Source: an uncultured Cytophagales bacterium (GTDB taxonomy: Bacteria; Bacteroidota; Bacteroidia; Cytophagales; Cyclobacteriaceae). From it: 64,000 nucleotides of DNA. Both the position numbers and the translations under genes were made by a program. Location: the NCBI GenBank assembly GCA_913057175.1, contig CAJXNP010000003.1:124001-188000 (forward strand). The letters run 5' to 3'. Below are positions 1 to 64,000 of this stretch, piece by piece. The notes beneath the pieces were generated by a model. It was not told the DNA's origin, made no database searches, and worked only from the letters and a program-made list of their open reading frames with translations. Every line of letters begins with the position of its first letter. Position 1 is the stretch's first letter.

Positions 1-46
1 ACTTTTAAGTTGCTGTGAAATTAAAACCCGTTCCACAACATATGTA

Positions 47-1738
47 TCAATCCAGCATCAGCATGATCCTTATATTCATTCCTGAACTCCTGCCCCTGAC
101 TTCAAAACGATCCAATGTGATAAATCGGTAGTTGACACCGACCTGGGCTCTGGGAGAAGGCCACCAATTAAAGCCGGCAGAAGTTGTCCGCATCCTTCCT
201 CCCATTACGGCGCCATCGTCCAGGTCGATAAATGAGTGGCGGAACGAAAGCTCAAATGCTCCTCCCCCGCCCTGACCAACAGGCTTCGATACAGGTAATG
301 GATCAAAAATGCCACTTCGCTTTCTGTAGGGACGCATTTCTCCTGTCACCGCCCAATTGCCCATAATATTATATCCAAAAAGAGAAGGATTGTCAACATC
401 AGGTGCTTTTACACTATTGCCAATGTATTCACCTCCCAATAAAAATGGACCTTTACGCATGTAAACCTCAAGATCATAGGTAAAGAAATGATCGGCCTGA
501 ATTCTTTGTGTTTCTACAAATACCGGAGAAAGGTAAAACTCAGACTCCGTCCTGGCTACAATCGGCTGTTTGGCATTCGAATACCGCAAGGCAAAACCCA
601 GATGGAGCAAATTGCTTTCATCTTCTGTAAGGTAAGGTATGCCCGTCACCCTTCCTGTAATTTGAGTAGGTGTATCCCGAAAAGTTGTGTCGCTGTCAAA
701 AAAGTTTTTGAAAACCCCCACCCCCCAGGTTCCGCGGCCTTTCATGTACATGCTGTTAAACACGATCCCATAATTCCGGGCTGGCAGAAAAGCATCTTCA
801 GCAGCTTGCCGTTCCTGCAAGGGAAGGAAAACCAGGGTTGTGAGACGGCTCAGGGAAATGGGTTCTTTTTGTTTACCAATACTCATGGTAATTCCTGCCG
901 GCAGTGGTATATCCACACGAAGATCATATAGGGTCAACCTGTTCCTCCCTTCTGTATAATCACGGTCGAAGGTATTGTTGGTGATAAAAAAAGTATACAC
1001 CCAGGGTTTCCTAAAGTTAAATGTGCCAATAAGTCCGAACCGGATCGCTCGGATCTCACCCAGGGAGCTTTCCGAAAGTTCGCCTACCTGGCTTTCGCTG
1101 TTTTCGTTTTGGGATAACCATATCATGCGGTCGAGCGCCATGATACCATTGAAAAGACCCGAGATGTATTTGGTATCGAACCGGTTCCATTTTCTCGAGG
1201 AGTAATAGTTAAACGGCACCGCCATAGGAGGCGGGTTGTAGGCAGTCCAGGTAAAACGCTTATTTGTTTTCTCTGTTTCGTGTTCTACATCCTTTTCCAC
1301 CTGGCCGAGATTATTCAAAACGATCTCGCCATTTTCCATGGCAAAGGTTATGTAGTCTTTTGAGTTGAGAAAGATGTCAAAATTCTCTCTCGGGTTCTCA
1401 CGAAGCACCACGAAACTTGGTGGTTTGCCGATACTTACTTCTCCCATGAGGTAGCCGCCATGTCCGTCGTAGACTTTAGCTCCCGGGGCTGATTCAATAT
1501 CATCGGTTGTGACGATTTCCAGTGTATTGTTCAAGAGAATGAGGCAAACCTGAAGGCCGGCAGTATCCTCCATACTAATTAAATAAACATTTCGGATCAG
1601 GATGCTGTCGGCAGCTTCTTCGTTTGATTGTACTTGCGAAAACAAGTTGGAGGTGGTAAATAATGACAATGCAAGTAAAAACAAAAAACAACGACTTAAC
1701 CGAATGAAATGATTCGGCTGTTTTTTTAAAATATCCAT
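47..1738 (-). CDS. OprO/OprP-like outer-membrane porin with an N-terminal amidohydrolase-type beta-sandwich
   Basis: A 563-residue protein with a signal peptide (about residues 1-35, ending near SNLFSQ). Residues about 160-563 look like a porin barrel: alternating hydrophobic/aromatic strands, motifs such as GKQKEPISLSRL and NYGIVFNSMY, and a C-terminal strand ending in a hydrophobic residue, as in phosphate-selective porins O and P. Residues about 46-145 instead resemble the two halves of the composite beta-sandwich of metal-dependent amidohydrolases: an opening strand ILIRNVYLI, then AKVYDGHGGYLMG, then directly IGKPPSFVVLRENPREN and a strand ending NGEIVLNN. In amidohydrolases these halves are separated by the catalytic TIM barrel, which is absent here, so no hydrolase activity is expected. 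The gene stands alone on its strand. The porin family is fairly sure, the substrate unknown. Confidence 0.75.
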   Translation of the reverse strand: MDILKKQPNHFIRLSRCFLFLLALSLFTTSNLFSQVQSNEEAADSILIRNVYLISMEDTAGLQVCLILLNNTLEIVTTDDIESAPGAKVYDGHGGYLMGEVSIGKPPSFVVLRENPRENFDIFLNSKDYITFAMENGEIVLNNLGQVEKDVEHETEKTNKRFTWTAYNPPPMAVPFNYYSSRKWNRFDTKYISGLFNGIMALDRMIWLSQNENSESQVGELSESSLGEIRAIRFGLIGTFNFRKPWVYTFFITNNTFDRDYTEGRNRLTLYDLRVDIPLPAGITMSIGKQKEPISLSRLTTLVFLPLQERQAAEDAFLPARNYGIVFNSMYMKGRGTWGVGVFKNFFDSDTTFRDTPTQITGRVTGIPYLTEDESNLLHLGFALRYSNAKQPIVARTESEFYLSPVFVETQRIQADHFFTYDLEVYMRKGPFLLGGEYIGNSVKAPDVDNPSLFGYNIMGNWAVTGEMRPYRKRSGIFDPLPVSKPVGQGGGGAFELSFRHSFIDLDDGAVMGGRMRTTSAGFNWWPSPRAQVGVNYRFITLDRFEVRGRSSGMNIRIMLMLD

Positions 1739-2209
1739 AATATTAGAATAAGATATCCATCCTGATAATGTATTGTTGACCGATGGATATTCCCTTTTTA
1801 ATTTCCCATAAAAATAGTATCGTATTTAGGTATAGAATAAACAACTTGAAAACATCAAATCATTTGCTGACTCCACCATAATTACTGAAAAGTACAATAA
1901 TCTTATTTTCAATGCTACTATTTAAAACACGGAATAGCCCTGTTTTCAAAGTTTTCTTCGGATCAGGTTTACATGATCTATACAACTTTAAAATTGATTT
2001 TAGTGAAAAGTTTAACAGCTCTGTTAAATTTGATGCTTCAGGAATTTGTGGAGATTGGAAACAAAAGGCGGTAAATCCAGTGAATGAAGGAACAATAGCT
2101 TCCACGCATTATCGAACTATATCTGGTTTTATAACATGATTTATCCAGAGTAATTGCCCTGGGCAGGGTTAAATAGCGGTTTTTGTCAAGGAAGATAGTT
2201 ATTAAAACA
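1739..2209. other. Intergenic region without a convincing gene
   Basis: AT-rich spacer between two divergent genes, so it should hold both promoters. Two short overlapping open frames (about 75-81 codons on opposite strands near 1860-2139) have no recognisable composition and are not called. The stretch 2155-2191 contains GCCCTGGGC, AGGGTTAAA and GTTTTTGTCAAGG. The last is also found at 15664-15676 inside a hairpin cluster, so this may be a remnant of the same kind of element. Confidence 0.5.
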
Positions 2210-3691
2210 ATGAAGAATTTACCGAAATACCCCTCACTTTATCAGATAAATACCCGGGTTTGGTTGACGGAATTATCCCGAAACCTGGGTAGAAAGGCAA
2301 CCCTGGATGACATTCCCGATTTCGAACTGGATGAAATAGCATCGTTGGGTTTTGATTGGGTCTGGCTGTTAAGTGTCTGGCAAACATCAGAAGCAAGCAG
2401 GAAGGTATCTCTCGAAAATCCGGATTTTCGCAAAAGTTTTGAAAAAACTTTGCCGGATCTGAAGGAGGAAGACATTGGCGGCTCTGGCTTTGCCATAGCA
2501 GAATATAAAGTGAACCCAGCAATTGGTGGAGAAGAAGCTCTAAAAAAATTCCGTAAAAGACTAAAAAAGCGCAACATAAGGTTAATGCTTGATTTTGTAC
2601 CAAACCACATGGGTTTGGATCATTTCTGGGTGCATTCACACCAAAAATATTTTGTTGAAGGAACAGAAAAAGATTTTGAAAACCAGCCACAAATTTTTAC
2701 TCATGTGAAGATCTGGGGAGGCAATGCAGTGCTCGCCCATGGTCGCGATCCCAATTTTGCCGGCTGGCCAGACACCCTTCAGATCGATTACAGCAACCAG
2801 AGCGCTGTCAATGCGATGGCAAAAGAGCTCGTTAAGATTTCCAAAAAATGCGATGGCGTTCGTTGTGATATGGCCATGCTGATTCTTCCTGAAGTTTTTG
2901 AAAAAACCTGGGGACGTAAGGCGTTGCCTTTCTGGCCTGAGGTTATTAAAACCATTCGGGAAAAACTCCCGGATTTTTGTTTCATGGCAGAAGTCTATTG
3001 GGACATGGAGTGGACGATGCAGCAACTGGGATTTGATTACGCCTATGATAAAAGGTTGTACGACCGACTATTAGAAGGACATGCAACACCTGTTCGTGAA
3101 CATTTCTTTGCAGACATTGACTACCAGGACAAGCTGGCCCGTTTCCTGGAGAATCATGATGAATCTCGTGCGTCAATGGAATTTGAACAGGAAAAACATG
3201 AAGCAGCGGCGGTGATCACCTATCTATCGCCAGGGTTGAGGTTTTTTCATCAGGGCCAATTTGAAGGTAGAAAGGCCCATATTTCACCTCATCTGGTAAG
3301 AGCCCCCAAAGAGCCTGTTGATGAAAGCATCCAACAATTCTATTATAATTTTCTGGAGGTATTAAAAAAGCCTGTCTTCAGGGATGGGCAATGGAAGCTG
3401 GTGGAATGCGCGCAGGCATGGGAAGGAAATGAGAGTCATCATGATTTTCTGGTGTTTTACTGGGAAAAGGAGAAAGAGGCAAGCTCACTTGTAGTTGTAA
3501 ATTTCGCTGATCATTTCAGTCAGTGCTACATCCACTTACCACTGCCCGATCCTGAAGGAAGCACCTTAAGGTTACAGGATCTGGTGGGTACTTTCAGCTA
3601 CGACGGGGATGGTGGTGATCTGTTAACGAATGGTCTATACCTGGACATGCCTGGTTGGGGGTATCAAGTATTTGAAATCAGCTATTTATGA
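2210..3691 (+). CDS. GH13 alpha-amylase-family glycoside hydrolase or transglycosylase, cytoplasmic
   Basis: A 493-residue protein starting at the ATG at 2210; an upstream in-frame TTG at 2183 is less likely. All four classical GH13 regions are visible: DFVPNHMG (region I, D128, N132, H133), GVRCDMA (region II, nucleophile D220), FMAEVYW (region III, acid/base E261) and ENHDES (region IV, H316, D317). The catalytic triad is therefore intact. There is no signal peptide, so it acts on internalised or internal alpha-glucans. Domain B is short and the C-terminal about 90 residues look like a small beta domain. It is monocistronic, with no maltose or glycogen genes beside it. Exact specificity (amylase, sucrose-phosphorylase-like or trehalose-related) cannot be assigned. 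Confidence 0.85.
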   Translation: MKNLPKYPSLYQINTRVWLTELSRNLGRKATLDDIPDFELDEIASLGFDWVWLLSVWQTSEASRKVSLENPDFRKSFEKTLPDLKEEDIGGSGFAIAEYKVNPAIGGEEALKKFRKRLKKRNIRLMLDFVPNHMGLDHFWVHSHQKYFVEGTEKDFENQPQIFTHVKIWGGNAVLAHGRDPNFAGWPDTLQIDYSNQSAVNAMAKELVKISKKCDGVRCDMAMLILPEVFEKTWGRKALPFWPEVIKTIREKLPDFCFMAEVYWDMEWTMQQLGFDYAYDKRLYDRLLEGHATPVREHFFADIDYQDKLARFLENHDESRASMEFEQEKHEAAAVITYLSPGLRFFHQGQFEGRKAHISPHLVRAPKEPVDESIQQFYYNFLEVLKKPVFRDGQWKLVECAQAWEGNESHHDFLVFYWEKEKEASSLVVVNFADHFSQCYIHLPLPDPEGSTLRLQDLVGTFSYDGDGGDLLTNGLYLDMPGWGYQVFEISYL

Positions 3692-4431
3692 AGCATCGAT
3701 ATTTTCATCATCATTTGTTTTGGATAATTTTCAAATTATCCTTGCTGGTCAACTTAACACCAAAAGGATCATCAATTGGAAAATTGGGAGCATGTATGAT
3801 GGAGCGAATTATGATGGCTGTTGAAGGAAACAGGTCTTTGGCTCTATTATGAACAAAAATTTTAACCAATTTAGAAAAACTTTTAATATGATATTATTTG
3901 ATATCTTTATTAGGGAAAGATTGACGCAGTTAATGATATTGGTTTGAATCACACATGTTTATTTTTAGTAACAAGAAAGAAGGTTTTGAGATTTTCTTTA
4001 AGCCATCAAATGCACCTGTGGTATGATTTAGACTGATTCAATTTGAAATGAAACTCATATTTTTCCTAAATATGAATTAGATTGTGCTGACTTAACACGT
4101 ATTATTCATTGAAAAACATGAATAATGACGATAACTTATTGAATAACAAAAGTTTTCAATAAGTTATGTCAGGGTTAACCCCGATTTTAACAAAATCCTT
4201 ATTCCCCAAATTTGAGGAATGTTTGAATTATACATTTAATATGAAAAATAAACTTAAACTCATTTGTGATCAGGATTTTGCTAAACGTCGGCTCATGACG
4301 ATTTTGTCAGAGTCAGACATCCATTGTATCGTCTGACCCATCGGGTTGAAAATACTGATCTAAGCATCAGTGCGGAAAATTTAACGAATTTTCCGGGTTA
4401 AATTTACTTTAAACTTTGTCACTAAAAACAT
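3692..4431. other. Long intergenic region with a cluster of inverted repeats in its right half
   Basis: About 740 bases without a supported gene. Just after the GH13 stop, 3722-3741 can form a stem GGATAATT/AATTATCC. From 4101 to 4394 it holds a series of inverted repeats, described as a separate repeat entry, ending about 35 bases before the AI-2E permease start. The promoter of that gene probably overlaps the right end: 4410-4417 reads TTAAACTT followed by TG, a common pre-start motif in this window, also seen at 5755-5764. Confidence 0.5.
4101..4394. repeat. Intergenic hairpin cluster 1
   Basis: Successive inverted repeats can be read directly: ATTATTCAT/ATGAATAAT (4101-4126); a perfect 13-bp stem ATAACTTATTGAA/TTCAATAAGTTAT (4131-4143 and 4155-4167); the palindrome GGGTTAACCC (4172-4181); GTCAGAC/GTCTGAC (4312-4337); ACTGAT/ATCAGT (4354-4371); and GGAAAATT/AATTTTCC (4374-4394). 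Two boxes recur elsewhere in the window: TGTCAGGGTTAACCC (4167-4181) matches 15667-15681 at 14 of 15 bases, and the reverse complement of 4149-4170 matches 63333-63354 over 22 bases. This suggests a dispersed family of structured intergenic elements (REP- or MITE-like) or structured RNA leaders. Function unknown. Confidence 0.55.
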
Positions 4432-5490
4432 ATGAAGAAGGATATTTCAAACGATTCAATTTATGACATAACCATCAAGCTTTTTATTGTCGTTTTTATT
4501 GTCGCATGGTGTCTCATGATCATGTATCCATTCCTGAGTATCATATTATGGAGCCTGATCCTGGCCCTTGCACTGCTGCCCATACACAGGCCCTTGTCGA
4601 AGAAATTAGGAGACAGACCCAAACTTACTTCATTCATTATTGTTTTTTTCATTCTAGTCATCATCATTTTACCATCCGGACTATTGATAAATAAATTATT
4701 TCTTGAGATAAAAGAGCTCAAAGTAAGTTATGAAAATGGAACGCTCGCCATTCCCCCTCCAGCTGAGAAAGTGAAAGATTGGCCGGTAGTTGGTGAAAAA
4801 TTATACAATATCTGGCTGGAAGGTTCACAAAATATTGAACAGCTAGTAACTCACTATCAGGATGAGTTACTGGCTGCCGGCAAAAAACTAGCTGCCGGGA
4901 TTGCCAGTGCCGCAAGCGGTGTCATTCAGATTGTAATATCCCTTATTATTGCTGGTATTTTACTTGTGATTGGTGGAGCAGGAGAAGCAATACGAAAATT
5001 TTTCAGAAAGCTGGCTGGAAGCCGTGGAGATGAATTTGCAAACATTACTCTCAAAACTGTTTCAAACGTCGTTAAGGGAATTCTGGGTGTAGCTCTCATA
5101 TTAGCTCTCATTCATGGGATTATATTTTTGATCATAGGTGTTCCATATGCCGGTTTATGGGCATTGATCATATTTATCCTGGCAGTCTTGCAAATACCGG
5201 TAGCCATCGTCACGCTACCAATCATTGTTTACATTTTTACCACATTGGATCTCTTCCCGGCAATAGCCTGGACAGTTGTCCTGATGCTGGCCGGGTTATC
5301 AGACAATGTATTGAGACCCATACTACTGGGAAAAGGTGCTCCTGTTCCAATGATTGTCATCTTTATCGGGGTGATCGGCGGATTCATTTTCTCAGGGTTT
5401 ATCGGATTGTTTACAGGAGCTATTGTGTTATCGATTGGCTATAAACTATTTGTTGGCTGGCTCAATACAAATGATGAGTTAAAAACATAA
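4432..5490 (+). CDS. AI-2E family transporter (PerM-like permease)
   Basis: A 352-residue polytopic inner-membrane protein. Two hydrophobic segments lie at about 12-60 and one at 65-88. A soluble stretch of about 55 residues (90-145) follows, and then about five more membrane segments up to residue 345. This order, with late motifs LPIIVYIF and GLSDNVLRPILLG, is the layout of the AI-2E exporter/PerM family. The family covers autoinducer-2 export, Na+/H+ antiport and many unassigned permeases, so no substrate is claimed. It is single, preceded by hairpin cluster 1, which could shape its leader RNA. Confidence 0.85.
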   Translation: MKKDISNDSIYDITIKLFIVVFIVAWCLMIMYPFLSIILWSLILALALLPIHRPLSKKLGDRPKLTSFIIVFFILVIIILPSGLLINKLFLEIKELKVSYENGTLAIPPPAEKVKDWPVVGEKLYNIWLEGSQNIEQLVTHYQDELLAAGKKLAAGIASAASGVIQIVISLIIAGILLVIGGAGEAIRKFFRKLAGSRGDEFANITLKTVSNVVKGILGVALILALIHGIIFLIIGVPYAGLWALIIFILAVLQIPVAIVTLPIIVYIFTTLDLFPAIAWTVVLMLAGLSDNVLRPILLGKGAPVPMIVIFIGVIGGFIFSGFIGLFTGAIVLSIGYKLFVGWLNTNDELKT

Positions 5491-5795
5491 TGGTTCTTCC
5501 AAAAACAAGTGCCAGATTAAATAAACAACCTTATATTGAATCTATATTCACAAGTAAAAACATATTATACTCTTGATATTTTAAGCATTTAATGGATATC
5601 GACGACTGAATTCTCAAATGCGCTTTTCAATCTTGATTATCCACATTTACCGAATTCATTGAGTGGATCGTACACAGAGTTCAACGGGTTGCATTTATTG
5701 ATTAGGGAAATTAGTAAAAAGAAAACCCTCCAAATGTAGTTGCGTATTGACAACTTAAACTTTGTAAATTCGTCCTCCGTCAATTCTTCTCCACT
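5491..5795. other. Intergenic region, promoter of the AraC gene
   Basis: No gene seen. TTAAACTTTG at 5755-5764, about 30 bases before the AraC start, resembles a Bacteroidota -7 element (consensus TAnnTTTG) with one extra base. No convincing -33 partner was seen at the usual spacing. Confidence 0.35.
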
Positions 5796-6653
5796 ATGAC
5801 CAGAGACATCATCAATATCAACGACTTTACTGTTCTCATAGAAGAAGCAAATACAGATGAACCAACCATTGATACTTGTGCTTTTGAAGAGCCGCTCATT
5901 GCCGTTGCTTTTTATGGTTCTGGGAACACTAATTTAACTGTCAGATACGGAGATAAGGAAGCTGTTTACGACCACACAAAGGGTTTAGCGCTCTCTTTTT
6001 ATGCTGATGAAAAAGTCGAATTTATCCACAAGATTTCATCTTCACGACACCTTAGATGCATTGTGATTGCCACCACAATCAAAAACCTCGATAAGTTACC
6101 GAATCATGAAGGAGATCTTTTTAGTGAGTTGTTGGGCCAGCTCGTCAACCCAATGGACCATTTTGTTGAGGGTCCAAGCTTTTACATGACGCCGGAAATG
6201 CAGTCCATTGTGGAACATGTATTTCATATCAATTATGAAGGAAAGACAAAAATGATGTTTTTCAGAAGTCAGATAACTTCTCTACTCGCACATTATTTCG
6301 GACAATTATCCTTGCTGCCCAATAAAACAATTCCCAATGATGAAAGGAACAAGTTACAACAGGCAAGAGATATTTTATCAGAAAATCTCGAAAACCCACC
6401 TTCCTTATCCGAATTATCGAAACAGATTGGCCTTAATACTTTTAAGCTAAAGAAAAATTTCAAGGAATTATTTGGCGTTCCGGTATTCAAGTACCTCCAA
6501 AACGAACGGTTAGTAAAAGCACACGATCTCCTTAGAAATAATGGAGTAACCATACAGGAAGCTGCATGGCATGTGGGCTATGACAGTTTAAGCTCATTTT
6601 CAAGCGCATTCCTTCAGAAATTCGGCTTTCGACCAAGTGAAATAAAAAAGTAA
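5796..6653 (+). CDS. AraC family transcriptional regulator
   Basis: A 285-residue protein. The C-terminal about 95 residues form a standard double helix-turn-helix AraC domain: LSELSKQIGLNTFKLKKNF for the first HTH, then AAWHVGYDSLSSFSSAFLQKFG for the second, with the usual final FRPSE. The N-terminal about 165 residues are an effector or dimerisation domain without a clear cupin signature. The next two genes follow on the same strand 91 and 20 bases apart and begin just behind an inverted repeat at 6698-6728, so they are its most likely targets. Confidence 0.9.
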   Translation: MTRDIININDFTVLIEEANTDEPTIDTCAFEEPLIAVAFYGSGNTNLTVRYGDKEAVYDHTKGLALSFYADEKVEFIHKISSSRHLRCIVIATTIKNLDKLPNHEGDLFSELLGQLVNPMDHFVEGPSFYMTPEMQSIVEHVFHINYEGKTKMMFFRSQITSLLAHYFGQLSLLPNKTIPNDERNKLQQARDILSENLENPPSLSELSKQIGLNTFKLKKNFKELFGVPVFKYLQNERLVKAHDLLRNNGVTIQEAAWHVGYDSLSSFSSAFLQKFGFRPSEIKK

Positions 6654-6697
6654 TCCTTTTCAGACAAATTCCGCTCCTTTTGAAACAAATGATTCAG

Positions 6698-6728
6698 GTT
6701 TGACTCTTGCAACTTTACAGAGTCAAAC
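6698..6728. promoter_or_regulatory. Inverted repeat in the leader of the gene downstream of araC-type regulator
   Basis: A perfect 10-bp inverted repeat GTTTGACTCT (6698-6707) / AGAGTCAAAC (6719-6728) with an 11-base spacer, ending 16 bases before the ATG at 6745. It may be a regulator operator or a leader-RNA hairpin. The adjacent AraC protein is the obvious candidate binder, although AraC sites are more often direct repeats. Confidence 0.45.
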
Positions 6729-6744
6729 AATAAATCGTAGAATC

Positions 6745-7143
6745 ATGAACATCAAAAGAGCAATTGCAACTGGCATTCTGGCATGGCTGATCATCTTTAC
6801 TGTATTTGCCATCATGAACTTCATTCCCGGCATCAGGGAATCCATGGTAATTCAGGGCCTAATTGGCGGTCTGTGCATCATTCCGGCCGCTATTATCGGT
6901 GCTTCCATCTACTACAAGAAAAGTAATCGGGGTAATGGGTTTCTGATTGGAATCGTAATGGTTTTCGTTGCGTTATTACTGGATTTATTGATTACTGTTC
7001 CATTCATAGAGATCCCATATAATGGACGCGGTCACATACAATTCCTGGCAAATCCCGTGTTGTGGATTTTGTTAATAGAAAATGTAATCGTGATCCATCT
7101 TTACTGGCTTCGAAAAGTCAAACCATCCATAGAAATCAAATAA
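6745..7143 (+). CDS. Small four-helix membrane protein, function unknown
   Basis: A 132-residue protein. The ATG at 6745 is chosen over an in-frame TTG at 6700, because the TTG lies inside the inverted repeat and its extra residues do not look like protein. Four hydrophobic segments are visible (about residues 7-28, 35-58, 68-92 and 103-122), the loops are very short, and the first segment is preceded by basic residues. It lies between an AraC regulator and an NmrA-type oxidoreductase, with only 21 bases to the latter, so the two are probably co-transcribed. I do not recognise a named family with confidence. Confidence 0.7.
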   Translation: MNIKRAIATGILAWLIIFTVFAIMNFIPGIRESMVIQGLIGGLCIIPAAIIGASIYYKKSNRGNGFLIGIVMVFVALLLDLLITVPFIEIPYNGRGHIQFLANPVLWILLIENVIVIHLYWLRKVKPSIEIK

Positions 7144-7164
7144 TCAACTTTAAATTTTAGAATT

Positions 7165-8007
7165 ATGAACAACAAAAAGATCCTCGTTTTAGGAGGAAAG
7201 GGAAAAACGGGTCGAAAAGTGGCTCAAAAATTAGCAGATCAAAACTATTATGTGAGAATCGGTTCACGGTCAGGAAATCCGTCTTTCGATTGGGAAGATC
7301 CGACAACCTGGAATGCAGTGTTGGAAGGAATAGATGCAGTGTACATCACCTTTCAGCCTGACCTTGCAGTTCCAGGAGCCGTTGAAACCATTACCACGTT
7401 TACTAATAAGGTCGTTGAAAGTGGTGTCAAAAAATTGGTCCTATTATCCGGAAGAGGAGAAAAAGAAGCAGAAGAATGTGAAAAAATAGTGATGAAAGCC
7501 AGGGCCAATTGGACGATCGTCCGGGCGGATTGGTTTCACCAGAACTTCAGTGAAAGTTTTTTACTGGAACCCATTCAAATGGGGCATGTAGTGCTACCCA
7601 GAAATGAGACCAGTGTTGCATTTGTCGACACCGATGATATTGCGGATGTGGTAGTTGCTTCACTGTTAGATGATGTCCACAATGGGAAGATCTATGAGCT
7701 TACCGGGCCGGAGCTGATCACATTTCAAGATGCCGTTTCGGAAATTGCAAAATTTACGGACAAGGATATCAAGTTTACAGGAGTGACAATCGATGAATAT
7801 GCCAAAATGTTGAAGGGTTATGGTATCCCCGAGTCTTATGTTTGGCTAGTCACCTATCTCTTTGAGGAAGTTTTAGACGGGCGCAATGAAACGTTGACAA
7901 ATGATGTGGAAAAGGTGTTGGGTAGAAAAGCAAAAAGTTTTTCAGACTACGTCAAAGAAACAGCCGAATCTGGCATCTGGAAGGAAAATATAGCGCAAAT
8001 ACTGTAA
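7165..8007 (+). CDS. NmrA-like NAD(P)-binding oxidoreductase or redox sensor (atypical SDR)
   Basis: A 280-residue cytoplasmic protein with a Rossmann fold at the N-terminus: KILVLGGKGKTGRKVAQKL is the dinucleotide-binding glycine loop. IDAVYITFQPD and VKKLVLLSGRGE follow as the next strands, and the motif FVDTDDIADVVVASL is typical of NmrA/HSCARG-type atypical short-chain dehydrogenases. Such proteins act as quinone oxidoreductases or bind NADP(H) to sense redox state; the catalytic Tyr-Lys pair of classical SDRs is not evident. It is the last gene of the araC-linked unit and is followed directly by a strong terminator. Confidence 0.85.
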   Translation: MNNKKILVLGGKGKTGRKVAQKLADQNYYVRIGSRSGNPSFDWEDPTTWNAVLEGIDAVYITFQPDLAVPGAVETITTFTNKVVESGVKKLVLLSGRGEKEAEECEKIVMKARANWTIVRADWFHQNFSESFLLEPIQMGHVVLPRNETSVAFVDTDDIADVVVASLLDDVHNGKIYELTGPELITFQDAVSEIAKFTDKDIKFTGVTIDEYAKMLKGYGIPESYVWLVTYLFEEVLDGRNETLTNDVEKVLGRKAKSFSDYVKETAESGIWKENIAQIL

Positions 8008-8013
8008 ATCCAT

Positions 8014-8055
8014 ATAATCAACCTATGCCCTGAGTCGCATAGGTTGATTATTTTC
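8014..8055 (+). terminator. Rho-independent terminator after the NmrA-like gene
   Basis: A perfect 15-bp stem ATAATCAACCTATGC (8014-8028) / GCATAGGTTGATTAT (8037-8051) with an 8-base loop, followed by TTTT. It begins 7 bases after the stop codon. Confidence 0.8.
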
Positions 8056-8365
8056 CACGAACTCTCAAACATTCTCATTCAAACAGGCTTTCATCCCAAC
8101 AGAATTGTTTCCCAAACAAAAAACGTTAAGCTATCTTCTGAATATTCACATTTCATATCAACCATAGGAAGACACCTGTCTTTAAATTGTTCATTCAAAA
8201 AAGTCAAAAGTTATAATTTTTTGAATTTGTTAAACAAAAAGTTATTAATTTCGTGATAAGATTAAAGAATTTCATCAACAGTCACATTTTTAAAAAAATA
8301 GTCTATCGAGCAAAGTTTACGATTTTAAAAACAACACTTTTTGGATAATAAAAGACACTTTGCTC
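8056..8365. other. Intergenic region before the HA-repeat gene
   Basis: About 310 bases of AT-rich sequence; an open frame from 8044 to 8256 is not supported because it starts inside the terminator. GAGCAAAGT at 8308-8316 is the exact reverse complement of ACTTTGCTC at 8357-8365, which touches the ATG of the next gene. The leader RNA could therefore fold so that the start region is paired. Confidence 0.4.
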
Positions 8366-10102
8366 ATGAAATTATCAAAAGATTTCAATGATACATGGAA
8401 CCAATATTATGACAAACTAGTCAGGTTCTATAAGAAACATGGACATCACAATGTGCCATCTGACAACAACGATCACAATAAATTACTGGAATGGGTTCTG
8501 ATACAAAAGAAGTCGAAACACCAGCTTCCCAAACAATATATTGAAAAGCTTTCTGCCATTGACTTTGATTTCTCTATAAATCAGAAAGCTCGTTGGTACG
8601 AGAAATTTAAAGAGCTGGAACAGTTTTTTGTCAAACATGGTCACGCGCATGTACCAGCAACAGATCAACGTTACAAGACCCTTCACCATTGGTTGATGAC
8701 TCAGGTCAGAAATCAGGATAATCTGGACGAACTGCAAAAAAGGAAACTCGATTCCCTGGCGATATTCTGGGACATAAAATCCAGTAGAGACTGGAAATGG
8801 CAGGAAATGTACCTTCAATTGAAGGAGTTTCATCGTAATAATGGTCATTCAAGTGTCCCTCAAAAATGGGAAGAAAATCCCAGGCTTGGCATATGGGTAA
8901 GTGTTCAACGTCGCAGATTATCGGAGGGAAACATGAAAAAGGAACGTAAAACCAGGTTGGATGCCCTAAATTTTGTATGGGATTTTGGCGATGTATATGA
9001 GAAGCAATGGAAAGATAAATATCAAAAGCTGATTGACTTTAAAAAAGAACATGGCCATTGCAAAGTCCCGTTAACACACAAAGATCAGCAACTGGCAGGA
9101 TGGGTGGATCGACAGCGAACTCACAAAACAAAGGGGAAATTATCCGAAGACCGCATAAGGAAACTTGATCAAATTGGTTTTATCTGGGATTGTACTGTTT
9201 TGGAAGAAGAATCCTGGGAGAAAAAATTCAGTGAACTTCTGGCTTATAAAAAGCAATATGGGGACTGCCAGGTGCCCGTGAACTGGAAGAGAAATCGTTC
9301 ATTGGGAATATGGGTAAGCACCCAAAGGACGCTGGAGAAGAATGGAAAGTTAGACCCTCTGAAAAAAAGCAGGCTTAAAAAAATTGGATTCGTCTGGGGC
9401 AAAGAGGCCTGGAAGCTGCAATTGAAGAAATACGATCAGCAATGGGAAAAGAATTTCCGCAAGCTAAAAGAATATAAAAGGAAATATGGAACATTTCAGG
9501 TTTCATTAACCATCGACAGGTCATTGGAAAAATGGACTTGCACACAGAGACAACACAAAAAAATCGGCAAATTATCTAACCACAAGACCAAAAAGCTTGA
9601 TCAAATAGGTTTTCCCTGGGATTTGCATGAATCGTATTGGATGAGTATGTATCATCAGCTTCTCCGATTCAGAAATAAATATGGCCATGCGAAGGTACCC
9701 TGGCGTTGGAAAGAAAATCCCCAGTTGGGTCTTTGGGTCTCCAGAACCCGGCTAAAACAATATGAATTGACCAGGACCCAAATCGAACTACTGAATAAAA
9801 TAGATTTCGAATGGCACGTCATTCATAAAAATCCTGTTCCGTGGGCAAAGATGTTTGACCGATTGAAAGAATTTAAAAATGAGTATGGGCATACCAGGGT
9901 TCCGGTAACCTGGAAGAAAGACAAAAAACTGGGGAAATGGGTATCGCGTATGCGGTCCGATCAGGATCAATTGAACCCGGAAAGAAAAATACTACTTGAT
10001 ATGATCGGATTTGACTGGCAAAAAGGAAAGAGAATAATTATGAAAAAAGAGGATCATTTTGGAGTGGAACTAATGAGGTATAATGTACCTCATCAGGCTT
10101 GA
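8366..10102 (+). CDS. Protein made of eight helicase-associated (HA) domain repeats, no helicase
   Basis: A 578-residue soluble, very basic protein starting at the ATG at 8366 (an in-frame TTG lies 6 bases upstream). Nearly the whole length is eight tandem copies of about 63-70 residues. Each begins with W-x3-Y/F-x2-L, continues with F/Y-x5-G-H-x2-V-P, then L-G-x-W-V-x2-Q-R, and ends with K-L-x2-I-G-F-x-W. Repeat starts are near residues 10, 72, 136, 204, 272, 350, 415 and 480. This is the helicase-associated domain (PF03457 type), normally found behind helicase cores, but no ATPase motif is present. A nucleic-acid-binding solenoid is a reasonable guess. The gene is isolated and ends with a small hairpin, ATGAGGTA/TACCTCAT (10073-10093), inside its last codons. 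Confidence 0.85.
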   Translation: MKLSKDFNDTWNQYYDKLVRFYKKHGHHNVPSDNNDHNKLLEWVLIQKKSKHQLPKQYIEKLSAIDFDFSINQKARWYEKFKELEQFFVKHGHAHVPATDQRYKTLHHWLMTQVRNQDNLDELQKRKLDSLAIFWDIKSSRDWKWQEMYLQLKEFHRNNGHSSVPQKWEENPRLGIWVSVQRRRLSEGNMKKERKTRLDALNFVWDFGDVYEKQWKDKYQKLIDFKKEHGHCKVPLTHKDQQLAGWVDRQRTHKTKGKLSEDRIRKLDQIGFIWDCTVLEEESWEKKFSELLAYKKQYGDCQVPVNWKRNRSLGIWVSTQRTLEKNGKLDPLKKSRLKKIGFVWGKEAWKLQLKKYDQQWEKNFRKLKEYKRKYGTFQVSLTIDRSLEKWTCTQRQHKKIGKLSNHKTKKLDQIGFPWDLHESYWMSMYHQLLRFRNKYGHAKVPWRWKENPQLGLWVSRTRLKQYELTRTQIELLNKIDFEWHVIHKNPVPWAKMFDRLKEFKNEYGHTRVPVTWKKDKKLGKWVSRMRSDQDQLNPERKILLDMIGFDWQKGKRIIMKKEDHFGVELMRYNVPHQA

Positions 10103-10422
10103 TATTGATCCAATTTTTTCGTTTGGTTATTTAATTCCTTATCATTTGAGGTATATCACTTAAAATTATCGATAAGATAAAAGGATGATGGCTTAATTTA
10201 CGTACCCTCAGGTATTAATTCTGTAAACTTTAAAACTTAACCATAGAGGTAGGTTCGCTCTTTTGTTTTTAACAGGCCATATTTCGGTTATTGAAAGAGT
10301 TCACTATTAGAAGGTGAATTTTTAACAAGTGATGAAATCATGGTACATCAACACAAAATCCTTTTGCAACAAAATTGATTGGTTAAAAAGAAATGTAGAG
10401 TTGTCCTTTACTAACAATTCTA
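10103..10422. other. Intergenic region between convergent genes
   Basis: About 320 bases between the HA-repeat gene and the 3' end of the ABC exporter operon. No gene, terminator with a clear T-tract, or repeat was found. Confidence 0.4.
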
Positions 10423-11133
10423 TTACATAAAATGCCTTCTAAGAAACGATCTTGAAGTAAACCATATCAATCCGGCAAAAAATGCAAATCCAATTCCCAA
10501 CATCAATCCCGCTGAAATACCCTGCGTTACGTTTTCTACGCTTTTAAAAATCCAGTAGGTGGGGAACACTCCAAAAAGATGTGACCATTCGCCAGGAACA
10601 AAAAAGGCAACCAGCGGAATCAATACAACAATGTTCAGAGCTTTGACATAAATAAGTCCTTCCATCCGGTTTTTCGCAATAATATTAAGCGTCAAGGCAT
10701 ATAGTGGCACGACCAGAGCAGCTAAAAGGGAAATAGAGAGGATGTTCATCCAATCAAAGTGATAAAATGGCTGAACGACAAAAAGGATGATGTTCAGCAA
10801 TACTGTAAAGAAATAGGGAAACAAAAACCGGCTCACCAAATATTGTCGTTCTTTAAATGGTACAATCCCATATACGGTTGCTACATTACTTTCTTTCTCA
10901 TCCACGAGCACCATGCTACTGATAAAGCTAAACATCTGTGTGTTTTCCACCACACAAACAATCAACATGAGCGGAACATACGGTTCAAGAAAATCATACT
11001 TCCCGACCAGGTAGGGCACCACCCAAATGATCAATGCAAATAGCAGTGTCGGCAAAAACAGGAATGTATAAAGAGAAGGATCCCTGAAGATAAGTTTGAA
11101 ATCGATGAATGCCAGTTTAATGATCTTTTGCAT
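10423..11133 (-). CDS. ABC transporter permease subunit (second permease of exporter operon)
   Basis: A 236-residue protein with six hydrophobic segments typical of ABC-2 export permeases. A cytoplasmic N-terminus (KLAFIDFKLIFRDPSLYTF) leads into the first helix, and EKESNVATVYGIVPFKERQYL is the coupling-helix-like cytosolic loop after the second. It starts 11 bases downstream of a second permease gene, in an operon tetR-ATPase-permease-permease. The separate-permease layout resembles exporters annotated as fluoroquinolone-type in other bacteria, but the substrate here is unknown. Confidence 0.8.
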   Translation of the reverse strand: MQKIIKLAFIDFKLIFRDPSLYTFLFLPTLLFALIIWVVPYLVGKYDFLEPYVPLMLIVCVVENTQMFSFISSMVLVDEKESNVATVYGIVPFKERQYLVSRFLFPYFFTVLLNIILFVVQPFYHFDWMNILSISLLAALVVPLYALTLNIIAKNRMEGLIYVKALNIVVLIPLVAFFVPGEWSHLFGVFPTYWIFKSVENVTQGISAGLMLGIGFAFFAGLIWFTSRSFLRRHFM

Positions 11134-11144
11134 GATAATCAGGG

Positions 11145-11843
11145 CTATTGCTGAACAATTTTCTTTTGAAACAACTGATAGGCTACATAGTAAAGAACCA
11201 ATGTAAAAAATACAATTGACCCATATGCATACCCATGGTGGATGACCGTATCACTTACAGCATAATCGATCAGATCGACGCTACCCTGAACCGGGAAAAT
11301 ATACCTTAGGGGCCCAAGATCAAAGATATTCAAGTATGCTGCGAGGGGTATATTAATGAATAACAAAAAAGAAGGAATCGAGATCAATGCAAATTTCAGG
11401 AATTCTTTAGCGAATGGAAGCATGATAAGTCCAAGTAGGGCCGAAAGCAGGCTCACACCAAACGAACCGATACTATACTCTAAAATATGAAAGTCGATTC
11501 CTTTGACAGAAAAAGCCATTAACAAGGAGCAAAGCGTACCAATGATAGACAAAGATAAAATGCGTGTGATAAGCAGTTGGTGAATACTGAGAGAGCTTAC
11601 GAATAGCGCTTCCAGAATACCGTGCTTTATTTCAATGTAGATTGCCAGGGCAATAAAGAAATAACCAATGACAGAGGGGTCCAATAAAACAAGCGCGACC
11701 AGCAACTTGTCCAGGCTACCCACGTCCCTGAGAAAAAACAGGATGATACCGTAAATGAAGGTCACAGCAAAACTGATACTGATGATGTTGTTCTTTTGCA
11801 GTAAAATGAACTGCCATTTTAGTTGTGTTAAAAACGTGGTCAT
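11145..11843 (-). CDS. ABC transporter permease subunit (first permease of exporter operon)
   Basis: A 232-residue protein with about six membrane helices and a short basic N-terminus (LTQLKWQFILLQKNN). Its ATG overlaps the stop of the ATPase gene by 4 bases (ATGA), which implies translational coupling. The sequence IEIKHGILEALFVSSLS is the likely coupling loop to the ATPase. Together with the next gene it would form a heterodimeric membrane channel. Confidence 0.8.
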   Translation of the reverse strand: MTTFLTQLKWQFILLQKNNIISISFAVTFIYGIILFFLRDVGSLDKLLVALVLLDPSVIGYFFIALAIYIEIKHGILEALFVSSLSIHQLLITRILSLSIIGTLCSLLMAFSVKGIDFHILEYSIGSFGVSLLSALLGLIMLPFAKEFLKFALISIPSFLLFINIPLAAYLNIFDLGPLRYIFPVQGSVDLIDYAVSDTVIHHGYAYGSIVFFTLVLYYVAYQLFQKKIVQQ

Positions 11844-12691
11844 GATTTCAGTGATTTTCCGGTAACCTGAATAAACACCTCTTCCAGAGAAGCCTCCAAC
11901 GTATGGATCCTCCTGACTTCCCCTTGTTTGATGAAAGAAAGGAAATCAGCGTTTTCGCCCAGGCTTTTCAGAGGAAATTCTTTAGATTGTTCATTGGCCA
12001 ACTCGATTTTCACAGCTTTTTTACCATGCTTGCTCTTCAGGTTTTTTGGAGTGTCTGTCACAACAAGTTCGCCATCTACGATGAAGGACACCCTGTCACA
12101 AATTTGATCAGCAGTTTCCATGCTATGTGTCGTGACAAATATAGTTTTGCCTTTTGCTTTCAGATTCAAAATATGCTGCTTGATCTTGTGTGCATTGACC
12201 GGGTCAAGTCCTGTAGTAGGTTCATCAAAAAATAAGATGTCCGGATCATGCTGAATGGCGCGTATAAAGTTCAGACGCATTTTCATTCCTTTGGAATAGG
12301 TCTCTACCGCTTTATCGATATCTGACTCCAGGTCTACCATTTCAAACAGCGCGTCCACATTTCTCTTTTTTCCATTCGGATAGAAGGTGGCAAACAGGTC
12401 CAGGTTTTCCCTGCCGGTGAGCTTCAGGTAGTGATTGGGAAGCTCAAAACCAACCCCAATCTTTTCAAAGTAGTGTTTGTCCCAATCATGTAGGCTTTTA
12501 CCGTCAACCCTCACGGATCCCTGATAATCATAGTAGATCTTGTATAGCACCTTTTGAGCCGTGCTCTTGCCGGCACCCGATGGCCCCAAAAACCCAAAGA
12601 TCTCTCCTTTGTCAATTTCAAAACTCAAACCCTTTAGCGTGGGGCCATCATTTTTTGGATATTGAAACACCAGGTTTTTTACTTGTATCAT
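11840..12691 (-). CDS. ABC transporter ATP-binding protein of the exporter operon
   Basis: A 283-residue nucleotide-binding subunit. The start is set at the ATG at 12691 (MIQVKNLVFQYP). A TTG 18 bases upstream would overlap the tetR stop and is less likely. Visible motifs: Walker A GPSGAGKST, a degenerate signature YSKGM, Walker B ILFFDEP followed by GLDP, and the H-switch in TTHSME. The C-terminal about 70 residues are an extension as found in drug-export ATPases of the DrrA/CcmA group. It starts 4 bases after the TetR stop. Confidence 0.9.
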   Translation of the reverse strand: MIQVKNLVFQYPKNDGPTLKGLSFEIDKGEIFGFLGPSGAGKSTAQKVLYKIYYDYQGSVRVDGKSLHDWDKHYFEKIGVGFELPNHYLKLTGRENLDLFATFYPNGKKRNVDALFEMVDLESDIDKAVETYSKGMKMRLNFIRAIQHDPDILFFDEPTTGLDPVNAHKIKQHILNLKAKGKTIFVTTHSMETADQICDRVSFIVDGELVVTDTPKNLKSKHGKKAVKIELANEQSKEFPLKSLGENADFLSFIKQGEVRRIHTLEASLEEVFIQVTGKSLKS

Positions 12692-12695
12692 ACTT

Positions 12696-13355
12696 TTAAG
12701 GTTTATCAAATGCCGGCCTTACCAGCCGGATATAGCCGTCTACCACCCGCAGTAATTCCTGCTTTTTCCCCTGATATACAGGAGTGTTGTTTTGAATACT
12801 TTCTTTAGGGTTGATGATTCCTGAAAATTCAAGTTGTTCCTGGATACTCAAACCTACCTTATAAAGGGCAAACCCCATTGTCTCAACAGAAACATCGTCC
12901 CGAAAAAGGCCTGATTTGATCTCATCCTTTACCATCTGCTCAAATGCCCGCACCGTTTGGTTCATCATGTCCCTGAATAGTTCTTTGATTGTAGGAGAAT
13001 GGAGATTATTAGCAACGTTGTGGAGGAAGTGACTCTGTAAGGGGTTTTCATTGTCAAACTGAAAGCCCTTTTCGTACAAGACCCTGAAGTAAGCCCAATA
13101 ATCAGGATAGTCATCCCGTTTGATGGAATTGACATATTTCATTTTTACAGTCGAGCATTCCTGTATCAGGAACATAAATAAGTCAAGCTTATCCTCAAAG
13201 TACTGGTAAACACTTCCCTTGGCAATACCCAGTTGTTTAACTACCACAGTCAAAGAGGCTTCATCAAAAGTCCGTGTCGCAAATTCTCGCAGGAAAGCGT
13301 CAATAATCTGCTTTTTTTTCGGTTCTCTCAGGTTGATAAATGTCGTTTTAGGCAT
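12696..13355 (-). CDS. TetR/AcrR family repressor of the ABC exporter operon
   Basis: A 219-residue regulator. The N-terminal HTH is clear: IIDAFLREFATRTFDEASL, then VVKQLGIAKGSVYQYFEDK, with the recognition helix GSVYQYF. The rest is an all-alpha ligand-binding domain without recognisable specificity. It is the first gene of an operon with the ATPase and two permeases, and two matching 14-bp sites sit immediately upstream of its start. Autorepression of the whole operon, relieved by the exported compound, is the natural model. Confidence 0.9.
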   Translation of the reverse strand: MPKTTFINLREPKKKQIIDAFLREFATRTFDEASLTVVVKQLGIAKGSVYQYFEDKLDLFMFLIQECSTVKMKYVNSIKRDDYPDYWAYFRVLYEKGFQFDNENPLQSHFLHNVANNLHSPTIKELFRDMMNQTVRAFEQMVKDEIKSGLFRDDVSVETMGFALYKVGLSIQEQLEFSGIINPKESIQNNTPVYQGKKQELLRVVDGYIRLVRPAFDKP

Positions 13356-13360
13356 AATTA

Positions 13361-13407
13361 TGACTGACTAGTCACAAACATAATAAAAATTTATGACTAT
13401 CTGGTCA
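13361..13407. promoter_or_regulatory. Tandem operator sites for the TetR repressor
   Basis: TGACTGACTAGTCA (13361-13374) and TGACTATCTGGTCA (13394-13407) both fit TGACTnnCTnGTCA, a half-palindrome with TGAC/GTCA arms. Their centres are 33 bases apart, about three helical turns, on one DNA face. Site 1 is 5 bases before the tetR ATG and site 2 reaches the stop codon of the neighbouring regulator gene. The promoter must lie between or over them. Confidence 0.65.
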
Positions 13408-14385
13408 CTTTTTACTTTCCTTGTTATATTTCGACTTGTATTCATTAGGGGAAATTCCGGTAATCCGACTGAACACATTCCTGAATGCTTTGCTGTCACT
13501 ATACCCTACGTCGTACATAACTTCATTAATGTTTTTTCTTGTGTTCTCCAGGGATTTTTTAGCGGCTTCAATTTTAACGCGTTGCAGGTATTCCAGAGGG
13601 GTGATACCGGTCGACTTGATAAACCTTCTGTCAAAATTCCTGCGACCCACATGAAGCTTATCTGACAGATCCTTGATGGATATTTTGTCCTGATAATGTG
13701 ACTCCAGGTAAACCTGGGCTTCAAGAACTTCCTTATCACTATGCTTTTTATGACCATTGAAAATTCTGAATTCGGATTGATAACTTCTGTCCATATCGAT
13801 CTGAAAAATCTTTGCGCAATAGATGGCGGTTGGCCGGTCATAGTATTTCTCAATGAGATAAATAATCAAATTCAGAAATGAAAAAGCGCCGCCGTTGGTG
13901 CAAATCCCATCTTCGTCTGTTATCAGTTTATCCGTTTTTAAATCGATTTGTGGAAATTTCTGTCTGAATTCGGCATCCACCGACCAGTGGGTGGAACAGG
14001 TTTTACCATCCACCAAGCCCGTCGATGCAAGCAGGAATGCTCCCGTGCAAATGCTGACAATCGAAGACCCTTCTTTATACTGCCGGATGAGCCAGCTGAC
14101 CAGCGGTTCGTTTTCCCTCAGCGCCTGTTCATAATTATGATTAAGTGAAGGAATGATGATCAGGTCTGTTTGGGCAATCTCGTTTATGTTTTTTTGGGTC
14201 TTAACAGAGAATAACCCATCGTGAAAATCCACACTCTTTGAAGTGCCCACCAGTTCGATTTTAAAGAGCTCACCATAGCCCTTTGAACTCCAGATCGCAT
14301 TCGCCCTTGTAAATATTTTATAGGACCCTACAATGCTACTGAGGTTGTTTTGTCCATTGGGAACCACGATCGACAAGTGCTTCAT
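13405..14385 (-). CDS. GlxA-type transcriptional regulator (DJ-1/PfpI domain plus AraC HTH)
   Basis: A 326-residue protein; the ATG at 14385 (MKHLSIVVPNG) is preferred over one 33 bases upstream. Residues about 3-180 form a DJ-1/PfpI-like domain with the conserved nucleophile elbow SIVSICTGAFLLASTGLVDG and the following THW. Residues about 225-320 form an AraC-type double HTH (IKDLSDKLHVGRRNFDRRF, then MYDVGYSDSKAFRNVF). GlxA regulators respond to small metabolites. It is divergent from two SRPBCC genes and the shared spacer carries a direct repeat, so these are its likely targets. Confidence 0.9.
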   Translation of the reverse strand: MKHLSIVVPNGQNNLSSIVGSYKIFTRANAIWSSKGYGELFKIELVGTSKSVDFHDGLFSVKTQKNINEIAQTDLIIIPSLNHNYEQALRENEPLVSWLIRQYKEGSSIVSICTGAFLLASTGLVDGKTCSTHWSVDAEFRQKFPQIDLKTDKLITDEDGICTNGGAFSFLNLIIYLIEKYYDRPTAIYCAKIFQIDMDRSYQSEFRIFNGHKKHSDKEVLEAQVYLESHYQDKISIKDLSDKLHVGRRNFDRRFIKSTGITPLEYLQRVKIEAAKKSLENTRKNINEVMYDVGYSDSKAFRNVFSRITGISPNEYKSKYNKESKK

Positions 14386-14420
14386 TAAGTGAATTTTTAA
14401 ATAAAGATAGCAAAGCATAT

Positions 14421-14488
14421 TGTCTAATTCAACCGTTCATAATGTCCAATTCAACTATTTTAAAAGGGTTATTTGGACAGTAGATTTG
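14421..14488 (+). promoter_or_regulatory. Direct-repeat regulator site and -7 element in the divergent promoter region
   Basis: TGTCTAATTCAAC (14421-14433) and TGTCCAATTCAAC (14443-14455) match at 12 of 13 bases and are 22 bases apart, two helical turns. This is the usual geometry for an AraC-type activator. TAGATTTG at 14481-14488 fits the Bacteroidota -7 consensus TAnnTTTG and lies 33 bases before the SRPBCC start. Confidence 0.5.
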
Positions 14489-14521
14489 TAAAAATAAACA
14501 CATCACAAAAACAAAACCGAA

Positions 14522-14971
14522 ATGGAAACCATTGAAAAAAACACCAAAATCAGGAACTTCACCTACAACTTTACCACATCAAAACCATCTCAGGAAGTTT
14601 TCGAATTATTGCTTGACGTGAAAAAGTGGTGGTCGGGTTTTTATGAAGAGACCATCACCGGCCAGAGTGCTAAAATAAACGATGAATTTTCCTTTCTGGC
14701 TGGTGGAGGTGTTCACTTTACCAGGCAGCGCCTGATCGAATTGGTACCACCAAACAAAATTGTATGGTTGGTTTTTGAAAGTAAGCTTACCTTTCTGAAT
14801 GTACCGGATGAGTGGTTCAATACCAAGATCAGGTTCGATATTCAAAGTCAGGATGAAAAGACAAGTGTTGACTTTACGCATGAAGGCTTAGTTCCAGTGA
14901 TTGAATGTTACAATGAGTGCTCCATGGCCTGGACCGGGTACATGAAACAACTCGAACAGATGTTGAACTAA
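14522..14971 (+). CDS. SRPBCC (AHSA1/START-like) domain protein, first of two
   Basis: A 149-residue cytoplasmic protein of the AHSA1/SRPBCC fold. The pattern is an N-terminal beta strand YNFTTSKPSQEVFELL, the motif VKKWWSGF, central strands ending LIELVPPNKIVWLVFES, and a late TSVDFTHEGLVP followed by a C-terminal helix with SMAWTGYMKQLEQ. It is clearly a paralogue of the next gene. SRPBCC proteins bind hydrophobic ligands; no substrate can be inferred. Divergent from the GlxA-type regulator. Confidence 0.85.
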   Translation: METIEKNTKIRNFTYNFTTSKPSQEVFELLLDVKKWWSGFYEETITGQSAKINDEFSFLAGGGVHFTRQRLIELVPPNKIVWLVFESKLTFLNVPDEWFNTKIRFDIQSQDEKTSVDFTHEGLVPVIECYNECSMAWTGYMKQLEQMLN

Positions 14972-15051
14972 ATTCTTCCCCTCACTGGTAGCAACATTTG
15001 CGCTTCCTTGAAGGTTTTTTTCAATTAGTATAAAATACTTTAAAATAGAAC

Positions 15052-15546
15052 ATGATGAACAATCAAGATTTTACCGCATCCATATTTGTTGATGAAACAC
15101 CAGAAAAAGTCTACCACGCCATTAAAGATTTTCGTGCTTGGTGGTCAGAAGAAATCGAAGGTTCCACCGATCAACTAAACGAAGAATTTTTCTACCATTA
15201 TAAAGACATCCATTTGTGCAAAATGAAACTGGTAGAAATGATAGAAAACAAAAAGCTCGTTTACCAGGTCATTGAAAATGAATTCAATTTCATCCAAGAC
15301 AAAACCGAGTGGATTGGCACGAAGCTAATTTTTGAAATATCAGAAGAGGACAGCCAAACAAAAGTAACATTCACACACAAAGGGTTGGTTCCCGACAATG
15401 AGTGCTACGATGTTTGTCATGACGCCTGGACGGGTTACATTAGCAACAGCCTTTACAAGCTCATTACCACCGGCAAGGGTGAACCCAATCCTAAAGATAA
15501 AGATGGATTTAACGCGGAGCTGGCAGAAAAGTGGAGTTTGCATTGA
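15052..15546 (+). CDS. SRPBCC (AHSA1/START-like) domain protein, second of two
   Basis: A 164-residue paralogue of the preceding gene. It shares the WWS motif (FRAWWSEEIEG), TKVTFTHKGLVPDNECY and the C-terminal AWTGYISNSLYKL, and adds about 20 residues at the end. The 80-base gap to the first copy and the same orientation suggest one transcript or a local duplication. Confidence 0.85.
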   Translation: MMNNQDFTASIFVDETPEKVYHAIKDFRAWWSEEIEGSTDQLNEEFFYHYKDIHLCKMKLVEMIENKKLVYQVIENEFNFIQDKTEWIGTKLIFEISEEDSQTKVTFTHKGLVPDNECYDVCHDAWTGYISNSLYKLITTGKGEPNPKDKDGFNAELAEKWSLH

Positions 15547-15603
15547 TGATCTAAAGTCCATGGTGCCTTCTGGCTGAACTTGCAATTTGTTGTTTAAGAA
15601 ACT

Positions 15604-15747
15604 TCTTTAAACCCAGATTAAGCTTTAGCTTAATCTGCCCTATCGGTTGACGAAAAACTGCGTTTTTGTCAAGGTTAACCCTGACAAAGCTCCGCTTTCG
15701 TCAGCCCAAAGGGCAAATTCCGCTCCAATGCGGAATTTGGGTTAAAG
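15604..15747. repeat. Intergenic hairpin cluster 2, a five-armed structured element
   Basis: A compact element closed by CTTTAAACCC (15605-15614) and GGGTTAAAG (15739-15747). Inside, consecutive arms pair almost perfectly: AGATTAAGC/GCTTAATCT with loop TTTA; TTGACGAAAAAC/GTTTTTGTCAA; CTGACAAAGC/GCTTTCGTCAG with loop TCC; GCCC/GGGC; and AAATTCCGC/GCGGAATTT with loop TCCAAT. Arms two and three each carry a single bulged base. TGTCAAGGTTAACCC at 15667-15681 matches cluster 1. It lies 57 bases after the second SRPBCC gene and 70 bases before the DUF4386 gene. It may be a dispersed repeat or a structured RNA. Confidence 0.6.
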
Positions 15748-15817
15748 TCATCCAAAGTGAAAGGAGGTGTAACTTTTTCCGGATAAGTCTATCCTACTTA
15801 AAATACCAATTAAAAAA

Positions 15818-16513
15818 ATGGTCTCAAATGTAGAAATATCTGACATTCGGTTACATGCAAAATTTGTTGGGTTCACTTACCTTATGACAACAATAATAGG
15901 TTTGGTCAATAATTTTTACGTCAAGGTTGGCGCGCAGGACCCTTCCACCCTACTCGAAAATGAGTTCAGATTCAGGACTGCCCAAATGTTGGACCTATTG
16001 ATGTTCCTTTTGGTAATTTGGATGGCACATGCATTATATCTAACATCAAAATCTATCAATAAACATGCTGCCCAATTGGCATTTCTATTCAGGTTTGGAG
16101 AAGGGGTGTTAGGTTGTGTAATCGTCTTATTCACCTTTATACCCCTTGTAATTCTGAATAGTGAAAGTGCGAATATTTTTTCGAATGAAGAATTGAAATC
16201 ATTGGCCAACATATTCTTTGATGTAAAAAGCATCGGCTGGAATATCCATCTCATACTGATGTCTGCCGGGGCGATCATTTTTGTTTATCTATTTTTAATT
16301 TCTTGTTACATACCAAAATGGTTGGCTTATTGGGGACTGTTCACTTATGCATCCGTACTTGTCTGCTTTGGCCTGCAGCTATTCATTCCCGATTTTCCAA
16401 AGAAACTTATGATTGTGATGGCACCCGGGGCCTTGTTTGAATTCGTATTCGGATTGTGGTTTTTATTCGGAGGTGTTAAATTACAAGCAAGCATTGAGAG
16501 AAGCCTTAAATAA
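15818..16513 (+). CDS. DUF4386 family membrane protein
   Basis: A 231-residue protein with about six to seven hydrophobic segments, starting after a short polar N-terminus. The opening HAKFVGFTYLMTTIIGLVNN, the long second helix (TAQMLDLLMFLLVIWMAHAL) and the arrangement of FRFGEGVLG are characteristic of DUF4386 proteins, whose function is unknown. Its stop is 3 bases before the next ATG, so it is translated together with the methyltransferase. Confidence 0.8.
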   Translation: MVSNVEISDIRLHAKFVGFTYLMTTIIGLVNNFYVKVGAQDPSTLLENEFRFRTAQMLDLLMFLLVIWMAHALYLTSKSINKHAAQLAFLFRFGEGVLGCVIVLFTFIPLVILNSESANIFSNEELKSLANIFFDVKSIGWNIHLILMSAGAIIFVYLFLISCYIPKWLAYWGLFTYASVLVCFGLQLFIPDFPKKLMIVMAPGALFEFVFGLWFLFGGVKLQASIERSLK

Positions 16514-16516
16514 AAT

Positions 16517-17146
16517 ATGACAGAGTTCTGGGAAACAAGCTTTAGGGATAAACAGACCATGTGGGGATTTGAACCTGCTGACTCAGCCATTTCAACGGTT
16601 GAATTGTTCAAAAAACAGGAGTTAAAGGAAATTCTGATTCCGGGATTTGGATATGGTAGAAATGCTAAAATATTCACGGATAATGGATTTCAAGTTACCG
16701 GGATTGAAATCTCCGAAACGGCGATTGGGTTGGCAAAAAAGCATTACGAGGATCGAATAAAAGTATTTCATGGAGGCGTGAGCGACATGCCATTTGATGA
16801 AAAACTGTACGATGGTATCTTTTGTTATGCTTTAATCCATTTGCTGGATGAAAAAGAGCGTGCTAAGCTGATCAATGACTGCTACAACCAGCTGAGGCCG
16901 GGCGGGTACATGGTATTCGTCGCCATATCCAAAAACACCGCTACTTATGGAGAAGGAATAGAAATAAGTAAAGACCGGTTTGAAACCAAACATGGTGTTA
17001 ACCTATTCTATTATGGTTCTGACTCTGTTGACAAAGAATTCGGCAAATATGGTTTGATGGAAGCCAGAGAGATCAATGAACCGGCAAAAAATATGCAGAA
17101 TAAACCCTCCCAAAAATTCTGGTTGATAACTTGCAGAAAACAGTAG
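16517..17146 (+). CDS. Class I SAM-dependent methyltransferase (TehB/thiopurine-methyltransferase-like)
   Basis: A 209-residue cytoplasmic enzyme. Motif I is ILIPGFGYGRNAKIF, the ribose-binding acidic residue is in VTGIEISETAIGLAKKHY, motif II is YDGIFCYALIHLL, and LRPGGYMVFVAIS is post-motif II. The N-terminal FWETSF and MWGFEPADSA resemble TehB or thiopurine-type enzymes that methylate small thiols, metalloids or amines. Co-transcribed with the DUF4386 protein. Confidence 0.85.
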   Translation: MTEFWETSFRDKQTMWGFEPADSAISTVELFKKQELKEILIPGFGYGRNAKIFTDNGFQVTGIEISETAIGLAKKHYEDRIKVFHGGVSDMPFDEKLYDGIFCYALIHLLDEKERAKLINDCYNQLRPGGYMVFVAISKNTATYGEGIEISKDRFETKHGVNLFYYGSDSVDKEFGKYGLMEAREINEPAKNMQNKPSQKFWLITCRKQ

Positions 17147-17350
17147 TTCGGTATTGATGTTTTTCCCAAAAGACTACCCCGTCAGCATTTTGTTTCATTT
17201 TGATTATTCAGTGATATATTACTGTAATCCTACTTTTTAATGAGCATGTTTTATCCCGTTCTTTGTCATTACCTTCAGATTTCGGCTTCGTTTTTAAAAA
17301 TGATGGTAATGATTAGGTTTAACTGTCAAGTGAAATTCAAACGAAAAACA

Positions 17351-18892
17351 TTATCGATCCGCTACTAATGTAAAAATGGACCTCGATGATATTTCCAAAG
17401 AATTCCCTATGTTAAGCTCACCGCTATATTCAAGATCCTTCCCGCTGCTTGTCACATAGGTTTTGAAATCCCTTTCCGAAAAATCTCGAATGTCCAGATT
17501 GACGGTTTTCGAGTCGTAATCGGTGTTGACGATCACGATAACCAATTGATGTTCATCCTGGTAAGAAGAGATTAAAAGTTTATCGCTGTCCGAACCGGAA
17601 GTATTCACTACTGCAATTCTTCTCATGCCCGGCCTGACGAACCTGCTGAAATTACCCATACCCCACAGCATTTTTGATTCAAATACCTCACCATCGTTTT
17701 TATTGTAATCCATATAAACCAGTCCATCCTTATAGTCATATGGGCTGATGGCAATCCACCAATGCCATGCACTTGCATTGGCTAGTGTCAGATCATAGTG
17801 TATGACCTTTGCAAGGTAAATAGCCGGATCCATGGATAAATCCCTCCCTCCGCCTTTGATAAGGGGATTGTCTTCTAAAATGCAATATTCACTCATCCAG
17901 AACTCAAGACCCGGATCAACCTGTATGAGACTGTTATAAAGCTGTTCGCGAAAGCTTCTGAGTTGGTTTTCCGGATAGGTAGTAAAGTAGCTGTGAGCAG
18001 CTACTTTTTTGGGTATGCTGGGAAGGTCGCCTAAATAATAAGGGCTTGAAGGATCAAAAAAATCATGAATTTGATGGTTTCTTTCCGGTAATGAATCATT
18101 TTGATACAGATCGGTGATCCTGCCTGCTTCCGGGATCTCAATTTTGGTTTCGAGGCCTTTCTCCGAAATCGATTCATCCAACTCTTTTACCACTTTGTAA
18201 ATATCCTCATTCCTGTATGAAGATCCTTCCTGACCAGGATTGTCCCAGTTCCACTGAGGCTCGTTTACCGGACTGATGTAGTTAAATGAAATTCCTTGCT
18301 CCTTGAAATGCTGCAAAACGTCAGTCATAAAACCGGCAAAATCGTCTATGTTTTCATCTTTGAGATTTGCGGTATTATCACTGGAGGAATACCCTTTTCC
18401 GTTTTTGGTATAATGAATGGGAGGAGAATTAACAAAGGCGACAAACTGATCTACTCCTCTATCCCTGGCAGCTTCAAGAAACCATTGCTGGCCACTTTGC
18501 TTGCTCCAGTCGTATGACCCATCGGAATTCAAAAAGGTTTCGGCCCGTCTCCACTCATCCTGAATATCGCTGCTTTCACCCTGCTCTGCCGTGCCGGCTC
18601 CAATGTTAAACCTCCACAACGAAAGCCCTATTCCTTCCGGGTTATGGTTTTGATCTACTTCCGTGCTGAATAAAAGGTTAGCTATTTCATTGCGTTTTTC
18701 CAAAGGCCAGTTTTTACCCACAAATTGACAAGACCAGGCATCGGAAGCTCCAAAATTGTGAATGATTTGTTTCTCATTTCCAGGGTCAATCTCAAAAGTC
18801 AACGGCTCATCAACCTCTTCCGAATTTTCCAGTTTGGTACAACCATGAGACAACAGAATTAGGCAAAAGATATAAAAACAGAATTTGTACAT
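17351..18892 (-). CDS. GH30-family glycoside hydrolase lipoprotein
   Basis: A 513-residue secreted lipoprotein (lipobox LLSHGC, Cys18). The (beta/alpha)8 domain starts at IIHNFGASDAWSCQF, typical of GH30. The acid/base is in SPVNEPQWNW (about E210) and the nucleophile in EFWMSEYCIL (about E333). The last about 90 residues are the GH30 side beta domain. GH30 members cut beta-1,6-galactan, beta-1,6-glucan, beta-xylan and related glycans; the subfamily could not be fixed by eye. It is the last gene of the SusC/SusD unit, and the two flanking GH2 enzymes make beta-1,6-galactan the first guess. Confidence 0.85.
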   Translation of the reverse strand: MYKFCFYIFCLILLSHGCTKLENSEEVDEPLTFEIDPGNEKQIIHNFGASDAWSCQFVGKNWPLEKRNEIANLLFSTEVDQNHNPEGIGLSLWRFNIGAGTAEQGESSDIQDEWRRAETFLNSDGSYDWSKQSGQQWFLEAARDRGVDQFVAFVNSPPIHYTKNGKGYSSSDNTANLKDENIDDFAGFMTDVLQHFKEQGISFNYISPVNEPQWNWDNPGQEGSSYRNEDIYKVVKELDESISEKGLETKIEIPEAGRITDLYQNDSLPERNHQIHDFFDPSSPYYLGDLPSIPKKVAAHSYFTTYPENQLRSFREQLYNSLIQVDPGLEFWMSEYCILEDNPLIKGGGRDLSMDPAIYLAKVIHYDLTLANASAWHWWIAISPYDYKDGLVYMDYNKNDGEVFESKMLWGMGNFSRFVRPGMRRIAVVNTSGSDSDKLLISSYQDEHQLVIVIVNTDYDSKTVNLDIRDFSERDFKTYVTSSGKDLEYSGELNIGNSLEISSRSIFTLVADR

Positions 18893-18927
18893 TTTTAGGA
18901 GTGAAAAGAGTTGGCAATCGGCAAAGG

Positions 18928-18955
18928 GCAGTTGGCAATTACCCTTGCCAACTGC
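18928..18955 (-). promoter_or_regulatory. Intra-operon hairpin between susD and the GH30 gene
   Basis: A perfect 11-bp inverted repeat GCAGTTGGCAA/TTGCCAACTGC with loop TTACCC. There is no following T-tract on the minus strand, so it is more likely an mRNA-stabilising or attenuating structure that lowers GH30 expression relative to susD than a full terminator. Confidence 0.5.
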
Positions 18956-18984
18956 ATTTCACCAACTTTTGTTTATTTCAATTT

Positions 18985-20676
18985 TTAGTAATTAGGATTT
19001 TGCGCTAGCTGATCTCCCGAGGACTGAATTTCTGCCCTTGGAATAGGAAGCCAGTAGTGCTGCTCTTCAAAGTTTCTGCCATCCAGGGCAATTTTCCTGG
19101 TATAGGTCAAATCTTCTCCCTCTTTGGTGATCGTAATACCATAGGCGGGGACATTCTCGGTTTCCATGGCGATCTCCCATCTTCTCACGTCATAGAACCG
19201 ATGCTCTTCAAATGCCAGTTCAACCTGTCTTTCCCTGCGAATGTGTTCACGCATCTCATCCTGGCTCAAACCTTCAGGCAGGTCAGGCATTCCGGCCCTC
19301 TCTCTTATTAAATTAATGGCGTTGTAGACTGATTCATCCGGACCAACCGCTTCGTTCTGGGCTTCCGCATAATTCAGGAGAATTTCAGCATACCGGATGT
19401 AAATCCAGGGCTGAACGCCGGCGATGTCCCATGGATTGTCAATGGGCAATTCTTCATCGATGAATTTGTACAGATAATAGCCCGTCTTTGAAGCGTTCCA
19501 GTTTGATGGCCCATCGGGACTATCCTGACCACCCGGGGTAAAGGTCTCTACCTCCCTACCCCTATAAATTGCACCATTGTAAAGAACAGTCGCATAAAAA
19601 CGAGGATCCCGGTTTTCGTAAGGATTTTCAGCATGATCAGGATTATTCCAATCAAAAGGCTCAGCAGAAGATCCTCCGTCTTCGACTACTTCATATGCAT
19701 CGACAAAATTCTGAAGAGGTGTGTTTCCTGCCCATCCACCATAACCATTCGGTCCATTGGATATCTCCAGACACACATGTCTTGCCCCTCTTGTATAGAG
19801 TCTCTCGAATATAATTTCGGGACTATTTTCATCCAGAAATAAAGTTCTGTAATCAGAATGCAAACTGTAGTAGCCAAGATCCATCACCGCTTTGGCAGCA
19901 TTTGCGGCATCCTGCCATGAACCGGTATTATACAATGGGCTTGCAGCGTAAAGCATTAACCTTGCCTTCAGCGCCATGGCAGCTGCCCTGGTCGCACGCC
20001 CCAATTCCCATCTGCCTGAGTTCTGGTCCGGTAATCCATTGGCAGCTTCATCCAACTGTTGCAACGTGTAAGAAATGGCCTCAGAAATCGGAGAGCGATT
20101 AAATAGCTCCGGATTCGTGAGATCATCTGTCAATTCATAAACCTCGTCTCCCATCAATACCACCTCTCCGTAATTTCTAATAAGATCGTGATAACGATAT
20201 GCACGGATGAATTTAATCTCCGCTTCCAGAAGATCTTTGCCTTCCTGGCTCATTGGTACGATTTCGAGGTTTTCAAGAGCATAGTTACATTCGCGGATAC
20301 TTCTGTAGCTTCGCCCCCAAATCGTACCGGCTATACCGGTATTTTCGGGTGCCAACTGGCCTCTTTGAATTAGCCAGGTATCATCGTCGTTGTTATAAAT
20401 GGCTTCGTCGGTTAGCGCCGCCCATAGTGCATATTCAAATCCTCTTCCGAAACCGGGAGGGGTGCCTTCTGCTTCCTTATTTGTCAGGCGCACTCCCATA
20501 TACCTGTTAATAACAAAATCTTCAAACAAGGTAGAATCGGAAACAATAGCAGCATCGGAAATCCTATCGGTAGCTGTCACATCGAGGAATTCATCATCAC
20601 AACCTGATAGCATACCAATCAGGCCAGCCGCTAGTATTAAATTGATTATTCTATATTTAATTTTCATTTTCTTCAA
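18985..20676 (-). CDS. SusD/RagB family glycan-binding lipoprotein
   Basis: A 563-residue outer-membrane lipoprotein (lipobox GMLSGC, Cys26, followed by acidic DDEF as in surface-exposed Bacteroidota lipoproteins). The tetratricopeptide-like N-terminal part (EIKFIRAYRYHDLIRNYG) and the C-terminal hallmarks WIYIRYAEILLNYAEAQNE, INLIRERAGMPDL and ERQVELAFEEHRFYDVRRW identify SusD. It forms the lid of the SusC transporter and binds oligosaccharides. Its ATG lies 2 bases after the SusC stop. Confidence 0.95.
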   Translation of the reverse strand: MKKMKIKYRIINLILAAGLIGMLSGCDDEFLDVTATDRISDAAIVSDSTLFEDFVINRYMGVRLTNKEAEGTPPGFGRGFEYALWAALTDEAIYNNDDDTWLIQRGQLAPENTGIAGTIWGRSYRSIRECNYALENLEIVPMSQEGKDLLEAEIKFIRAYRYHDLIRNYGEVVLMGDEVYELTDDLTNPELFNRSPISEAISYTLQQLDEAANGLPDQNSGRWELGRATRAAAMALKARLMLYAASPLYNTGSWQDAANAAKAVMDLGYYSLHSDYRTLFLDENSPEIIFERLYTRGARHVCLEISNGPNGYGGWAGNTPLQNFVDAYEVVEDGGSSAEPFDWNNPDHAENPYENRDPRFYATVLYNGAIYRGREVETFTPGGQDSPDGPSNWNASKTGYYLYKFIDEELPIDNPWDIAGVQPWIYIRYAEILLNYAEAQNEAVGPDESVYNAINLIRERAGMPDLPEGLSQDEMREHIRRERQVELAFEEHRFYDVRRWEIAMETENVPAYGITITKEGEDLTYTRKIALDGRNFEEQHYWLPIPRAEIQSSGDQLAQNPNY

Positions 20677-20678
20677 TT

Positions 20679-23600
20679 TTAAAACTGAACATTTACACCT
20701 AAACTTATGATTCGCTGCTGCGGATAGAATTGAGCACTTTCACTGCTTCCCTCAGGATCATAATCCTTTACTTCCGTAATGGTAAACAGGTTAAAGGCGT
20801 TTAGATTTACACGCAAACCCGAAATACCGATCTTTGAGATCATTGCCTCCGGGAAGTTGTAACCAATTGCTACATTTTTAAGTCGTAAAAATGCGGCATT
20901 GTTCAGCCAGAAATCATTGCGATAAAGACCTCCATTGATAGATGATGAAGCACGGGTATCTACTCTTGGATAGGAGCCATCCGGATTGGTTGGACTCCAT
21001 CTGTTATCCGCCCAACTGCTGTAAAAATTACCAATCGTTCCGGACTCAGCCAGTACATATTGTCTCACCCTCGCCTGACCGGCAAATAATAGAGAAACAT
21101 CAAAGTTTTTCCAACCACCACTTAAATTGAGCCCATAAGTTATTTGCGGAATGTTACCCAATTCGGTCCTGACCTGGTCATCTGCAGTGATCTCTCCATC
21201 ACCGTTGTAATCCTCATAGATCAAATCGCCCGGTTGTGCGCCAGACAAATGTGGGTAGTCATTTAAATCTTCATCAGACCTGAAAATACCCAATACATTG
21301 TAAAGTAAATAGGTATTTAACGGACCACCGGTTTGACGTTGATAATCCAACACAGTTGGCGCTTCATCGATAAAAATGATCTCGCTTTTCGCATACGTCA
21401 TGTTGGCGGAAACATCATACCAGAAATCATTCTTCATGTTTTTATAGCCAATGGTAGTCTCAAATCCATTATTGTTTACCTTACCGAGGTTCTCATCGGG
21501 AACCAGGGGGACAACATCATCCGTATTCGGATCAGGGTCGTATGGATTGACAATTCCTGATACATTAGGAATGGAAGCATTCCTCGCTGCAAGAATATCG
21601 GATCTCTTTTGCATAAAATATATGAATTCGAAAGAAAAGCCTCTGAATAATGTTGCATTCAATCCAATATCTGTCTTTTCTGCTTTTTCCCATGTGATTC
21701 CCGGATTCGCTAATTTTGTCAGGTCGATACCGGGATGCCTCTGACCACCAATTACATATACACTATTGAAGGTGTAATTATTGAAGTACTGAAACTGGCT
21801 GACATTATCATTTCCCAACTGGCCGTAAGAGGCTCTGATCTTCAGGTCGTCGATAAAGGAAACATCATCAAACCACCCTTCTTCTGATATTCTCCATCCT
21901 GCAGCAATTGCGGGAAAATATCCATATCTTTCACCGTCAGGAAAAGTAGAAGATCCGTCAATCCTCATTTGCACCTCTGCCAGATATTTTTCATTGAAAT
22001 TGTAGGCAATTCTACCAATATAACTTCGCCGGGTATAATTATAGCTATCGCCATAATTATCACGATCATTGGCCGCAGATCCTCCCTGGGATAATTCAGG
22101 AGTTTCTATGGTAGGGTAATTCAACCTTGAAGCCCCGAATGTCTGTCTTGTATTTTTACTTTGCTCATATGCGATGAATGCATTGATATTGTGCAAACCA
22201 AGCTGTCTTTCATAATTCAATTTGATATTGGAAGTAATCAATGAAATGTTTTCCTGGCTTTCATCTAACCTGGCTGCACCCGAAGAACCTCCTGTAACAA
22301 CAGGTATATAAGAATCATTTTCACTGTCATAATTGTAGAGTGTATAGGGTTTGCTGAAAGTCTTGGTGAAATTCCAGGTCTTATCAACCGAATAGAAACC
22401 ATCAACAGACACACCATTCAGAAAAGGAATGTCATATCGACCCTTTAAGATTCCGTTAAAAACACTGCGAGGGTTATCGCTTGTGCCACCAATATCAGTA
22501 ACCATCACTACAGGGTTATAATTTTCAACCCCTGTTGAAGGCAATCCGTTCGGATATCGATCGATTACTGTTGGATATGCGCGGTAAATATTCCTGAAAA
22601 GGTCTCCGGCACTATATACAGGGTAAAGCCTGTCTTCTTGTCTTCCATTCAGTAATAAACCGACACTCAAATTATCTGTGATATTGGCATCAATGTTTGA
22701 ACGAAAGCTGTATTGTTTATAATCAGTGACACCATCCTTGTAGAGGCCATCCTGATCCAACAAACCCAATGAAACAAAATACTTTACATTTTCAGTTCCT
22801 CCGTTTACAGATAAATTGTGCTGTTGCTGGATACTCGTGTTTTGCAGGGTAGACTCCGCCCAATCGGTATTTGGGTAAAGAAAGGGATCAGAACCATCTC
22901 CAAATTTTTGAATTTCATCTTCCGTATAAACCTGGTTGAGACCACCTGCTTTATTATTGTAATACTCTATTTCATTCTGAATAGTGGCATAGGTTGGAGC
23001 ATCCGCCATGTCTGGCAATCTTGTAGGAGAAGAGAACCCAAGATCATAGCTGTATTGGATATTGGGCTTCCCCAATTTACCTTTTTTGGTTGTCACCAAA
23101 ATAACTCCATTGGCAGCGCGGCTACCATAGACAGCTGCCGATGCATCTTTCAAAACGGAAATGCTCTCAATATCATTTGGGTTAAGACGGCTGAGACCTC
23201 CCAACTGACCGGGAACACCATCCACAACGACAAGGACATCGTTATTTCCGGTTGTGGCCAATCCTCTGATGAAAATATTACTTCCATCATAACCTGGTTC
23301 ACCACCTCGGTTATTGGCGACAAGACCAGAAAACCTGCCAGCAAGGGAGTTGGTAACATTTGGCTGGGGGCTTTCAACGAGTGCCTCCCCTTTCACCTGT
23401 GAAATAGACCCTGTTAATGTCTCTTTCTTTTGCTCACCATAACCAATGACCACAATCTCAGAAAGTTCGGCAATATCCGGAGTCATTGTCAGGTCAATAA
23501 CCGACTTTCCTGTGATATCGACTTCTTCAGAGAGATAACCAATGTAGCTGAAGACCAAAGTCGAATATCCCTCCGGAACCTGAACGGTATAATCTCCATT

Positions 23601-23789
23601 GACATCAGAGACTGTTCCTTCAGCTGTACCTTTTATCAGGATGTTTACTCCTGGTAAGGGTTCATTTTCATCCGATATTATCGTACCGGAAATGCTTTTC
23701 GCACCACTCTGGCTAAAGCCTAAACTTTGCCAAAACACAAGGAGTATCAGCATCACAATACTCCGATAATTGGGTAATTCTTTTTTCAT
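20679..23789 (-). CDS. SusC/RagA TonB-dependent transporter
   Basis: A 1036-residue outer-membrane receptor. After a signal peptide (to about residue 28) comes a carboxypeptidase-D-regulatory-like domain (ISGTIISDENEPLPGVN), then the TonB-box/plug region with IVVIGYGEQKKETLTGSIS and the plug signatures NVTNSLAGRFSGL, VLVVVDGVPG and ISVLKDASAAVYGSRAANG. A 22-strand barrel ends in the terminal aromatic NVQF. There is no N-terminal anti-sigma-interacting (STN) domain, which agrees with control by the linked hybrid two-component regulator. First gene of the susCD-GH30 unit. Confidence 0.95.
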   Translation of the reverse strand: MKKELPNYRSIVMLILLVFWQSLGFSQSGAKSISGTIISDENEPLPGVNILIKGTAEGTVSDVNGDYTVQVPEGYSTLVFSYIGYLSEEVDITGKSVIDLTMTPDIAELSEIVVIGYGEQKKETLTGSISQVKGEALVESPQPNVTNSLAGRFSGLVANNRGGEPGYDGSNIFIRGLATTGNNDVLVVVDGVPGQLGGLSRLNPNDIESISVLKDASAAVYGSRAANGVILVTTKKGKLGKPNIQYSYDLGFSSPTRLPDMADAPTYATIQNEIEYYNNKAGGLNQVYTEDEIQKFGDGSDPFLYPNTDWAESTLQNTSIQQQHNLSVNGGTENVKYFVSLGLLDQDGLYKDGVTDYKQYSFRSNIDANITDNLSVGLLLNGRQEDRLYPVYSAGDLFRNIYRAYPTVIDRYPNGLPSTGVENYNPVVMVTDIGGTSDNPRSVFNGILKGRYDIPFLNGVSVDGFYSVDKTWNFTKTFSKPYTLYNYDSENDSYIPVVTGGSSGAARLDESQENISLITSNIKLNYERQLGLHNINAFIAYEQSKNTRQTFGASRLNYPTIETPELSQGGSAANDRDNYGDSYNYTRRSYIGRIAYNFNEKYLAEVQMRIDGSSTFPDGERYGYFPAIAAGWRISEEGWFDDVSFIDDLKIRASYGQLGNDNVSQFQYFNNYTFNSVYVIGGQRHPGIDLTKLANPGITWEKAEKTDIGLNATLFRGFSFEFIYFMQKRSDILAARNASIPNVSGIVNPYDPDPNTDDVVPLVPDENLGKVNNNGFETTIGYKNMKNDFWYDVSANMTYAKSEIIFIDEAPTVLDYQRQTGGPLNTYLLYNVLGIFRSDEDLNDYPHLSGAQPGDLIYEDYNGDGEITADDQVRTELGNIPQITYGLNLSGGWKNFDVSLLFAGQARVRQYVLAESGTIGNFYSSWADNRWSPTNPDGSYPRVDTRASSSINGGLYRNDFWLNNAAFLRLKNVAIGYNFPEAMISKIGISGLRVNLNAFNLFTITEVKDYDPEGSSESAQFYPQQRIISLGVNVQF

Positions 23790-23928
23790 ACTTTTTGATT
23801 TTTATCTTAAAAATTCGTCATAACTGACAACTAAATGTAGATTGAATTCTGTTGCTTTTGGGGATCAAATCATTCATTCAGCATACATAAAAAGTTCATA
23901 TTTTCGTGGCTTGCCACAGGAGGCAAAG

Positions 23929-23962
23929 GCCTCTCTGAAGGCCATTATTTCTTCAGAGAGGC
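23929..23962 (-). terminator. Hairpin at the 3' end of the GH2 gene
   Basis: A perfect 12-bp stem GCCTCTCTGAAG (23929-23940) / CTTCAGAGAGGC (23951-23962), loop 10, which on the minus strand spans the last GH2 codons and the stop. It has no long T-tract. It probably ends or stabilises the GH2 transcript just upstream of the susC promoter region (23790-23928). Confidence 0.45.
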
Positions 23963-26479
23963 AGAATCACTAACCAATTCCTTAGAAACCTCAATGGTCA
24001 TTTCAAAAGGTTTTAGCCATGGAGATGTAAATGCTACCTTGATTTCACCTTCTTCTCCAGTAGCCTGGATGTAAGCGAGGATCCTGCCATGGTACACCCT
24101 GTGTGCATCGTCGGTGTAGTCGGTCATATCTTTATTATTACTGGCTTCCAATCCAAGCAGCTTGCCGGGACCCGCAATGTGGCAGGTAACTTCGTTGTCT
24201 GAGATCATAACAGGGATGCCATTCTTATCCACCACCTGGACAACTACCTGTGCCAGGCCATTATCCTGACTAATTTTTTCTTCTCCTTTCAGGATGGTTA
24301 AAGCAAAGGGCGCTTCCGATGACTGAATGGCGTATCGCGAAATTTCTTCACCATCATTATTTAATCCGATTACTTCTAGTTTTCCCTCTTTATAGGGGAT
24401 GTCCCAATAGATGATGCCGGTATTCTGATCATATTCTTTGATCTGACCAACCACCTCGCCATTCAATTCCAATCTTGCTTTGGCAGCGTTGGTGTAGCAA
24501 ACAACGCGGATGGATTGTCCAACCCGGTAATTCCAGATTGGCCAGGCATCCATAGAAGGGACTTTTTCTACATAATCACTTCCTTCATCTTCGTATTGGG
24601 ACAACACATCATTAGATTGGTTTTTACCTCCCCTTCCAGGGGTGGGATAAGTACCCAGATAAGCCATAGGTTTGTCGGACCACAGCGACATGCGGAAATA
24701 TCCTCGGGGTTTAATAAATCCTCCAAAGTCCATCAATCCAGAATAAAAACCTCGTGAAGGCCATCTTCCTGATTCACCCAGATAGTCTATACCCGTCCAG
24801 AGGAATTGTCCGAAAATAAAGTCATTCTCAGTAACTGCTTTCCACGCGTCGATATCATGACGGTTCTCACTTCCGTAAATGACCCTTTCCGGATATTTTG
24901 CATGATCTGAAGCATAACGGCTTTCTGTGTAATTATAACCGGCTATATCTAACGCTCCCGGATATTCCGTTTCGTTGGACATGGCCACTCCGGCCAGTCC
25001 CGCGGTGACGGGGCGCGAGGTGTCATATTTTTTCACCACAGCAACCAGTTTTTTAGCAATAGCCCCTAGTCGCATGGCATCCGGAGCGTCCTTTTTATAT
25101 CCGCCAAAGATGGGTTGGGTGAAGCCATCCTTTTCACTTCCATCGAGTATCGGATGAGAATAAGGATCATTGGGGTAGTCCACTTCATTGCCGATGCTCC
25201 AGGCAAAGATGGAAATGTGGTTTCGGTCACGACGGACCATATCAGCCAGATCAGTCTCTCCCCATTCCTCAAAGAAGTCATAAGACCCTTCAAACCCAGG
25301 CGTCCCCACATTCCATCCTTCCAGCCATTTTCTTTTTGGGAATTCCCATTCATCAAAAGCTTCGTTTAATACAAGAACACCCAGTTCATCACATAATTCA
25401 TATAAAGAGGGAGCCTGTGGATTATGACTGGTTCGGATGGCATTTACACCAATTTCTTTCAGCGTCTGAATTCTTTTTTTCAGGACGTTGTGATATACGG
25501 CGGAACCTAATACACCTTCGTCATGATGCAGGCAAACACCCTTAACTTTCATCCATTTTCCATTCAGGGCAAAACCTTTATCGGGATCAAAAGTATAAGA
25601 CCGGATCCCGGTGGTCGTAATGGTTTCATCGGTTATTTCCCCGTCTTCCAGTACGGTCGTTTTCAGTTGATAAAGATCCGGAGAATCAACACTCCAAAGC
25701 TTCGGATTTCGAACTTTCAGATCCGCTGAAAGTTTATTCTTTTGACCAGCCGCCACGGAAATGTTTTTAGTAGCTTTAGCAACTACTTCTCCATCCGGTG
25801 AGAATAATTCATTGACCACAGTCAGATCGCTATCGCCTGATGTTCCGTTTTCTACTTCTACTTCTACCTTTATATTGGCTTTCTTATCCGAAACATTTTC
25901 GGGATAGGCAAAGACACCCCACTGTGCGATGTGAATGGGATTGGCATAAACCAGCCATACATTCCGATAAATACCTGACCCTGTGTACCATCGGGAATCG
26001 GCAGATTTACTGTGGTCGACCCGAACAGCAATGACATTTTCTTCTCCTGTTTTAATATGGGGAGTAGCATCGTACATAAATGAGATATATCCGTTGGGAC
26101 GTTTTCCCAACAATTGCCCATTGATGTAAACTTCACTGCGGTTATAGACTCCTTCAAAATACAGGTATACCCTTTTACCTTCCTTATCATCCGGAATCTC
26201 AATGGTTTTCCGGTACCATCCTATTCCTCCGGGAAGGTATCCGGATGCGCTTGCCAGGGTGGGGCTTAATTGACCTTTCACACTCCAGTCGTGTGGTACA
26301 GAGATTTCCTTCCATTTGCTATCATCAAATGATGGTTGCTGGGCATCTTTTACATCCTCCAGCCTAAACTTCCAATCATCATTGATCTTTTCTCCCTCTC
26401 CAAAAGATACCTGACCAAAAGAGGGCCATGAAAGTGAAACGATCAACAACCACAAAATCAACGGGTATTTATAGTTCAT
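23945..26479 (-). CDS. GH2 family beta-galactosidase-type glycoside hydrolase
   Basis: An 844-residue periplasmic enzyme with a signal peptide (SWPSFGQ end, about residue 22). Sugar-binding jelly roll at about 30-195 (SVPHDWSVKG, GGIGWYRKTIEIP, YFEGVYNRSEVYING), immunoglobulin-like domain at about 200-300, TIM barrel at about 300-600. Acid/base in FAWSIGNEVD (about E431) and nucleophile in IYGSENRHD (about E538); C-terminal DUF4982-type and bacterial Ig-like domains. The pattern is that of exo-beta-galactosidases and related GH2 enzymes in Bacteroidota PULs. Located between susC and the hybrid regulator. Confidence 0.9.
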   Translation of the reverse strand: MNYKYPLILWLLIVSLSWPSFGQVSFGEGEKINDDWKFRLEDVKDAQQPSFDDSKWKEISVPHDWSVKGQLSPTLASASGYLPGGIGWYRKTIEIPDDKEGKRVYLYFEGVYNRSEVYINGQLLGKRPNGYISFMYDATPHIKTGEENVIAVRVDHSKSADSRWYTGSGIYRNVWLVYANPIHIAQWGVFAYPENVSDKKANIKVEVEVENGTSGDSDLTVVNELFSPDGEVVAKATKNISVAAGQKNKLSADLKVRNPKLWSVDSPDLYQLKTTVLEDGEITDETITTTGIRSYTFDPDKGFALNGKWMKVKGVCLHHDEGVLGSAVYHNVLKKRIQTLKEIGVNAIRTSHNPQAPSLYELCDELGVLVLNEAFDEWEFPKRKWLEGWNVGTPGFEGSYDFFEEWGETDLADMVRRDRNHISIFAWSIGNEVDYPNDPYSHPILDGSEKDGFTQPIFGGYKKDAPDAMRLGAIAKKLVAVVKKYDTSRPVTAGLAGVAMSNETEYPGALDIAGYNYTESRYASDHAKYPERVIYGSENRHDIDAWKAVTENDFIFGQFLWTGIDYLGESGRWPSRGFYSGLMDFGGFIKPRGYFRMSLWSDKPMAYLGTYPTPGRGGKNQSNDVLSQYEDEGSDYVEKVPSMDAWPIWNYRVGQSIRVVCYTNAAKARLELNGEVVGQIKEYDQNTGIIYWDIPYKEGKLEVIGLNNDGEEISRYAIQSSEAPFALTILKGEEKISQDNGLAQVVVQVVDKNGIPVMISDNEVTCHIAGPGKLLGLEASNNKDMTDYTDDAHRVYHGRILAYIQATGEEGEIKVAFTSPWLKPFEMTIEVSKELVSDSASLKK

Positions 26480-26647
26480 TTTTATAAGAATTTTTGTTGA
26501 AAATATGGGTTAAGGTAGATAATTGCCTGACCACAGAAGGGCTGATATCATTCACAAAGTGGTAGTGGAGAATTCAATTTTGGATCCCCTCAAACCCTCA
26601 AAGCGTTCAGAACCCCTGGAGGGTTTTCTTTGGAGAGGTTCCAGATT

Positions 26648-29600
26648 TTACTTTTGCAGATCCTTGGCCATGGATTTGAATTCCCGGGAGTATTCGGAAG
26701 GGGTCTTTTGGTAGATCTTGAAAAATGAATCCCTGAAATATCGTGGACTGCTGAATCCGACTTCATACGCGACTTGCGTCACGGAAAGTCTATTTAATTT
26801 AATAAGCTCGGCAGCTTTTTTGATTCGTATCGACCTGATAAACTCTGAGGTGGATTCTCCGGTAAGTTGTTTAATTTTTCTGTAGAGTGTTGGCTGGCTT
26901 ACACATAGTTCATCCATCAGATCTTTCAAACCAAAATCAGGTGTTAACAGGTTTTTTTCTACAAGATCGATGGCCTTGTCCAGAAATTCCTTATCAGCGG
27001 AGTCGATTCCTTCTTCTATTGGCTGAAGCAGGATCCTTGAGGTGTAGTAATCGTGAAGGTGAGATAAATTGCGAATAAGTGTGTCGATCTTTGCCTGTAA
27101 AATTTCCGCATTAAAAGGTTTAGTTACATAATCGTCCGCTCCTATCGAAATACCTTCCAGTTTATGCAGATCATCTGCCCGGGCAGTGAGAAGAACTACC
27201 GGAATGTGCGCGGTAGAGTTATCGTCCTTGATCATTTTGCACAATTCTATTCCATCCATTCCCGGCATCATAATGTCGCTAATGACCACTGAAGGCATTT
27301 TTGATTTAGTAAGGTGGAACCCCTCTTCACCATCGCTCGCCTCAAAAACTTTAAAGGAATGAACAAATAACGATTTTAGATAATTGCGGATGTCGTCATT
27401 GTCTTCAACCACCAGGATGGAATGTCTATGTGGCTTTCCATTTCCATTCTGATGATGCAACATGTTTTCTTGAGAAAATTCAGCAGCAAGGGTGTAATTT
27501 TGTGGGTGTTCGCTATCCACATGTTCTTCCAATAGTTGATCGCTATCAAAATGATTTTTTCCCAGTTTAAATTTTAATATTACTTCGGTTCCTTTGTTTT
27601 TCTCGCTTCTCACTTTGATCTCACCCTTGTGTAATTCCACCAGGTCTTTTACCAGCGCCAGACCAATACCCGATCCCAGGATGTTGGCGGTGTCGGCCTC
27701 AACAACCTGGTAATAGCGGTTGAAAATAAGATCGATGTATTCCGATGAAATTCCCTTTCCATTGTCCCTGATGTGAATTTCACAATGCTGCGGATCATTC
27801 TCCGGACTCGCCCTTATTTCGACCATTATTTTACCATTCTGATGTGTGTATTTAAAAGCGTTGGAGATCAGGTTGTACAGGATCATTTCAAAATGCTTCT
27901 GGTTAAACCAAAGCCTTAGGTTTTCCGCGTCCGTTTTAAATTCATATTTCACCTTATTCACCTTTGACAGTTCTGCGAATGCGTGGTAGATCTCATAGGT
28001 GAATTTCACCAGGTCATTTTCGGTGACTTTCAGATTGACATTCCCTGATTCCACCTTTCTGAATTCCATGAGCTGGTTGATCAGGTGGTGAAGTTTGTGG
28101 GCATGATTGTAAATCGAAAGCAATTTATCCTTGAGAAAACCCGAGATATTCTGATCCCTGATTATTTGTTCAAGCGGACTGATGATCAGGGTAAGTGGCG
28201 TTCTAAATTCATGTGAAATGTTGGTGAAGAAATTCATCTTCAGGTTGTGGATCTCGGAAAGCTTTTTCTTTTCCAATTGTTCGATCTCCAGTTTGCGTTC
28301 CATCTTCATTTTATTTCTGCGATACCTTCTTGTAGCATAGATTGCAGATGCAATGAAAAACACATAAAATGTGTAGGCCCACCATGATTTCCAGAATGGA
28401 GGTAAAATGGTTACTTTCATCGTTGTGGGCTCAGACCAGATTTTATCATCCAGCGACGCCCTTACCTTGAATGAATAATCACCATCAGGCAGTTTTGTGT
28501 AAGTAACACTACGCATATTTTCCCCATAATTCCAGTTTTCATCAATTCCTTCAAGCTTATATGAATAATGTACTCTCTGAGGATTTGGGAAATGAATGGC
28601 TGCGAACTGAAAAGAAAAGACAGACTGGTTGTTTTTTAATACGACCTTGTCCCTATTGTCAATTCCTTCCTGTAGTATATTATTGTTGTCTTCTTTCTCT
28701 GGTTTGATGGTTTCATTAAATACCTTGATCCCCTCTATAAGAACTTTCGGTGTAGCAGCATGGATCTGTTCTTCGCCAGGATTAAAAAACACCAAACCAT
28801 CCAGGCTTCCGAAATAAAAGTTCCCATTGGACGACTTAAGCACAGATCCGTCATTAAAAGCAACAGTTGGCAAACCATCGCTTTTGGAATAGTTATAGAA
28901 TTCCTGTGATTCAATATTAAATTTTGATATTCCTTTGTTGGAGGACAACCAGATATTTTCATGCTGGTCGATTGTCAGTGCATGAACAACATTGTTGGCC
29001 AGACCTTTTTTTTCATCAAAAATCTCAAATGATTTAGTTTCAGGATCAAAACGTACCAAACCCTTCCCATATGTTCCCAACCACAAAATACCCTCTTTGT
29101 CTTCGTCAATCGAGAAAACTATATTATCCCTCATACCTATATCGGTAATACGGAAATTGATAAAACTACCATCATCAAACAAGGTTAGTCCATGTCCAAA
29201 TGTACCGATCCAGAGCCTTTGCTGGTGGTCAATGTGCAAAGCCCTGATATCGTTTATACTTATATTGCTGTTTCCGGTGTGGTACCGTTTGAACTTTCCG
29301 GTCGATTTATCCAAAACATTTAAACCTCCCTGATTAGTCCCTACCCAGATCTTTCCACTGTTATCCTCTATGATAGTCCTTACATCATTTGCACCAATGG
29401 ATGTGCTGTCCTCGCTATCGTATTTAAATGACCTGAATTTTTCTTCTTCCGGAAGATAAAGGTTTAAACCTCCCGCATACGTACCAAACCATAAATCCCC
29501 ATCACCATCTTTATAGGCACATAGAATGGCATTGTCACTAATACTTCCACGCTGACCATCAACTGCAAAATTCCGGATATTCTTAGTTTGAATATTAATT

Positions 29601-30763
29601 TGATTCAATCCACCTCCATCTGTACCTGCCCAAATATTTCCTTCTCTGTCTTCGCAAAGTCCCCAAACCTTTTTATGGCTAAGAGTATTTTCAATGAATG
29701 GATTTCTTCTTATCGATTTAAAGAACCTTTTCTCTGAACTCATGTAATTCAAACCGCCATTATGCGTTCCTATCCATAGTCCTCCGCTTGCATCTTTAAA
29801 CATACAGGTTACAGATCTGTAACTCAGGCTTCCCGGCCATTCGTTGTCTATAAAATGTTCATACTCATAACCGTAGGTAGAATAAGAGTTGATGTAAAGC
29901 TTGTATAAACCTGATTGTTCCGTACCGATCCAGATATGGCCTTCCTGATCATTCAGGATGGACATAATGCGATTATCAATTTGACATTTTTTTGAAATAT
30001 TGATTTTTCTAAGATGATCACGCATAATGTCAAAGTGAAACAATCCGGTGCCATAGGTTCCTATCCATATGTTTTTGTTGCCGTCAACTTCGATCGATGA
30101 AATATGATCGATCTCTACGCTATCTTCATTGCCGTTTACTGGTCTGATAGAATTTTGTATTCTGTCGATAATCAGCAAGGTGCCTTCCCATGTTCCGGCT
30201 ATGATGTATCTTTCATCATACTCTTCAAATACATTGATAGCCAAAGAACGATCGTCAAACATGTTATTTGATTGATCTTCTTTAAATGAAGCTCTTTGAA
30301 ATTGCTCGCTTTTCTCAGAAAATATAAATATGCCCTCATTGGTCCCTATCCAGATGGTAGAATCCTTTGATTCAAAAATGGTTGAGACAGCAGTCTCCGA
30401 TCTCAGAACCTGTGTAAAGTTGTCCGTGTCGGCATTGTAGAGATCGACACCTAGCTCAGTTCCAATCCATAGTCGGCCTCTTTTGTCTTTTACCAAGGAG
30501 GAAATGGAATTGTGGTGGATGGTCAATGAATCCGCCGGATCATGCCGGTAGACGGTCATCTCATAGCCATTGTATTTATTGAGACCATCGTCCGTTCCAA
30601 TCCAGATATACCTTTGATCGTCTTGTGTAATGGCTCGGACGTAAGCATTGGAAAGCCCTTCATTGAAAGATATGTACTTAAATTCTGTCCCACTAAGCTG
30701 GGCAAAGAGAGTGGAATAGCAAAAGATTAGAAACATTATCGTTCCCGCCAGTTTCCGTCGCAT
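26648..30763 (-). CDS. Hybrid two-component system regulator (HTCS) of the polysaccharide locus
   Basis: A 1371-residue one-piece sensor and transcription factor. Signal peptide; two beta-propellers of Reg_prop repeats (recurring IWIGTDDGLNKYN, LWIGTHNGGLNYM) to about residue 690; Y_Y_Y domain to about 785; membrane helix at about 793-815. HisKA follows with ISHEFRTPLTL (His about 849), HATPase_c with NAFKYT, DNGKGIS and GSGIGLALVKDLV. A receiver domain has ILVVEDNDD and SDIMMPGMDG (phospho-Asp about 1159), and a C-terminal AraC HTH starts near 1260 (LYRKIKQLTG, AYEVGFSSPRYFRDSFFK). It senses an oligosaccharide in the periplasm and activates the adjacent susCD/GH genes. Confidence 0.95.
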   Translation of the reverse strand: MRRKLAGTIMFLIFCYSTLFAQLSGTEFKYISFNEGLSNAYVRAITQDDQRYIWIGTDDGLNKYNGYEMTVYRHDPADSLTIHHNSISSLVKDKRGRLWIGTELGVDLYNADTDNFTQVLRSETAVSTIFESKDSTIWIGTNEGIFIFSEKSEQFQRASFKEDQSNNMFDDRSLAINVFEEYDERYIIAGTWEGTLLIIDRIQNSIRPVNGNEDSVEIDHISSIEVDGNKNIWIGTYGTGLFHFDIMRDHLRKINISKKCQIDNRIMSILNDQEGHIWIGTEQSGLYKLYINSYSTYGYEYEHFIDNEWPGSLSYRSVTCMFKDASGGLWIGTHNGGLNYMSSEKRFFKSIRRNPFIENTLSHKKVWGLCEDREGNIWAGTDGGGLNQINIQTKNIRNFAVDGQRGSISDNAILCAYKDGDGDLWFGTYAGGLNLYLPEEEKFRSFKYDSEDSTSIGANDVRTIIEDNSGKIWVGTNQGGLNVLDKSTGKFKRYHTGNSNISINDIRALHIDHQQRLWIGTFGHGLTLFDDGSFINFRITDIGMRDNIVFSIDEDKEGILWLGTYGKGLVRFDPETKSFEIFDEKKGLANNVVHALTIDQHENIWLSSNKGISKFNIESQEFYNYSKSDGLPTVAFNDGSVLKSSNGNFYFGSLDGLVFFNPGEEQIHAATPKVLIEGIKVFNETIKPEKEDNNNILQEGIDNRDKVVLKNNQSVFSFQFAAIHFPNPQRVHYSYKLEGIDENWNYGENMRSVTYTKLPDGDYSFKVRASLDDKIWSEPTTMKVTILPPFWKSWWAYTFYVFFIASAIYATRRYRRNKMKMERKLEIEQLEKKKLSEIHNLKMNFFTNISHEFRTPLTLIISPLEQIIRDQNISGFLKDKLLSIYNHAHKLHHLINQLMEFRKVESGNVNLKVTENDLVKFTYEIYHAFAELSKVNKVKYEFKTDAENLRLWFNQKHFEMILYNLISNAFKYTHQNGKIMVEIRASPENDPQHCEIHIRDNGKGISSEYIDLIFNRYYQVVEADTANILGSGIGLALVKDLVELHKGEIKVRSEKNKGTEVILKFKLGKNHFDSDQLLEEHVDSEHPQNYTLAAEFSQENMLHHQNGNGKPHRHSILVVEDNDDIRNYLKSLFVHSFKVFEASDGEEGFHLTKSKMPSVVISDIMMPGMDGIELCKMIKDDNSTAHIPVVLLTARADDLHKLEGISIGADDYVTKPFNAEILQAKIDTLIRNLSHLHDYYTSRILLQPIEEGIDSADKEFLDKAIDLVEKNLLTPDFGLKDLMDELCVSQPTLYRKIKQLTGESTSEFIRSIRIKKAAELIKLNRLSVTQVAYEVGFSSPRYFRDSFFKIYQKTPSEYSREFKSMAKDLQK

Positions 30764-30896
30764 ACAGGTGATTCTAAAATTTAATATAAAGATACCTCTT
30801 TATAAAAAATATTGAAAAAGGGAAATACCAAATTACAGATTAACCTCCTTATTCATGGGAACAAATCGTTCAACCACCATACATAAATCGATCAAA

Positions 30897-33695
30897 CTAC
30901 TTTCCATAAACCACAACACTCGCTTCTTCCAATCCCGGCGATTTAGCCGTAATTTGTATGGATCCATTTTCGCCTGGCTTTGAACGGACGATCACGAGCA
31001 CCAGACCGTTAAAAGCCTTACGTTCATGACTGGGAAATGGTGTGAAATTCGTGGGGTCTCCATTGTCTGTAGCCACAATCTCTCCTGGTCCTTCAACGGT
31101 AAATTCGATTTGGTTACTTGCAACCGGAACTAAAAGGCCGTTTCCATCCATTACTTCTACTGTGATGAAAGCCAGATCTTTTCCATCGGCCATAATTTCC
31201 TGTCGGTCTACCGTTGTTCTGAGCGCTGCAGGGGCTTCTGTAGTTTTAACAACATCTTCAGCCCATTCTTCACCATTCTTGTAAGCTACTACCTTTAATT
31301 CCCCCGGTTCGTAAACCACGTCATCCCATCTTAACCGGTATTCATATTCACCTTTTTTCTTTCGCCTCAGCGATTTACCATTTAGAAACAGTTCAGCTTC
31401 ATCCCCGGAAGTCAAAACATGGACAGGTGTGACCTCTCCTACCCTGTCCGGCCAGGTCCAGTGAGGAAGAATATGAACCATCTTCAGGTCGGGACGCCAG
31501 TTTGCCTGGTACAGGTAAAACCTGTTCTTTTTAAATCCTGCAAGATCAATCACTCCGTAATAGGAACTTCTGGCAGAGTAATAAGGTGTTGGTTCGCCAA
31601 TATAGTCCCAACCACTCCAAACAAATCCACCTCCTACATATGGGTGGCTATCAAGCGAGCCAAAGACTTTGTCTGCTGACGAACCGAATGGTGCAGTGTA
31701 CAATTCATAACTGCTTACCTGTGCTGTTTCCGGGTTTCCACCTAATCCATCTTTAACCGGAGCGCTGACACCTTCGGCCACCGGAAAGGTATATTCCCCA
31801 CGGCTGCTTAACGCTGCTGCATTTTCACTACTTATGATGAGCTTATCAGGAAATGCCTTGTGGAATGCCGGATACAGAGGTGATGTTCGAATTCCCTGCA
31901 GACCTGCATAAGCCGGGGCATCGCGGATACCCTCTCCCTGGTAATTCAGGTTGATCACATCCATCACGCCCGGAAGCGGCATATCTGGCTTTGCAAAATT
32001 CATGGAAATAGTTGTAGGGCGACCGGGATCTTCCTCCTTTGCAATTGCGTGAAGATTTTGAGCAATAGCTGCTCCATCTTCGCCGGTGTACTGCTCTCCT
32101 ACTTCATTTCCCAGACTCCACATGATTACAGAGGGATGATTTCGATCACGTCTCATAAATGACCGTACATCCTGCTCATGCCATTCCGGAAAAACGAGAT
32201 GAAAATCGAGTGGTGTCTTTTTCCTTTCCCAAGAATCAAAAATCTCATCAATCACCAGAAAACCCATCTTGTCTGTCAATTCAAGCAATACCGGATCGGG
32301 CGGATTATGAGCCATGCGGATCGCATTGCAACCCATCTCTCGTAATATCTCAAGCTGGCGTTCTGCTGCGCGGGTATTGAAAGCTGCCCCAAGAGCTCCA
32401 AGGTCATGGTGCTGGTTGACTCCTTTTAGGTAAATATGTTCTTCATTGACATAGATCCCAGAATCGGCATCGAAACGTAAGGAACGGATGCCAAAAGGTG
32501 TTTCGTACCGGTCAATTTGCTCATCTCCCCGAAACAACGTAGTAATGGCCACATATCTGTGAGGAGTTTGTGTAGGTGGAGGGCCCCACAAAAGAGGATT
32601 TTCGATCATTAGGGATGACTGGACCCGGGTGTGCTCACCCGCATTAACGGATGTTTCCAATGGCTCAAACTCAGCAACTTTCTCTGCAGAAATCCTGTCA
32701 TCCTGATCCAGGGTGAAAATATGGGTAATAACCCGGATGTTTTCGCTAGCTTCCGATTCGTTCTTGATAGTCACTTCCAGGTCTACCGTTGCAGCGGAAG
32801 GTGAAACATCCCGGGTATTTACAAAAGTCCCCCAATGATCTACGTGAACCTGATTGGTCTTTGTCAACCAGACATTGCGATAAATTCCTCCACCCGGATA
32901 CCATCGGGATGAATGATTTGGATTGTCCAATCGGATAGCCAATTGATTCTCCCCTCCTTGGATGATATACGGTGTAAGATCAACTCTCCATGAAGCATAT
33001 CCATAAGGCCATCCACCAACCAGGTGTCCATTCAGCCAAACCATGGCGTAAGACATGGCTCCATCTACATCCAGAAAGAAGGACTTACCTCTATCTGATT
33101 CAGATATATCCAGTTTTTTTCTATACCATGCTACACCATGGCTAGGCAGACGTCCCATTCCTCCTCCTACTTCTGCATCTTCTCCCTCAAAAAAAGGTCC
33201 TTTGATCGCCCAGTCGTGGGGAAGATTTACGGTTTCCCAGGACCCATCATCGAAACTGGCCTGAACAAAAGGGAAATCGCTACCGGGATCTCCCTCCGGA
33301 CAAACATATCGTTTGGATGGATCCAGTATAAAAGCATTACCTGTAGGTAAGATCCAATCTTTCAGAACTTTCTTAGAGGATTTGACTTCTACAGCCTCGG
33401 TGGGTTTCGAATCGGCGTCCTTGCTATCGTTGATATTTTCAACCTCCGGTCTCTCATCATAAATCAACGAATCAGGATTGGATTCATACTTCATGAAGCG
33501 CCATTCATCATTAAGGGAAATTCGTTCTCTTAAGTTTTTTTGATCTGCATCCTCCAAATCACTTCGCGGAGTACAACTGGCAATCGAAACAGCAATTGCT
33601 AATGCAAAGTAAATTTTCGACAACACAGATTTGGTGAATAGCACTGAACTATTTTTTACTATCATTGTGATTCTTCTATTTGAAAATTTCATCAT
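30897..33695 (-). CDS. GH2 family glycoside hydrolase, lipoprotein (second GH2 of the locus)
   Basis: A 932-residue protein. The start is set at the ATG at 33695; an upstream in-frame TTG at 33710 is unlikely and an ATG at 33665 is also possible. Lipobox SIASC (Cys about 41). Jelly-roll N-domain (LPHDWAIKGPF, VAWYRKKLDIS, SRWYPGGGIYRNVWL), Ig-like domain, then TIM barrel. Acid/base in IMWSLGNEVGEQ (about E530) and nucleophile in IISSENAAAL (about E624). DUF4982 follows (ELFLNGKSLRRKKKGEYEY), then a C-terminal Ig-like domain. An approximately 100-residue insert between the lipobox and the jelly roll is rich in charged residues. Confidence 0.88.
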   Translation of the reverse strand: MMKFSNRRITMIVKNSSVLFTKSVLSKIYFALAIAVSIASCTPRSDLEDADQKNLRERISLNDEWRFMKYESNPDSLIYDERPEVENINDSKDADSKPTEAVEVKSSKKVLKDWILPTGNAFILDPSKRYVCPEGDPGSDFPFVQASFDDGSWETVNLPHDWAIKGPFFEGEDAEVGGGMGRLPSHGVAWYRKKLDISESDRGKSFFLDVDGAMSYAMVWLNGHLVGGWPYGYASWRVDLTPYIIQGGENQLAIRLDNPNHSSRWYPGGGIYRNVWLTKTNQVHVDHWGTFVNTRDVSPSAATVDLEVTIKNESEASENIRVITHIFTLDQDDRISAEKVAEFEPLETSVNAGEHTRVQSSLMIENPLLWGPPPTQTPHRYVAITTLFRGDEQIDRYETPFGIRSLRFDADSGIYVNEEHIYLKGVNQHHDLGALGAAFNTRAAERQLEILREMGCNAIRMAHNPPDPVLLELTDKMGFLVIDEIFDSWERKKTPLDFHLVFPEWHEQDVRSFMRRDRNHPSVIMWSLGNEVGEQYTGEDGAAIAQNLHAIAKEEDPGRPTTISMNFAKPDMPLPGVMDVINLNYQGEGIRDAPAYAGLQGIRTSPLYPAFHKAFPDKLIISSENAAALSSRGEYTFPVAEGVSAPVKDGLGGNPETAQVSSYELYTAPFGSSADKVFGSLDSHPYVGGGFVWSGWDYIGEPTPYYSARSSYYGVIDLAGFKKNRFYLYQANWRPDLKMVHILPHWTWPDRVGEVTPVHVLTSGDEAELFLNGKSLRRKKKGEYEYRLRWDDVVYEPGELKVVAYKNGEEWAEDVVKTTEAPAALRTTVDRQEIMADGKDLAFITVEVMDGNGLLVPVASNQIEFTVEGPGEIVATDNGDPTNFTPFPSHERKAFNGLVLVIVRSKPGENGSIQITAKSPGLEEASVVVYGK

Positions 33696-34071
33696 TTCAA
33701 TCAATTCCAAATCTACAAATAATGATATGCAATCCTAAAACCAATTTTTGTGGTTAATAATACATCAAAAGAGTTTTGAAAGAATCAATGAATGATATCT
33801 AAAAACATTGTAATAGAAATGGCTCCCAATAATTGAGTTGTTAAATACATCAATGAATTTAATAAAATTGGATAACTACAATCCTTCTTCAATCATTCAC
33901 CTCAATTCACCTTGTTGAAAAGTTGATTTATTTAATTCTTTTGGCTAAATAATAAAGGTATTGGTAATATCCACCTGCCATTTTATCCTAAATCCGCTGT
34001 AGGTTCAATTATCAGGAACCTTCATAATACCAATGTAAAAAATACAGGATTTATAAAGAGGATAAGTTTTT
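33696..34071. other. Divergent promoter region between GH2 and sensor kinase genes
   Basis: AT-rich spacer of about 375 bases with no gene. It must hold the promoters of both divergent genes. No clear -7/-33 pair or repeat was identified. AAAGAGGAT (34055-34063) is a possible ribosome-binding site for the sensor start at 34072. Confidence 0.4.
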
Positions 34072-37000
34072 TTGGCTCTGTTCGGACATATTATATTCAT
34101 TTGTTTCAGTTTAGCTTCACTGACTGCTATCGCACAGGATTATTTCATGAAGCAGTATCGGGTAGATTCCGGTTTGCCCAGTGATATCATTAAGGCAAGC
34201 ACGCAGGATTCATTGGGATACTTTTGGATTGCTACGGATGAAGGTCTTGTCAAATATGATGGCATTCAATTTACCAATTACAGGGATAGGCTTCACAGCA
34301 ATTTCGTTAAGGGTTTTCACACCACAAGGGATGGCAGACTCCTTGCATTCGGAGACCTGGACTTTATTGAAATAATTAACCAGGAAGACACGGTTATTTT
34401 CAACAGGTTATTTCATGTAGGAAGAATTGCAGACGATACCACGCTTACATATCCAAAACTTATATTCGAGGATGCCGGTGGAAATCTCTGGGTGAGTGAG
34501 TCGCAGGCCGTGGTCAAACTTAATGAAAATTCTTTCAATCGTTATTCTTTTGATATTTCCAATCGCACTCCCCAATTCCTTCGCTCGTTTTCTTTTTTTG
34601 AGGATCAAAACAACCATCTTTATGTGTCCTCCTTCCAGGGAAATCTATTCAGGTACAATACTGATGATGACAAATTTGAGCCGGTCGAAAAAAAGCTTCC
34701 TTATGGCATTGAGTTCATTTCCGACATAAATAATTCACTGATCATCGGGTCCTTATCCGGTGTCTATAGAGCATCACTTCCTGAAAAGGGAGGAATTGCA
34801 AACAGCTCGCTGATCAGCAATATCCCCAATGTTTCATTTATAGCACACATAGGAGACAATAAGCATTTCATTGCCACCCGGGAAATCCGGCATTTTCTTA
34901 TAGATTTTGATAGTAATTCTATCGATACTCTTCCCCATTCTATTAATAACATTAATCATATTCATGTGAGCCGGGAAAATGATATCTGGCTTTCCGGAAA
35001 TGAGGGTTGGGTCCTGATCCGGGAAAATATATTTCAAAAGGTTAATGACAATGTCATAGATTTTATCGAGACTGTTACGGAAAATCCTTCAACTCAATCC
35101 ATTTATTATGCCAACAGCACAAGACTATATGAACTGAATCGTAAAACCAACCAAAACTCCCTTCTTCTTGAATTACCTTCCGGATATTTTCAATCCCTAC
35201 TTTACACAGATGATGGTCTTTGGATTGCCAATGCTTTTAAAGTCTTTTTGATGGCTGACAATGAAATCAGACACGAGTTTGATTTCAGTAACAAAACCCG
35301 CTTCATAACCGGATTGTCCCGGGATTCTAAAGAAAATATATGGTTAAGCATACCTGGACTTGAAATGGTCTATATGATCGACCCAAATCTTCATCTCAAA
35401 GAATATTCAATCCCGCTTGGAGATGATGGTGTTATCAACATCATCCGGACGGGTGAAAACGGCATCTATGTTGCATCATCAGGTCAAAACAGCTACCTGT
35501 TTTTTAAAGATAAGTCCGACTCTGATTTCCAAAACATAAGCATTCCGCTGGATTTGGATCAAAATGGAAGTTTTAATGTAAATGATATTGCCATTGATGG
35601 TGATTTCGTATGGCTGGGCACTTCTCATGGTCTATATAAGCTAAACCATTGGGAACATACAATTGAGAATTCAGAAGTACGATTCCTTAAATTGCCAATC
35701 AATGCCATTCATACTTTTGGTGCGAATAAAATACTCATAGCCAATGCGTACGGACTGATCATTTACAACACAAAACTCAATACATATGAACTTTACAATG
35801 AAAGCACCGGCCTACCTTCAAACACCATCACTCCAAGGGGTTTTTTTGTTGGTTCAGATAGTACCATATGGGTAGGAACCGCAAAAGGGTTGTGCTATAG
35901 CAAACATTCATTAACAGATAATTCAGTGACACCTGCCCCCAGATTCACGCAGATCGAATCGGATGGTGTAAAAAGAAGGTTGAATAAAGAAACAGAAATT
36001 GACTTCGGCAGCTTTCTCTCCATCCATATTTCATCGATCACTTTTCCTGAAGACGAGGTAAATTATCAATACCGGATATTGCCCAGCGAACAGTGGAGAT
36101 CTACTTATGATAATGAAATAACCTTTGACGCTCAAAAAGCCGGTGATTTTACAATAGAAGTGAAAGCCAGGAAAAACGGGCCTTATTCCTGGAGTCAACC
36201 GTCGGTTCTTGCATTTTCAATTGCCAAACCCTTTTGGCAAAAATGGTGGTTTTTCCTGCTGGGAGCACTGACCATTGCTTTACTGATAGGAGGAACATTT
36301 TATGGTGTGAATATTTACAATGAGAAGAGGAATGAAAGACTAAAGCAATTAATTAACGAGCGAACGGAAGAATTGCGACAAAGTAACGAGACCCTGGTTC
36401 GCTTGAATAGCGAGAAAAATAACCTGATCGGTATTGTAGCTCACGATCTAAAAAATCCATTAAGTCAGATCAAGGGATTGATCTCTATCATCAATATGAG
36501 TGGAAAAGTAGACAAGGAATCGGCCAAAAATATTGAAATGATGGATCATAGCGCTTCCAGAATGAACGAGATGATCACAAAAATTCTGGATGTGAATGCC
36601 ATTGAGTCTGAAAAACTTAACCTCTCAATTGAAAAAGTTAATTTATCGGAAGAGGTCCACGATATCACGAGAAGTTTTGAAAGCATTGCTTCAGCGAAGA
36701 ACATTAAACTGATCAAAAATATTATCTCCGACCTTTATGTCAAGGCAGATCGTAATTATACCATCCAGGTAATTGAAAACATTCTTTCCAATGCAATAAA
36801 ATTTTCCCCTTTTAACAAATGTGTTCACATCAGTCTTTCATCAAAAGAAAAGGAAGTTATTTGTGAAATAAAAGATGAGGGACCTGGAATAAGTCAGAAA
36901 GATATGAAAAATCTGTTCGGTAAATATCAGCGATTGAGTGCAAGGCCTACCGGAGGCGAAGCATCTACCGGTCTGGGATTGATGATTGCCAAAAAATTTA

Positions 37001-37080
37001 TTGAAACAATGGGCGGCAGGATCTGGTGTAAAAGCGAAACAGGAAGTGGGGCTTCCTTCTTCATTTCTCTGAAAAAATGA
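34072..37080 (+). CDS. Periplasmic-sensor histidine kinase with propeller and Y_Y_Y domains, no receiver or HTH
   Basis: A 1002-residue protein. The only start that keeps the signal peptide (FGHIIFICFSLASLTAIAQ) is a TTG at 34072, preceded by AAAGAGGAT about 9 bases upstream; the next ATG would delete the signal. Periplasmic propeller repeats to about 610 (FWIATDEGLVKYDG, IWVGTAKGL), Y_Y_Y domain about 640-715, membrane helix about 724-745, short coiled coil. HisKA has IVAHDLKNPLSQ (His about 790) and HATPase_c has NAIKFSPF, DEGPGIS and GLGLMIAKKFIETMGG. Unlike the HTCS next door it stops after the ATPase domain, so it needs a partner regulator not seen here. Confidence 0.9.
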   Translation: MALFGHIIFICFSLASLTAIAQDYFMKQYRVDSGLPSDIIKASTQDSLGYFWIATDEGLVKYDGIQFTNYRDRLHSNFVKGFHTTRDGRLLAFGDLDFIEIINQEDTVIFNRLFHVGRIADDTTLTYPKLIFEDAGGNLWVSESQAVVKLNENSFNRYSFDISNRTPQFLRSFSFFEDQNNHLYVSSFQGNLFRYNTDDDKFEPVEKKLPYGIEFISDINNSLIIGSLSGVYRASLPEKGGIANSSLISNIPNVSFIAHIGDNKHFIATREIRHFLIDFDSNSIDTLPHSINNINHIHVSRENDIWLSGNEGWVLIRENIFQKVNDNVIDFIETVTENPSTQSIYYANSTRLYELNRKTNQNSLLLELPSGYFQSLLYTDDGLWIANAFKVFLMADNEIRHEFDFSNKTRFITGLSRDSKENIWLSIPGLEMVYMIDPNLHLKEYSIPLGDDGVINIIRTGENGIYVASSGQNSYLFFKDKSDSDFQNISIPLDLDQNGSFNVNDIAIDGDFVWLGTSHGLYKLNHWEHTIENSEVRFLKLPINAIHTFGANKILIANAYGLIIYNTKLNTYELYNESTGLPSNTITPRGFFVGSDSTIWVGTAKGLCYSKHSLTDNSVTPAPRFTQIESDGVKRRLNKETEIDFGSFLSIHISSITFPEDEVNYQYRILPSEQWRSTYDNEITFDAQKAGDFTIEVKARKNGPYSWSQPSVLAFSIAKPFWQKWWFFLLGALTIALLIGGTFYGVNIYNEKRNERLKQLINERTEELRQSNETLVRLNSEKNNLIGIVAHDLKNPLSQIKGLISIINMSGKVDKESAKNIEMMDHSASRMNEMITKILDVNAIESEKLNLSIEKVNLSEEVHDITRSFESIASAKNIKLIKNIISDLYVKADRNYTIQVIENILSNAIKFSPFNKCVHISLSSKEKEVICEIKDEGPGISQKDMKNLFGKYQRLSARPTGGEASTGLGLMIAKKFIETMGGRIWCKSETGSGASFFISLKK

Positions 37081-37345
37081 AAAAAGCTTTAGGCTTAACT
37101 TTCCTCAAGTCTATAGGAGTTATGAAACAGACTTTATATTGGAATTAAAAGAATACAAGCCTTTTATCAGATATTTGAAATAAAAATGATTTAGATTGAA
37201 AAATAAGATTATCTTCATTAAAGGCTTTGCTGACTGAAAAAAATCCTTTAGAAATGACAATTTGGTTACTTAGGGCCTCCCAGCCATTTATAATGCTGGT
37301 CTGAAATATTCATTCATATTATAGGTATTTATGTAGGTTTTAGAA

Positions 37346-38239
37346 ATGCCACAGAGTCAGTTCATATTACAACAAGGGCTGTCAAAAGAGCTGGAATTGT
37401 TTCCGCACATTAGTGAATTTGGTCTGAGAAAGAACAATACCATTCAATTGAACTCCTTCATAGTCTCACAGTCAGATAACCTTCAAATCTATTTTATTAT
37501 CGATGGTAAATTTGACTGGATCATCAACCACCAACATCAGGTGCTTTACCCGGGAGATACTGCACTGGTGCTCCCAGGACAGGTCGTAGGTGGTTCCAAA
37601 GGATATCTTGGAATAGGCGCTTACTTCTGGCTTCACCTTCAGGTTAAAAAAATTGATGCCAATGGAAAGCTGATCCCTGGAGAGTGGAGTAATCTGTCCT
37701 CTGGCGATTGTCAGGCAATAGGCAAAATCCTGTTGCTTAACAACTTACCTGTACTGAAAGTAAAAGAGGTCGCTGGTATTTTGCAGGAAATGCGCATGGA
37801 AATCACCAGCCAGGAGTTGGGATACATTACACGGGTTAATCATATCATTGATTCACTGCTCATAATTATTGCAAGGCATTCTACCCGTCAGGCCATTTCA
37901 AGAAGGGATTTTCCACAAACATTTTTAAAACTTGAACAAACTTTACGTCAAAACCTCGCCCATCAATGGACGGTCGAAGAAATGGCTGCGATGGTCGGGC
38001 TTTGCTCAACGGCCTTCACTGAAAAAGTAAAAAACTATACAGGTTTTTCGCCTCTTCACTATCTGATCAACATAAGGGTCTCTGAGGCTGTAAAGCTTCT
38101 AAAACGAGAGAAGGTCAACATTACAGACATTGCACTGGAAACGGGATTTTATTCGTCACAGCATTTTTCCACAACATTTAAAAAATTGACAGGCCATACT
38201 CCCGGTGAGTATAGAAAAAGTAATAATTCTTATAAATAG
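37346..38239 (+). CDS. AraC family regulator with N-terminal cupin
   Basis: A 297-residue protein. Residues about 30-110 form a cupin-like sugar-binding domain (YFIIDGKFDWIIN, LYPGDTALVLPGQVVG), and residues about 195-295 the AraC double HTH (VEEMAAMVGLCSTAFTEKV, ALETGFYSSQHFSTTFKKLTG, GEYRKS). The stop lies 15 bases before the gluconokinase-like gene, implying a shared transcript. It probably controls this kinase and the SusC/SusD pair behind it. Confidence 0.9.
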   Translation: MPQSQFILQQGLSKELELFPHISEFGLRKNNTIQLNSFIVSQSDNLQIYFIIDGKFDWIINHQHQVLYPGDTALVLPGQVVGGSKGYLGIGAYFWLHLQVKKIDANGKLIPGEWSNLSSGDCQAIGKILLLNNLPVLKVKEVAGILQEMRMEITSQELGYITRVNHIIDSLLIIIARHSTRQAISRRDFPQTFLKLEQTLRQNLAHQWTVEEMAAMVGLCSTAFTEKVKNYTGFSPLHYLINIRVSEAVKLLKREKVNITDIALETGFYSSQHFSTTFKKLTGHTPGEYRKSNNSYK

Positions 38240-38254
38240 CAATAAAGGATCGAA

Positions 38255-39778
38255 ATGGATTGCATCATTACAGTCGAAATAGGTACAAATGCGGTAAGGG
38301 TAATGGCTTTTGACCTGGACGGAAATGTCATTGGCTCGGCAAAAGGATCATACCCAACTTTTCATATAGAGCCTGATTTTAGTGAGCAGGACCCCGACCA
38401 GATATTCATTACCACCTTGTACGTGATGAAAAATCTTCTTACTGAAAAGATCCATCCCAGAAATCATAAAGTAATTTCCATTTGTTTTAGCGCTTCCATG
38501 CACAGTGTGTTGCCAATCGATAAAAATGGTGTTCCATTGGGAAACGCCATCACCTGGGCTGATAACCGGGGAAAAAAAGAAGCCCAGGAGCTCAAAAATT
38601 CCCCTCTGGGAGCAAAGATCTACGATGCCACAGGAACCCCCATTCATCCCATGTCACCCCTGATAAAGATCACCTGGCTGAACAGAAACGATCAGGAGCG
38701 ATTTAAACAAACATATAAGTTTCTCTCCATCAAAACCTATATTCTCCAACAGCTTACCAAGGGGTATTTGTTAGATTACAGCCTCGCTTCTGCCACAGGC
38801 CTATTAAACATTTCTAAGTTATGCTGGGAAGAGGAAGCGCTCAATTATGCTGGCATTAATGCGGATAAATTACCAGAGCTCGTTCCTGTCTTTCATTCTC
38901 CAGGAAAACTAAGACGGGAATATCAGCAATCACTGGGACTATCTGAAGACGTTAACATCATTATCGGTTCCAGTGATGGGTGTTTAGCCACCCTTGGAGG
39001 CGGTGTCTGGGATGAAGGAAAGGCTACCATAACTGTAGAGGATAGCGGCGCTGTGCGGGTGGTCGGAAAAGAAATATTGAAGGACAAAAAACAACGCCTT
39101 TTCAACTATTTGCTTACGGATGAATATTTTGTGTCAGGAGGACCGACAAACAATGGTGGAGTGGTCTTTGAGTGGTTTACCAATCAGTTTGGTGATTTTA
39201 AAAGCCCTTATGATCTGGAATATACGATGTCAAACCTTGTCAAAGAAGCTTTAAATGTTCCTGTAGGTTCGGATGGACTATTGTTTCTTCCCTATCTTTT
39301 GGGCGAAAGAGCCCCTATCTGGAATCCGTATGCCAGAGGTTCGTATTTTGGCATTAACATCAAACACGAAAAAGGTCACTTTGTCAGGGCTACACTAGAG
39401 GGTATTCTCTATGAAATCTACAGCATTGGAAAAACCCTTCAGGAACACGTCAATATCAACACACTTACCACAAACGGAAGTTTTGCCTCGATACCTTTCT
39501 GTACACAAATGCTGGCTGATATATTTAATAAACCAGTTAGTATTGGCAAAAATCCTGACAGCATCGCTCAAGGAGCATTCTTACTAAGCGCAACAAACAT
39601 GCGTATTTATAAGAGCCTGGAGGAAGCTGCTCGCTCTGTGGTATTATCAGTAGCTTATGAGCCCCAGATTCAAAATCATGCTGTGTACCAGAAGTACTTT
39701 TCCATTTTTGAAAGATTAAGTTCCAAACTCAACAATGAATTTGAGGACCTGGTTAACCTTCAGCACGAACCATGGTGA
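38255..39778 (+). CDS. gntK: FGGY-family carbohydrate kinase, gluconokinase-like
   Basis: A 507-residue cytoplasmic ATP-dependent sugar kinase. N-terminal phosphate loop VEIGTNAVRVMAFD; then the gluconokinase-type block SASMHSVLPID and ITWADNR, TGTPIHPMSPLIKI, and DYSLASATGLLNI, which follow the order and wording of B. subtilis GntK-type enzymes. The C-terminal domain has ISGGPTNNGG-like SGGPTNNGGVVFEW and LPYLLGERAPIWNP. Phosphorylates D-gluconate or a close aldonate to the 6-phosphate. Adjacent to an araC gene and a SusCD pair. Confidence 0.82.
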   Translation: MDCIITVEIGTNAVRVMAFDLDGNVIGSAKGSYPTFHIEPDFSEQDPDQIFITTLYVMKNLLTEKIHPRNHKVISICFSASMHSVLPIDKNGVPLGNAITWADNRGKKEAQELKNSPLGAKIYDATGTPIHPMSPLIKITWLNRNDQERFKQTYKFLSIKTYILQQLTKGYLLDYSLASATGLLNISKLCWEEEALNYAGINADKLPELVPVFHSPGKLRREYQQSLGLSEDVNIIIGSSDGCLATLGGGVWDEGKATITVEDSGAVRVVGKEILKDKKQRLFNYLLTDEYFVSGGPTNNGGVVFEWFTNQFGDFKSPYDLEYTMSNLVKEALNVPVGSDGLLFLPYLLGERAPIWNPYARGSYFGINIKHEKGHFVRATLEGILYEIYSIGKTLQEHVNINTLTTNGSFASIPFCTQMLADIFNKPVSIGKNPDSIAQGAFLLSATNMRIYKSLEEAARSVVLSVAYEPQIQNHAVYQKYFSIFERLSSKLNNEFEDLVNLQHEPW

Positions 39779-40024
39779 TTTTTTTAATAGACAGAAAACT
39801 AATGAAGTGACCTGGCAGGATACCAATCCACTTTATTTTGTGCAAAAATCAACGGCGGTTTTTATTGGAAGAACTTCTTCATACTGTTTCGAATCTTTAA
39901 AATAGAATCTGACCTGTTTTAACTTGTTTACCTGGCCACAAAACTCTTGGGAGTCGAAGCTGATTCACCGGGAAAATCTAAAGAGGAGTTATTTATCCAT
40001 TATAAATTTCCAATCCCTTAAACT

Positions 40025-43000
40025 ATGAAGCAATTTTACGCATTGTTCAGCTTGGTTCTGCTAATGCACGTAGGGGCTACCGCTCAGAATATTGAGCTAT
40101 ACGCTTCTCAGGCAGAGACCAACCAACCAAATTCCGATGGGAATTTTATTCAGGCAACCAATCAGCAAGATCTGAATGTCACTGGTCGTGTTGCAGATGA
40201 AAATGGTGAACCTTTTCTGGGTGTTACCATTGTACTGAAAGGTACCACAACAGGTACTACTACAGATGCTGACGGAAGGTATTCGATAGATGTCCCTGAC
40301 GGTAACAGCATTCTGGTATATTCTTTTGTAGGTTATTTAGATCAGGAAGTTTCTGTGAATAATCGATCGGTAATCGATGTTTACATGAGTCCTGATATTC
40401 AACAGCTGGATGAAGTGGTCGTTACTGCGCTTGGTATCGAGAAATCTACCAGGAGCCTTGGATATGCAACTTCAAAAGTACAAGCCGAGGAGTTAACCAT
40501 TAACCGGACCCCCAACATCATGAATACTCTTCAGGGTAAAGTTGCGGGTGTTAATATTTCGTCTTTGGGTACCGGACCCGGAGGTACTTCCAAGATCCGC
40601 ATTCGTGGGCAATCTTCCATTACAGGTCAGAACAATCCTTTAATCGTTATTAATGGTGTGCCGATAGACAACACCAATTTCGGCTCGAACCCAAACAACC
40701 AGGGTGCCGACGGTTCAGTAGCCCCCCGAGCGGGAGGTGGGGTAACATCAGATGGAGGAGACGGACTTTTGAGCATTAACCCTGACGATGTAGAAAGCAT
40801 GACGATACTAAAAGGAGCTGCTGCAGCGGCTTTGTATGGCTCACGCGCTAAGGATGGTGTCATCATGATCACTACCAAAACAGAGGGTAAGGGTTCCGGA
40901 ATCGGTGTAGCCTATAACTTGAACTATACCAACGACACTCCTCTTGATTTTACGGATTATCAGTATGAATATGGGCAGGGTGAAAATGGAGTAAGGCCCA
41001 CAACACCAAATCCAACGTCCGGGCAATGGTCCTTTGGTGAAAAATTCGAACCAGGCATGACCCAGGTATTGTTTGATGGAGTGGAAGTTCCGTATGAACC
41101 TGTCCGTGACCGTGTTAAAACATTTTTCAGAACCGGACATACCGTAACCAATACCATTTCCTTGTCATCTGGCGGAGCCAAGGGTGGCCTTAACTTTTCC
41201 ATCTCGGATATGAATAGCAAAGGCATTACACCAAACAATGACTACAACAGGAAAACCATTAATCTTGGATTTAGTTACTCGCTCACTGAAAAATTAGGTG
41301 TTAAGGGAAACATCAATTATTCAAATGAAAGAAACGAAAATCCACCCAACGTTGGAAACCAGGACAATACCATTCCGGTAGCCTTGTACAACATGGCTAA
41401 TTCCATGCCGCTGGATTTATTGGATGAGAAGAAGTTTAATGACCAGGGGAATGAATTTATTTACTCCAGGTTCATGAACCGAACAAATCCCTATTTTACA
41501 TTATCACAACAGTTTAACAATATCAAAAGGGATCGCATTTTTGGTAACGTTTCTGTGCGTTATGACCTTCTTCCCGGATTGTTTGTCCAAGGTCGTGTAG
41601 GTCAGGATTATTGGTCCCGTGATCAGGATTACAACAACTTCCCAACCGGCCAGGCGTCACGTCCCGCAGCTCCCGCAGGTTTTGTAAATGGAGTGTTTAC
41701 GCAAGAGTCACGTCGATTCAGAGAGATCAACGCCGATTTTCTTGTTGGAGCCAATCGTGAATTTGGAAAACTTGGCGTAAACCTCAACTTCGGTGGAAAC
41801 CACATGTACAGAAGAGCTGATGTCAACAGCGTACAGGTAACTGACTTTGTCGTAAGAGATCTTTATACGGTTCAAAATGGACGGGTGAAAGATCCCACTT
41901 ACGATTTGATCGAACGCGGAGTCAATTCGCTTTATGGTTCGTTAGAATTTTCCCTTGGCCAGATGCTGTACCTGAGTGGTACACTGCGCAATGACTGGTT
42001 TTCCACATTGTCATCTGAAAACCGCAGCATCCTCTATCCGTCCGTTTCTCTGGGATTTGTTTTCACAGAACCACTGGGAACTACTTCATGGCTAACTTTC
42101 GGTAAGCTGCGAGCAGCCTACGCGGAAGTGGGTAGCGATGCAGATGTGGCACCTTATTCGAACGTGCTGTTTTATTCAATAAACAATAACCTATTTCCCA
42201 ACCCATCCGGAGCGCCACAACCCGTTGGCGGGCCGAGTGGCAATACCATTCCTAACCCGGATCTGAAGCCAATGAGGGTGGGTGAAACCGAATTGGGTAT
42301 CGAGTTAAAAATGTTCAATAACCGGGTCGGTCTGGATGTTGCTGTTTACCAGAAAACAACGACGGATCAAATCGTTCAGGCCCAGGTTTCGGATGCCTCA
42401 GGATATGTTAACACTAACATCAACAGTGGTGAAAGCAGAAATAAGGGTATCGAAATGCTTGTCAATATTGTGCCAATCGAAACACCGAATTTTAACTGGT
42501 CTTTTACCTTCAACGGTTCATACAATAAAACAAAAGTATTGAGTCTTTTGACTGATACACCTGGTGAACGAATAACTGTGGGTACTCACATATTTAATGG
42601 AGAGTTGCGACACATCGTAGGAGAAGAATTGGGTCAGGTGTCGGGTTTTGGATATCTGCGAGACGATCAGGGCAGGGTGATCTTTGGTTCAAATGGAATA
42701 GCCCTGGCTACTTCCGAGATGATCAGCTATGGAAGCGGTCTTGCTAAGTGGTTCGGAGGTTTTACCAATTCCTTCAATTATAAAGGCATTAGCGCCTCAT
42801 TCCTCATTGACTTTAAATTGGGCAATAAAATATTATCCGGTACAAACTTCAACGCCTATCGACATGGTTTGCATAAGTCAACTCTTGAGGGTCGCGAATC
42901 GAGTGTGACTGGAGATGGTGTCAATGAAAATGGTGAAGTCAATACTGTCAGCGTTTTCCCGGTTCAGCCCTTCTATGAAGTTGTCAGGTCAAAAGGATTG

Positions 43001-43267
43001 GTTGAGCCTGTTGTTTATGACGGAGGCTACTGGAAGCTCCGGCAAATTACTATTGGGTATGACTTCTCAAGATATTTGCCTGAAAACTGGCCTTTCAAAT
43101 ATGTGCGGCTTGACTTTGTCGCTAACAATGTCGCCATGTTGAAAAAGTGGATCCCCAATATTGATCCTGAATCCTTTGGCTATACATCCGATAACCTTGT
43201 CGGAATGGAATCAACCGGTGTTCCTACCACCAGAAGTATGGGCTTCAACCTGAATATCAAACTCTAA
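40025..43267 (+). CDS. SusC/RagA TonB-dependent transporter, second locus
   Basis: A 1080-residue outer-membrane receptor. Signal peptide to about residue 20 (HVGATAQ), then a carboxypeptidase-D-regulatory-like domain (VTGRVADENGEPFLGVT). Plug motifs: DEVVVTALGIEKSTRSLGYA, IMNTLQGKVAGVNI, LIVINGVPIDN and MTILKGAAAAALYGSRAKDG. The barrel ends NLNIKL. The phrase VTALGIEKSTRSLGY places it in the RagA-like group that often accompanies PF12771-type SusD partners, which is what follows 11 bases downstream. No glycosidase is encoded beside it. Confidence 0.95.
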   Translation: MKQFYALFSLVLLMHVGATAQNIELYASQAETNQPNSDGNFIQATNQQDLNVTGRVADENGEPFLGVTIVLKGTTTGTTTDADGRYSIDVPDGNSILVYSFVGYLDQEVSVNNRSVIDVYMSPDIQQLDEVVVTALGIEKSTRSLGYATSKVQAEELTINRTPNIMNTLQGKVAGVNISSLGTGPGGTSKIRIRGQSSITGQNNPLIVINGVPIDNTNFGSNPNNQGADGSVAPRAGGGVTSDGGDGLLSINPDDVESMTILKGAAAAALYGSRAKDGVIMITTKTEGKGSGIGVAYNLNYTNDTPLDFTDYQYEYGQGENGVRPTTPNPTSGQWSFGEKFEPGMTQVLFDGVEVPYEPVRDRVKTFFRTGHTVTNTISLSSGGAKGGLNFSISDMNSKGITPNNDYNRKTINLGFSYSLTEKLGVKGNINYSNERNENPPNVGNQDNTIPVALYNMANSMPLDLLDEKKFNDQGNEFIYSRFMNRTNPYFTLSQQFNNIKRDRIFGNVSVRYDLLPGLFVQGRVGQDYWSRDQDYNNFPTGQASRPAAPAGFVNGVFTQESRRFREINADFLVGANREFGKLGVNLNFGGNHMYRRADVNSVQVTDFVVRDLYTVQNGRVKDPTYDLIERGVNSLYGSLEFSLGQMLYLSGTLRNDWFSTLSSENRSILYPSVSLGFVFTEPLGTTSWLTFGKLRAAYAEVGSDADVAPYSNVLFYSINNNLFPNPSGAPQPVGGPSGNTIPNPDLKPMRVGETELGIELKMFNNRVGLDVAVYQKTTTDQIVQAQVSDASGYVNTNINSGESRNKGIEMLVNIVPIETPNFNWSFTFNGSYNKTKVLSLLTDTPGERITVGTHIFNGELRHIVGEELGQVSGFGYLRDDQGRVIFGSNGIALATSEMISYGSGLAKWFGGFTNSFNYKGISASFLIDFKLGNKILSGTNFNAYRHGLHKSTLEGRESSVTGDGVNENGEVNTVSVFPVQPFYEVVRSKGLVEPVVYDGGYWKLRQITIGYDFSRYLPENWPFKYVRLDFVANNVAMLKKWIPNIDPESFGYTSDNLVGMESTGVPTTRSMGFNLNIKL

Positions 43268-43278
43268 AGAATTCAATC

Positions 43279-44811
43279 ATGCAAAAGATAATATTATATA
43301 GCTCGCTTATCCTGATGTTTGTTTACATCAGCGCGTGTGACAATGACTATGATGATCTGAATACCAGCAAGGTAGCAGCCCTGTCCATCGATCCGGCTTA
43401 TCAGCTAAACAATGTTGTTTTGAATATCAATGGTGGAGGCTTTGCCGGCGGAAGCCAATTGATCTATGATCTCGGTATTGTGCAGCAAATCATTTCCCCA
43501 AACTCAGGGGTGTTAACCGGCGCAAATTACAACCAGGATAATCGCGGAGCCACGCAAACACTCTGGCAGGCATATTACCGCAACTGCGTACGCAATACTG
43601 TTGATGTGATGAATCAAACAGCTGACGATCCGGAAAGGGCTAATTTGTATAACATGGCCCGGATCCTCAATTCCTATGTCTTTCTGGTGCTGACCGATGA
43701 GTATGGTGATATCCCATACACAGAAGCTGGCAAAGGTTATCTTGACCAGAATTATTTTCCGACATACAATTCTCAACAGGATATTTATAACAGTATCATT
43801 TCGGAATTGTCTGCCGCTTCCGCCGCCTTAAATCCGTCCGGTAGAATCGAGACAGCGGATGTGCTGTATGGTGGCGATGTGACCAAATGGAGAAAGTTTG
43901 CCAACTCGCTCCTGTTTCGTGTTGGAATGCGGCTCAGCAAAGTAGATCAATCAAAAGCGCAACAAACTGTTTCAGCCATTTCCCTTGCCGACCTGATCCT
44001 TCTGAATGAGGACAACGCCATGATCCGGCATGACAACAATTATCAGAATGGAATGGGCATTACGCTAAATGGTACGGAAGCAGCAAACTTTTATCTCACT
44101 GAACCATTTGTTGAACACCTGAAAGTCACAGACGATCCCAGGCTCTCATCCATAGCGGTCAGGTATGTGGGAGCAACGTCCGGCCCTACCCAAACACCCG
44201 AAATCGCTTCCTTTGATCCTGCCGATCAAATCGGCATGCCAATGGGGCATGACAACAGTACCATTGGATCTGTTGCCACTGACCTTGGTCTGGCAAGTTT
44301 CTACGATTTCAGTCAGGTTGATCGAAGAAGAATGATAAAGTTAACAGCACCCTATTTTATGGTTTCAGCAGCTCAAACTCATTTATTGCTGGCCGAAGCC
44401 CGGCACAGGGGTTGGATCACAACAGGGGATGCTGCTACGTATTTTGAAACTGGTATCCGTCTGCACATGGAACAATTGGCAATGGTTGATGAGGCATCCG
44501 CGGTTGACCTGGCTGATATCAATGAATATATTTCCAATAATCCATTTGATACCAACATTGCTTACGAGCAAATCAACACGCAATACTGGATCGCTTCATT
44601 CCTGAATGGTCCTGAGGTATTTGCCAATTACAGAAGAAGTGGATATCCGGTATTAACTACTAATCCATATCCTGGTAAAGAAGTAGATTTTATCAGACGG
44701 CTTACCTACCCGGTGTCAGAAGGTTCTGTTAATGAAGCCAACCTACAGGTGGCTATTGATCGCATGGGACCCGATGTTCTTGACACAAGGGTTTGGTGGG
44801 ATACACCTTGA
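43279..44811 (+). CDS. SusD-like nutrient-binding lipoprotein (SusD/RagB superfamily, PF12771-like)
   Basis: A 510-residue lipoprotein (lipobox YISAC, Cys20, followed by acidic residues for surface export). Features of the SusD-like 2 group: LYNMARILNSYVFLVLTDEYGDIPYTEA, WRKFANSLLFRVGMRLS, YFMVSAAQTHLLLAEARHRGW and a C-terminal PYPVSE-like TYPVSEGSVNEAN. Partner lid of the SusC protein just upstream. Followed by a strong terminator that closes the operon. Confidence 0.92.
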   Translation: MQKIILYSSLILMFVYISACDNDYDDLNTSKVAALSIDPAYQLNNVVLNINGGGFAGGSQLIYDLGIVQQIISPNSGVLTGANYNQDNRGATQTLWQAYYRNCVRNTVDVMNQTADDPERANLYNMARILNSYVFLVLTDEYGDIPYTEAGKGYLDQNYFPTYNSQQDIYNSIISELSAASAALNPSGRIETADVLYGGDVTKWRKFANSLLFRVGMRLSKVDQSKAQQTVSAISLADLILLNEDNAMIRHDNNYQNGMGITLNGTEAANFYLTEPFVEHLKVTDDPRLSSIAVRYVGATSGPTQTPEIASFDPADQIGMPMGHDNSTIGSVATDLGLASFYDFSQVDRRRMIKLTAPYFMVSAAQTHLLLAEARHRGWITTGDAATYFETGIRLHMEQLAMVDEASAVDLADINEYISNNPFDTNIAYEQINTQYWIASFLNGPEVFANYRRSGYPVLTTNPYPGKEVDFIRRLTYPVSEGSVNEANLQVAIDRMGPDVLDTRVWWDTP

Positions 44812-44831
44812 TTAACTTTTTGATTGCATAG

Positions 44832-44875
44832 AAAAAAAGGGAAACAGTTAAGTAATTGTTTCCCTTTTCTTTTTA
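44832..44875 (+). terminator. Rho-independent terminator after susD 2
   Basis: A perfect 12-bp stem AAAAGGGAAACA (44835-44846) / TGTTTCCCTTTT (44857-44868) with a 10-base loop and the T-tract TTTTCTTTTT. It lies 20 bases after the stop codon. The A-rich left flank would also serve the convergent gene at 44946. Confidence 0.85.
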
Positions 44876-44945
44876 GGAATCCGGTTAATTGAGAAGAAGC
44901 AACAGAAAAAAGATGAATGTCTAACGGGTTTAGCTATAAAAGCTA

Positions 44946-45728
44946 CTACAATCTCCTGATCCGAACATTCCTGAACCAGACATCGTCGCCATGATCCTGA
45001 AGGCCGATGTGTCCTTCAGATTTTTTAGCGAAAGGTTCCATTTCCGCAAATTTGCTTTTGGCGATCATCTGGTTCCAGTCGTCTGTCCATAGCTCAAATT
45101 CAACTACCTGTTCGTCATTCTGAAAAAATGTAACTCTTCCCTTCTCTTTCACTATTCTTACTGTATTCCATTCCCCAAATGGTTTTGCATTTTGAGGATC
45201 TGCCGGGATCAGGTCATACAATGCGCCGGATTTGTGATTGCCATTAACCCCATTTTTAGCATCCGGGTGGTTAACATCATCCAGTACCTGCATTTCGGGA
45301 GCTGAATGATAAATGGGTTTGCCTTCTATTTCTTCTGCCATAAAAAAGATACCGCTATTTCCTCCTTCAGAGATTTTCCATTCCAATTCCAGTTCAAAAT
45401 CATCAAATTTTTGCGTGGTGATGATGTCTCCACCTCCATGGCCTTCATCGCCTTCCTTTGCTCCTTCACATTTCAGAGAACCCTCTTCAACAACCCAGCC
45501 CGATTCCGGAAAACCATTCAACAGATACCCCCGCCATATATCAGTTGATGTGCCATCGAATAGCACAATCCAATTGTCTTCCTTAGCTGCATCAACCATG
45601 GTTGTTTCTACTTCAGTCGCCTGGGTTGTATCTTCTTTGGGTTTTTGCGTGCAAGCCTGCAAGCCAATTGCAATAAGCACGAGAAATACTAAAATTCTTT
45701 GAATGATGACAAAATTGATAAGCTTCAT
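44946..45728 (-). CDS. DUF1080 (3-keto-disaccharide hydrolase family) lipoprotein
   Basis: A 260-residue lipoprotein (lipobox GLQAC, Cys26) with a Thr/Ser/Glu-rich linker and one PF06439-type jelly-roll domain. Hallmarks: IVLFDGTSTDIWRGYL, WVVEEGSLKCEG, DFELELEWKISEGGNSGIFF, the signature HSAPEMQVLDD, GALYDLIP, EWNTVRIV and the closing GHIGLQDHGDDVWFRNVRI. Members hydrolyse or eliminate 3-keto-glycosides made by Gfo/Idh/MocA oxidoreductases. Such an oxidoreductase lies in this window at 59-60 kb, not adjacent. Confidence 0.9.
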   Translation of the reverse strand: MKLINFVIIQRILVFLVLIAIGLQACTQKPKEDTTQATEVETTMVDAAKEDNWIVLFDGTSTDIWRGYLLNGFPESGWVVEEGSLKCEGAKEGDEGHGGGDIITTQKFDDFELELEWKISEGGNSGIFFMAEEIEGKPIYHSAPEMQVLDDVNHPDAKNGVNGNHKSGALYDLIPADPQNAKPFGEWNTVRIVKEKGRVTFFQNDEQVVEFELWTDDWNQMIAKSKFAEMEPFAKKSEGHIGLQDHGDDVWFRNVRIRRL

Positions 45729-45947
45729 GGTTTTCGTTTTGTGTTTTACTTTTCGTGGAAGGAATTTAGTGGAACTTTTAAATTGATCCTAACCGATAAT
45801 TAATTACTATCAAAATTAACTAAGTTTGGAACGAAAAGTATACTGGTTCTTATCAAATTACCGTTAGCCGCTGGATAACACTGAAAATAATTAACAAACT
45901 TTATAACAAACACATGTGTTTAAGAAAATATAATTGATTCAAAAAAC

Positions 45948-46712
45948 ATGTCAATCACTAAGGAGTACGAATTAACCGGAATGCTAAAAGTAAGTGAAGT
46001 AGTAGCCACTACACTTAAAGAAATGAGAAACTATGCAACTCCCGGAATGACGACCAAACAACTGGATGACTTCGGTGGACAAATGCTTCGTAAGGTTGGA
46101 GCAAGATCTGCGCCCAGGGAAACTTATGGCTTTCCCGGATGGACGTGCATAAGCGTCAACAATGAAATTGCACATGGCATTCCATCCGAAAAAAAGAAGC
46201 TCAAAGAAGGTGATCTTGTCAACATTGATGTTTCTGCCGAGCTTAATGGCTTTTGGGCCGACAACGGAGGTTCGTTTGTCCTCGGACCCGATATATTCAA
46301 TCATCAGGAACTTGTAGAATCCTCAAAAAGAATATTGCGAAAAGCCATAAGTAACATCCGTGGTGGGATACAGATCTCTAAAATAGGACAACTGATTGAA
46401 TCGGAGGCGCGAAAATCAGGTTACAGGGTGATAAAAAACCTGACGGGACATGGCATTGGAAGAAGCCTGCACGAAGAGCCGTACGAAATAGCGAACTTTT
46501 ACGATCGATTTAACCGGATGAGATTTAAGAAAAACTCCGTCGTAGCAATCGAAACATTCATTTCAACATCATCGACTATTGCCAGCACAAAAAGTGACGG
46601 ATGGACATTAATTGGCAATCGGGGAGGATTTGTTGCCCAGCACGAGCATACCATTATTGTGACTGACGAAAATCCAATCATCCTTACGGGGATGAACGAC
46701 ATTTGGAATTGA
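45948..46712 (+). CDS. map: Type I methionine aminopeptidase (stand-alone paralogue)
   Basis: A 254-residue cytoplasmic metalloprotease of the pita-bread fold. Metal ligands are all visible: Asp in VNIDVSAEL, Asp in FWADNGG, His in TGHGIGRSLHE, Glu in VAIETFI and Glu in AQHEHTI; the substrate His is in IAHGIPS. The usual GDTSR segment is changed to ADNGGS, so it is a divergent copy. It is not in a ribosomal-protein operon, where the housekeeping map gene usually sits. Confidence 0.9.
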   Translation: MSITKEYELTGMLKVSEVVATTLKEMRNYATPGMTTKQLDDFGGQMLRKVGARSAPRETYGFPGWTCISVNNEIAHGIPSEKKKLKEGDLVNIDVSAELNGFWADNGGSFVLGPDIFNHQELVESSKRILRKAISNIRGGIQISKIGQLIESEARKSGYRVIKNLTGHGIGRSLHEEPYEIANFYDRFNRMRFKKNSVVAIETFISTSSTIASTKSDGWTLIGNRGGFVAQHEHTIIVTDENPIILTGMNDIWN

Positions 46713-46824
46713 ATATCAGGATGAAAGGAATGATTTGCTCATTTGGCGTGTTTAACCTGCAAACATTAAATCGCAAAATTTTGATTTGAATTGTAAAGCT
46801 TTTTTAACTAACACACCTCTGTAT

Positions 46825-46874
46825 CTCCTCCTCACCTTTGCGTAGCCGCTTCGGCAGAGCAAGGTCAAGAGGAG
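46825..46874. terminator. Bidirectional hairpin between convergent genes
   Basis: An imperfect long stem CTCCTCCTCACCTTTGC / GCAAGGTCAAGAGGAG with inner GCCG-CTT-CGGC, located between the map stop (46712) and the 3' end of the TMEM43-like gene (46971). No T-tract on either side, so terminator function is probable rather than certain. Confidence 0.4.
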
Positions 46875-46970
46875 AATAATCAGGTATAATTCAAGTCAAA
46901 ATTTCTCTCAATTGTAGGATAAATAATCAGTGTGAAGTTCGCATATTTCAAGAATCTGATCATTAAATGA

Positions 46971-48158
46971 TCAGCTGCTTACAGTAGCAGCAACCAGCTT
47001 CTTTTTCTTCGATGACCTGATGTAAAAGAAAATGATCATGCCTATTCCAACAATCAATAAGCTTATGCCCAATACGGGCCGGTAAAATATCCAGGCTATC
47101 GCCATGGTGGCCAATGACAGAGAAAGCGCAACGATTCCGGAAAAGAAGGACAGCCCCATACTCAGTAGATTCCCTAGAAATGGTAAAACATCTGCCAAAA
47201 CAACCAATGGTTTAAAAATCAGGGTGAGCCCGAAAAACATCACAAGGAACCCAACGAGCCTGAATATCCATGTAGTAATCGTATTGCTCTTTTGGGCAGC
47301 CTGAAACATGTTTTCCTGGGAAAAAATTCCCGCGCTGACCATTTCAATGGAAGTACCCGTTGACGTATTGAATTTTTCAAAGGTATTTCCTACTTGTTTA
47401 GCGACGATGCTGTAATCCCCAGGCTCTACTATCTGAAAAGTTAACTTAACATCACCAATTTGCGGGTCGGCATTGGTTCCTTCGCCGATGTAAATGTTTT
47501 GTTTTTTGTTCACTGCATCTTCCAATATAGTTGCTTTTTTCACTTTACCTGTATCGATCTTATCGATTGAAAAAGCATTGAAATTGTTAATTTTTGATAA
47601 AAGGGACTGCGAAACGGCAAAATTACCGAGGGAGGCATTGCTGACCTGGTGGGTATATTCGCCATAAGGAAATGCTTTAGGGTTCATATGTCCTTCACTA
47701 ACCTTAAAATCTCCTGAATTGACCAGGTTGCTCACCCATTTTTTTTCGTAGTTGTAAGTTGTAGTTGTTTTTTCACTTCCTCCAACCTGTTTTTCTTTCT
47801 TAGACTCCTCTTCTTCTACCCATTGATACATGACTACCTGTCTCCTAAGTTTGAGTGCATTCACCTCTATACCAAACTCATCATCTTTGAGAAGATCTTC
47901 CGTGACAACTTTACCCGTTACATGAACCAGCTTGCCATCACTCGCACTTGTGGCTGAATTTGCATCGATGCTTACTACCTGACTTGCTCCTTCATCCAAT
48001 CCTTTAGCAGTTCTGACGGCACGACCTTCATTCCACCAAATGACGACAAAAGAGCCGAAAAAAAGTAGTATGCCAAATAGTACAGATTTGATAGATCCCA
48101 TAAGCCTTGATCCCCAGCCTTCTGTAGTTACTTCCTGATAGCTGTTTTGATTTTCCAT
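46971..48158 (-). CDS. TMEM43 (DUF1625) family membrane protein
   Basis: A 395-residue protein with one N-terminal membrane helix (about residues 19-42, then WWNEGRAVRTAKGLDEGASQ), a soluble domain of about 250 residues that contains VTGKVVTEDLLKDDEFG and MYQWVEEEESKK, and three or four C-terminal helices from about residue 300. This is the TMEM43/LUMA layout. Bacterial members have no proven role. Monocistronic, convergent with map. Confidence 0.85.
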   Translation of the reverse strand: MENQNSYQEVTTEGWGSRLMGSIKSVLFGILLFFGSFVVIWWNEGRAVRTAKGLDEGASQVVSIDANSATSASDGKLVHVTGKVVTEDLLKDDEFGIEVNALKLRRQVVMYQWVEEEESKKEKQVGGSEKTTTTYNYEKKWVSNLVNSGDFKVSEGHMNPKAFPYGEYTHQVSNASLGNFAVSQSLLSKINNFNAFSIDKIDTGKVKKATILEDAVNKKQNIYIGEGTNADPQIGDVKLTFQIVEPGDYSIVAKQVGNTFEKFNTSTGTSIEMVSAGIFSQENMFQAAQKSNTITTWIFRLVGFLVMFFGLTLIFKPLVVLADVLPFLGNLLSMGLSFFSGIVALSLSLATMAIAWIFYRPVLGISLLIVGIGMIIFFYIRSSKKKKLVAATVSS

Positions 48159-48436
48159 TTTCCTTCTTTAAAAATTGTACAATGCGTGTTGGTCTCAATA
48201 AAAAATATAATTAAGAATTTTGTGTGCATGATATATGAACAATGGTTTTAATTCAAGCTATATATCACCAAAAAAGCACCTGGAAAGAATATTGAAATTA
48301 AAGCTCGAAAACCGGGGATTGGTGTTCGTTCATGAAGTACATTCTATTTGACGAAAAAGCATTCTTGCGATCTTTTAAATTAATTTCTTATAATTGCCGA
48401 CATTTTTTAGATTTTTTTCAATTAACAACATTTAAC

Positions 48437-49414
48437 ATGAGTAAATTATTTAAGCTATTATTTTTCTGTCTGATTTTCACTTATTCAGATATTCATGCTC
48501 AATTTTTCGTAAAGGATGAAGAAAGCACCAAATTAATTCAATCCAGTATTTTAGGTGTGGTAAAGGAGGAAGTAGAAGACAAGGAATCCAAAAAATACCA
48601 TAAGGATCCCGATTTGTTGAAACAGTACGAGAACGAATTAAATACATTGAACAAATACATTAAAACTGTAATGGACAGGGAGTGGAAGTTTTCACAGAAG
48701 ATTGAATACCTGACCCAGGAACAGGCAGATAAAATCCTGGAAGAGAAAAATGAGAAATATTGCCTGCTTAAAGTAATCCAGGTCCAGAATTATAAAATGA
48801 ACGACTTCTACAAACCGGGTTCAACTTCGGGTTTTAACACCCCACAAGCCTGGGCATATCACATGGAGCTTGTCGGTCATGGACATGGTTTGGTTATAAA
48901 ATGGGCTGGAGAGCCTAAAAAAAACATGGTTGCATCAGCATTTCCAATCATAGGACTTAGTGAAGGCACCATTACATTTATGATTGACAATCTTCAAAAT
49001 CAATTGCATGACATCAATGACAAAGGTATTGACAGGATTTCAGACTTAAAAAAGGATGTAAAAAGTCGCGCTCCAAAATTAAAAAATAAAACGCTTTACA
49101 TTCCTAAATCCTTAATGGCAGACGGATTGATTAAACAAATCGAAAAAGGGAAGCTGGACAAATACTACCAATACAAGTACAAAGTGGTGGACAATGACGA
49201 ATTGGAAAATGCTATTTTATCGAAGGATAAGGAAGTGGCCTATCTATCTGTCATGCCAGCCTACGCCGAAACATTTGGCAAAGAATTATACAATTACTTT
49301 ATCGTCGATGCAGAAGACAGCAGGTTTCTTTTTATGACAGGTTCCGCTGTAGCCGGTGCAAACGGGAAATTTCATCATGGACAGCTTATGATGGCTGAGA
49401 AGGACATTGATTAG
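48437..49414 (+). CDS. Secreted protein of unknown function
   Basis: A 325-residue protein starting at the ATG at 48437, which gives a clean signal peptide (LFKLLFFCLIFTYSDIHAQ); an upstream in-frame ATG at 48332 would bury it. The mature part is rich in Lys and Glu, with a charged helical stretch (about 30-90), then KYCLLKVIQVQNYKMNDFY and a second half with VAYLSVMPAYAETFGKELYNY. I recognise no family. Followed by a hairpin at 49440-49469 (AAGTCGTGCCAC / GTGGTACGACTT). Confidence 0.7.
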   Translation: MSKLFKLLFFCLIFTYSDIHAQFFVKDEESTKLIQSSILGVVKEEVEDKESKKYHKDPDLLKQYENELNTLNKYIKTVMDREWKFSQKIEYLTQEQADKILEEKNEKYCLLKVIQVQNYKMNDFYKPGSTSGFNTPQAWAYHMELVGHGHGLVIKWAGEPKKNMVASAFPIIGLSEGTITFMIDNLQNQLHDINDKGIDRISDLKKDVKSRAPKLKNKTLYIPKSLMADGLIKQIEKGKLDKYYQYKYKVVDNDELENAILSKDKEVAYLSVMPAYAETFGKELYNYFIVDAEDSRFLFMTGSAVAGANGKFHHGQLMMAEKDID

Positions 49415-49655
49415 TAAAACTTAAGAAAGTTTGTCAATAAAGTCGTGCCACTACAATGTGGTACGACTTATCAATAGCTACCTCTTTCACTCCAAATCAA
49501 ATTCTTCCCCTTCTTTTCCTCTACTATAAAAGTAAACTTCACCAATATTACCTTCGTTTTCCAAAACGTATTAAAAAAACCATTTTCACTTATGGAATCC
49601 TTATCCTCCCCGCATCATAGTTTCAAAAATGATCTGAAACTTTAAATGCGGGAAT
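49415..49655. other. Intergenic region with an imperfect terminator-like hairpin
   Basis: AAGTCGTGCCAC (49440-49451) pairs with GTGGTACGACTT (49458-49469), one G-T wobble, 25 bases after the stop of the preceding gene. A T-tract is lacking. Nothing else seen. Confidence 0.45.
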
Positions 49656-49784
49656 ATGAAGAAATTTTTACTAATGCCATTGCTCGTCATTTTTTTAAGT
49701 GCATCTAATTCTTTCCATCAGGCGAAAAATATCGTCGGATGCCTTACGAACAAAAATGGAGAATCATTACAAAAGGTCAACTAA
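49656..49784 (+). pseudogene. Truncated secreted protein with the start of a carboxypeptidase-regulatory-like domain
   Basis: A 42-codon open frame: signal peptide KKFLLMPLLVIFLSASNSF, then KNIVGCLTNKNGESLQKVN and a stop. The last part matches the first strands of a CarboxypepD_reg-like domain (compare ISGTIISDENEPLPGVN in the SusC at 20.7 kb). It looks like the surviving 5' end of a larger exported protein, lost by a deletion; the next gene begins 15 bases later. Confidence 0.45.
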
Positions 49785-49798
49785 AGTGAATTTGCTAA

Positions 49799-50332
49799 AT
49801 GATACCGAAACTAATCTCAATATTTTTATTACTCACATCAACTCAAATTTTTGCCCAAAAGCACTATGATTTGGAATATATGTACATTTCGACTCTTGAA
49901 TATTATTTTGATTCAAATCAAGGAAATAATATTCAATTGGTTGTAGACACTTTGGTCGATTCGTTACCTGAGAGTCTCAAAGGAAATCGATTTATATACT
50001 ATTTGCACGCGGATCGAGCTTTATTGAACCAAAAAAGTCGCTCTTTTAACTTATTCCGGATAAGTCACAAAATAATTAATCAAGATACTGTAGATATAAA
50101 CATCGGGGGTTGGACCGCTAATGTCAAAAAGGGATTTTTCATCAGGAATGGAAAACTATCTTTTAGAAAGATAGAATTAGCAGCCTGGTGTGGAGGAACG
50201 ATGGGTTACATCCCTACTAAGAGATTTGTGATTTTAGAAAAGAAAATGATCGAATTCACTTCTGCTGAACTTATTGAATTAAAAATAAAGGAAAGAGAGA
50301 AAAGGATATTAAACTGGAAAAACAAAAATTAA
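49799..50332 (+). CDS. Secreted protein of unknown function
   Basis: A 177-residue protein with a signal peptide (ISIFLLLTSTQIFAQ). The mature part has KHYDLEYMYISTLEYYFD, then WTANVKKGFFIRNGKLSF and a Lys/Glu-rich C-terminal helix (ELIELKIKEREKRILNW). No family recognised. It starts 15 bases behind the truncated fragment, which suggests a rearranged neighbourhood. Confidence 0.6.
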   Translation: MIPKLISIFLLLTSTQIFAQKHYDLEYMYISTLEYYFDSNQGNNIQLVVDTLVDSLPESLKGNRFIYYLHADRALLNQKSRSFNLFRISHKIINQDTVDINIGGWTANVKKGFFIRNGKLSFRKIELAAWCGGTMGYIPTKRFVILEKKMIEFTSAELIELKIKEREKRILNWKNKN

Positions 50333-50632
50333 AACTACAATATTCTTAATCAAGCTATTAGCAATATGAACGCTAATTATATCTTTAATATTGACATTAC
50401 CTTAAATCACATCTTCTTTTGGATGAAAGTGCTTGATCTTTGATTTCAACTCTCTTGAAGGCCTGAGGCAATATAAACTCATCGGTTTGGTCAGAATTGA
50501 TTCTTTATTGCCCGATTAGTCGAGTCAGCTACAGGTACATACGATCTATTTGGTAAACAGGCACTAAAAGCCATTAAAACCCTGTTTAGATTAAAACCCC
50601 ACTTTTTCACCCTATTGCACAGGTTGATTTCG

Positions 50633-50663
50633 TTTGTTTGTTTAAACGATTAAGCTATCTTTG
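50633..50663 (+). promoter_or_regulatory. Bacteroidota-type promoter of the LacI gene
   Basis: TTTG (50633-50636) and TATCTTTG (50656-50663) are separated by 19 bases and match the Bacteroidota -33 TTTG and -7 TAnnTTTG consensus. The -7 box ends 18 bases before the ATG. Confidence 0.7.
50642..50653. promoter_or_regulatory. LacI-family operator 1
   Basis: TTAAACGATTAA, a near-palindrome TTAA-nCGn-TTAA with the central CG typical of LacI-family operators. It sits between the -33 and -7 boxes, so a bound repressor would block the promoter. Identical to operator 2 at 51709. Confidence 0.7.
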
Positions 50664-50681
50664 TTGGATTGAAAATTTCTG

Positions 50682-51689
50682 ATGCAGAAAAAGACTTCTC
50701 TAAAGGATATTGCTGAAAAAGTCGGGGTTTCTACAGCTCTCGTATCGTATGTCATAAATGGCCAGGAAAAGGAGAAGAGAGTGGGGAAACAGATGACAGA
50801 GAAGATTAGAAAGGCAGCAAGAGAGTTAAATTATAACCCAAACTTTATTGCCCGTAGCCTTAAAAAAGGATCTACCCATACAATTGGCCTGATAGTCGCC
50901 GATATCTCCAATCCTTTTTTTGCCAGTTTTGCAAGGGCAATAGAGGATGAGGCTGAAAAGTTTGGATACAATGTGATTTTTACGTGTTCCGATGAAGACA
51001 CCAGGCGTTCCGGATCTTTAATAAATACCTTGGTAAATCGCCAGGTGGACGGAATGATCATTGCGCCCTCAGAAAATACGGATAATCAACTACTTGAACT
51101 AAAAAAGAAAGGAATACCCTTCGTTTTAATTGACAGGTACTCTTCAACCATTGATTTCAGTTATGTAATCATGGATAACTTTCAATCATCATTTCACGCG
51201 ACTTCATTCCTAATTCAACACGGCCATACCAAAATCGGTTTCATTGCATATGACACTTCCCTGAAACATATGAAAGATCGTATTTCGGGATATGAATCAG
51301 CCATGAAGGAAAATGGGTTGGCTGATGAGATTTTTGTAGAAACAATTCCATATGATGACACCGAAAATAGAGTGTTTCAGAGTCTTGATAAAATGAATCA
51401 GGGAATCCGTAAGCGGAATGCCATTATTTTCGCAACTAATTTACTGACTATAAATGGCTTATATTATTTTAAAAGAAATGGGATTGTTATTCCTGATCAG
51501 ACAGCAGTTATAGGATTCGATGGAACACCGGCATTCGATTTATTCAATCCACCGATAACTTATATCGAACAACCAATTAAAGAAATGGCTGAAAAAGCGG
51601 TGGGAATTTTACTCAGGCACCTGGAGGGCGACTTGAATCCGGAACAGGCCATGCTGAAACACAAATTAGTAATCAGAAATTCAGCATAA
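50682..51689 (+). CDS. LacI family transcriptional repressor of fucose isomerase
   Basis: A 335-residue repressor. N-terminal LacI HTH with hinge helix: TSLKDIAEKVGVSTALVSYVING, then AARELNYNPNFIARSL. The periplasmic-binding-protein-like core follows (HTIGLIVADISNPFFASFA, MIIAPSENTD, AVIGFDGTPAFDLF). It overlaps an operator in its own promoter and a second identical operator lies directly upstream of fucI, 40 bases behind its stop. It is likely an L-fucose- or fuculose-responsive repressor. Confidence 0.93.
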   Translation: MQKKTSLKDIAEKVGVSTALVSYVINGQEKEKRVGKQMTEKIRKAARELNYNPNFIARSLKKGSTHTIGLIVADISNPFFASFARAIEDEAEKFGYNVIFTCSDEDTRRSGSLINTLVNRQVDGMIIAPSENTDNQLLELKKKGIPFVLIDRYSSTIDFSYVIMDNFQSSFHATSFLIQHGHTKIGFIAYDTSLKHMKDRISGYESAMKENGLADEIFVETIPYDDTENRVFQSLDKMNQGIRKRNAIIFATNLLTINGLYYFKRNGIVIPDQTAVIGFDGTPAFDLFNPPITYIEQPIKEMAEKAVGILLRHLEGDLNPEQAMLKHKLVIRNSA

Positions 51690-51708
51690 AAAATTTTAAA
51701 TGATTTGC

Positions 51709-51720
51709 TTAAACGATTAA
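51709..51720. promoter_or_regulatory. LacI-family operator 2, upstream of fucI
   Basis: TTAAACGATTAA, identical over 12 bases to operator 1, ending 9 bases before the fucI ATG. Its position would block transcription or elongation into fucI. Confidence 0.7.
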
Positions 51721-51729
51721 ATAAATACT

Positions 51730-53505
51730 ATGAGTTACAGATTAATTGGGAAATTACCTAAAGTAGGAATCAGACCTGTGATTGACGGAAGGGAAAATGG
51801 CATCAGGGAATCCCTCGAGGAACAAACGATGGCGATGGCTCAGGCAGCAGCTGATTATATTCAAAATTCTTTACGCTTCCCATCGGGAGAAAAGGTGGAG
51901 TGTGTCATTTCAAACACTACAATTGGTGGTGTGGCGGATGCGGTAAAATGTGCAGAACAGTTTAAGGAGGAAGGAGTAGAAGTTTCCCTTACCGTTACAC
52001 CCTGTTGGTGCTATGGGACTGAAGTAATGGATACAACTCCAATGATCCCGAAAGCGATCTGGGGATTCAATGGTACTGAAAGGCCCGGAGCTGTTTATCT
52101 CGCAGCTGCATTGGCAGGTTATACACAAAAGGGTATGCCTGTATTTTCAATTTATGGTCGCGAAGTGATGGACGCCGGGGACATGACCGTTCCAGACGAT
52201 GTAGGAGAGAAAATCCTTCGATTCGTCAGATCAGGCCTGGCAGTAGCACAAATGAAAGACAAATCTTACCTTTCCTTAGGGTATGGGTCAATGGGAATTG
52301 TAGGTTCTATGGTCGACCAGGATTTCCTCCAGGATTACCTGGGAATACGAGCTCAGTTTGTGGACATGAGTGAAGTGACCCGAAGGTTGGAACAGGGCAT
52401 CTACGATGAAAAAGAATTTGAGATGGCAAAAGAGTGGGTCCAATCCAATTGCATAGAAGGGAAAGACAGGAATAAAAAACCATCGTCCAGGGAACGCAAA
52501 GACTGGGAATGGGATACGGTCATTAAAATGACTCAAATAATGAGGGATCTGATGATTGGAAATCCCAAACTGGCAGAAAAAGGGTTTGGTGAAGAAGCCC
52601 GTGGAAATAATGCCATTTCAGGCGGGTTTCAAGGCCAAAGGCAATGGACCGATTATAGTCCGAATGGCGATTTCAGCGAAGCAATTCTCAACTCCTCATT
52701 TGATTGGAATGGCATCCGGCAACCATTTGTTTTTGCGACTGAAAATGATTCTTTAAATGGCATATCCATGCTTTTCGGTCACTTATTAGCAAATACAGCT
52801 CAGATATTCTCAGATGTACGAACTTTTTGGAGCCCCGAGTCTGTCAAACGTGTAACAGGTTATCAGCCTGAGGGATTGGCTTCAGATGGATTTATACACC
52901 TCATAAATTCCGGTTCTTCCACGCTAGACGCCACAGCTCAAATGAAAGACGAAAATGGAGTTCCGGTTATGAAACCTTATTGGGAGGTTACACAGAATGA
53001 TGCTGATTCGTGTCTGAAGGCAACCACATGGTATCCGGCCAACATGGAATACTTCAGAGGAGGTGGTTATTCATCACAATTCAAAACGGCTGGTCAAATG
53101 CCCGTAACGATGTGCAGGATCAACCTGGTTAAAGATCTGGGGCCTGTGCTACAACTTGCAGAAGGCTGGACAATTGAACTTCCCGATGAGGTACACAAAG
53201 TACTTGATGAAAGAACTGACCCTACCTGGCCAACCACCTGGTTTGTCCCGAGAACAAATGGTGTAGGATCTTTCAAGGATGTATATTCGGTAATGGCCAA
53301 TTGGGGATCCAATCATGGAGCTATTTCTTATGGCCATATCGGCGCTGATCTGATAACATTGGCCTCTATGCTACGGATACCAGTCTGTATGCACAATGTT
53401 GAGGAAGAGAAAGTATTCAGGCCGAGCGCGTGGAATTCCTACGGTGATGATCTTGAAGGTTCCGATTACAGGGCATGCAAAAGCTATGGCCCATTATACA
53501 AATAG
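51730..53505 (+). CDS. fucI: L-fucose isomerase
   Basis: A 591-residue cytoplasmic enzyme (family length about 590) that converts L-fucose to L-fuculose, and often D-arabinose to D-ribulose. Family motifs: [86 protein letters not shown] (metal-binding Glu/Asp), [17 protein letters not shown] (His of the active site) and [16 protein letters not shown]. The partner kinase, aldolase and permease of the pathway are not in the window. Confidence 0.97.
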
Positions 53506-53518
53506 TTAAATATACATT

Positions 53519-53557
53519 GGGTTTGCGGGCAACCTGAGAAAAGTTACCCGCAAATCC
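53519..53557 (+). terminator. Terminator-like hairpin after fucI
   Basis: GGGTTTGCGGGCAAC (53519-53533) pairs with GTTACCCGCAAATCC (53543-53557) with two wobbles, loop 9. It is 14 bases after the stop, with only a weak T-rich tail. Confidence 0.55.
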
Positions 53558-53797
53558 ATTGTCCTTTAAAAAGAGACCCTTAACCGTAAATTTCTGATAT
53601 TCAATTAAATATATCTAGTAAATCAACCCGGACGTTAGAATAGGTGACATTTTATTGAAACCAGTTTGTTTCTATTTGTATGAACCTATTGATAAAACAC
53701 ATTCTGATAAAGCATCCCTGATCCACTTTTTTCTGTAAGTTGAAAATGGGTGCAGATGATGCCAAGATAACAAGATTTTCAACCTTTTGTCCACTGG
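53558..53797. other. Intergenic region at the left edge of the repeat island
   Basis: No gene or repeat seen. GTCCACTGGCCAAAGTGGAC at 53789-53808 is a small inverted repeat that leads into repeat A copy 1. Confidence 0.4.
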
Positions 53798-53904
53798 CCA
53801 AAGTGGACTACACTGCCTGGAAGACTCAGAGTCTCAATTAGAAATTGCAATTGTGCCATTGGTTAAAACTTTCCAGGCTGATTGATGACTCTGAGGAGAA
53901 GTAA
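53798..53904. repeat. Direct repeat A, copy 1
   Basis: About 107 bases shared with 56791-56896; the last 34 bases (53871-53904) are identical. It carries CTCAGAGTC (53825-53833) and its reverse complement GACTCTGAG (53887-53895), so it is itself an element with short terminal inverted repeats about 70 bases apart. Confidence 0.8.
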
Positions 53905-53928
53905 TTAGTTAGTATTCTCTGGTAGGGC

Positions 53929-54459
53929 CTAAGTGTGCTCCAAATCACATAGAATTAAAATCAAATAATATTCACATAATATTAAATCATTGTAAACAGT
54001 TGAAATATTAGTATTTAGTAGGTATTCTTCATTAAATATTTTTTCATTTGAAAAGAAAAAATTATCAATTACGTTTTTAAAGTTATTATTCGCTTCATCA
54101 TATTGTATATCTAGACTATCATAAAAATTTTTTTCAATTTCTACACTTAAAATATTCATCACCGAAACTAATTCTGAATTGGTATGACAGCCTTTAACCA
54201 AAGAATAATTTTCATTATAACCACCTCCAATTTCTATTATATTTTGAGATGTAGAATCAATTATATCAATTATTTTCAAGTGGCTTTCATGTCCTTCAGA
54301 GTTTTCAAGACATGTGCTTCTTAAATAACTTTTTAATTCAAAATTTTTAAAGCAAGAATTAATTGGACATTGATATAAATATTCATCTTTTTTTACATTA
54401 CATGATATAATTAGAAAGAATAAGAAAAAGTAATAAATAAAATTTCTCATGGATAACAT
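53929..54459 (-). CDS. Small lipoprotein of unknown function, immunity-like position
   Basis: A 176-residue lipoprotein (lipobox LIISC, Cys20) with several Cys in the mature part (CPINSC, STCLEN, KGCHTN). Its C-terminal region NFFFSNEKIFNEEYLLNTNIS aligns with HNFFSNEGSLNRKKMLTSNIE of the lipoprotein at 56113, so the two are distant paralogues. It is very AT-rich. It starts 25 bases after a start-less C-terminal fragment on the same strand. Immunity protein is a guess from position only. Confidence 0.55.
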   Translation of the reverse strand: MLSMRNFIYYFFLFFLIISCNVKKDEYLYQCPINSCFKNFELKSYLRSTCLENSEGHESHLKIIDIIDSTSQNIIEIGGGYNENYSLVKGCHTNSELVSVMNILSVEIEKNFYDSLDIQYDEANNNFKNVIDNFFFSNEKIFNEEYLLNTNISTVYNDLILCEYYLILILCDLEHT

Positions 54460-54484
54460 TGATTTTATAAATTAATTTAAACTC

Positions 54485-54676
54485 CTAATATTTATTAAGT
54501 CGAATACTATCTTCTTTTGTTGCTACATCGATCAAAAATGTTCCATCATCTCTATACCGTATTAAATAATTTGTTTTTCCTCCATTCGGATAATATCTAT
54601 TAATAATATGCTCATGTGTCTGTTTTGGTTTGTCATTTCCCCCAAGCTGTTTGGAGTGTTCCGCAGGACACTTCAA
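54485..54676 (-). pseudogene. Start-less C-terminal protein fragment 3 (orphan-tip candidate)
   Basis: An open frame with no ATG (first codon TTG), whose first about 12 codons come from repeat B. The protein-like part starts right after the repeat (GGNDKPKQTHEHIIN) and continues with NRYYPNGGKTNYLIRYRDDG and FLIDVATKEDS to a stop at 54485. It looks like the end of a larger protein, detached from its N-terminus. The lipoprotein gene follows 25 bases later. Confidence 0.45.
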
Positions 54677-54740
54677 ACTTCAAATGAAAATTGAAGTCTG
54701 GACTTGTAACTATTCTATAAATTCCACCTCGATCAATCCT
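54641..54740. repeat. Direct repeat B, copy 1: REP hairpin plus the 3' tail of a RAYT gene
   Basis: 100 bases, about 96% identical to 55294-55394. It includes a REP-type hairpin GTTTGGAGTGTTCC (54649-54662) / GGACACTTCAAAC (54666-54678) with loop GCA, one wobble and one bulged T. On the minus strand the repeat also encodes LIEVEFIE and a stop, the exact C-terminus of the transposase at 55364, here without the rest of the gene. Confidence 0.8.
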
Positions 54741-54758
54741 TGCTTTCCCTGAGGGAAA

Positions 54759-55187
54759 TCATTTCTTCATGGGGTATCCTAAGTCATCATGCAAGTCAAA
54801 TTCAAAAATACTTGAATCACTTAAATTAGTTTTTTGGATAGTTACTTTAAATGAATTGCTAAACTTTATCAATGAGTCCCCATTTTCCAAAACATCATCC
54901 AACATAAGACCTTGATTATGTTCATACCCAACAACTAATCTCCTCTTTCTTCCATCCAACAAAGTTAAATACACCTGATGTGGGTTGTTTCTGAAAATTT
55001 GCGGATCACCTTGATTAATATCAGCAATACTAGTAAAAAGACTCTCTTCAAACGATATAAGTGGATATTCTTCTCTTAAACTATCAAGCTCTTTGTTTTC
55101 ACTTTTGATACGAAACACTGCAATTACAATTATCATACAGAAAAATAAAACTATTAAAATTAAGTTGTAAATTTTTGGGAATTTCAT
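54759..55187 (-). CDS. Small membrane-anchored protein, immunity-like position
   Basis: A 142-residue protein starting at the ATG at 55187; an upstream in-frame codon at 55232 lies in the preceding fragment. One N-terminal hydrophobic helix (YNLILIVLFFCMIIVIAVF), then a soluble domain with NNPHQVYLTLLDGRKRRLVV and LDDVLENGDSLIKFSNSFKV. Small membrane proteins of this kind are often seen behind toxin genes in Bacteroidota, but the family is not firmly identified. It lies exactly between the two copies of repeat B, 2 bases after a start-less fragment. Confidence 0.6.
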   Translation of the reverse strand: MKFPKIYNLILIVLFFCMIIVIAVFRIKSENKELDSLREEYPLISFEESLFTSIADINQGDPQIFRNNPHQVYLTLLDGRKRRLVVGYEHNQGLMLDDVLENGDSLIKFSNSFKVTIQKTNLSDSSIFEFDLHDDLGYPMKK

Positions 55188-55189
55188 AT

Positions 55190-55309
55190 TTACTTTTTTA
55201 TTTCTCCAATATTGTAACCACCTCCTAACCAAGGTATTGCAGATAAACCTAAACCTATTTGAATAGATTTAGGTGTTACTTTTTGCTCATCAACCCAAGC
55301 TGTTTGGAG
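55190..55309 (-). pseudogene. Start-less C-terminal protein fragment 2 (orphan-tip candidate)
   Basis: An open frame leaving repeat B with TAWVDEQKVTPKSIQIGLGL and ending SAIPWLGGGYNIGEIKK before a stop at 55190-55192, 2 bases from the next ATG. No start codon exists within the unit and the frame reads back through the repeat to a stop. It resembles the detached end of a larger secreted protein; it is glycine-rich and hydrophobic in the middle. Confidence 0.4.
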
Positions 55310-55394
55310 GGTTCCGCAGGACACTTCAAACTTCAAATGAAAATTGAAGTCTGTGACTTGTTACTATTCTATAAATTCCACCTCAATCAATCCT
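55294..55394. repeat. Direct repeat B, copy 2: REP hairpin at the 3' end of the intact RAYT
   Basis: 101 bases, near-identical to 54641-54740. Here it includes the last codons and stop of the complete transposase gene. Hairpin GTTTGGAGGGTTCC (55302-55315) / GGACACTTCAAAC (55319-55331), with one more mismatch than copy 1. Confidence 0.8.
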
Positions 55395-55915
55395 AGCTCT
55401 CCGCAGTAATTTTGCGCACTTGAATAATTGTAATCTTCTGGTTTACTCACGATACCATTCTGTACAGGATTATTATGAATATATTCCAATTTCTCCTGCA
55501 TAAAATGATTTGTAACTAATTCCTTCGGTTGATTGTTTTGACGCCAGAACTGGTAATTTTTATTTTTCTTATTTCTTTTTCCCGCAGACTTAAAAATCCA
55601 TAACATCCAGTTTCTTCTACTTTCCTGTTTATTTTCTTCAATTGCTTTGATTATTTTGCCTGAAGTGAACTTTTTAAAATCCCTTAATATATCCGATAGA
55701 TTATAACCTTCCCTTGCTGCAATGATCAAATGAAGATGATTACTCATTAAACACCATGCATAAAGGATCAATCCTTTTTCATTCTGACAGTATTTCAGAC
55801 TTTCAATAACAATTTCTACATATTCCTTTCTGGTAGATGCATCTACCCATTCGACAACTGCAAAAGTGATATAGTAGATCCCATCTTTATTTCTGATTTT
55901 GTAGCCTTGGTCCAT
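55364..55915 (-). CDS. REP-associated tyrosine transposase (RAYT, IS200-like Y1 transposase)
   Basis: A 183-residue HUH endonuclease. The metal-binding pair is in CLMSNHLHLIIAA (His-Leu-His). The catalytic Tyr is in LEYIHNNPVQNGIV, and the family end motif is YNYSSAQNY. The N-terminus (GIYYITFAVVEWVD) is the usual first strand. RAYTs cut and join single-stranded REP sequences. The gene is intact, and its own 3' end is part of repeat B, which also contains the REP-like hairpin, so the cognate substrate is visible. Confidence 0.9.
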   Translation of the reverse strand: MDQGYKIRNKDGIYYITFAVVEWVDASTRKEYVEIVIESLKYCQNEKGLILYAWCLMSNHLHLIIAAREGYNLSDILRDFKKFTSGKIIKAIEENKQESRRNWMLWIFKSAGKRNKKNKNYQFWRQNNQPKELVTNHFMQEKLEYIHNNPVQNGIVSKPEDYNYSSAQNYCGELGLIEVEFIE

Positions 55916-56015
55916 GCTGTTATAAAAAAATGTAATCCTTGTTTAAAAAAGCGAAACTAATTAAAAAACTATTTCCACACGTATTAATCAACGCAACTAT
56001 TTCTTCTCATAGACC

Positions 56016-56099
56016 GGATCACAGATCCTGCTTTTCATCAGAAGTTTGCAGTCTCGCAAAGCTAAGACTACAAACAGCGCACACTACCGAGAGCGGGGG
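56016..56099. repeat. REP-like hairpins and repeat C, copy 1
   Basis: GGATC-ACA-GATCC (56016-56028), then GTTTGCAGTCT (56044-56054) / AGACTACAAAC (56065-56075) with one mismatch. The right arm is the start of the 38-base repeat C (56062-56099, ending in a run of five G), identical to 56749-56786. Confidence 0.75.
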
Positions 56100-56112
56100 C
56101 ATATATTACATA

Positions 56113-56649
56113 TTATGCATATTTAACAATCAAATAATAGCACATATTCTCCATAAACAATAGCTTGGCCGCTATATTTTCAATATTGGAAGTAAGCATC
56201 TTTTTTCGATTTAAACTTCCCTCATTACTGAAAAAATTATGGCTGATAATCTTATTTAATTCCTCATATGCTAAAGTATACTTTTCTTCCTTATGAATAT
56301 CTTCAACTATTAATTGAATGTCTTTATAAAATAAATTCAAATCTTTTTCACTAACTCTAATGTTTGAACAGGGATTGCTTAAGCTACCATTTGGCAATAA
56401 TCCACCTGAAGCATCAATCGCATTTCTTGCAAAATCTCCAATCTCGATAGATAATTTCAATAACTTATTTTGAAGTAAACTATCAGTTGGATGCCTGTTA
56501 TTTAAATAGGGGCGCCAAAGAGAAAGATTATAAAAGTTGGCGTAGTTTATTAAGTCCCCTTTTTCGTTACATCTTTCATTCTTCTGACAAGAACAAAGAC
56601 TAACAATTAAAACCAAGACAACAACCAAATTTCTAATTGACCTGTTCAT
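56113..56649 (-). CDS. Small lipoprotein of unknown function, immunity-like position
   Basis: A 178-residue lipoprotein starting at the ATG at 56649 (lipobox SLCSC, Cys21). A helical mature domain includes LLQNKLLKLSIEIGDFARNA and DLNLFYKDIQLIVEDIHKEE. Its C-terminal third is distantly similar to the lipoprotein at 53929. It follows a start-less fragment by 6 bases, and the pair is enclosed by the two copies of repeat C. Function not known; immunity protein is a guess from layout. Confidence 0.6.
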   Translation of the reverse strand: MNRSIRNLVVVLVLIVSLCSCQKNERCNEKGDLINYANFYNLSLWRPYLNNRHPTDSLLQNKLLKLSIEIGDFARNAIDASGGLLPNGSLSNPCSNIRVSEKDLNLFYKDIQLIVEDIHKEEKYTLAYEELNKIISHNFFSNEGSLNRKKMLTSNIENIAAKLLFMENMCYYLIVKYA

Positions 56650-56655
56650 CAAAAT

Positions 56656-56748
56656 TTATTTAATACGTTTATATTTTACGCTATCCGCATGATTTGCTCT
56701 TCGTGCATCATGGTATGATCCAAAATTTCCATTTGAAAGTTTTGGGAC
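56656..56748 (-). pseudogene. Start-less C-terminal protein fragment 1 (orphan-tip candidate)
   Basis: A 30-codon open frame without any start codon: VPKLSNGNFGSYHDARRA, then NHADSVKYKRIK and a stop at 56656-56658. Its first codon abuts repeat C (56749), where the frame meets a stop. The composition, with a basic Tyr/His/Arg-rich end, is like the tail of a secreted toxin domain, but it is too short to name. Confidence 0.4.
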
Positions 56749-56786
56749 CTAAGACTACAAACAGCGCACACTACCGAGAGCGGGGG
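56749..56786. repeat. Repeat C, copy 2
   Basis: 38 bases identical to 56062-56099, from CTAAGACTAC to AGAGCGGGGG. It lacks the left hairpin arm present at copy 1, so it is a half-element, and is followed within 5 bases by repeat A copy 2. Confidence 0.8.
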
Positions 56787-56790
56787 GTTG

Positions 56791-56896
56791 CCAAGTGAAC
56801 TACACTGCATGCATGCCTCAGAGTCTCAATCAGAAACTACAATTGTGCCAGTAGATGAAGCATTCCAGGCTGATTGATGACTCTGAGGAGAAGTAA
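56791..56896. repeat. Direct repeat A, copy 2
   Basis: 106 bases matching 53798-53904 in the same orientation, identical over the final 34 bases (56863-56896). Contains the same CTCAGAGTC/GACTCTGAG inverted pair. Marks the right edge of the island. Confidence 0.8.
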
Positions 56897-56961
56897 GAGG
56901 AGAAGTAATAGAGGTTTGATATTTGAATAAGACAAAAAAACGGATTATCGCAATTTATTTA

Positions 56962-57840
56962 TTATTTCCCACCAGTCATCTTATTAAACAGATTCAGCTG
57001 TTCTTTCATAGCTGAAATTCTGTCAGCTGGCTCCGTCCTGGCTTCCAATAATATCCACCCCTTGTAATTCATCCCTACAAACAGGTCCATCAGGTCCTGG
57101 TAAGGATATTCTCCGACATTTAGTTCTCTGATATGCACTGTATCGCCAAACCACTTTTTTACAGAATTGAAATTCGCCTCGAGCCCTGGGGCTAACAGGT
57201 CCTCATCATTGCAGTTCCAGCAAATCTTTACACTCTTCTCCGTAACCTGCTCGAATATGGCCTTCATATTGGGTATCTCCTGGGTGAGTTTCCCATGAAC
57301 CTCCACTCTGACCAGCTGTCCCTGGTCACTGGCAAACCTGCCCACTTCATTCAATGAGGCTGCAATCTGGGCTATCGTCTTTTCTTTGCTCACTTCCTCA
57401 GGTAAACCATTTGGCTTGACCTTGATGCCCGTTGCTCCTATGTCTTTGCACAATTTGATATACTCCTTCGTCCCTTCTATATTCTTCCTGACCAGGTCCT
57501 GATCAACGTGGTGGTAGTCAAAATTTGATCCATAGCCCACACAGGTTACAGAGCTATCAGCAAACCTTTTCCTTACCTCTTCCCTCTGTTTCGAACTCAG
57601 GCTCGTTTCTACGCCATGTGCGTGTTCTGTGCGCAGCTCCACACCAAGTAATCCTGTCTTTTCGCAGTTTTCAATCAAGGTCGGGAGATCCCAATCCCGC
57701 CCCCATTGATAAGTTACCAAACCAAGCTTCATCCTGGTTTTTTTAGCTTTTGCCATCAAAATTGAGGGATCTATCAATGACAGCCCTGCTCCGAAGACCA
57801 GGCTCTTTTGTATGAATTGACGACGAGAATGATTATCCAT
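56962..57840 (-). CDS. Tat-exported sugar phosphate isomerase/epimerase-like TIM barrel protein
   Basis: A 292-residue protein with a Tat-type N-terminus (SRRQFIQKSLVFGAG) and an AP-endonuclease-2/xylose-isomerase-like TIM barrel: MKLGLVTYQWGRDWDL, LLGVELRTEHAHGVE, ATGIKVKPNGLP, CWNCNDEDLLAPG, VHIRELNVGEYPYQDL and KGWILLEARTEP. His, Glu and Asp residues at strand ends suit metal binding. The export signal means it acts in the periplasm. It starts 40 bases after a DUF6807 gene and is probably co-transcribed. In known clusters such proteins act as 3-keto-glycoside lyases or epimerases. Confidence 0.85.
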   Translation of the reverse strand: MDNHSRRQFIQKSLVFGAGLSLIDPSILMAKAKKTRMKLGLVTYQWGRDWDLPTLIENCEKTGLLGVELRTEHAHGVETSLSSKQREEVRKRFADSSVTCVGYGSNFDYHHVDQDLVRKNIEGTKEYIKLCKDIGATGIKVKPNGLPEEVSKEKTIAQIAASLNEVGRFASDQGQLVRVEVHGKLTQEIPNMKAIFEQVTEKSVKICWNCNDEDLLAPGLEANFNSVKKWFGDTVHIRELNVGEYPYQDLMDLFVGMNYKGWILLEARTEPADRISAMKEQLNLFNKMTGGK

Positions 57841-57880
57841 AGTAGTTTTTAACTTTTGTTTTATAGCTTATGGTCTTTAA

Positions 57881-58912
57881 TTATTCTTTTGAATAATCGT
57901 CTGCCAGTTTGTTGATCTGTGCATCATTCAGATCCTCGCCAGCTACCACAAGCCTGTACTTGAAAGTTACTGTTTCTCCTTCTTTTAGACAAAAATTCAA
58001 CTCAAGTTCTCCATCAGAGAATACTTTCTGACCAAGTGTGTTGGCCGCGAACAAGCCATAATCACGTGCATGCCAATAAGTTGGGTACCCAACATTTTTG
58101 GGATGATCAATGATAACAAGCGCTACCGACTCACCCTTTATTTCACTCCCTAGTTTCATCCATCGGCACCTGGTCCCCCATACTTCGTTACCTTCAACAC
58201 CTTCTGCACTTCTGTAGTTACCCTTCACGTACGTGTTGTCCATCTGCTTCACTTCGGTGACTGTTCCGTGCGAATCTACAAGCTTGGTAGGTTTCTCTGA
58301 AGGAAGCTCGAGTTCACGTGCCACACGGATGGCATACATTCCCTCTTTATTATCTGTGAACTTCACCTCGTCAACCATGGCTTTCAGGGTCGTTGTCCGA
58401 TCAATAATTCGTACGTTCCCATCAGAAATAAACTCAAACTTAGTCTCCTCTTCCAGCAACACTTTGTTGTCGGGAGATTTCCAATCTGAACGGGTTACGA
58501 GTACTGCCTTTCCTTTTCCACTTTTTGCTTTTTCAATTGTCTTGTGGTAGATGGTTCCAAAGCCATCTCTTTTTTCCGGAGAAATAGCATCGGAATTATT
58601 CCAGAAGTCGAGCCCGTTTACATCGCCATAGTTGAACCAGACTCCCACATGGTGAGGATGATCACTTCGATCTCCTTCTTTATTAACCATTGGATAGCTT
58701 CTTGTCAGCACATTTCCTTCCGGAGACATTACCGGCCACAATACAGGCTTTTTCACATTCTCCGGGTATATGTATGATGTAAATAGCTCACCGTCAATTA
58801 ATACATCAACTTTTCTCTCTTTAGAATTTTCATTTAGTTGGACCATTTCTTTTTGTTGACCGAACAGCATTGAGCTGCTGAATATGGCAACTAACAATAT
58901 ATAATTTCTCAT
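57881..58912 (-). CDS. DUF6807 (PmoA-like) secreted protein
   Basis: A 343-residue periplasmic protein (signal peptide end near SMLFGQ). Family hallmarks are FTSYIYPENVKKPVLWPVMS, RSYPMVNKEGDRSDHPHHVGVWF (the HPHH motif), then VNGLDFWNN, and a late PTYWHARDYGLFAANTLGQ. The family is often named methane oxygenase PmoA by annotation error; it is unrelated to methane oxidation and accompanies Gfo/Idh/MocA oxidoreductases in marine Bacteroidota and Planctomycetes. Upstream of the TIM-barrel gene. Confidence 0.85.
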   Translation of the reverse strand: MRNYILLVAIFSSSMLFGQQKEMVQLNENSKERKVDVLIDGELFTSYIYPENVKKPVLWPVMSPEGNVLTRSYPMVNKEGDRSDHPHHVGVWFNYGDVNGLDFWNNSDAISPEKRDGFGTIYHKTIEKAKSGKGKAVLVTRSDWKSPDNKVLLEEETKFEFISDGNVRIIDRTTTLKAMVDEVKFTDNKEGMYAIRVARELELPSEKPTKLVDSHGTVTEVKQMDNTYVKGNYRSAEGVEGNEVWGTRCRWMKLGSEIKGESVALVIIDHPKNVGYPTYWHARDYGLFAANTLGQKVFSDGELELNFCLKEGETVTFKYRLVVAGEDLNDAQINKLADDYSKE

Positions 58913-58968
58913 CTTTTAATCTTAATTAATTTTTCTTGTCCTCCTGAATTAGCTGTAAAAAAATAAAC

Positions 58969-59001
58969 AAACCTGCCAGTCAAGGATATTCCGGCAGGTT
59001 T
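58969..59001 (-). terminator. Terminator of the Gfo/Idh/MocA gene
   Basis: AAACCTGCC (58969-58977) / GGCAGGTTT (58993-59001), a perfect 9-bp stem. On the minus strand it is followed by GTTTATTTTTT. It is 30 bases after the oxidoreductase stop, so the following DUF6807 gene needs its own promoter or read-through. Confidence 0.7.
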
Positions 59002-59030
59002 CTATTTTATTTATTTTTATCATGAATTTC

Positions 59031-60368
59031 TTATACCTTATCAGGAACTACATAATCACCCCGATAATTTCTTGTGAGCATCTCGTCAGCTTCCGGATCA
59101 TTCACAAAGGTTTCGGAATCCGGGTTAAATGTTAAAACACGATCCAACCTGTAAGCGATATTCCCTAGATGTGCCAGAGCTGATGACAGATGGGCGGTCT
59201 CAACCGGTCCATTCAGGATGGTCTTATCACGTTTCCTTACTGCCTCGATGAAATTAGCAAAATGAGCATCCGTACCACCAAGGCCCCGATCCATTTCTGA
59301 ACCTGATTCCCCACCATCTTCGCCTGACTTACCTGGTGTCCTGTCCTTGCCCAGATAGGACTTATACTTGTCATAACCATCCACTACAATGATTCCCTTA
59401 TCACCATAGAAAATATTACCAACTGTAGCGCCTTCCTCGGAATTAGTACACCACGGACGTACTTCAAATTGTATAATTTTATCCTCATCAGGATATTTAT
59501 AGATCGATGTTAATAGCTCCGGAGTTTCCTTGCAGTCATCCCAGAGGAACTTACCTCCCATTGAGGTGATCTTTGTTGGTAGCCCAACGTCCAAACCCCA
59601 CATGCACAGGTCTGTCTCATGGATCCCCTGGTTGCCTACATCACCATTACCATAATCCCAGTGCCAGTGCCAATTGTAGTGTACCAGGTTTTCAGTAAAT
59701 GGTCTCATGGGCGCCGGACCTGTCCATAAGTCATAGTCCAATCCGTCGGGAACCGATGAAAAGCCCTTATTGCCAATATCTCCTCTCCATCTGAACACCA
59801 ACCCCCTGGCCATATACACCCTGCCTATATAGCCATCCCGCATCAATTGTATGGCTTCGTTGATAGCCGGAGAGCTTCTTAACTGCACCCCGTGCTGGAC
59901 AATTCGGCCATATTTCTGTGCTGCCTCAACCATCTTCCTGCCTTCCCAGACATTATGTGAACCGGGCTTCTCTACATATGCATCTTTTCCCGCCTGACAA
60001 GCCCATATCACTGAAAGAGCATGCCAGTGATTCGGCGAGGCAATACTGACAACATCTATATCTTTGTTGTCCATCACACGACGAAGATCCTGCTCGAGGT
60101 CAACATTTTTATTGTACTTCTCCTTAAAGTCTTTCTGCCTTTCTTTCAGCACATTCATGTCAGGATCGCACAGCATCGTTACCTCAACATTTTCCTGCAC
60201 CATCAGTCCTGATATATGGCTCTTACCACGACCGTTTACACCTAATACCGCAGCATTGATGCGGTCGTTGGCACCAAAAGCTCTGGATGAAATAATAGTC
60301 GGTGCTACAAAGGCAGCCGAACTGGCTATTGCACTTTTCTTTATAAACTCTCTCCTGGAATTTTTCAT
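59031..60368 (-). CDS. Tat-exported Gfo/Idh/MocA family oxidoreductase
   Basis: A 445-residue NAD(P)-dependent sugar dehydrogenase with a Tat signal (SRREFIKKSAIASSAAFVAP). Rossmann loop AAVLGVNGRGKSHISGL, then VSIASPNHWHALSVIWA and the family lysine motif YVEKPGSHNVWEGRKM. GNQGIHETDLCMWGLD carries the HExDxxxW catalytic region. Exported members of this family oxidise the C3 hydroxyl of glycosides. A GH20 gene is divergent from it. Confidence 0.92.
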   Translation of the reverse strand: MKNSRREFIKKSAIASSAAFVAPTIISSRAFGANDRINAAVLGVNGRGKSHISGLMVQENVEVTMLCDPDMNVLKERQKDFKEKYNKNVDLEQDLRRVMDNKDIDVVSIASPNHWHALSVIWACQAGKDAYVEKPGSHNVWEGRKMVEAAQKYGRIVQHGVQLRSSPAINEAIQLMRDGYIGRVYMARGLVFRWRGDIGNKGFSSVPDGLDYDLWTGPAPMRPFTENLVHYNWHWHWDYGNGDVGNQGIHETDLCMWGLDVGLPTKITSMGGKFLWDDCKETPELLTSIYKYPDEDKIIQFEVRPWCTNSEEGATVGNIFYGDKGIIVVDGYDKYKSYLGKDRTPGKSGEDGGESGSEMDRGLGGTDAHFANFIEAVRKRDKTILNGPVETAHLSSALAHLGNIAYRLDRVLTFNPDSETFVNDPEADEMLTRNYRGDYVVPDKV

Positions 60369-60590
60369 TTGTGACGTTTTATGTTTACTTTTTTATTTCC
60401 AATATACTTTTTTTATATATGATACTCCAGATTTTCGAATAAGGCCTAAACCAATTTTGATTTTTTACTCCATAGAACTAAAATTTCTTATACTTCTTTC
60501 TTGTTTCTCCCGGATTCAACCATTAAGGTGGGTAGTCCATTTGAATAAGAATCCAGTAGTATAGTAAGAAAATAGACAATCTGTAAATCA

Positions 60591-63233
60591 ATGAGAAAAC
60601 TCATATTTTTTTCCTGTTTCTTGCTATTGGTAACACTTTTTAGCTGCGTCCGGAATGATGAAAATCCAGACATCAAAGTTCACTGGAAACACTTTACCAA
60701 TTTCACAGACGAGCCGGGGGTGTTTGAATCCAGTTTTATTCTATATCATCAAAATGGTTTTTCACTCGATGGATCTAATTGGGCGTTGTTTTTCAATATG
60801 GCACCAAGAACGATCGTAGAAACAAACACTCCACAACCAGCTTCGATCGAACATCTCAATGGAGACTGGTACAGGATGGCTCCTTCCAAAGATTTTCATT
60901 TATCGCAGGGGGATAGTATCACGATAAATTATAGAGGTATCGAATCGGTCATTAAGGAATCCGATCGACCCCTTGGACTGTATTTTGTCTATTATGATGA
61001 AAATGGTGATGAAAAGGAAATCGTGGAGGTCGCAGATTATAGCTACACTGCTTTTACTGAGCAAGATCAGATCAACAGAAGCCCCGAAGATTATGATCCG
61101 GTCCCTACTCCTGAATTTTTATATAAGTCCAATCAAAAATTATCGAAACTCCCTGGCGAGGAATTGGATTTAATCGTTCCAACACCGGTGAAAATGATTA
61201 AAAAGGAGGGCTTCTTAACTTTCAATGAAGAATTTAAAATCACATATGATGAAAATACGAAAAGTGAAGCCCAGTTCCTTCAGGATAAACTTAGCAATGA
61301 CATTGGCATCAGCCTGACTTTGTCACAATCTGATCCTGGCCCTAAAAAAATAACATTAAGAATAGGCGATGTCACAGTCGCGGGCAACACAAAAGAAGCA
61401 TATAAGTTGACAATTAATCCAGATGGAATCAGCATTGTCGGTTCTGACCAGGCAGGTGTATTCTATGGCATTCAGAGTTTGAGGGCTATGCTCCCTTTAG
61501 AAGCATTTCAGAATCCCGGTCAGCCGTTTACTTTAAATTACCGGGAAGTTAGTGATGCCCCTCGATTTGGATTCCGAAGCCTTCACCTGGATGTAGGGCG
61601 AAATTTTCAGACCAAAGAGGCTATACTCAAGTTGTTGGATGCGATGGCTTTTTATAAACTCAATCACTTTTTGTTTTATGTGACAGAAGATGAAGGATGG
61701 CGGCTTGAAATAGAAGGTCTTCCCGAATTAACCGATGTAGGCGCAGTAAGGCAACATACCAATTCGTTCAAAAACAGTACACTTCATCCTGCATATGGAT
61801 CTGGCCCGTTTGCCAACGATCCGGACAAATACGGAAGCGGTCATTACTCTAAAGAAGACTTCATTGAGATTCTCCAATATGCCCAAAAAAGACACATAAC
61901 CGTTATTCCTGAAGTTAACTTTCCCGGTCACGCCAGGGCAGCCATCAAGGCAATGGAATACAGGTATGAGCGTCTGATGAAAGAAGGCAAACCTGAAGAA
62001 GCAAATGAATACCGGCTGATCGATCCCGATGATACCTCAAAGTATATTTCCGCCCAGAGCTATAAAGATAATGTCGTATGTGTAGTTAAGGAAGAAGCCT
62101 ATCACTTCTACGAAAAAGTGGTAACGGAAATACTTCAGATGTATAAAGAAGCCGGTGTGCCAATTTCAAAATTTCACATGGGCGGCGATGAAGTGCCAAC
62201 AGGCGCATGGACAGGATCTCCCCTCGTAGTTGATTTTATGAAAAATCATCCGGAGATCGAAAATCATCATGCACTTCATGCATATTTTGTAAAAACCATG
62301 ACTGAGCGACTATCTCACCTTGACCTTGAATGGCATGGTTGGGAGGAAGTGGCTTTAAAAAAATCAGAAGGCAGCCATTACAAACCCAACCCCGAGTTTG
62401 TCGGAAAAAAAGTTGTTCCTTATATATGGAATAATCTGTTTGATTACCCTGATATAGGATATCAACTGGCTAATGCCGGCTATCCTGTGGTGCTGTGTAA
62501 TGTGTCTAATTTCTATTTTGATCTTGCATACAATAAGGATCCGAAGGAACCAGGGCTTTACTGGGCAGGATTTATCAACGAACGAGACAGTTGGACTTTT
62601 GCTCCCTTCAACATGTTCCGAACCACACTGAATACCTCCTCAGGTCAGGGAATCCATGTTTTGAGAACTGAGCAAAGAGGAGATGAAAAAGTAGATATTG
62701 TTAAAATAGAACCCGGCGATCAGCCAGGCCTCGAGTTAGAAAGGCTTAACCCTGAAGCCCGGCCAAATATAGTTGGCATAGAAGCGCAGATCTGGAGTGA
62801 GACGATTAAAGGTCAGGACATGCTGGAGTATTATTACTTGCCAAAACTTATTGGCTTTGCTGAAAGCGCATGGACAAAGGAACGATCCTGGGAAAATACA
62901 GATGATGAAGAATCAAGGATCTCTGCCCAACAAAAAGAGTGGAATGTCTTTGCCAATCTGCTTGCACAAAAAGAGTTACCCAGATTTCATTATCTCAATA
63001 ACGGTTACAATTACCGGATACCACCTCCAGGAGCAATTATCGAAGATGGATTCCTGAAAGCCAATGTAGAATATCCCGGATTGCATGTCTATTACACGAT
63101 AGACGGATCTGAACCAAACAAGAATTCACAATTATTTAGTGAGCCAGTACCACTAGAAGGCAAAACCACAATCAAACTGAAATGTATTGACATGGCAGGA
63201 AATGAAAGTCGCACTGTTGAAATTGAGAATTAG
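60591..63233 (+). CDS. GH20 beta-N-acetylhexosaminidase lipoprotein
   Basis: An 880-residue lipoprotein (lipobox TLFSC, Cys19). Order: chitobiase-type carbohydrate-binding domain (about 30-160), GH20b domain (about 185-320), TIM barrel from about 325 (FGFRSLHLDVGRNFQTK, KLNHFLFYVTEDEGWRLEI). The catalytic Asp-Glu pair is in FHMGGDEVPTGAW, with the substrate Trp in VGIEAQIWSET. The C-terminal about 75 residues form the chitobiase C-terminal beta domain (VYYTIDGSEPN). It removes terminal beta-linked GlcNAc or GalNAc, for example from chitobiose or glycan side chains. Confidence 0.93.
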   Translation: MRKLIFFSCFLLLVTLFSCVRNDENPDIKVHWKHFTNFTDEPGVFESSFILYHQNGFSLDGSNWALFFNMAPRTIVETNTPQPASIEHLNGDWYRMAPSKDFHLSQGDSITINYRGIESVIKESDRPLGLYFVYYDENGDEKEIVEVADYSYTAFTEQDQINRSPEDYDPVPTPEFLYKSNQKLSKLPGEELDLIVPTPVKMIKKEGFLTFNEEFKITYDENTKSEAQFLQDKLSNDIGISLTLSQSDPGPKKITLRIGDVTVAGNTKEAYKLTINPDGISIVGSDQAGVFYGIQSLRAMLPLEAFQNPGQPFTLNYREVSDAPRFGFRSLHLDVGRNFQTKEAILKLLDAMAFYKLNHFLFYVTEDEGWRLEIEGLPELTDVGAVRQHTNSFKNSTLHPAYGSGPFANDPDKYGSGHYSKEDFIEILQYAQKRHITVIPEVNFPGHARAAIKAMEYRYERLMKEGKPEEANEYRLIDPDDTSKYISAQSYKDNVVCVVKEEAYHFYEKVVTEILQMYKEAGVPISKFHMGGDEVPTGAWTGSPLVVDFMKNHPEIENHHALHAYFVKTMTERLSHLDLEWHGWEEVALKKSEGSHYKPNPEFVGKKVVPYIWNNLFDYPDIGYQLANAGYPVVLCNVSNFYFDLAYNKDPKEPGLYWAGFINERDSWTFAPFNMFRTTLNTSSGQGIHVLRTEQRGDEKVDIVKIEPGDQPGLELERLNPEARPNIVGIEAQIWSETIKGQDMLEYYYLPKLIGFAESAWTKERSWENTDDEESRISAQQKEWNVFANLLAQKELPRFHYLNNGYNYRIPPPGAIIEDGFLKANVEYPGLHVYYTIDGSEPNKNSQLFSEPVPLEGKTTIKLKCIDMAGNESRTVEIEN

Positions 63234-63662
63234 GCTAAAAGGCCTGGATCACTTATTTATCTTGCAACAAAAAACATTTTGCTATTTGACCTGAAACAAT
63301 TCACTCGATATTTCAATGAGGAAATTATCCAAGACATAACTTATTGAAAACTTTGTAATGAGAGTGTAACAAACAATGCCAAAGGCATTCCCACGGGGTA
63401 AATCAGGAAGTTTTAAGAAAAAACATAGCACCGCTATGGTGATGAAAGAATGAAACGAATTGACTGATTTGCCTGCCCGCCACAGGTGGGCCTATCCGAT
63501 GTAAGTTAAGGATGACGGCAAGTGAATTAGGCTCGAATTACCAGCCTGTCTGACAGGTATTTCTAACAATAATTTGTGTTAGAATAATTGAATTGTAGTT
63601 TTTAGAATTTATTTATTGAGCAGATGCTAATTGGTCATACCATCAGAGCAACCAGGCAATAT
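63234..63662. repeat. Intergenic hairpin cluster 3
   Basis: No gene. GACATAACTTATTGAAAACT plus TT (63333-63354) is the reverse complement of 4149-4170 over 22 bases. It is followed by hairpins AATGCC-AAA-GGCATT (63375-63389), CATAGC-ACC-GCTATG (63424-63438), GCCCGCC-ACA-GGTGGGC (63475-63491), CCTGTC-T-GACAGG (63545-63557) and TTCTAACA/TGTTAGAA (63561-63584). Same character as clusters 1 and 2. Confidence 0.55.
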
Positions 63663-64000
63663 TCAATTCACCTGCGCTCTAATGATTTGCTTGGCTTTCA
63701 CCAATTGGTTTTTCACGGTATTTTTTGAGATGTTCATCAAAAAGGCTATTTCTTCATATGATTTACCTTCCTCAAAATTCAGTTGGATAATCTTCCTTCT
63801 TTTTTCTGTCAATACACTAATAGCCTTCTTTATTTTAAAAATTCTTTCTTCTTTCAGGTCTGGCTCAGGAGTTTGGTACTCCATAATATTTTGCCAGTAT
63901 CTCTCCTTGACAAATTCATTCTTCTTCACCTCTTTCAAATAATCATATACTCTATTCCTGATGATGGTGAAAAGGTATGAATTGAAATTCAATTCAGGAT
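63663..64000 (-). CDS. ECF sigma-70 family RNA polymerase sigma factor, N-terminus cut by window edge
   Basis: At least 112 residues are visible; the reading frame is open to base 64000, so the start lies outside. The end of region 2 is LNFNSYLFTIIRNRVYDYLKE. Region 4 is complete: AISVLTEKRRKIIQLNFEEG, then SYEEIAFLMNISKNTVKNQL and VKAKQIIRAQV. Typical of the ECF sigma factors expanded in Bacteroidota that pair with FecR anti-sigma factors and SusC. No fecR gene lies downstream here; the next thing is the 3' end of the convergent GH20 gene. Confidence 0.88.
   Translation of the reverse strand, partial: PELNFNSYLFTIIRNRVYDYLKEVKKNEFVKERYWQNIMEYQTPEPDLKEERIFKIKKAISVLTEKRRKIIQLNFEEGKSYEEIAFLMNISKNTVKNQLVKAKQIIRAQVN

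Follow-up and report, generated by a model that had tools for sequence, protein, structure and literature searches.

What does a protein do that is built from end to end of helicase-associated (HA) domains and has no helicase attached to them? The question is posed by a gene of an uncultured bacterium of the family Cyclobacteriaceae, contained in a stretch of 64,000 nucleotides that was analysed as a whole (hereafter the window; Table 1). An original prediction, made from the letters of this stretch, had described the gene product as a stand-alone array of eight HA domains and suggested a nucleic-acid-binding solenoid.

Table 1. The HA-array gene of the window and its parts (bit scores are those of separate matches to PF03457).
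Feature	Position in window	Strand	Remarks
CDS of the stand-alone HA-array protein	8366..10102	+	578 aa from ATG; same frame open as 8360-10102 from an alternative in-frame TTG at 8360
HA repeat 1	8390..8566	+	51.2 bits
HA repeat 2	8585..8758	+	38.8 bits, lowest of the eight
HA repeat 3	8795..8974	+	70.3 bits
HA repeat 4	8999..9181	+	78.8 bits, highest of the eight
HA repeat 5	9206..9391	+	71.1 bits
HA repeat 6	9434..9613	+	54.1 bits
HA repeat 7	9626..9808	+	56.8 bits
HA repeat 8	9836..10012	+	61.4 bits
C-terminal tail, residues 554-578	10025..10099	+	pLDDT < 50; probably disordered

The composition of the protein can be settled plainly. The Pfam profile for HA (PF03457) matches it in eight stretches (405.6 bits, E = 3.7e-124), and in a second search each of the eight separate matches lies above the gathering score of 28.4 bits. 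Beyond HA, no Pfam family reaches its own cut-off and no NCBIfam family reaches its cut-off, the ATPase core of DEAD/ResIII and helicase C type being absent in both collections, while PADLOC models of anti-phage defence and PHROGs return nothing at E values up to 0.01. Membership in the PF03457 family is thus secure and membership among the HA-tailed helicases fails; the eight HA domains that were seen to make up the whole protein are real rather than a chance pattern, as is the lack of an ATPase motif. The strongly basic character is likewise borne out (pI 9.88, with K+R at 20.9% against D+E at 12.4%, computed on the 580-aa frame). What had been called near-regular copies are repeats of comparable length, but they are mutually divergent in sequence and not close copies of one another.

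An immediate suspicion is that such a protein might be a remnant without function, an HA tail left behind by a helicase that has decayed or by a mobile element. It is invited by the patchy distribution of HA domains, which occur in 39 of 390 genomes and 24 of 84 genera of the source's bacterial family, by the broken or split HA genes of some relatives (loci L064 and L073), and by the location of one close relative on a plasmid. The orthologues speak otherwise. Four proteins, from Splendidivirga corallicola (L036 = L042; 44% identity), Pontibacter pamirensis (L043; 42%), genome G490 (L050; 42%) and a 235-kb plasmid of Rufibacter tibetensis typed as mobilizable (WP_062546108.1, L033; 41%), match the window protein over nearly its entire length. 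Like it, they have eight HA domains in the same order and no other domain-sized part (565–572 aa), and in each of the five the first HA domain comes no more than about 25 aa into the protein; they differ from the window gene in their 41–44% identity to its product, and no neighbour shared with it was seen. The five represent as many genera, with pairwise identities of 41–56%. When each repeat of one protein is scored against each repeat of another, the native order ranks first among the 40,320 possible orders in all ten pairs, although not every single repeat scores best with its own counterpart: for the window protein this is so in 8, 5, 4 and 6 of 8 rows with the four orthologues. A further protein with eight HA domains (L048) is not co-linear with these, its native order ranking between 5,826 and 29,633; its gene lies a few kilobases from type I-B Cas5 and Cas7 genes.

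Repeat order and repeat identity have thus been retained between these genera, which speaks against decay and equally against recent tandem expansion, and the recurrence of this eight-repeat arrangement in four relatives from other genera argues that the window protein is not a broken helicase tail. Together with the intact 578-aa frame, the absence of PF12508 and PF12696 from the genome and the remoteness of the nearest integrase gene on the contig (detailed below), this co-linear conservation seems largely to refute the idea of a leftover, which can be regarded as highly improbable. A helicase split off by a frameshift, the circumstance named in advance as fatal to the original prediction, was looked for: no core is present in the protein, in the ten scanned neighbours or in the 358-bp gap upstream, where a single ORF reaches 60 aa or more, with 70 aa, and the four co-linear orthologues are equally all-HA. 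A more distant relative, L073, does have a helicase split in this manner. The window gene is real, intact, conserved and uncharacterised.

How unusual is it for HA domains to stand alone? From 33 of the 39 HA-bearing genomes of the family, 37 loci including the window were classified among the matches listed, so that weaker matches in these 33 may be missing; the other six genomes (G480, G508, G529, G623, G709 and G785) have only matches below the listed ones. Stand-alone arrays, with 3, 4, 5, 7, 8 or 9 HA domains, account for 31 of the 37, a class assigned by HA coverage, with Pfam scans of the window, L051, L057, L058, L062 and L066, and including near-duplicates from sister species (L058/L059, L060/L061) and from a single genus (L044–L047). 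The notion that the stand-alone state is exceptional is therefore not upheld in this family. Nor does the premise hold there that HA domains usually come after a helicase core, though it fares better elsewhere, 11 of the best 20 plasmid hits being annotated as DEAD/DEAH helicases. The survey of repeat number in relatives that had been called for thus gives a range of three to nine for stand-alone arrays, with eight in each of the four co-linear orthologues.

The six remaining loci of the family are varied. L038 and L052 encode 1649-aa proteins with 13 HA domains, the former matching restriction-type PADLOC models and showing helicase motifs by eye; L064 is a broken HA gene in two fragments; L068 joins HA to a PLD nuclease and L074 to a LAGLIDADG homing endonuclease (Pfam). 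At L073 (4937-8868) an ORF resembling a helicase core overlaps a seven-HA ORF in a different frame, a split helicase gene or a frameshift, the core being restriction-helicase-like as judged by eye. HA is rarer in a phylum-wide sample, where 5 of 395 genomes have it; the sample holds four HA genomes from outside the family, one with a stand-alone array (L076) and three with fusions, namely to PLD (L075), to a helicase core (L077) and to sigma70 region 4 (L078). The HA-tailed SF2 helicases L034 (Aneurinibacillus), L038 and L077 share the domain with the window protein, with 8, 13 and 5 copies in a row, and differ from it in their restriction-type helicase core (seen by Pfam in L077 and by PADLOC restriction models in L034 and L038). 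On a Mycobacterium plasmid, a gene annotated as an HA protein would, with a length of 620 aa, be a further stand-alone case. Viral contigs scanned with the queries P0001 and A1 hold no relative, a phage collection has one match on an unannotated 7.2-kb faecal scaffold, and in the genome contigs scanned the single-protein query found no locus and query A1 two. Since HA domains are fused also to LAGLIDADG and PLD-type nucleases and to a protein with sigma70 region 4, "helicase associated" is too narrow a name for them.

Public records label the stand-alone proteins just as "helicase associated domain-containing protein". In the open-licence PMC literature, a search that leaves subscription papers aside, no title on stand-alone HA arrays and no experiment on an HA protein of the window type was found, and in the text that the search returned "PF03457" appears in the context of an alfalfa gene family only. 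The HA2 of PMC12787238, so far as its retrieved text goes, is another domain than HA, and the retrieved table line of PMC7020563 concerns an SNF2-type domain irrelevant to HA.

Structure prediction bears on whether the array forms a solenoid. The full-length AlphaFold2 model, built from ten sequences, has three helices per repeat, with a mean pLDDT of 82.8 and a pTM of 0.34, so that the domains are predicted well and the overall shape is uncertain; a model of repeats 3–5, built from 60 aligned triplets, reaches a pLDDT of 96.2 and a pTM of 0.75. Because adjacent repeats adopt a defined arrangement in the latter, a solenoid is plausible over a short range, and the original proposal may stand to that extent, but the shape of the whole is not fixed. 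The only clear solved relative in sequence is 2KTA (E = 7.8e-9), the HA domain of a "putative helicase" of Bacteroides vulgatus, which also comes top for the full model in Foldseek (probability 0.99, TMt 0.67, E = 1.9) and in VIA (Z 7.6, rmsd 5.8 over 74; next row Z 5.0), with no other convincing match among solved structures. Its three-helix fold is seen in the repeats of both models, though the three-repeat model returns neither 2KTA nor any other convincing match. In a viral fold library, 10 matches have E values of 0.001 or lower; most are giant-virus proteins that bear the name helicase, joined by a phage protein and a giant-virus protein whose names refer to the HA domain. A profile match to 7XNJ is weak (E = 0.068). 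No DNA- or RNA-bound structure is prominent in the fold searches of either model.

The absence of functional neighbours that had been claimed from the sequence was confirmed. Ten neighbouring proteins were scanned, nine with a family match and one without, and none is a helicase or nuclease: on the same strand upstream lie an AI-2E transporter, an AraC-type regulator, a DUF5367 protein and an NmrA-type reductase, on the opposite strand downstream an ABC exporter, a TetR regulator and an AraC/PfpI regulator, and a porin is also among the family matches. All HA matches of the 6.6-Mb genome (98.7% complete) fall inside the window gene, so that there is no HA-tailed helicase elsewhere in it. These facts weigh against the view that the protein is a targeting or accessory subunit that assists, in trans, a helicase or nuclease whose gene lies elsewhere. 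That such enzymes carry HA arrays at their C-terminus in relatives, and that L073 distributes a helicase core and an HA array over two overlapping reading frames, would suit a subunit of this kind; given the lack of a helicase among the ten scanned neighbours and of an HA-tailed helicase in the genome, and since no neighbour was seen to be common to the eight-repeat loci other than ORFs inside the HA genes themselves (the L050 contig being 6.8 kb long), it can be considered improbable.

A role as component of a mobile element in the source genome was also rejected. Neither PF12508 (TraM) nor PF12696 (coupling protein) is found in this genome, while the same searches were positive in 13 of 23 genomes and in 4 of 14 control genomes, respectively; the nearest PF00589 tyrosine integrase on its contig (C3) is about 210 kb away, and the window contains no tRNA gene. 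The gene is accordingly taken as an orphan chromosomal gene. Comparison of neighbours and checks of inverted repeats yielded no target site and no operon partner. A promoter pattern of Bacteroidota type matches the window at 2 sites, where 3.67 would be expected, and neither site precedes the HA gene; promoter-like sites number 6 against 7.9 expected, and terminator-like sites 3 against 1.7, all within the HA gene on the opposite strand. A perfect 9-bp inverted repeat occupies window positions 8308-8316 and 8357-8365, its second arm abutting the ATG; it is matched by 22 of 1000 base shuffles, and none as long is present at the four eight-repeat orthologues. Elsewhere in the window, G+C falls to 0.296 in positions 54001-56000, compared with 0.35–0.45 in the remaining 2-kb blocks.

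Several relatives occupy recognisable settings of their own. At seven loci (L049, L053, L057 and L060–L063), a stand-alone gene with four or five HA domains closes a Bacteroidota tra cluster on its downstream side; these represent six genomes of four genera and every stand-alone four- or five-HA locus except L051. All seven have a TraO-like gene upstream of the HA gene, that of L062 being a weak match (E = 0.0089; one copy scanned), and in five of the seven a small, related gene of bPH type lies between the two. At four of these loci (G481:C2, G506:C10, G540:C3 and G532:C23) the contig stretch with the HA gene also carries a TraM homologue above the Pfam cut-off; L063 has TraK and TraN homologues and no TraM hit, and L057 and L061, the latter a 4-kb contig, show a partial cluster. 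The NCBIfam matches for TraK, TraN and TraM of L062, TraK and TraN of L063, and TraM of L053 and L060 are below the cut-offs, whereas TraM and DUF4138 of L062 are above those of Pfam. Among the seven is a plasmid of Tunicatimonas pelagia, typed by MOB-suite as non-mobilizable, on which an annotated traM is followed by the HA gene. These tra-linked products resemble the window protein as stand-alone basic HA arrays, but have fewer repeats and are set among conjugation genes, and the two compared (L049 and L062) show no co-linear register with it.

Two other settings were noticed. The nine-HA genes of L044 and L045 precede a tra cluster of traE/F/G type by 3.6 and 0.5 kb (DUF4134, DUF4133 and TraG were checked in L045), and those of L046 and L047, of the same genus, are not beside one. 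Six of the 14 stand-alone three-HA loci (L040, L054, L056, L066, L067 and L070) have a common chromosomal setting, marked by genes for a guanylate kinase, a cytidylyltransferase-like (nadD-like) protein and a sigma70-type protein, the families having been checked in L066. The window gene is found in none of the three settings, and the searches of its genome for PF12508 and PF12696 show no linked conjugation genes such as define the tra-linked group.

The basic character, by comparison, is general: the pI lies between 9.48 and 10.23 in all 13 stand-alone HA proteins computed. Mean net charge over the aligned columns is +5.0 in stand-alone repeats (n = 168, including both L064 fragments) against +2.4 in those of eight fused or split proteins (n = 45), and K or R occupies repeat position 38, after W-V-x-x-Q, in 92% of 213 repeats and position 50 in 65% of 207; near-duplicates (L042, L052, L059 and L061) were dropped from these statistics and close relatives remain, so that the repeats are not independent. 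Among the eight-repeat orthologues, conservation is stronger in the GHxxVP loop and at positions 36, 38 and 50 than at most of the outward-looking positions of helix 1, with exposure read from the sequence pattern. These features point to a candidate contact face formed by the loop and the starts of helices 2 and 3. A protein–protein scaffold that binds no nucleic acid would offer another explanation for a conserved helical array, as helical repeat solenoids frequently bind proteins and many positions here are near-invariant aromatic or hydrophobic ones; but these near-invariant W/L/F/G positions look like the core of the domain, with the remainder rich in K/R, and such a scaffold seems quite unlikely.

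The reading that the evidence suggests best is that of a stand-alone nucleic-acid-binding repeat protein, which may well be a binder of double-stranded DNA in particular, the case for it being about evenly poised. In this model, the eight three-helix modules would form a positively charged stack, semi-rigid from one module to the next, that could lie along nucleic acid. Its likely contact face would comprise the GHxxVP loop, helix 2 in its first half (W-V-x-x-Q-R) and a basic residue close to where helix 3 begins. The modules would not be interchangeable; that each has kept its own sequence and place across genera fits the idea that each touches a defined part of a long target. As there is neither an enzyme core nor a partner gene, the protein would act by occupancy, perhaps as a DNA-bound regulator or an architectural factor.

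Charge by itself separates DNA neither from RNA nor from acidic protein partners. PUF and PPR proteins are helical solenoids that bind RNA, and a basic helical repeat protein without a catalytic domain might be put to similar use on mRNA or structured RNA. DNA is favoured here because the fusion partners of HA domains (L068, L074, L075, L077 and L078), whether PLD or LAGLIDADG nucleases, restriction-type helicases or the sigma-like protein, are all DNA-directed, an analogy of the guilt-by-association kind; RNA solenoids, moreover, do not come top in the fold searches, which excludes nothing. An RNA-binding role thus appears unlikely, if less so than a scaffold or a subunit acting in trans.

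A parallel might be struck between a double-stranded-DNA-binding HA array and TAL effectors, PUF and PPR proteins, modular helical repeat proteins that bind nucleic acid. A bolder and decidedly tentative proposal is that stand-alone HA arrays are unrecognised modular, sequence-reading DNA binders, chromosomal on the one hand and fixed in Bacteroidota conjugative elements on the other, in which the individually conserved repeats would each recognise part of a long site.

For HA proteins without a helicase, the current public name points to the wrong biology. Such proteins are numerous in the source's lineage, and at least one set of them, the eight-repeat orthologues, is conserved repeat by repeat, while the tra-linked cousins suggest an additional part of conjugative elements. 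The window protein itself is a member of a family that databases already list, and its function would be new if shown: were DNA to be bound through individually conserved repeats, these arrays would represent a new natural modular binder.
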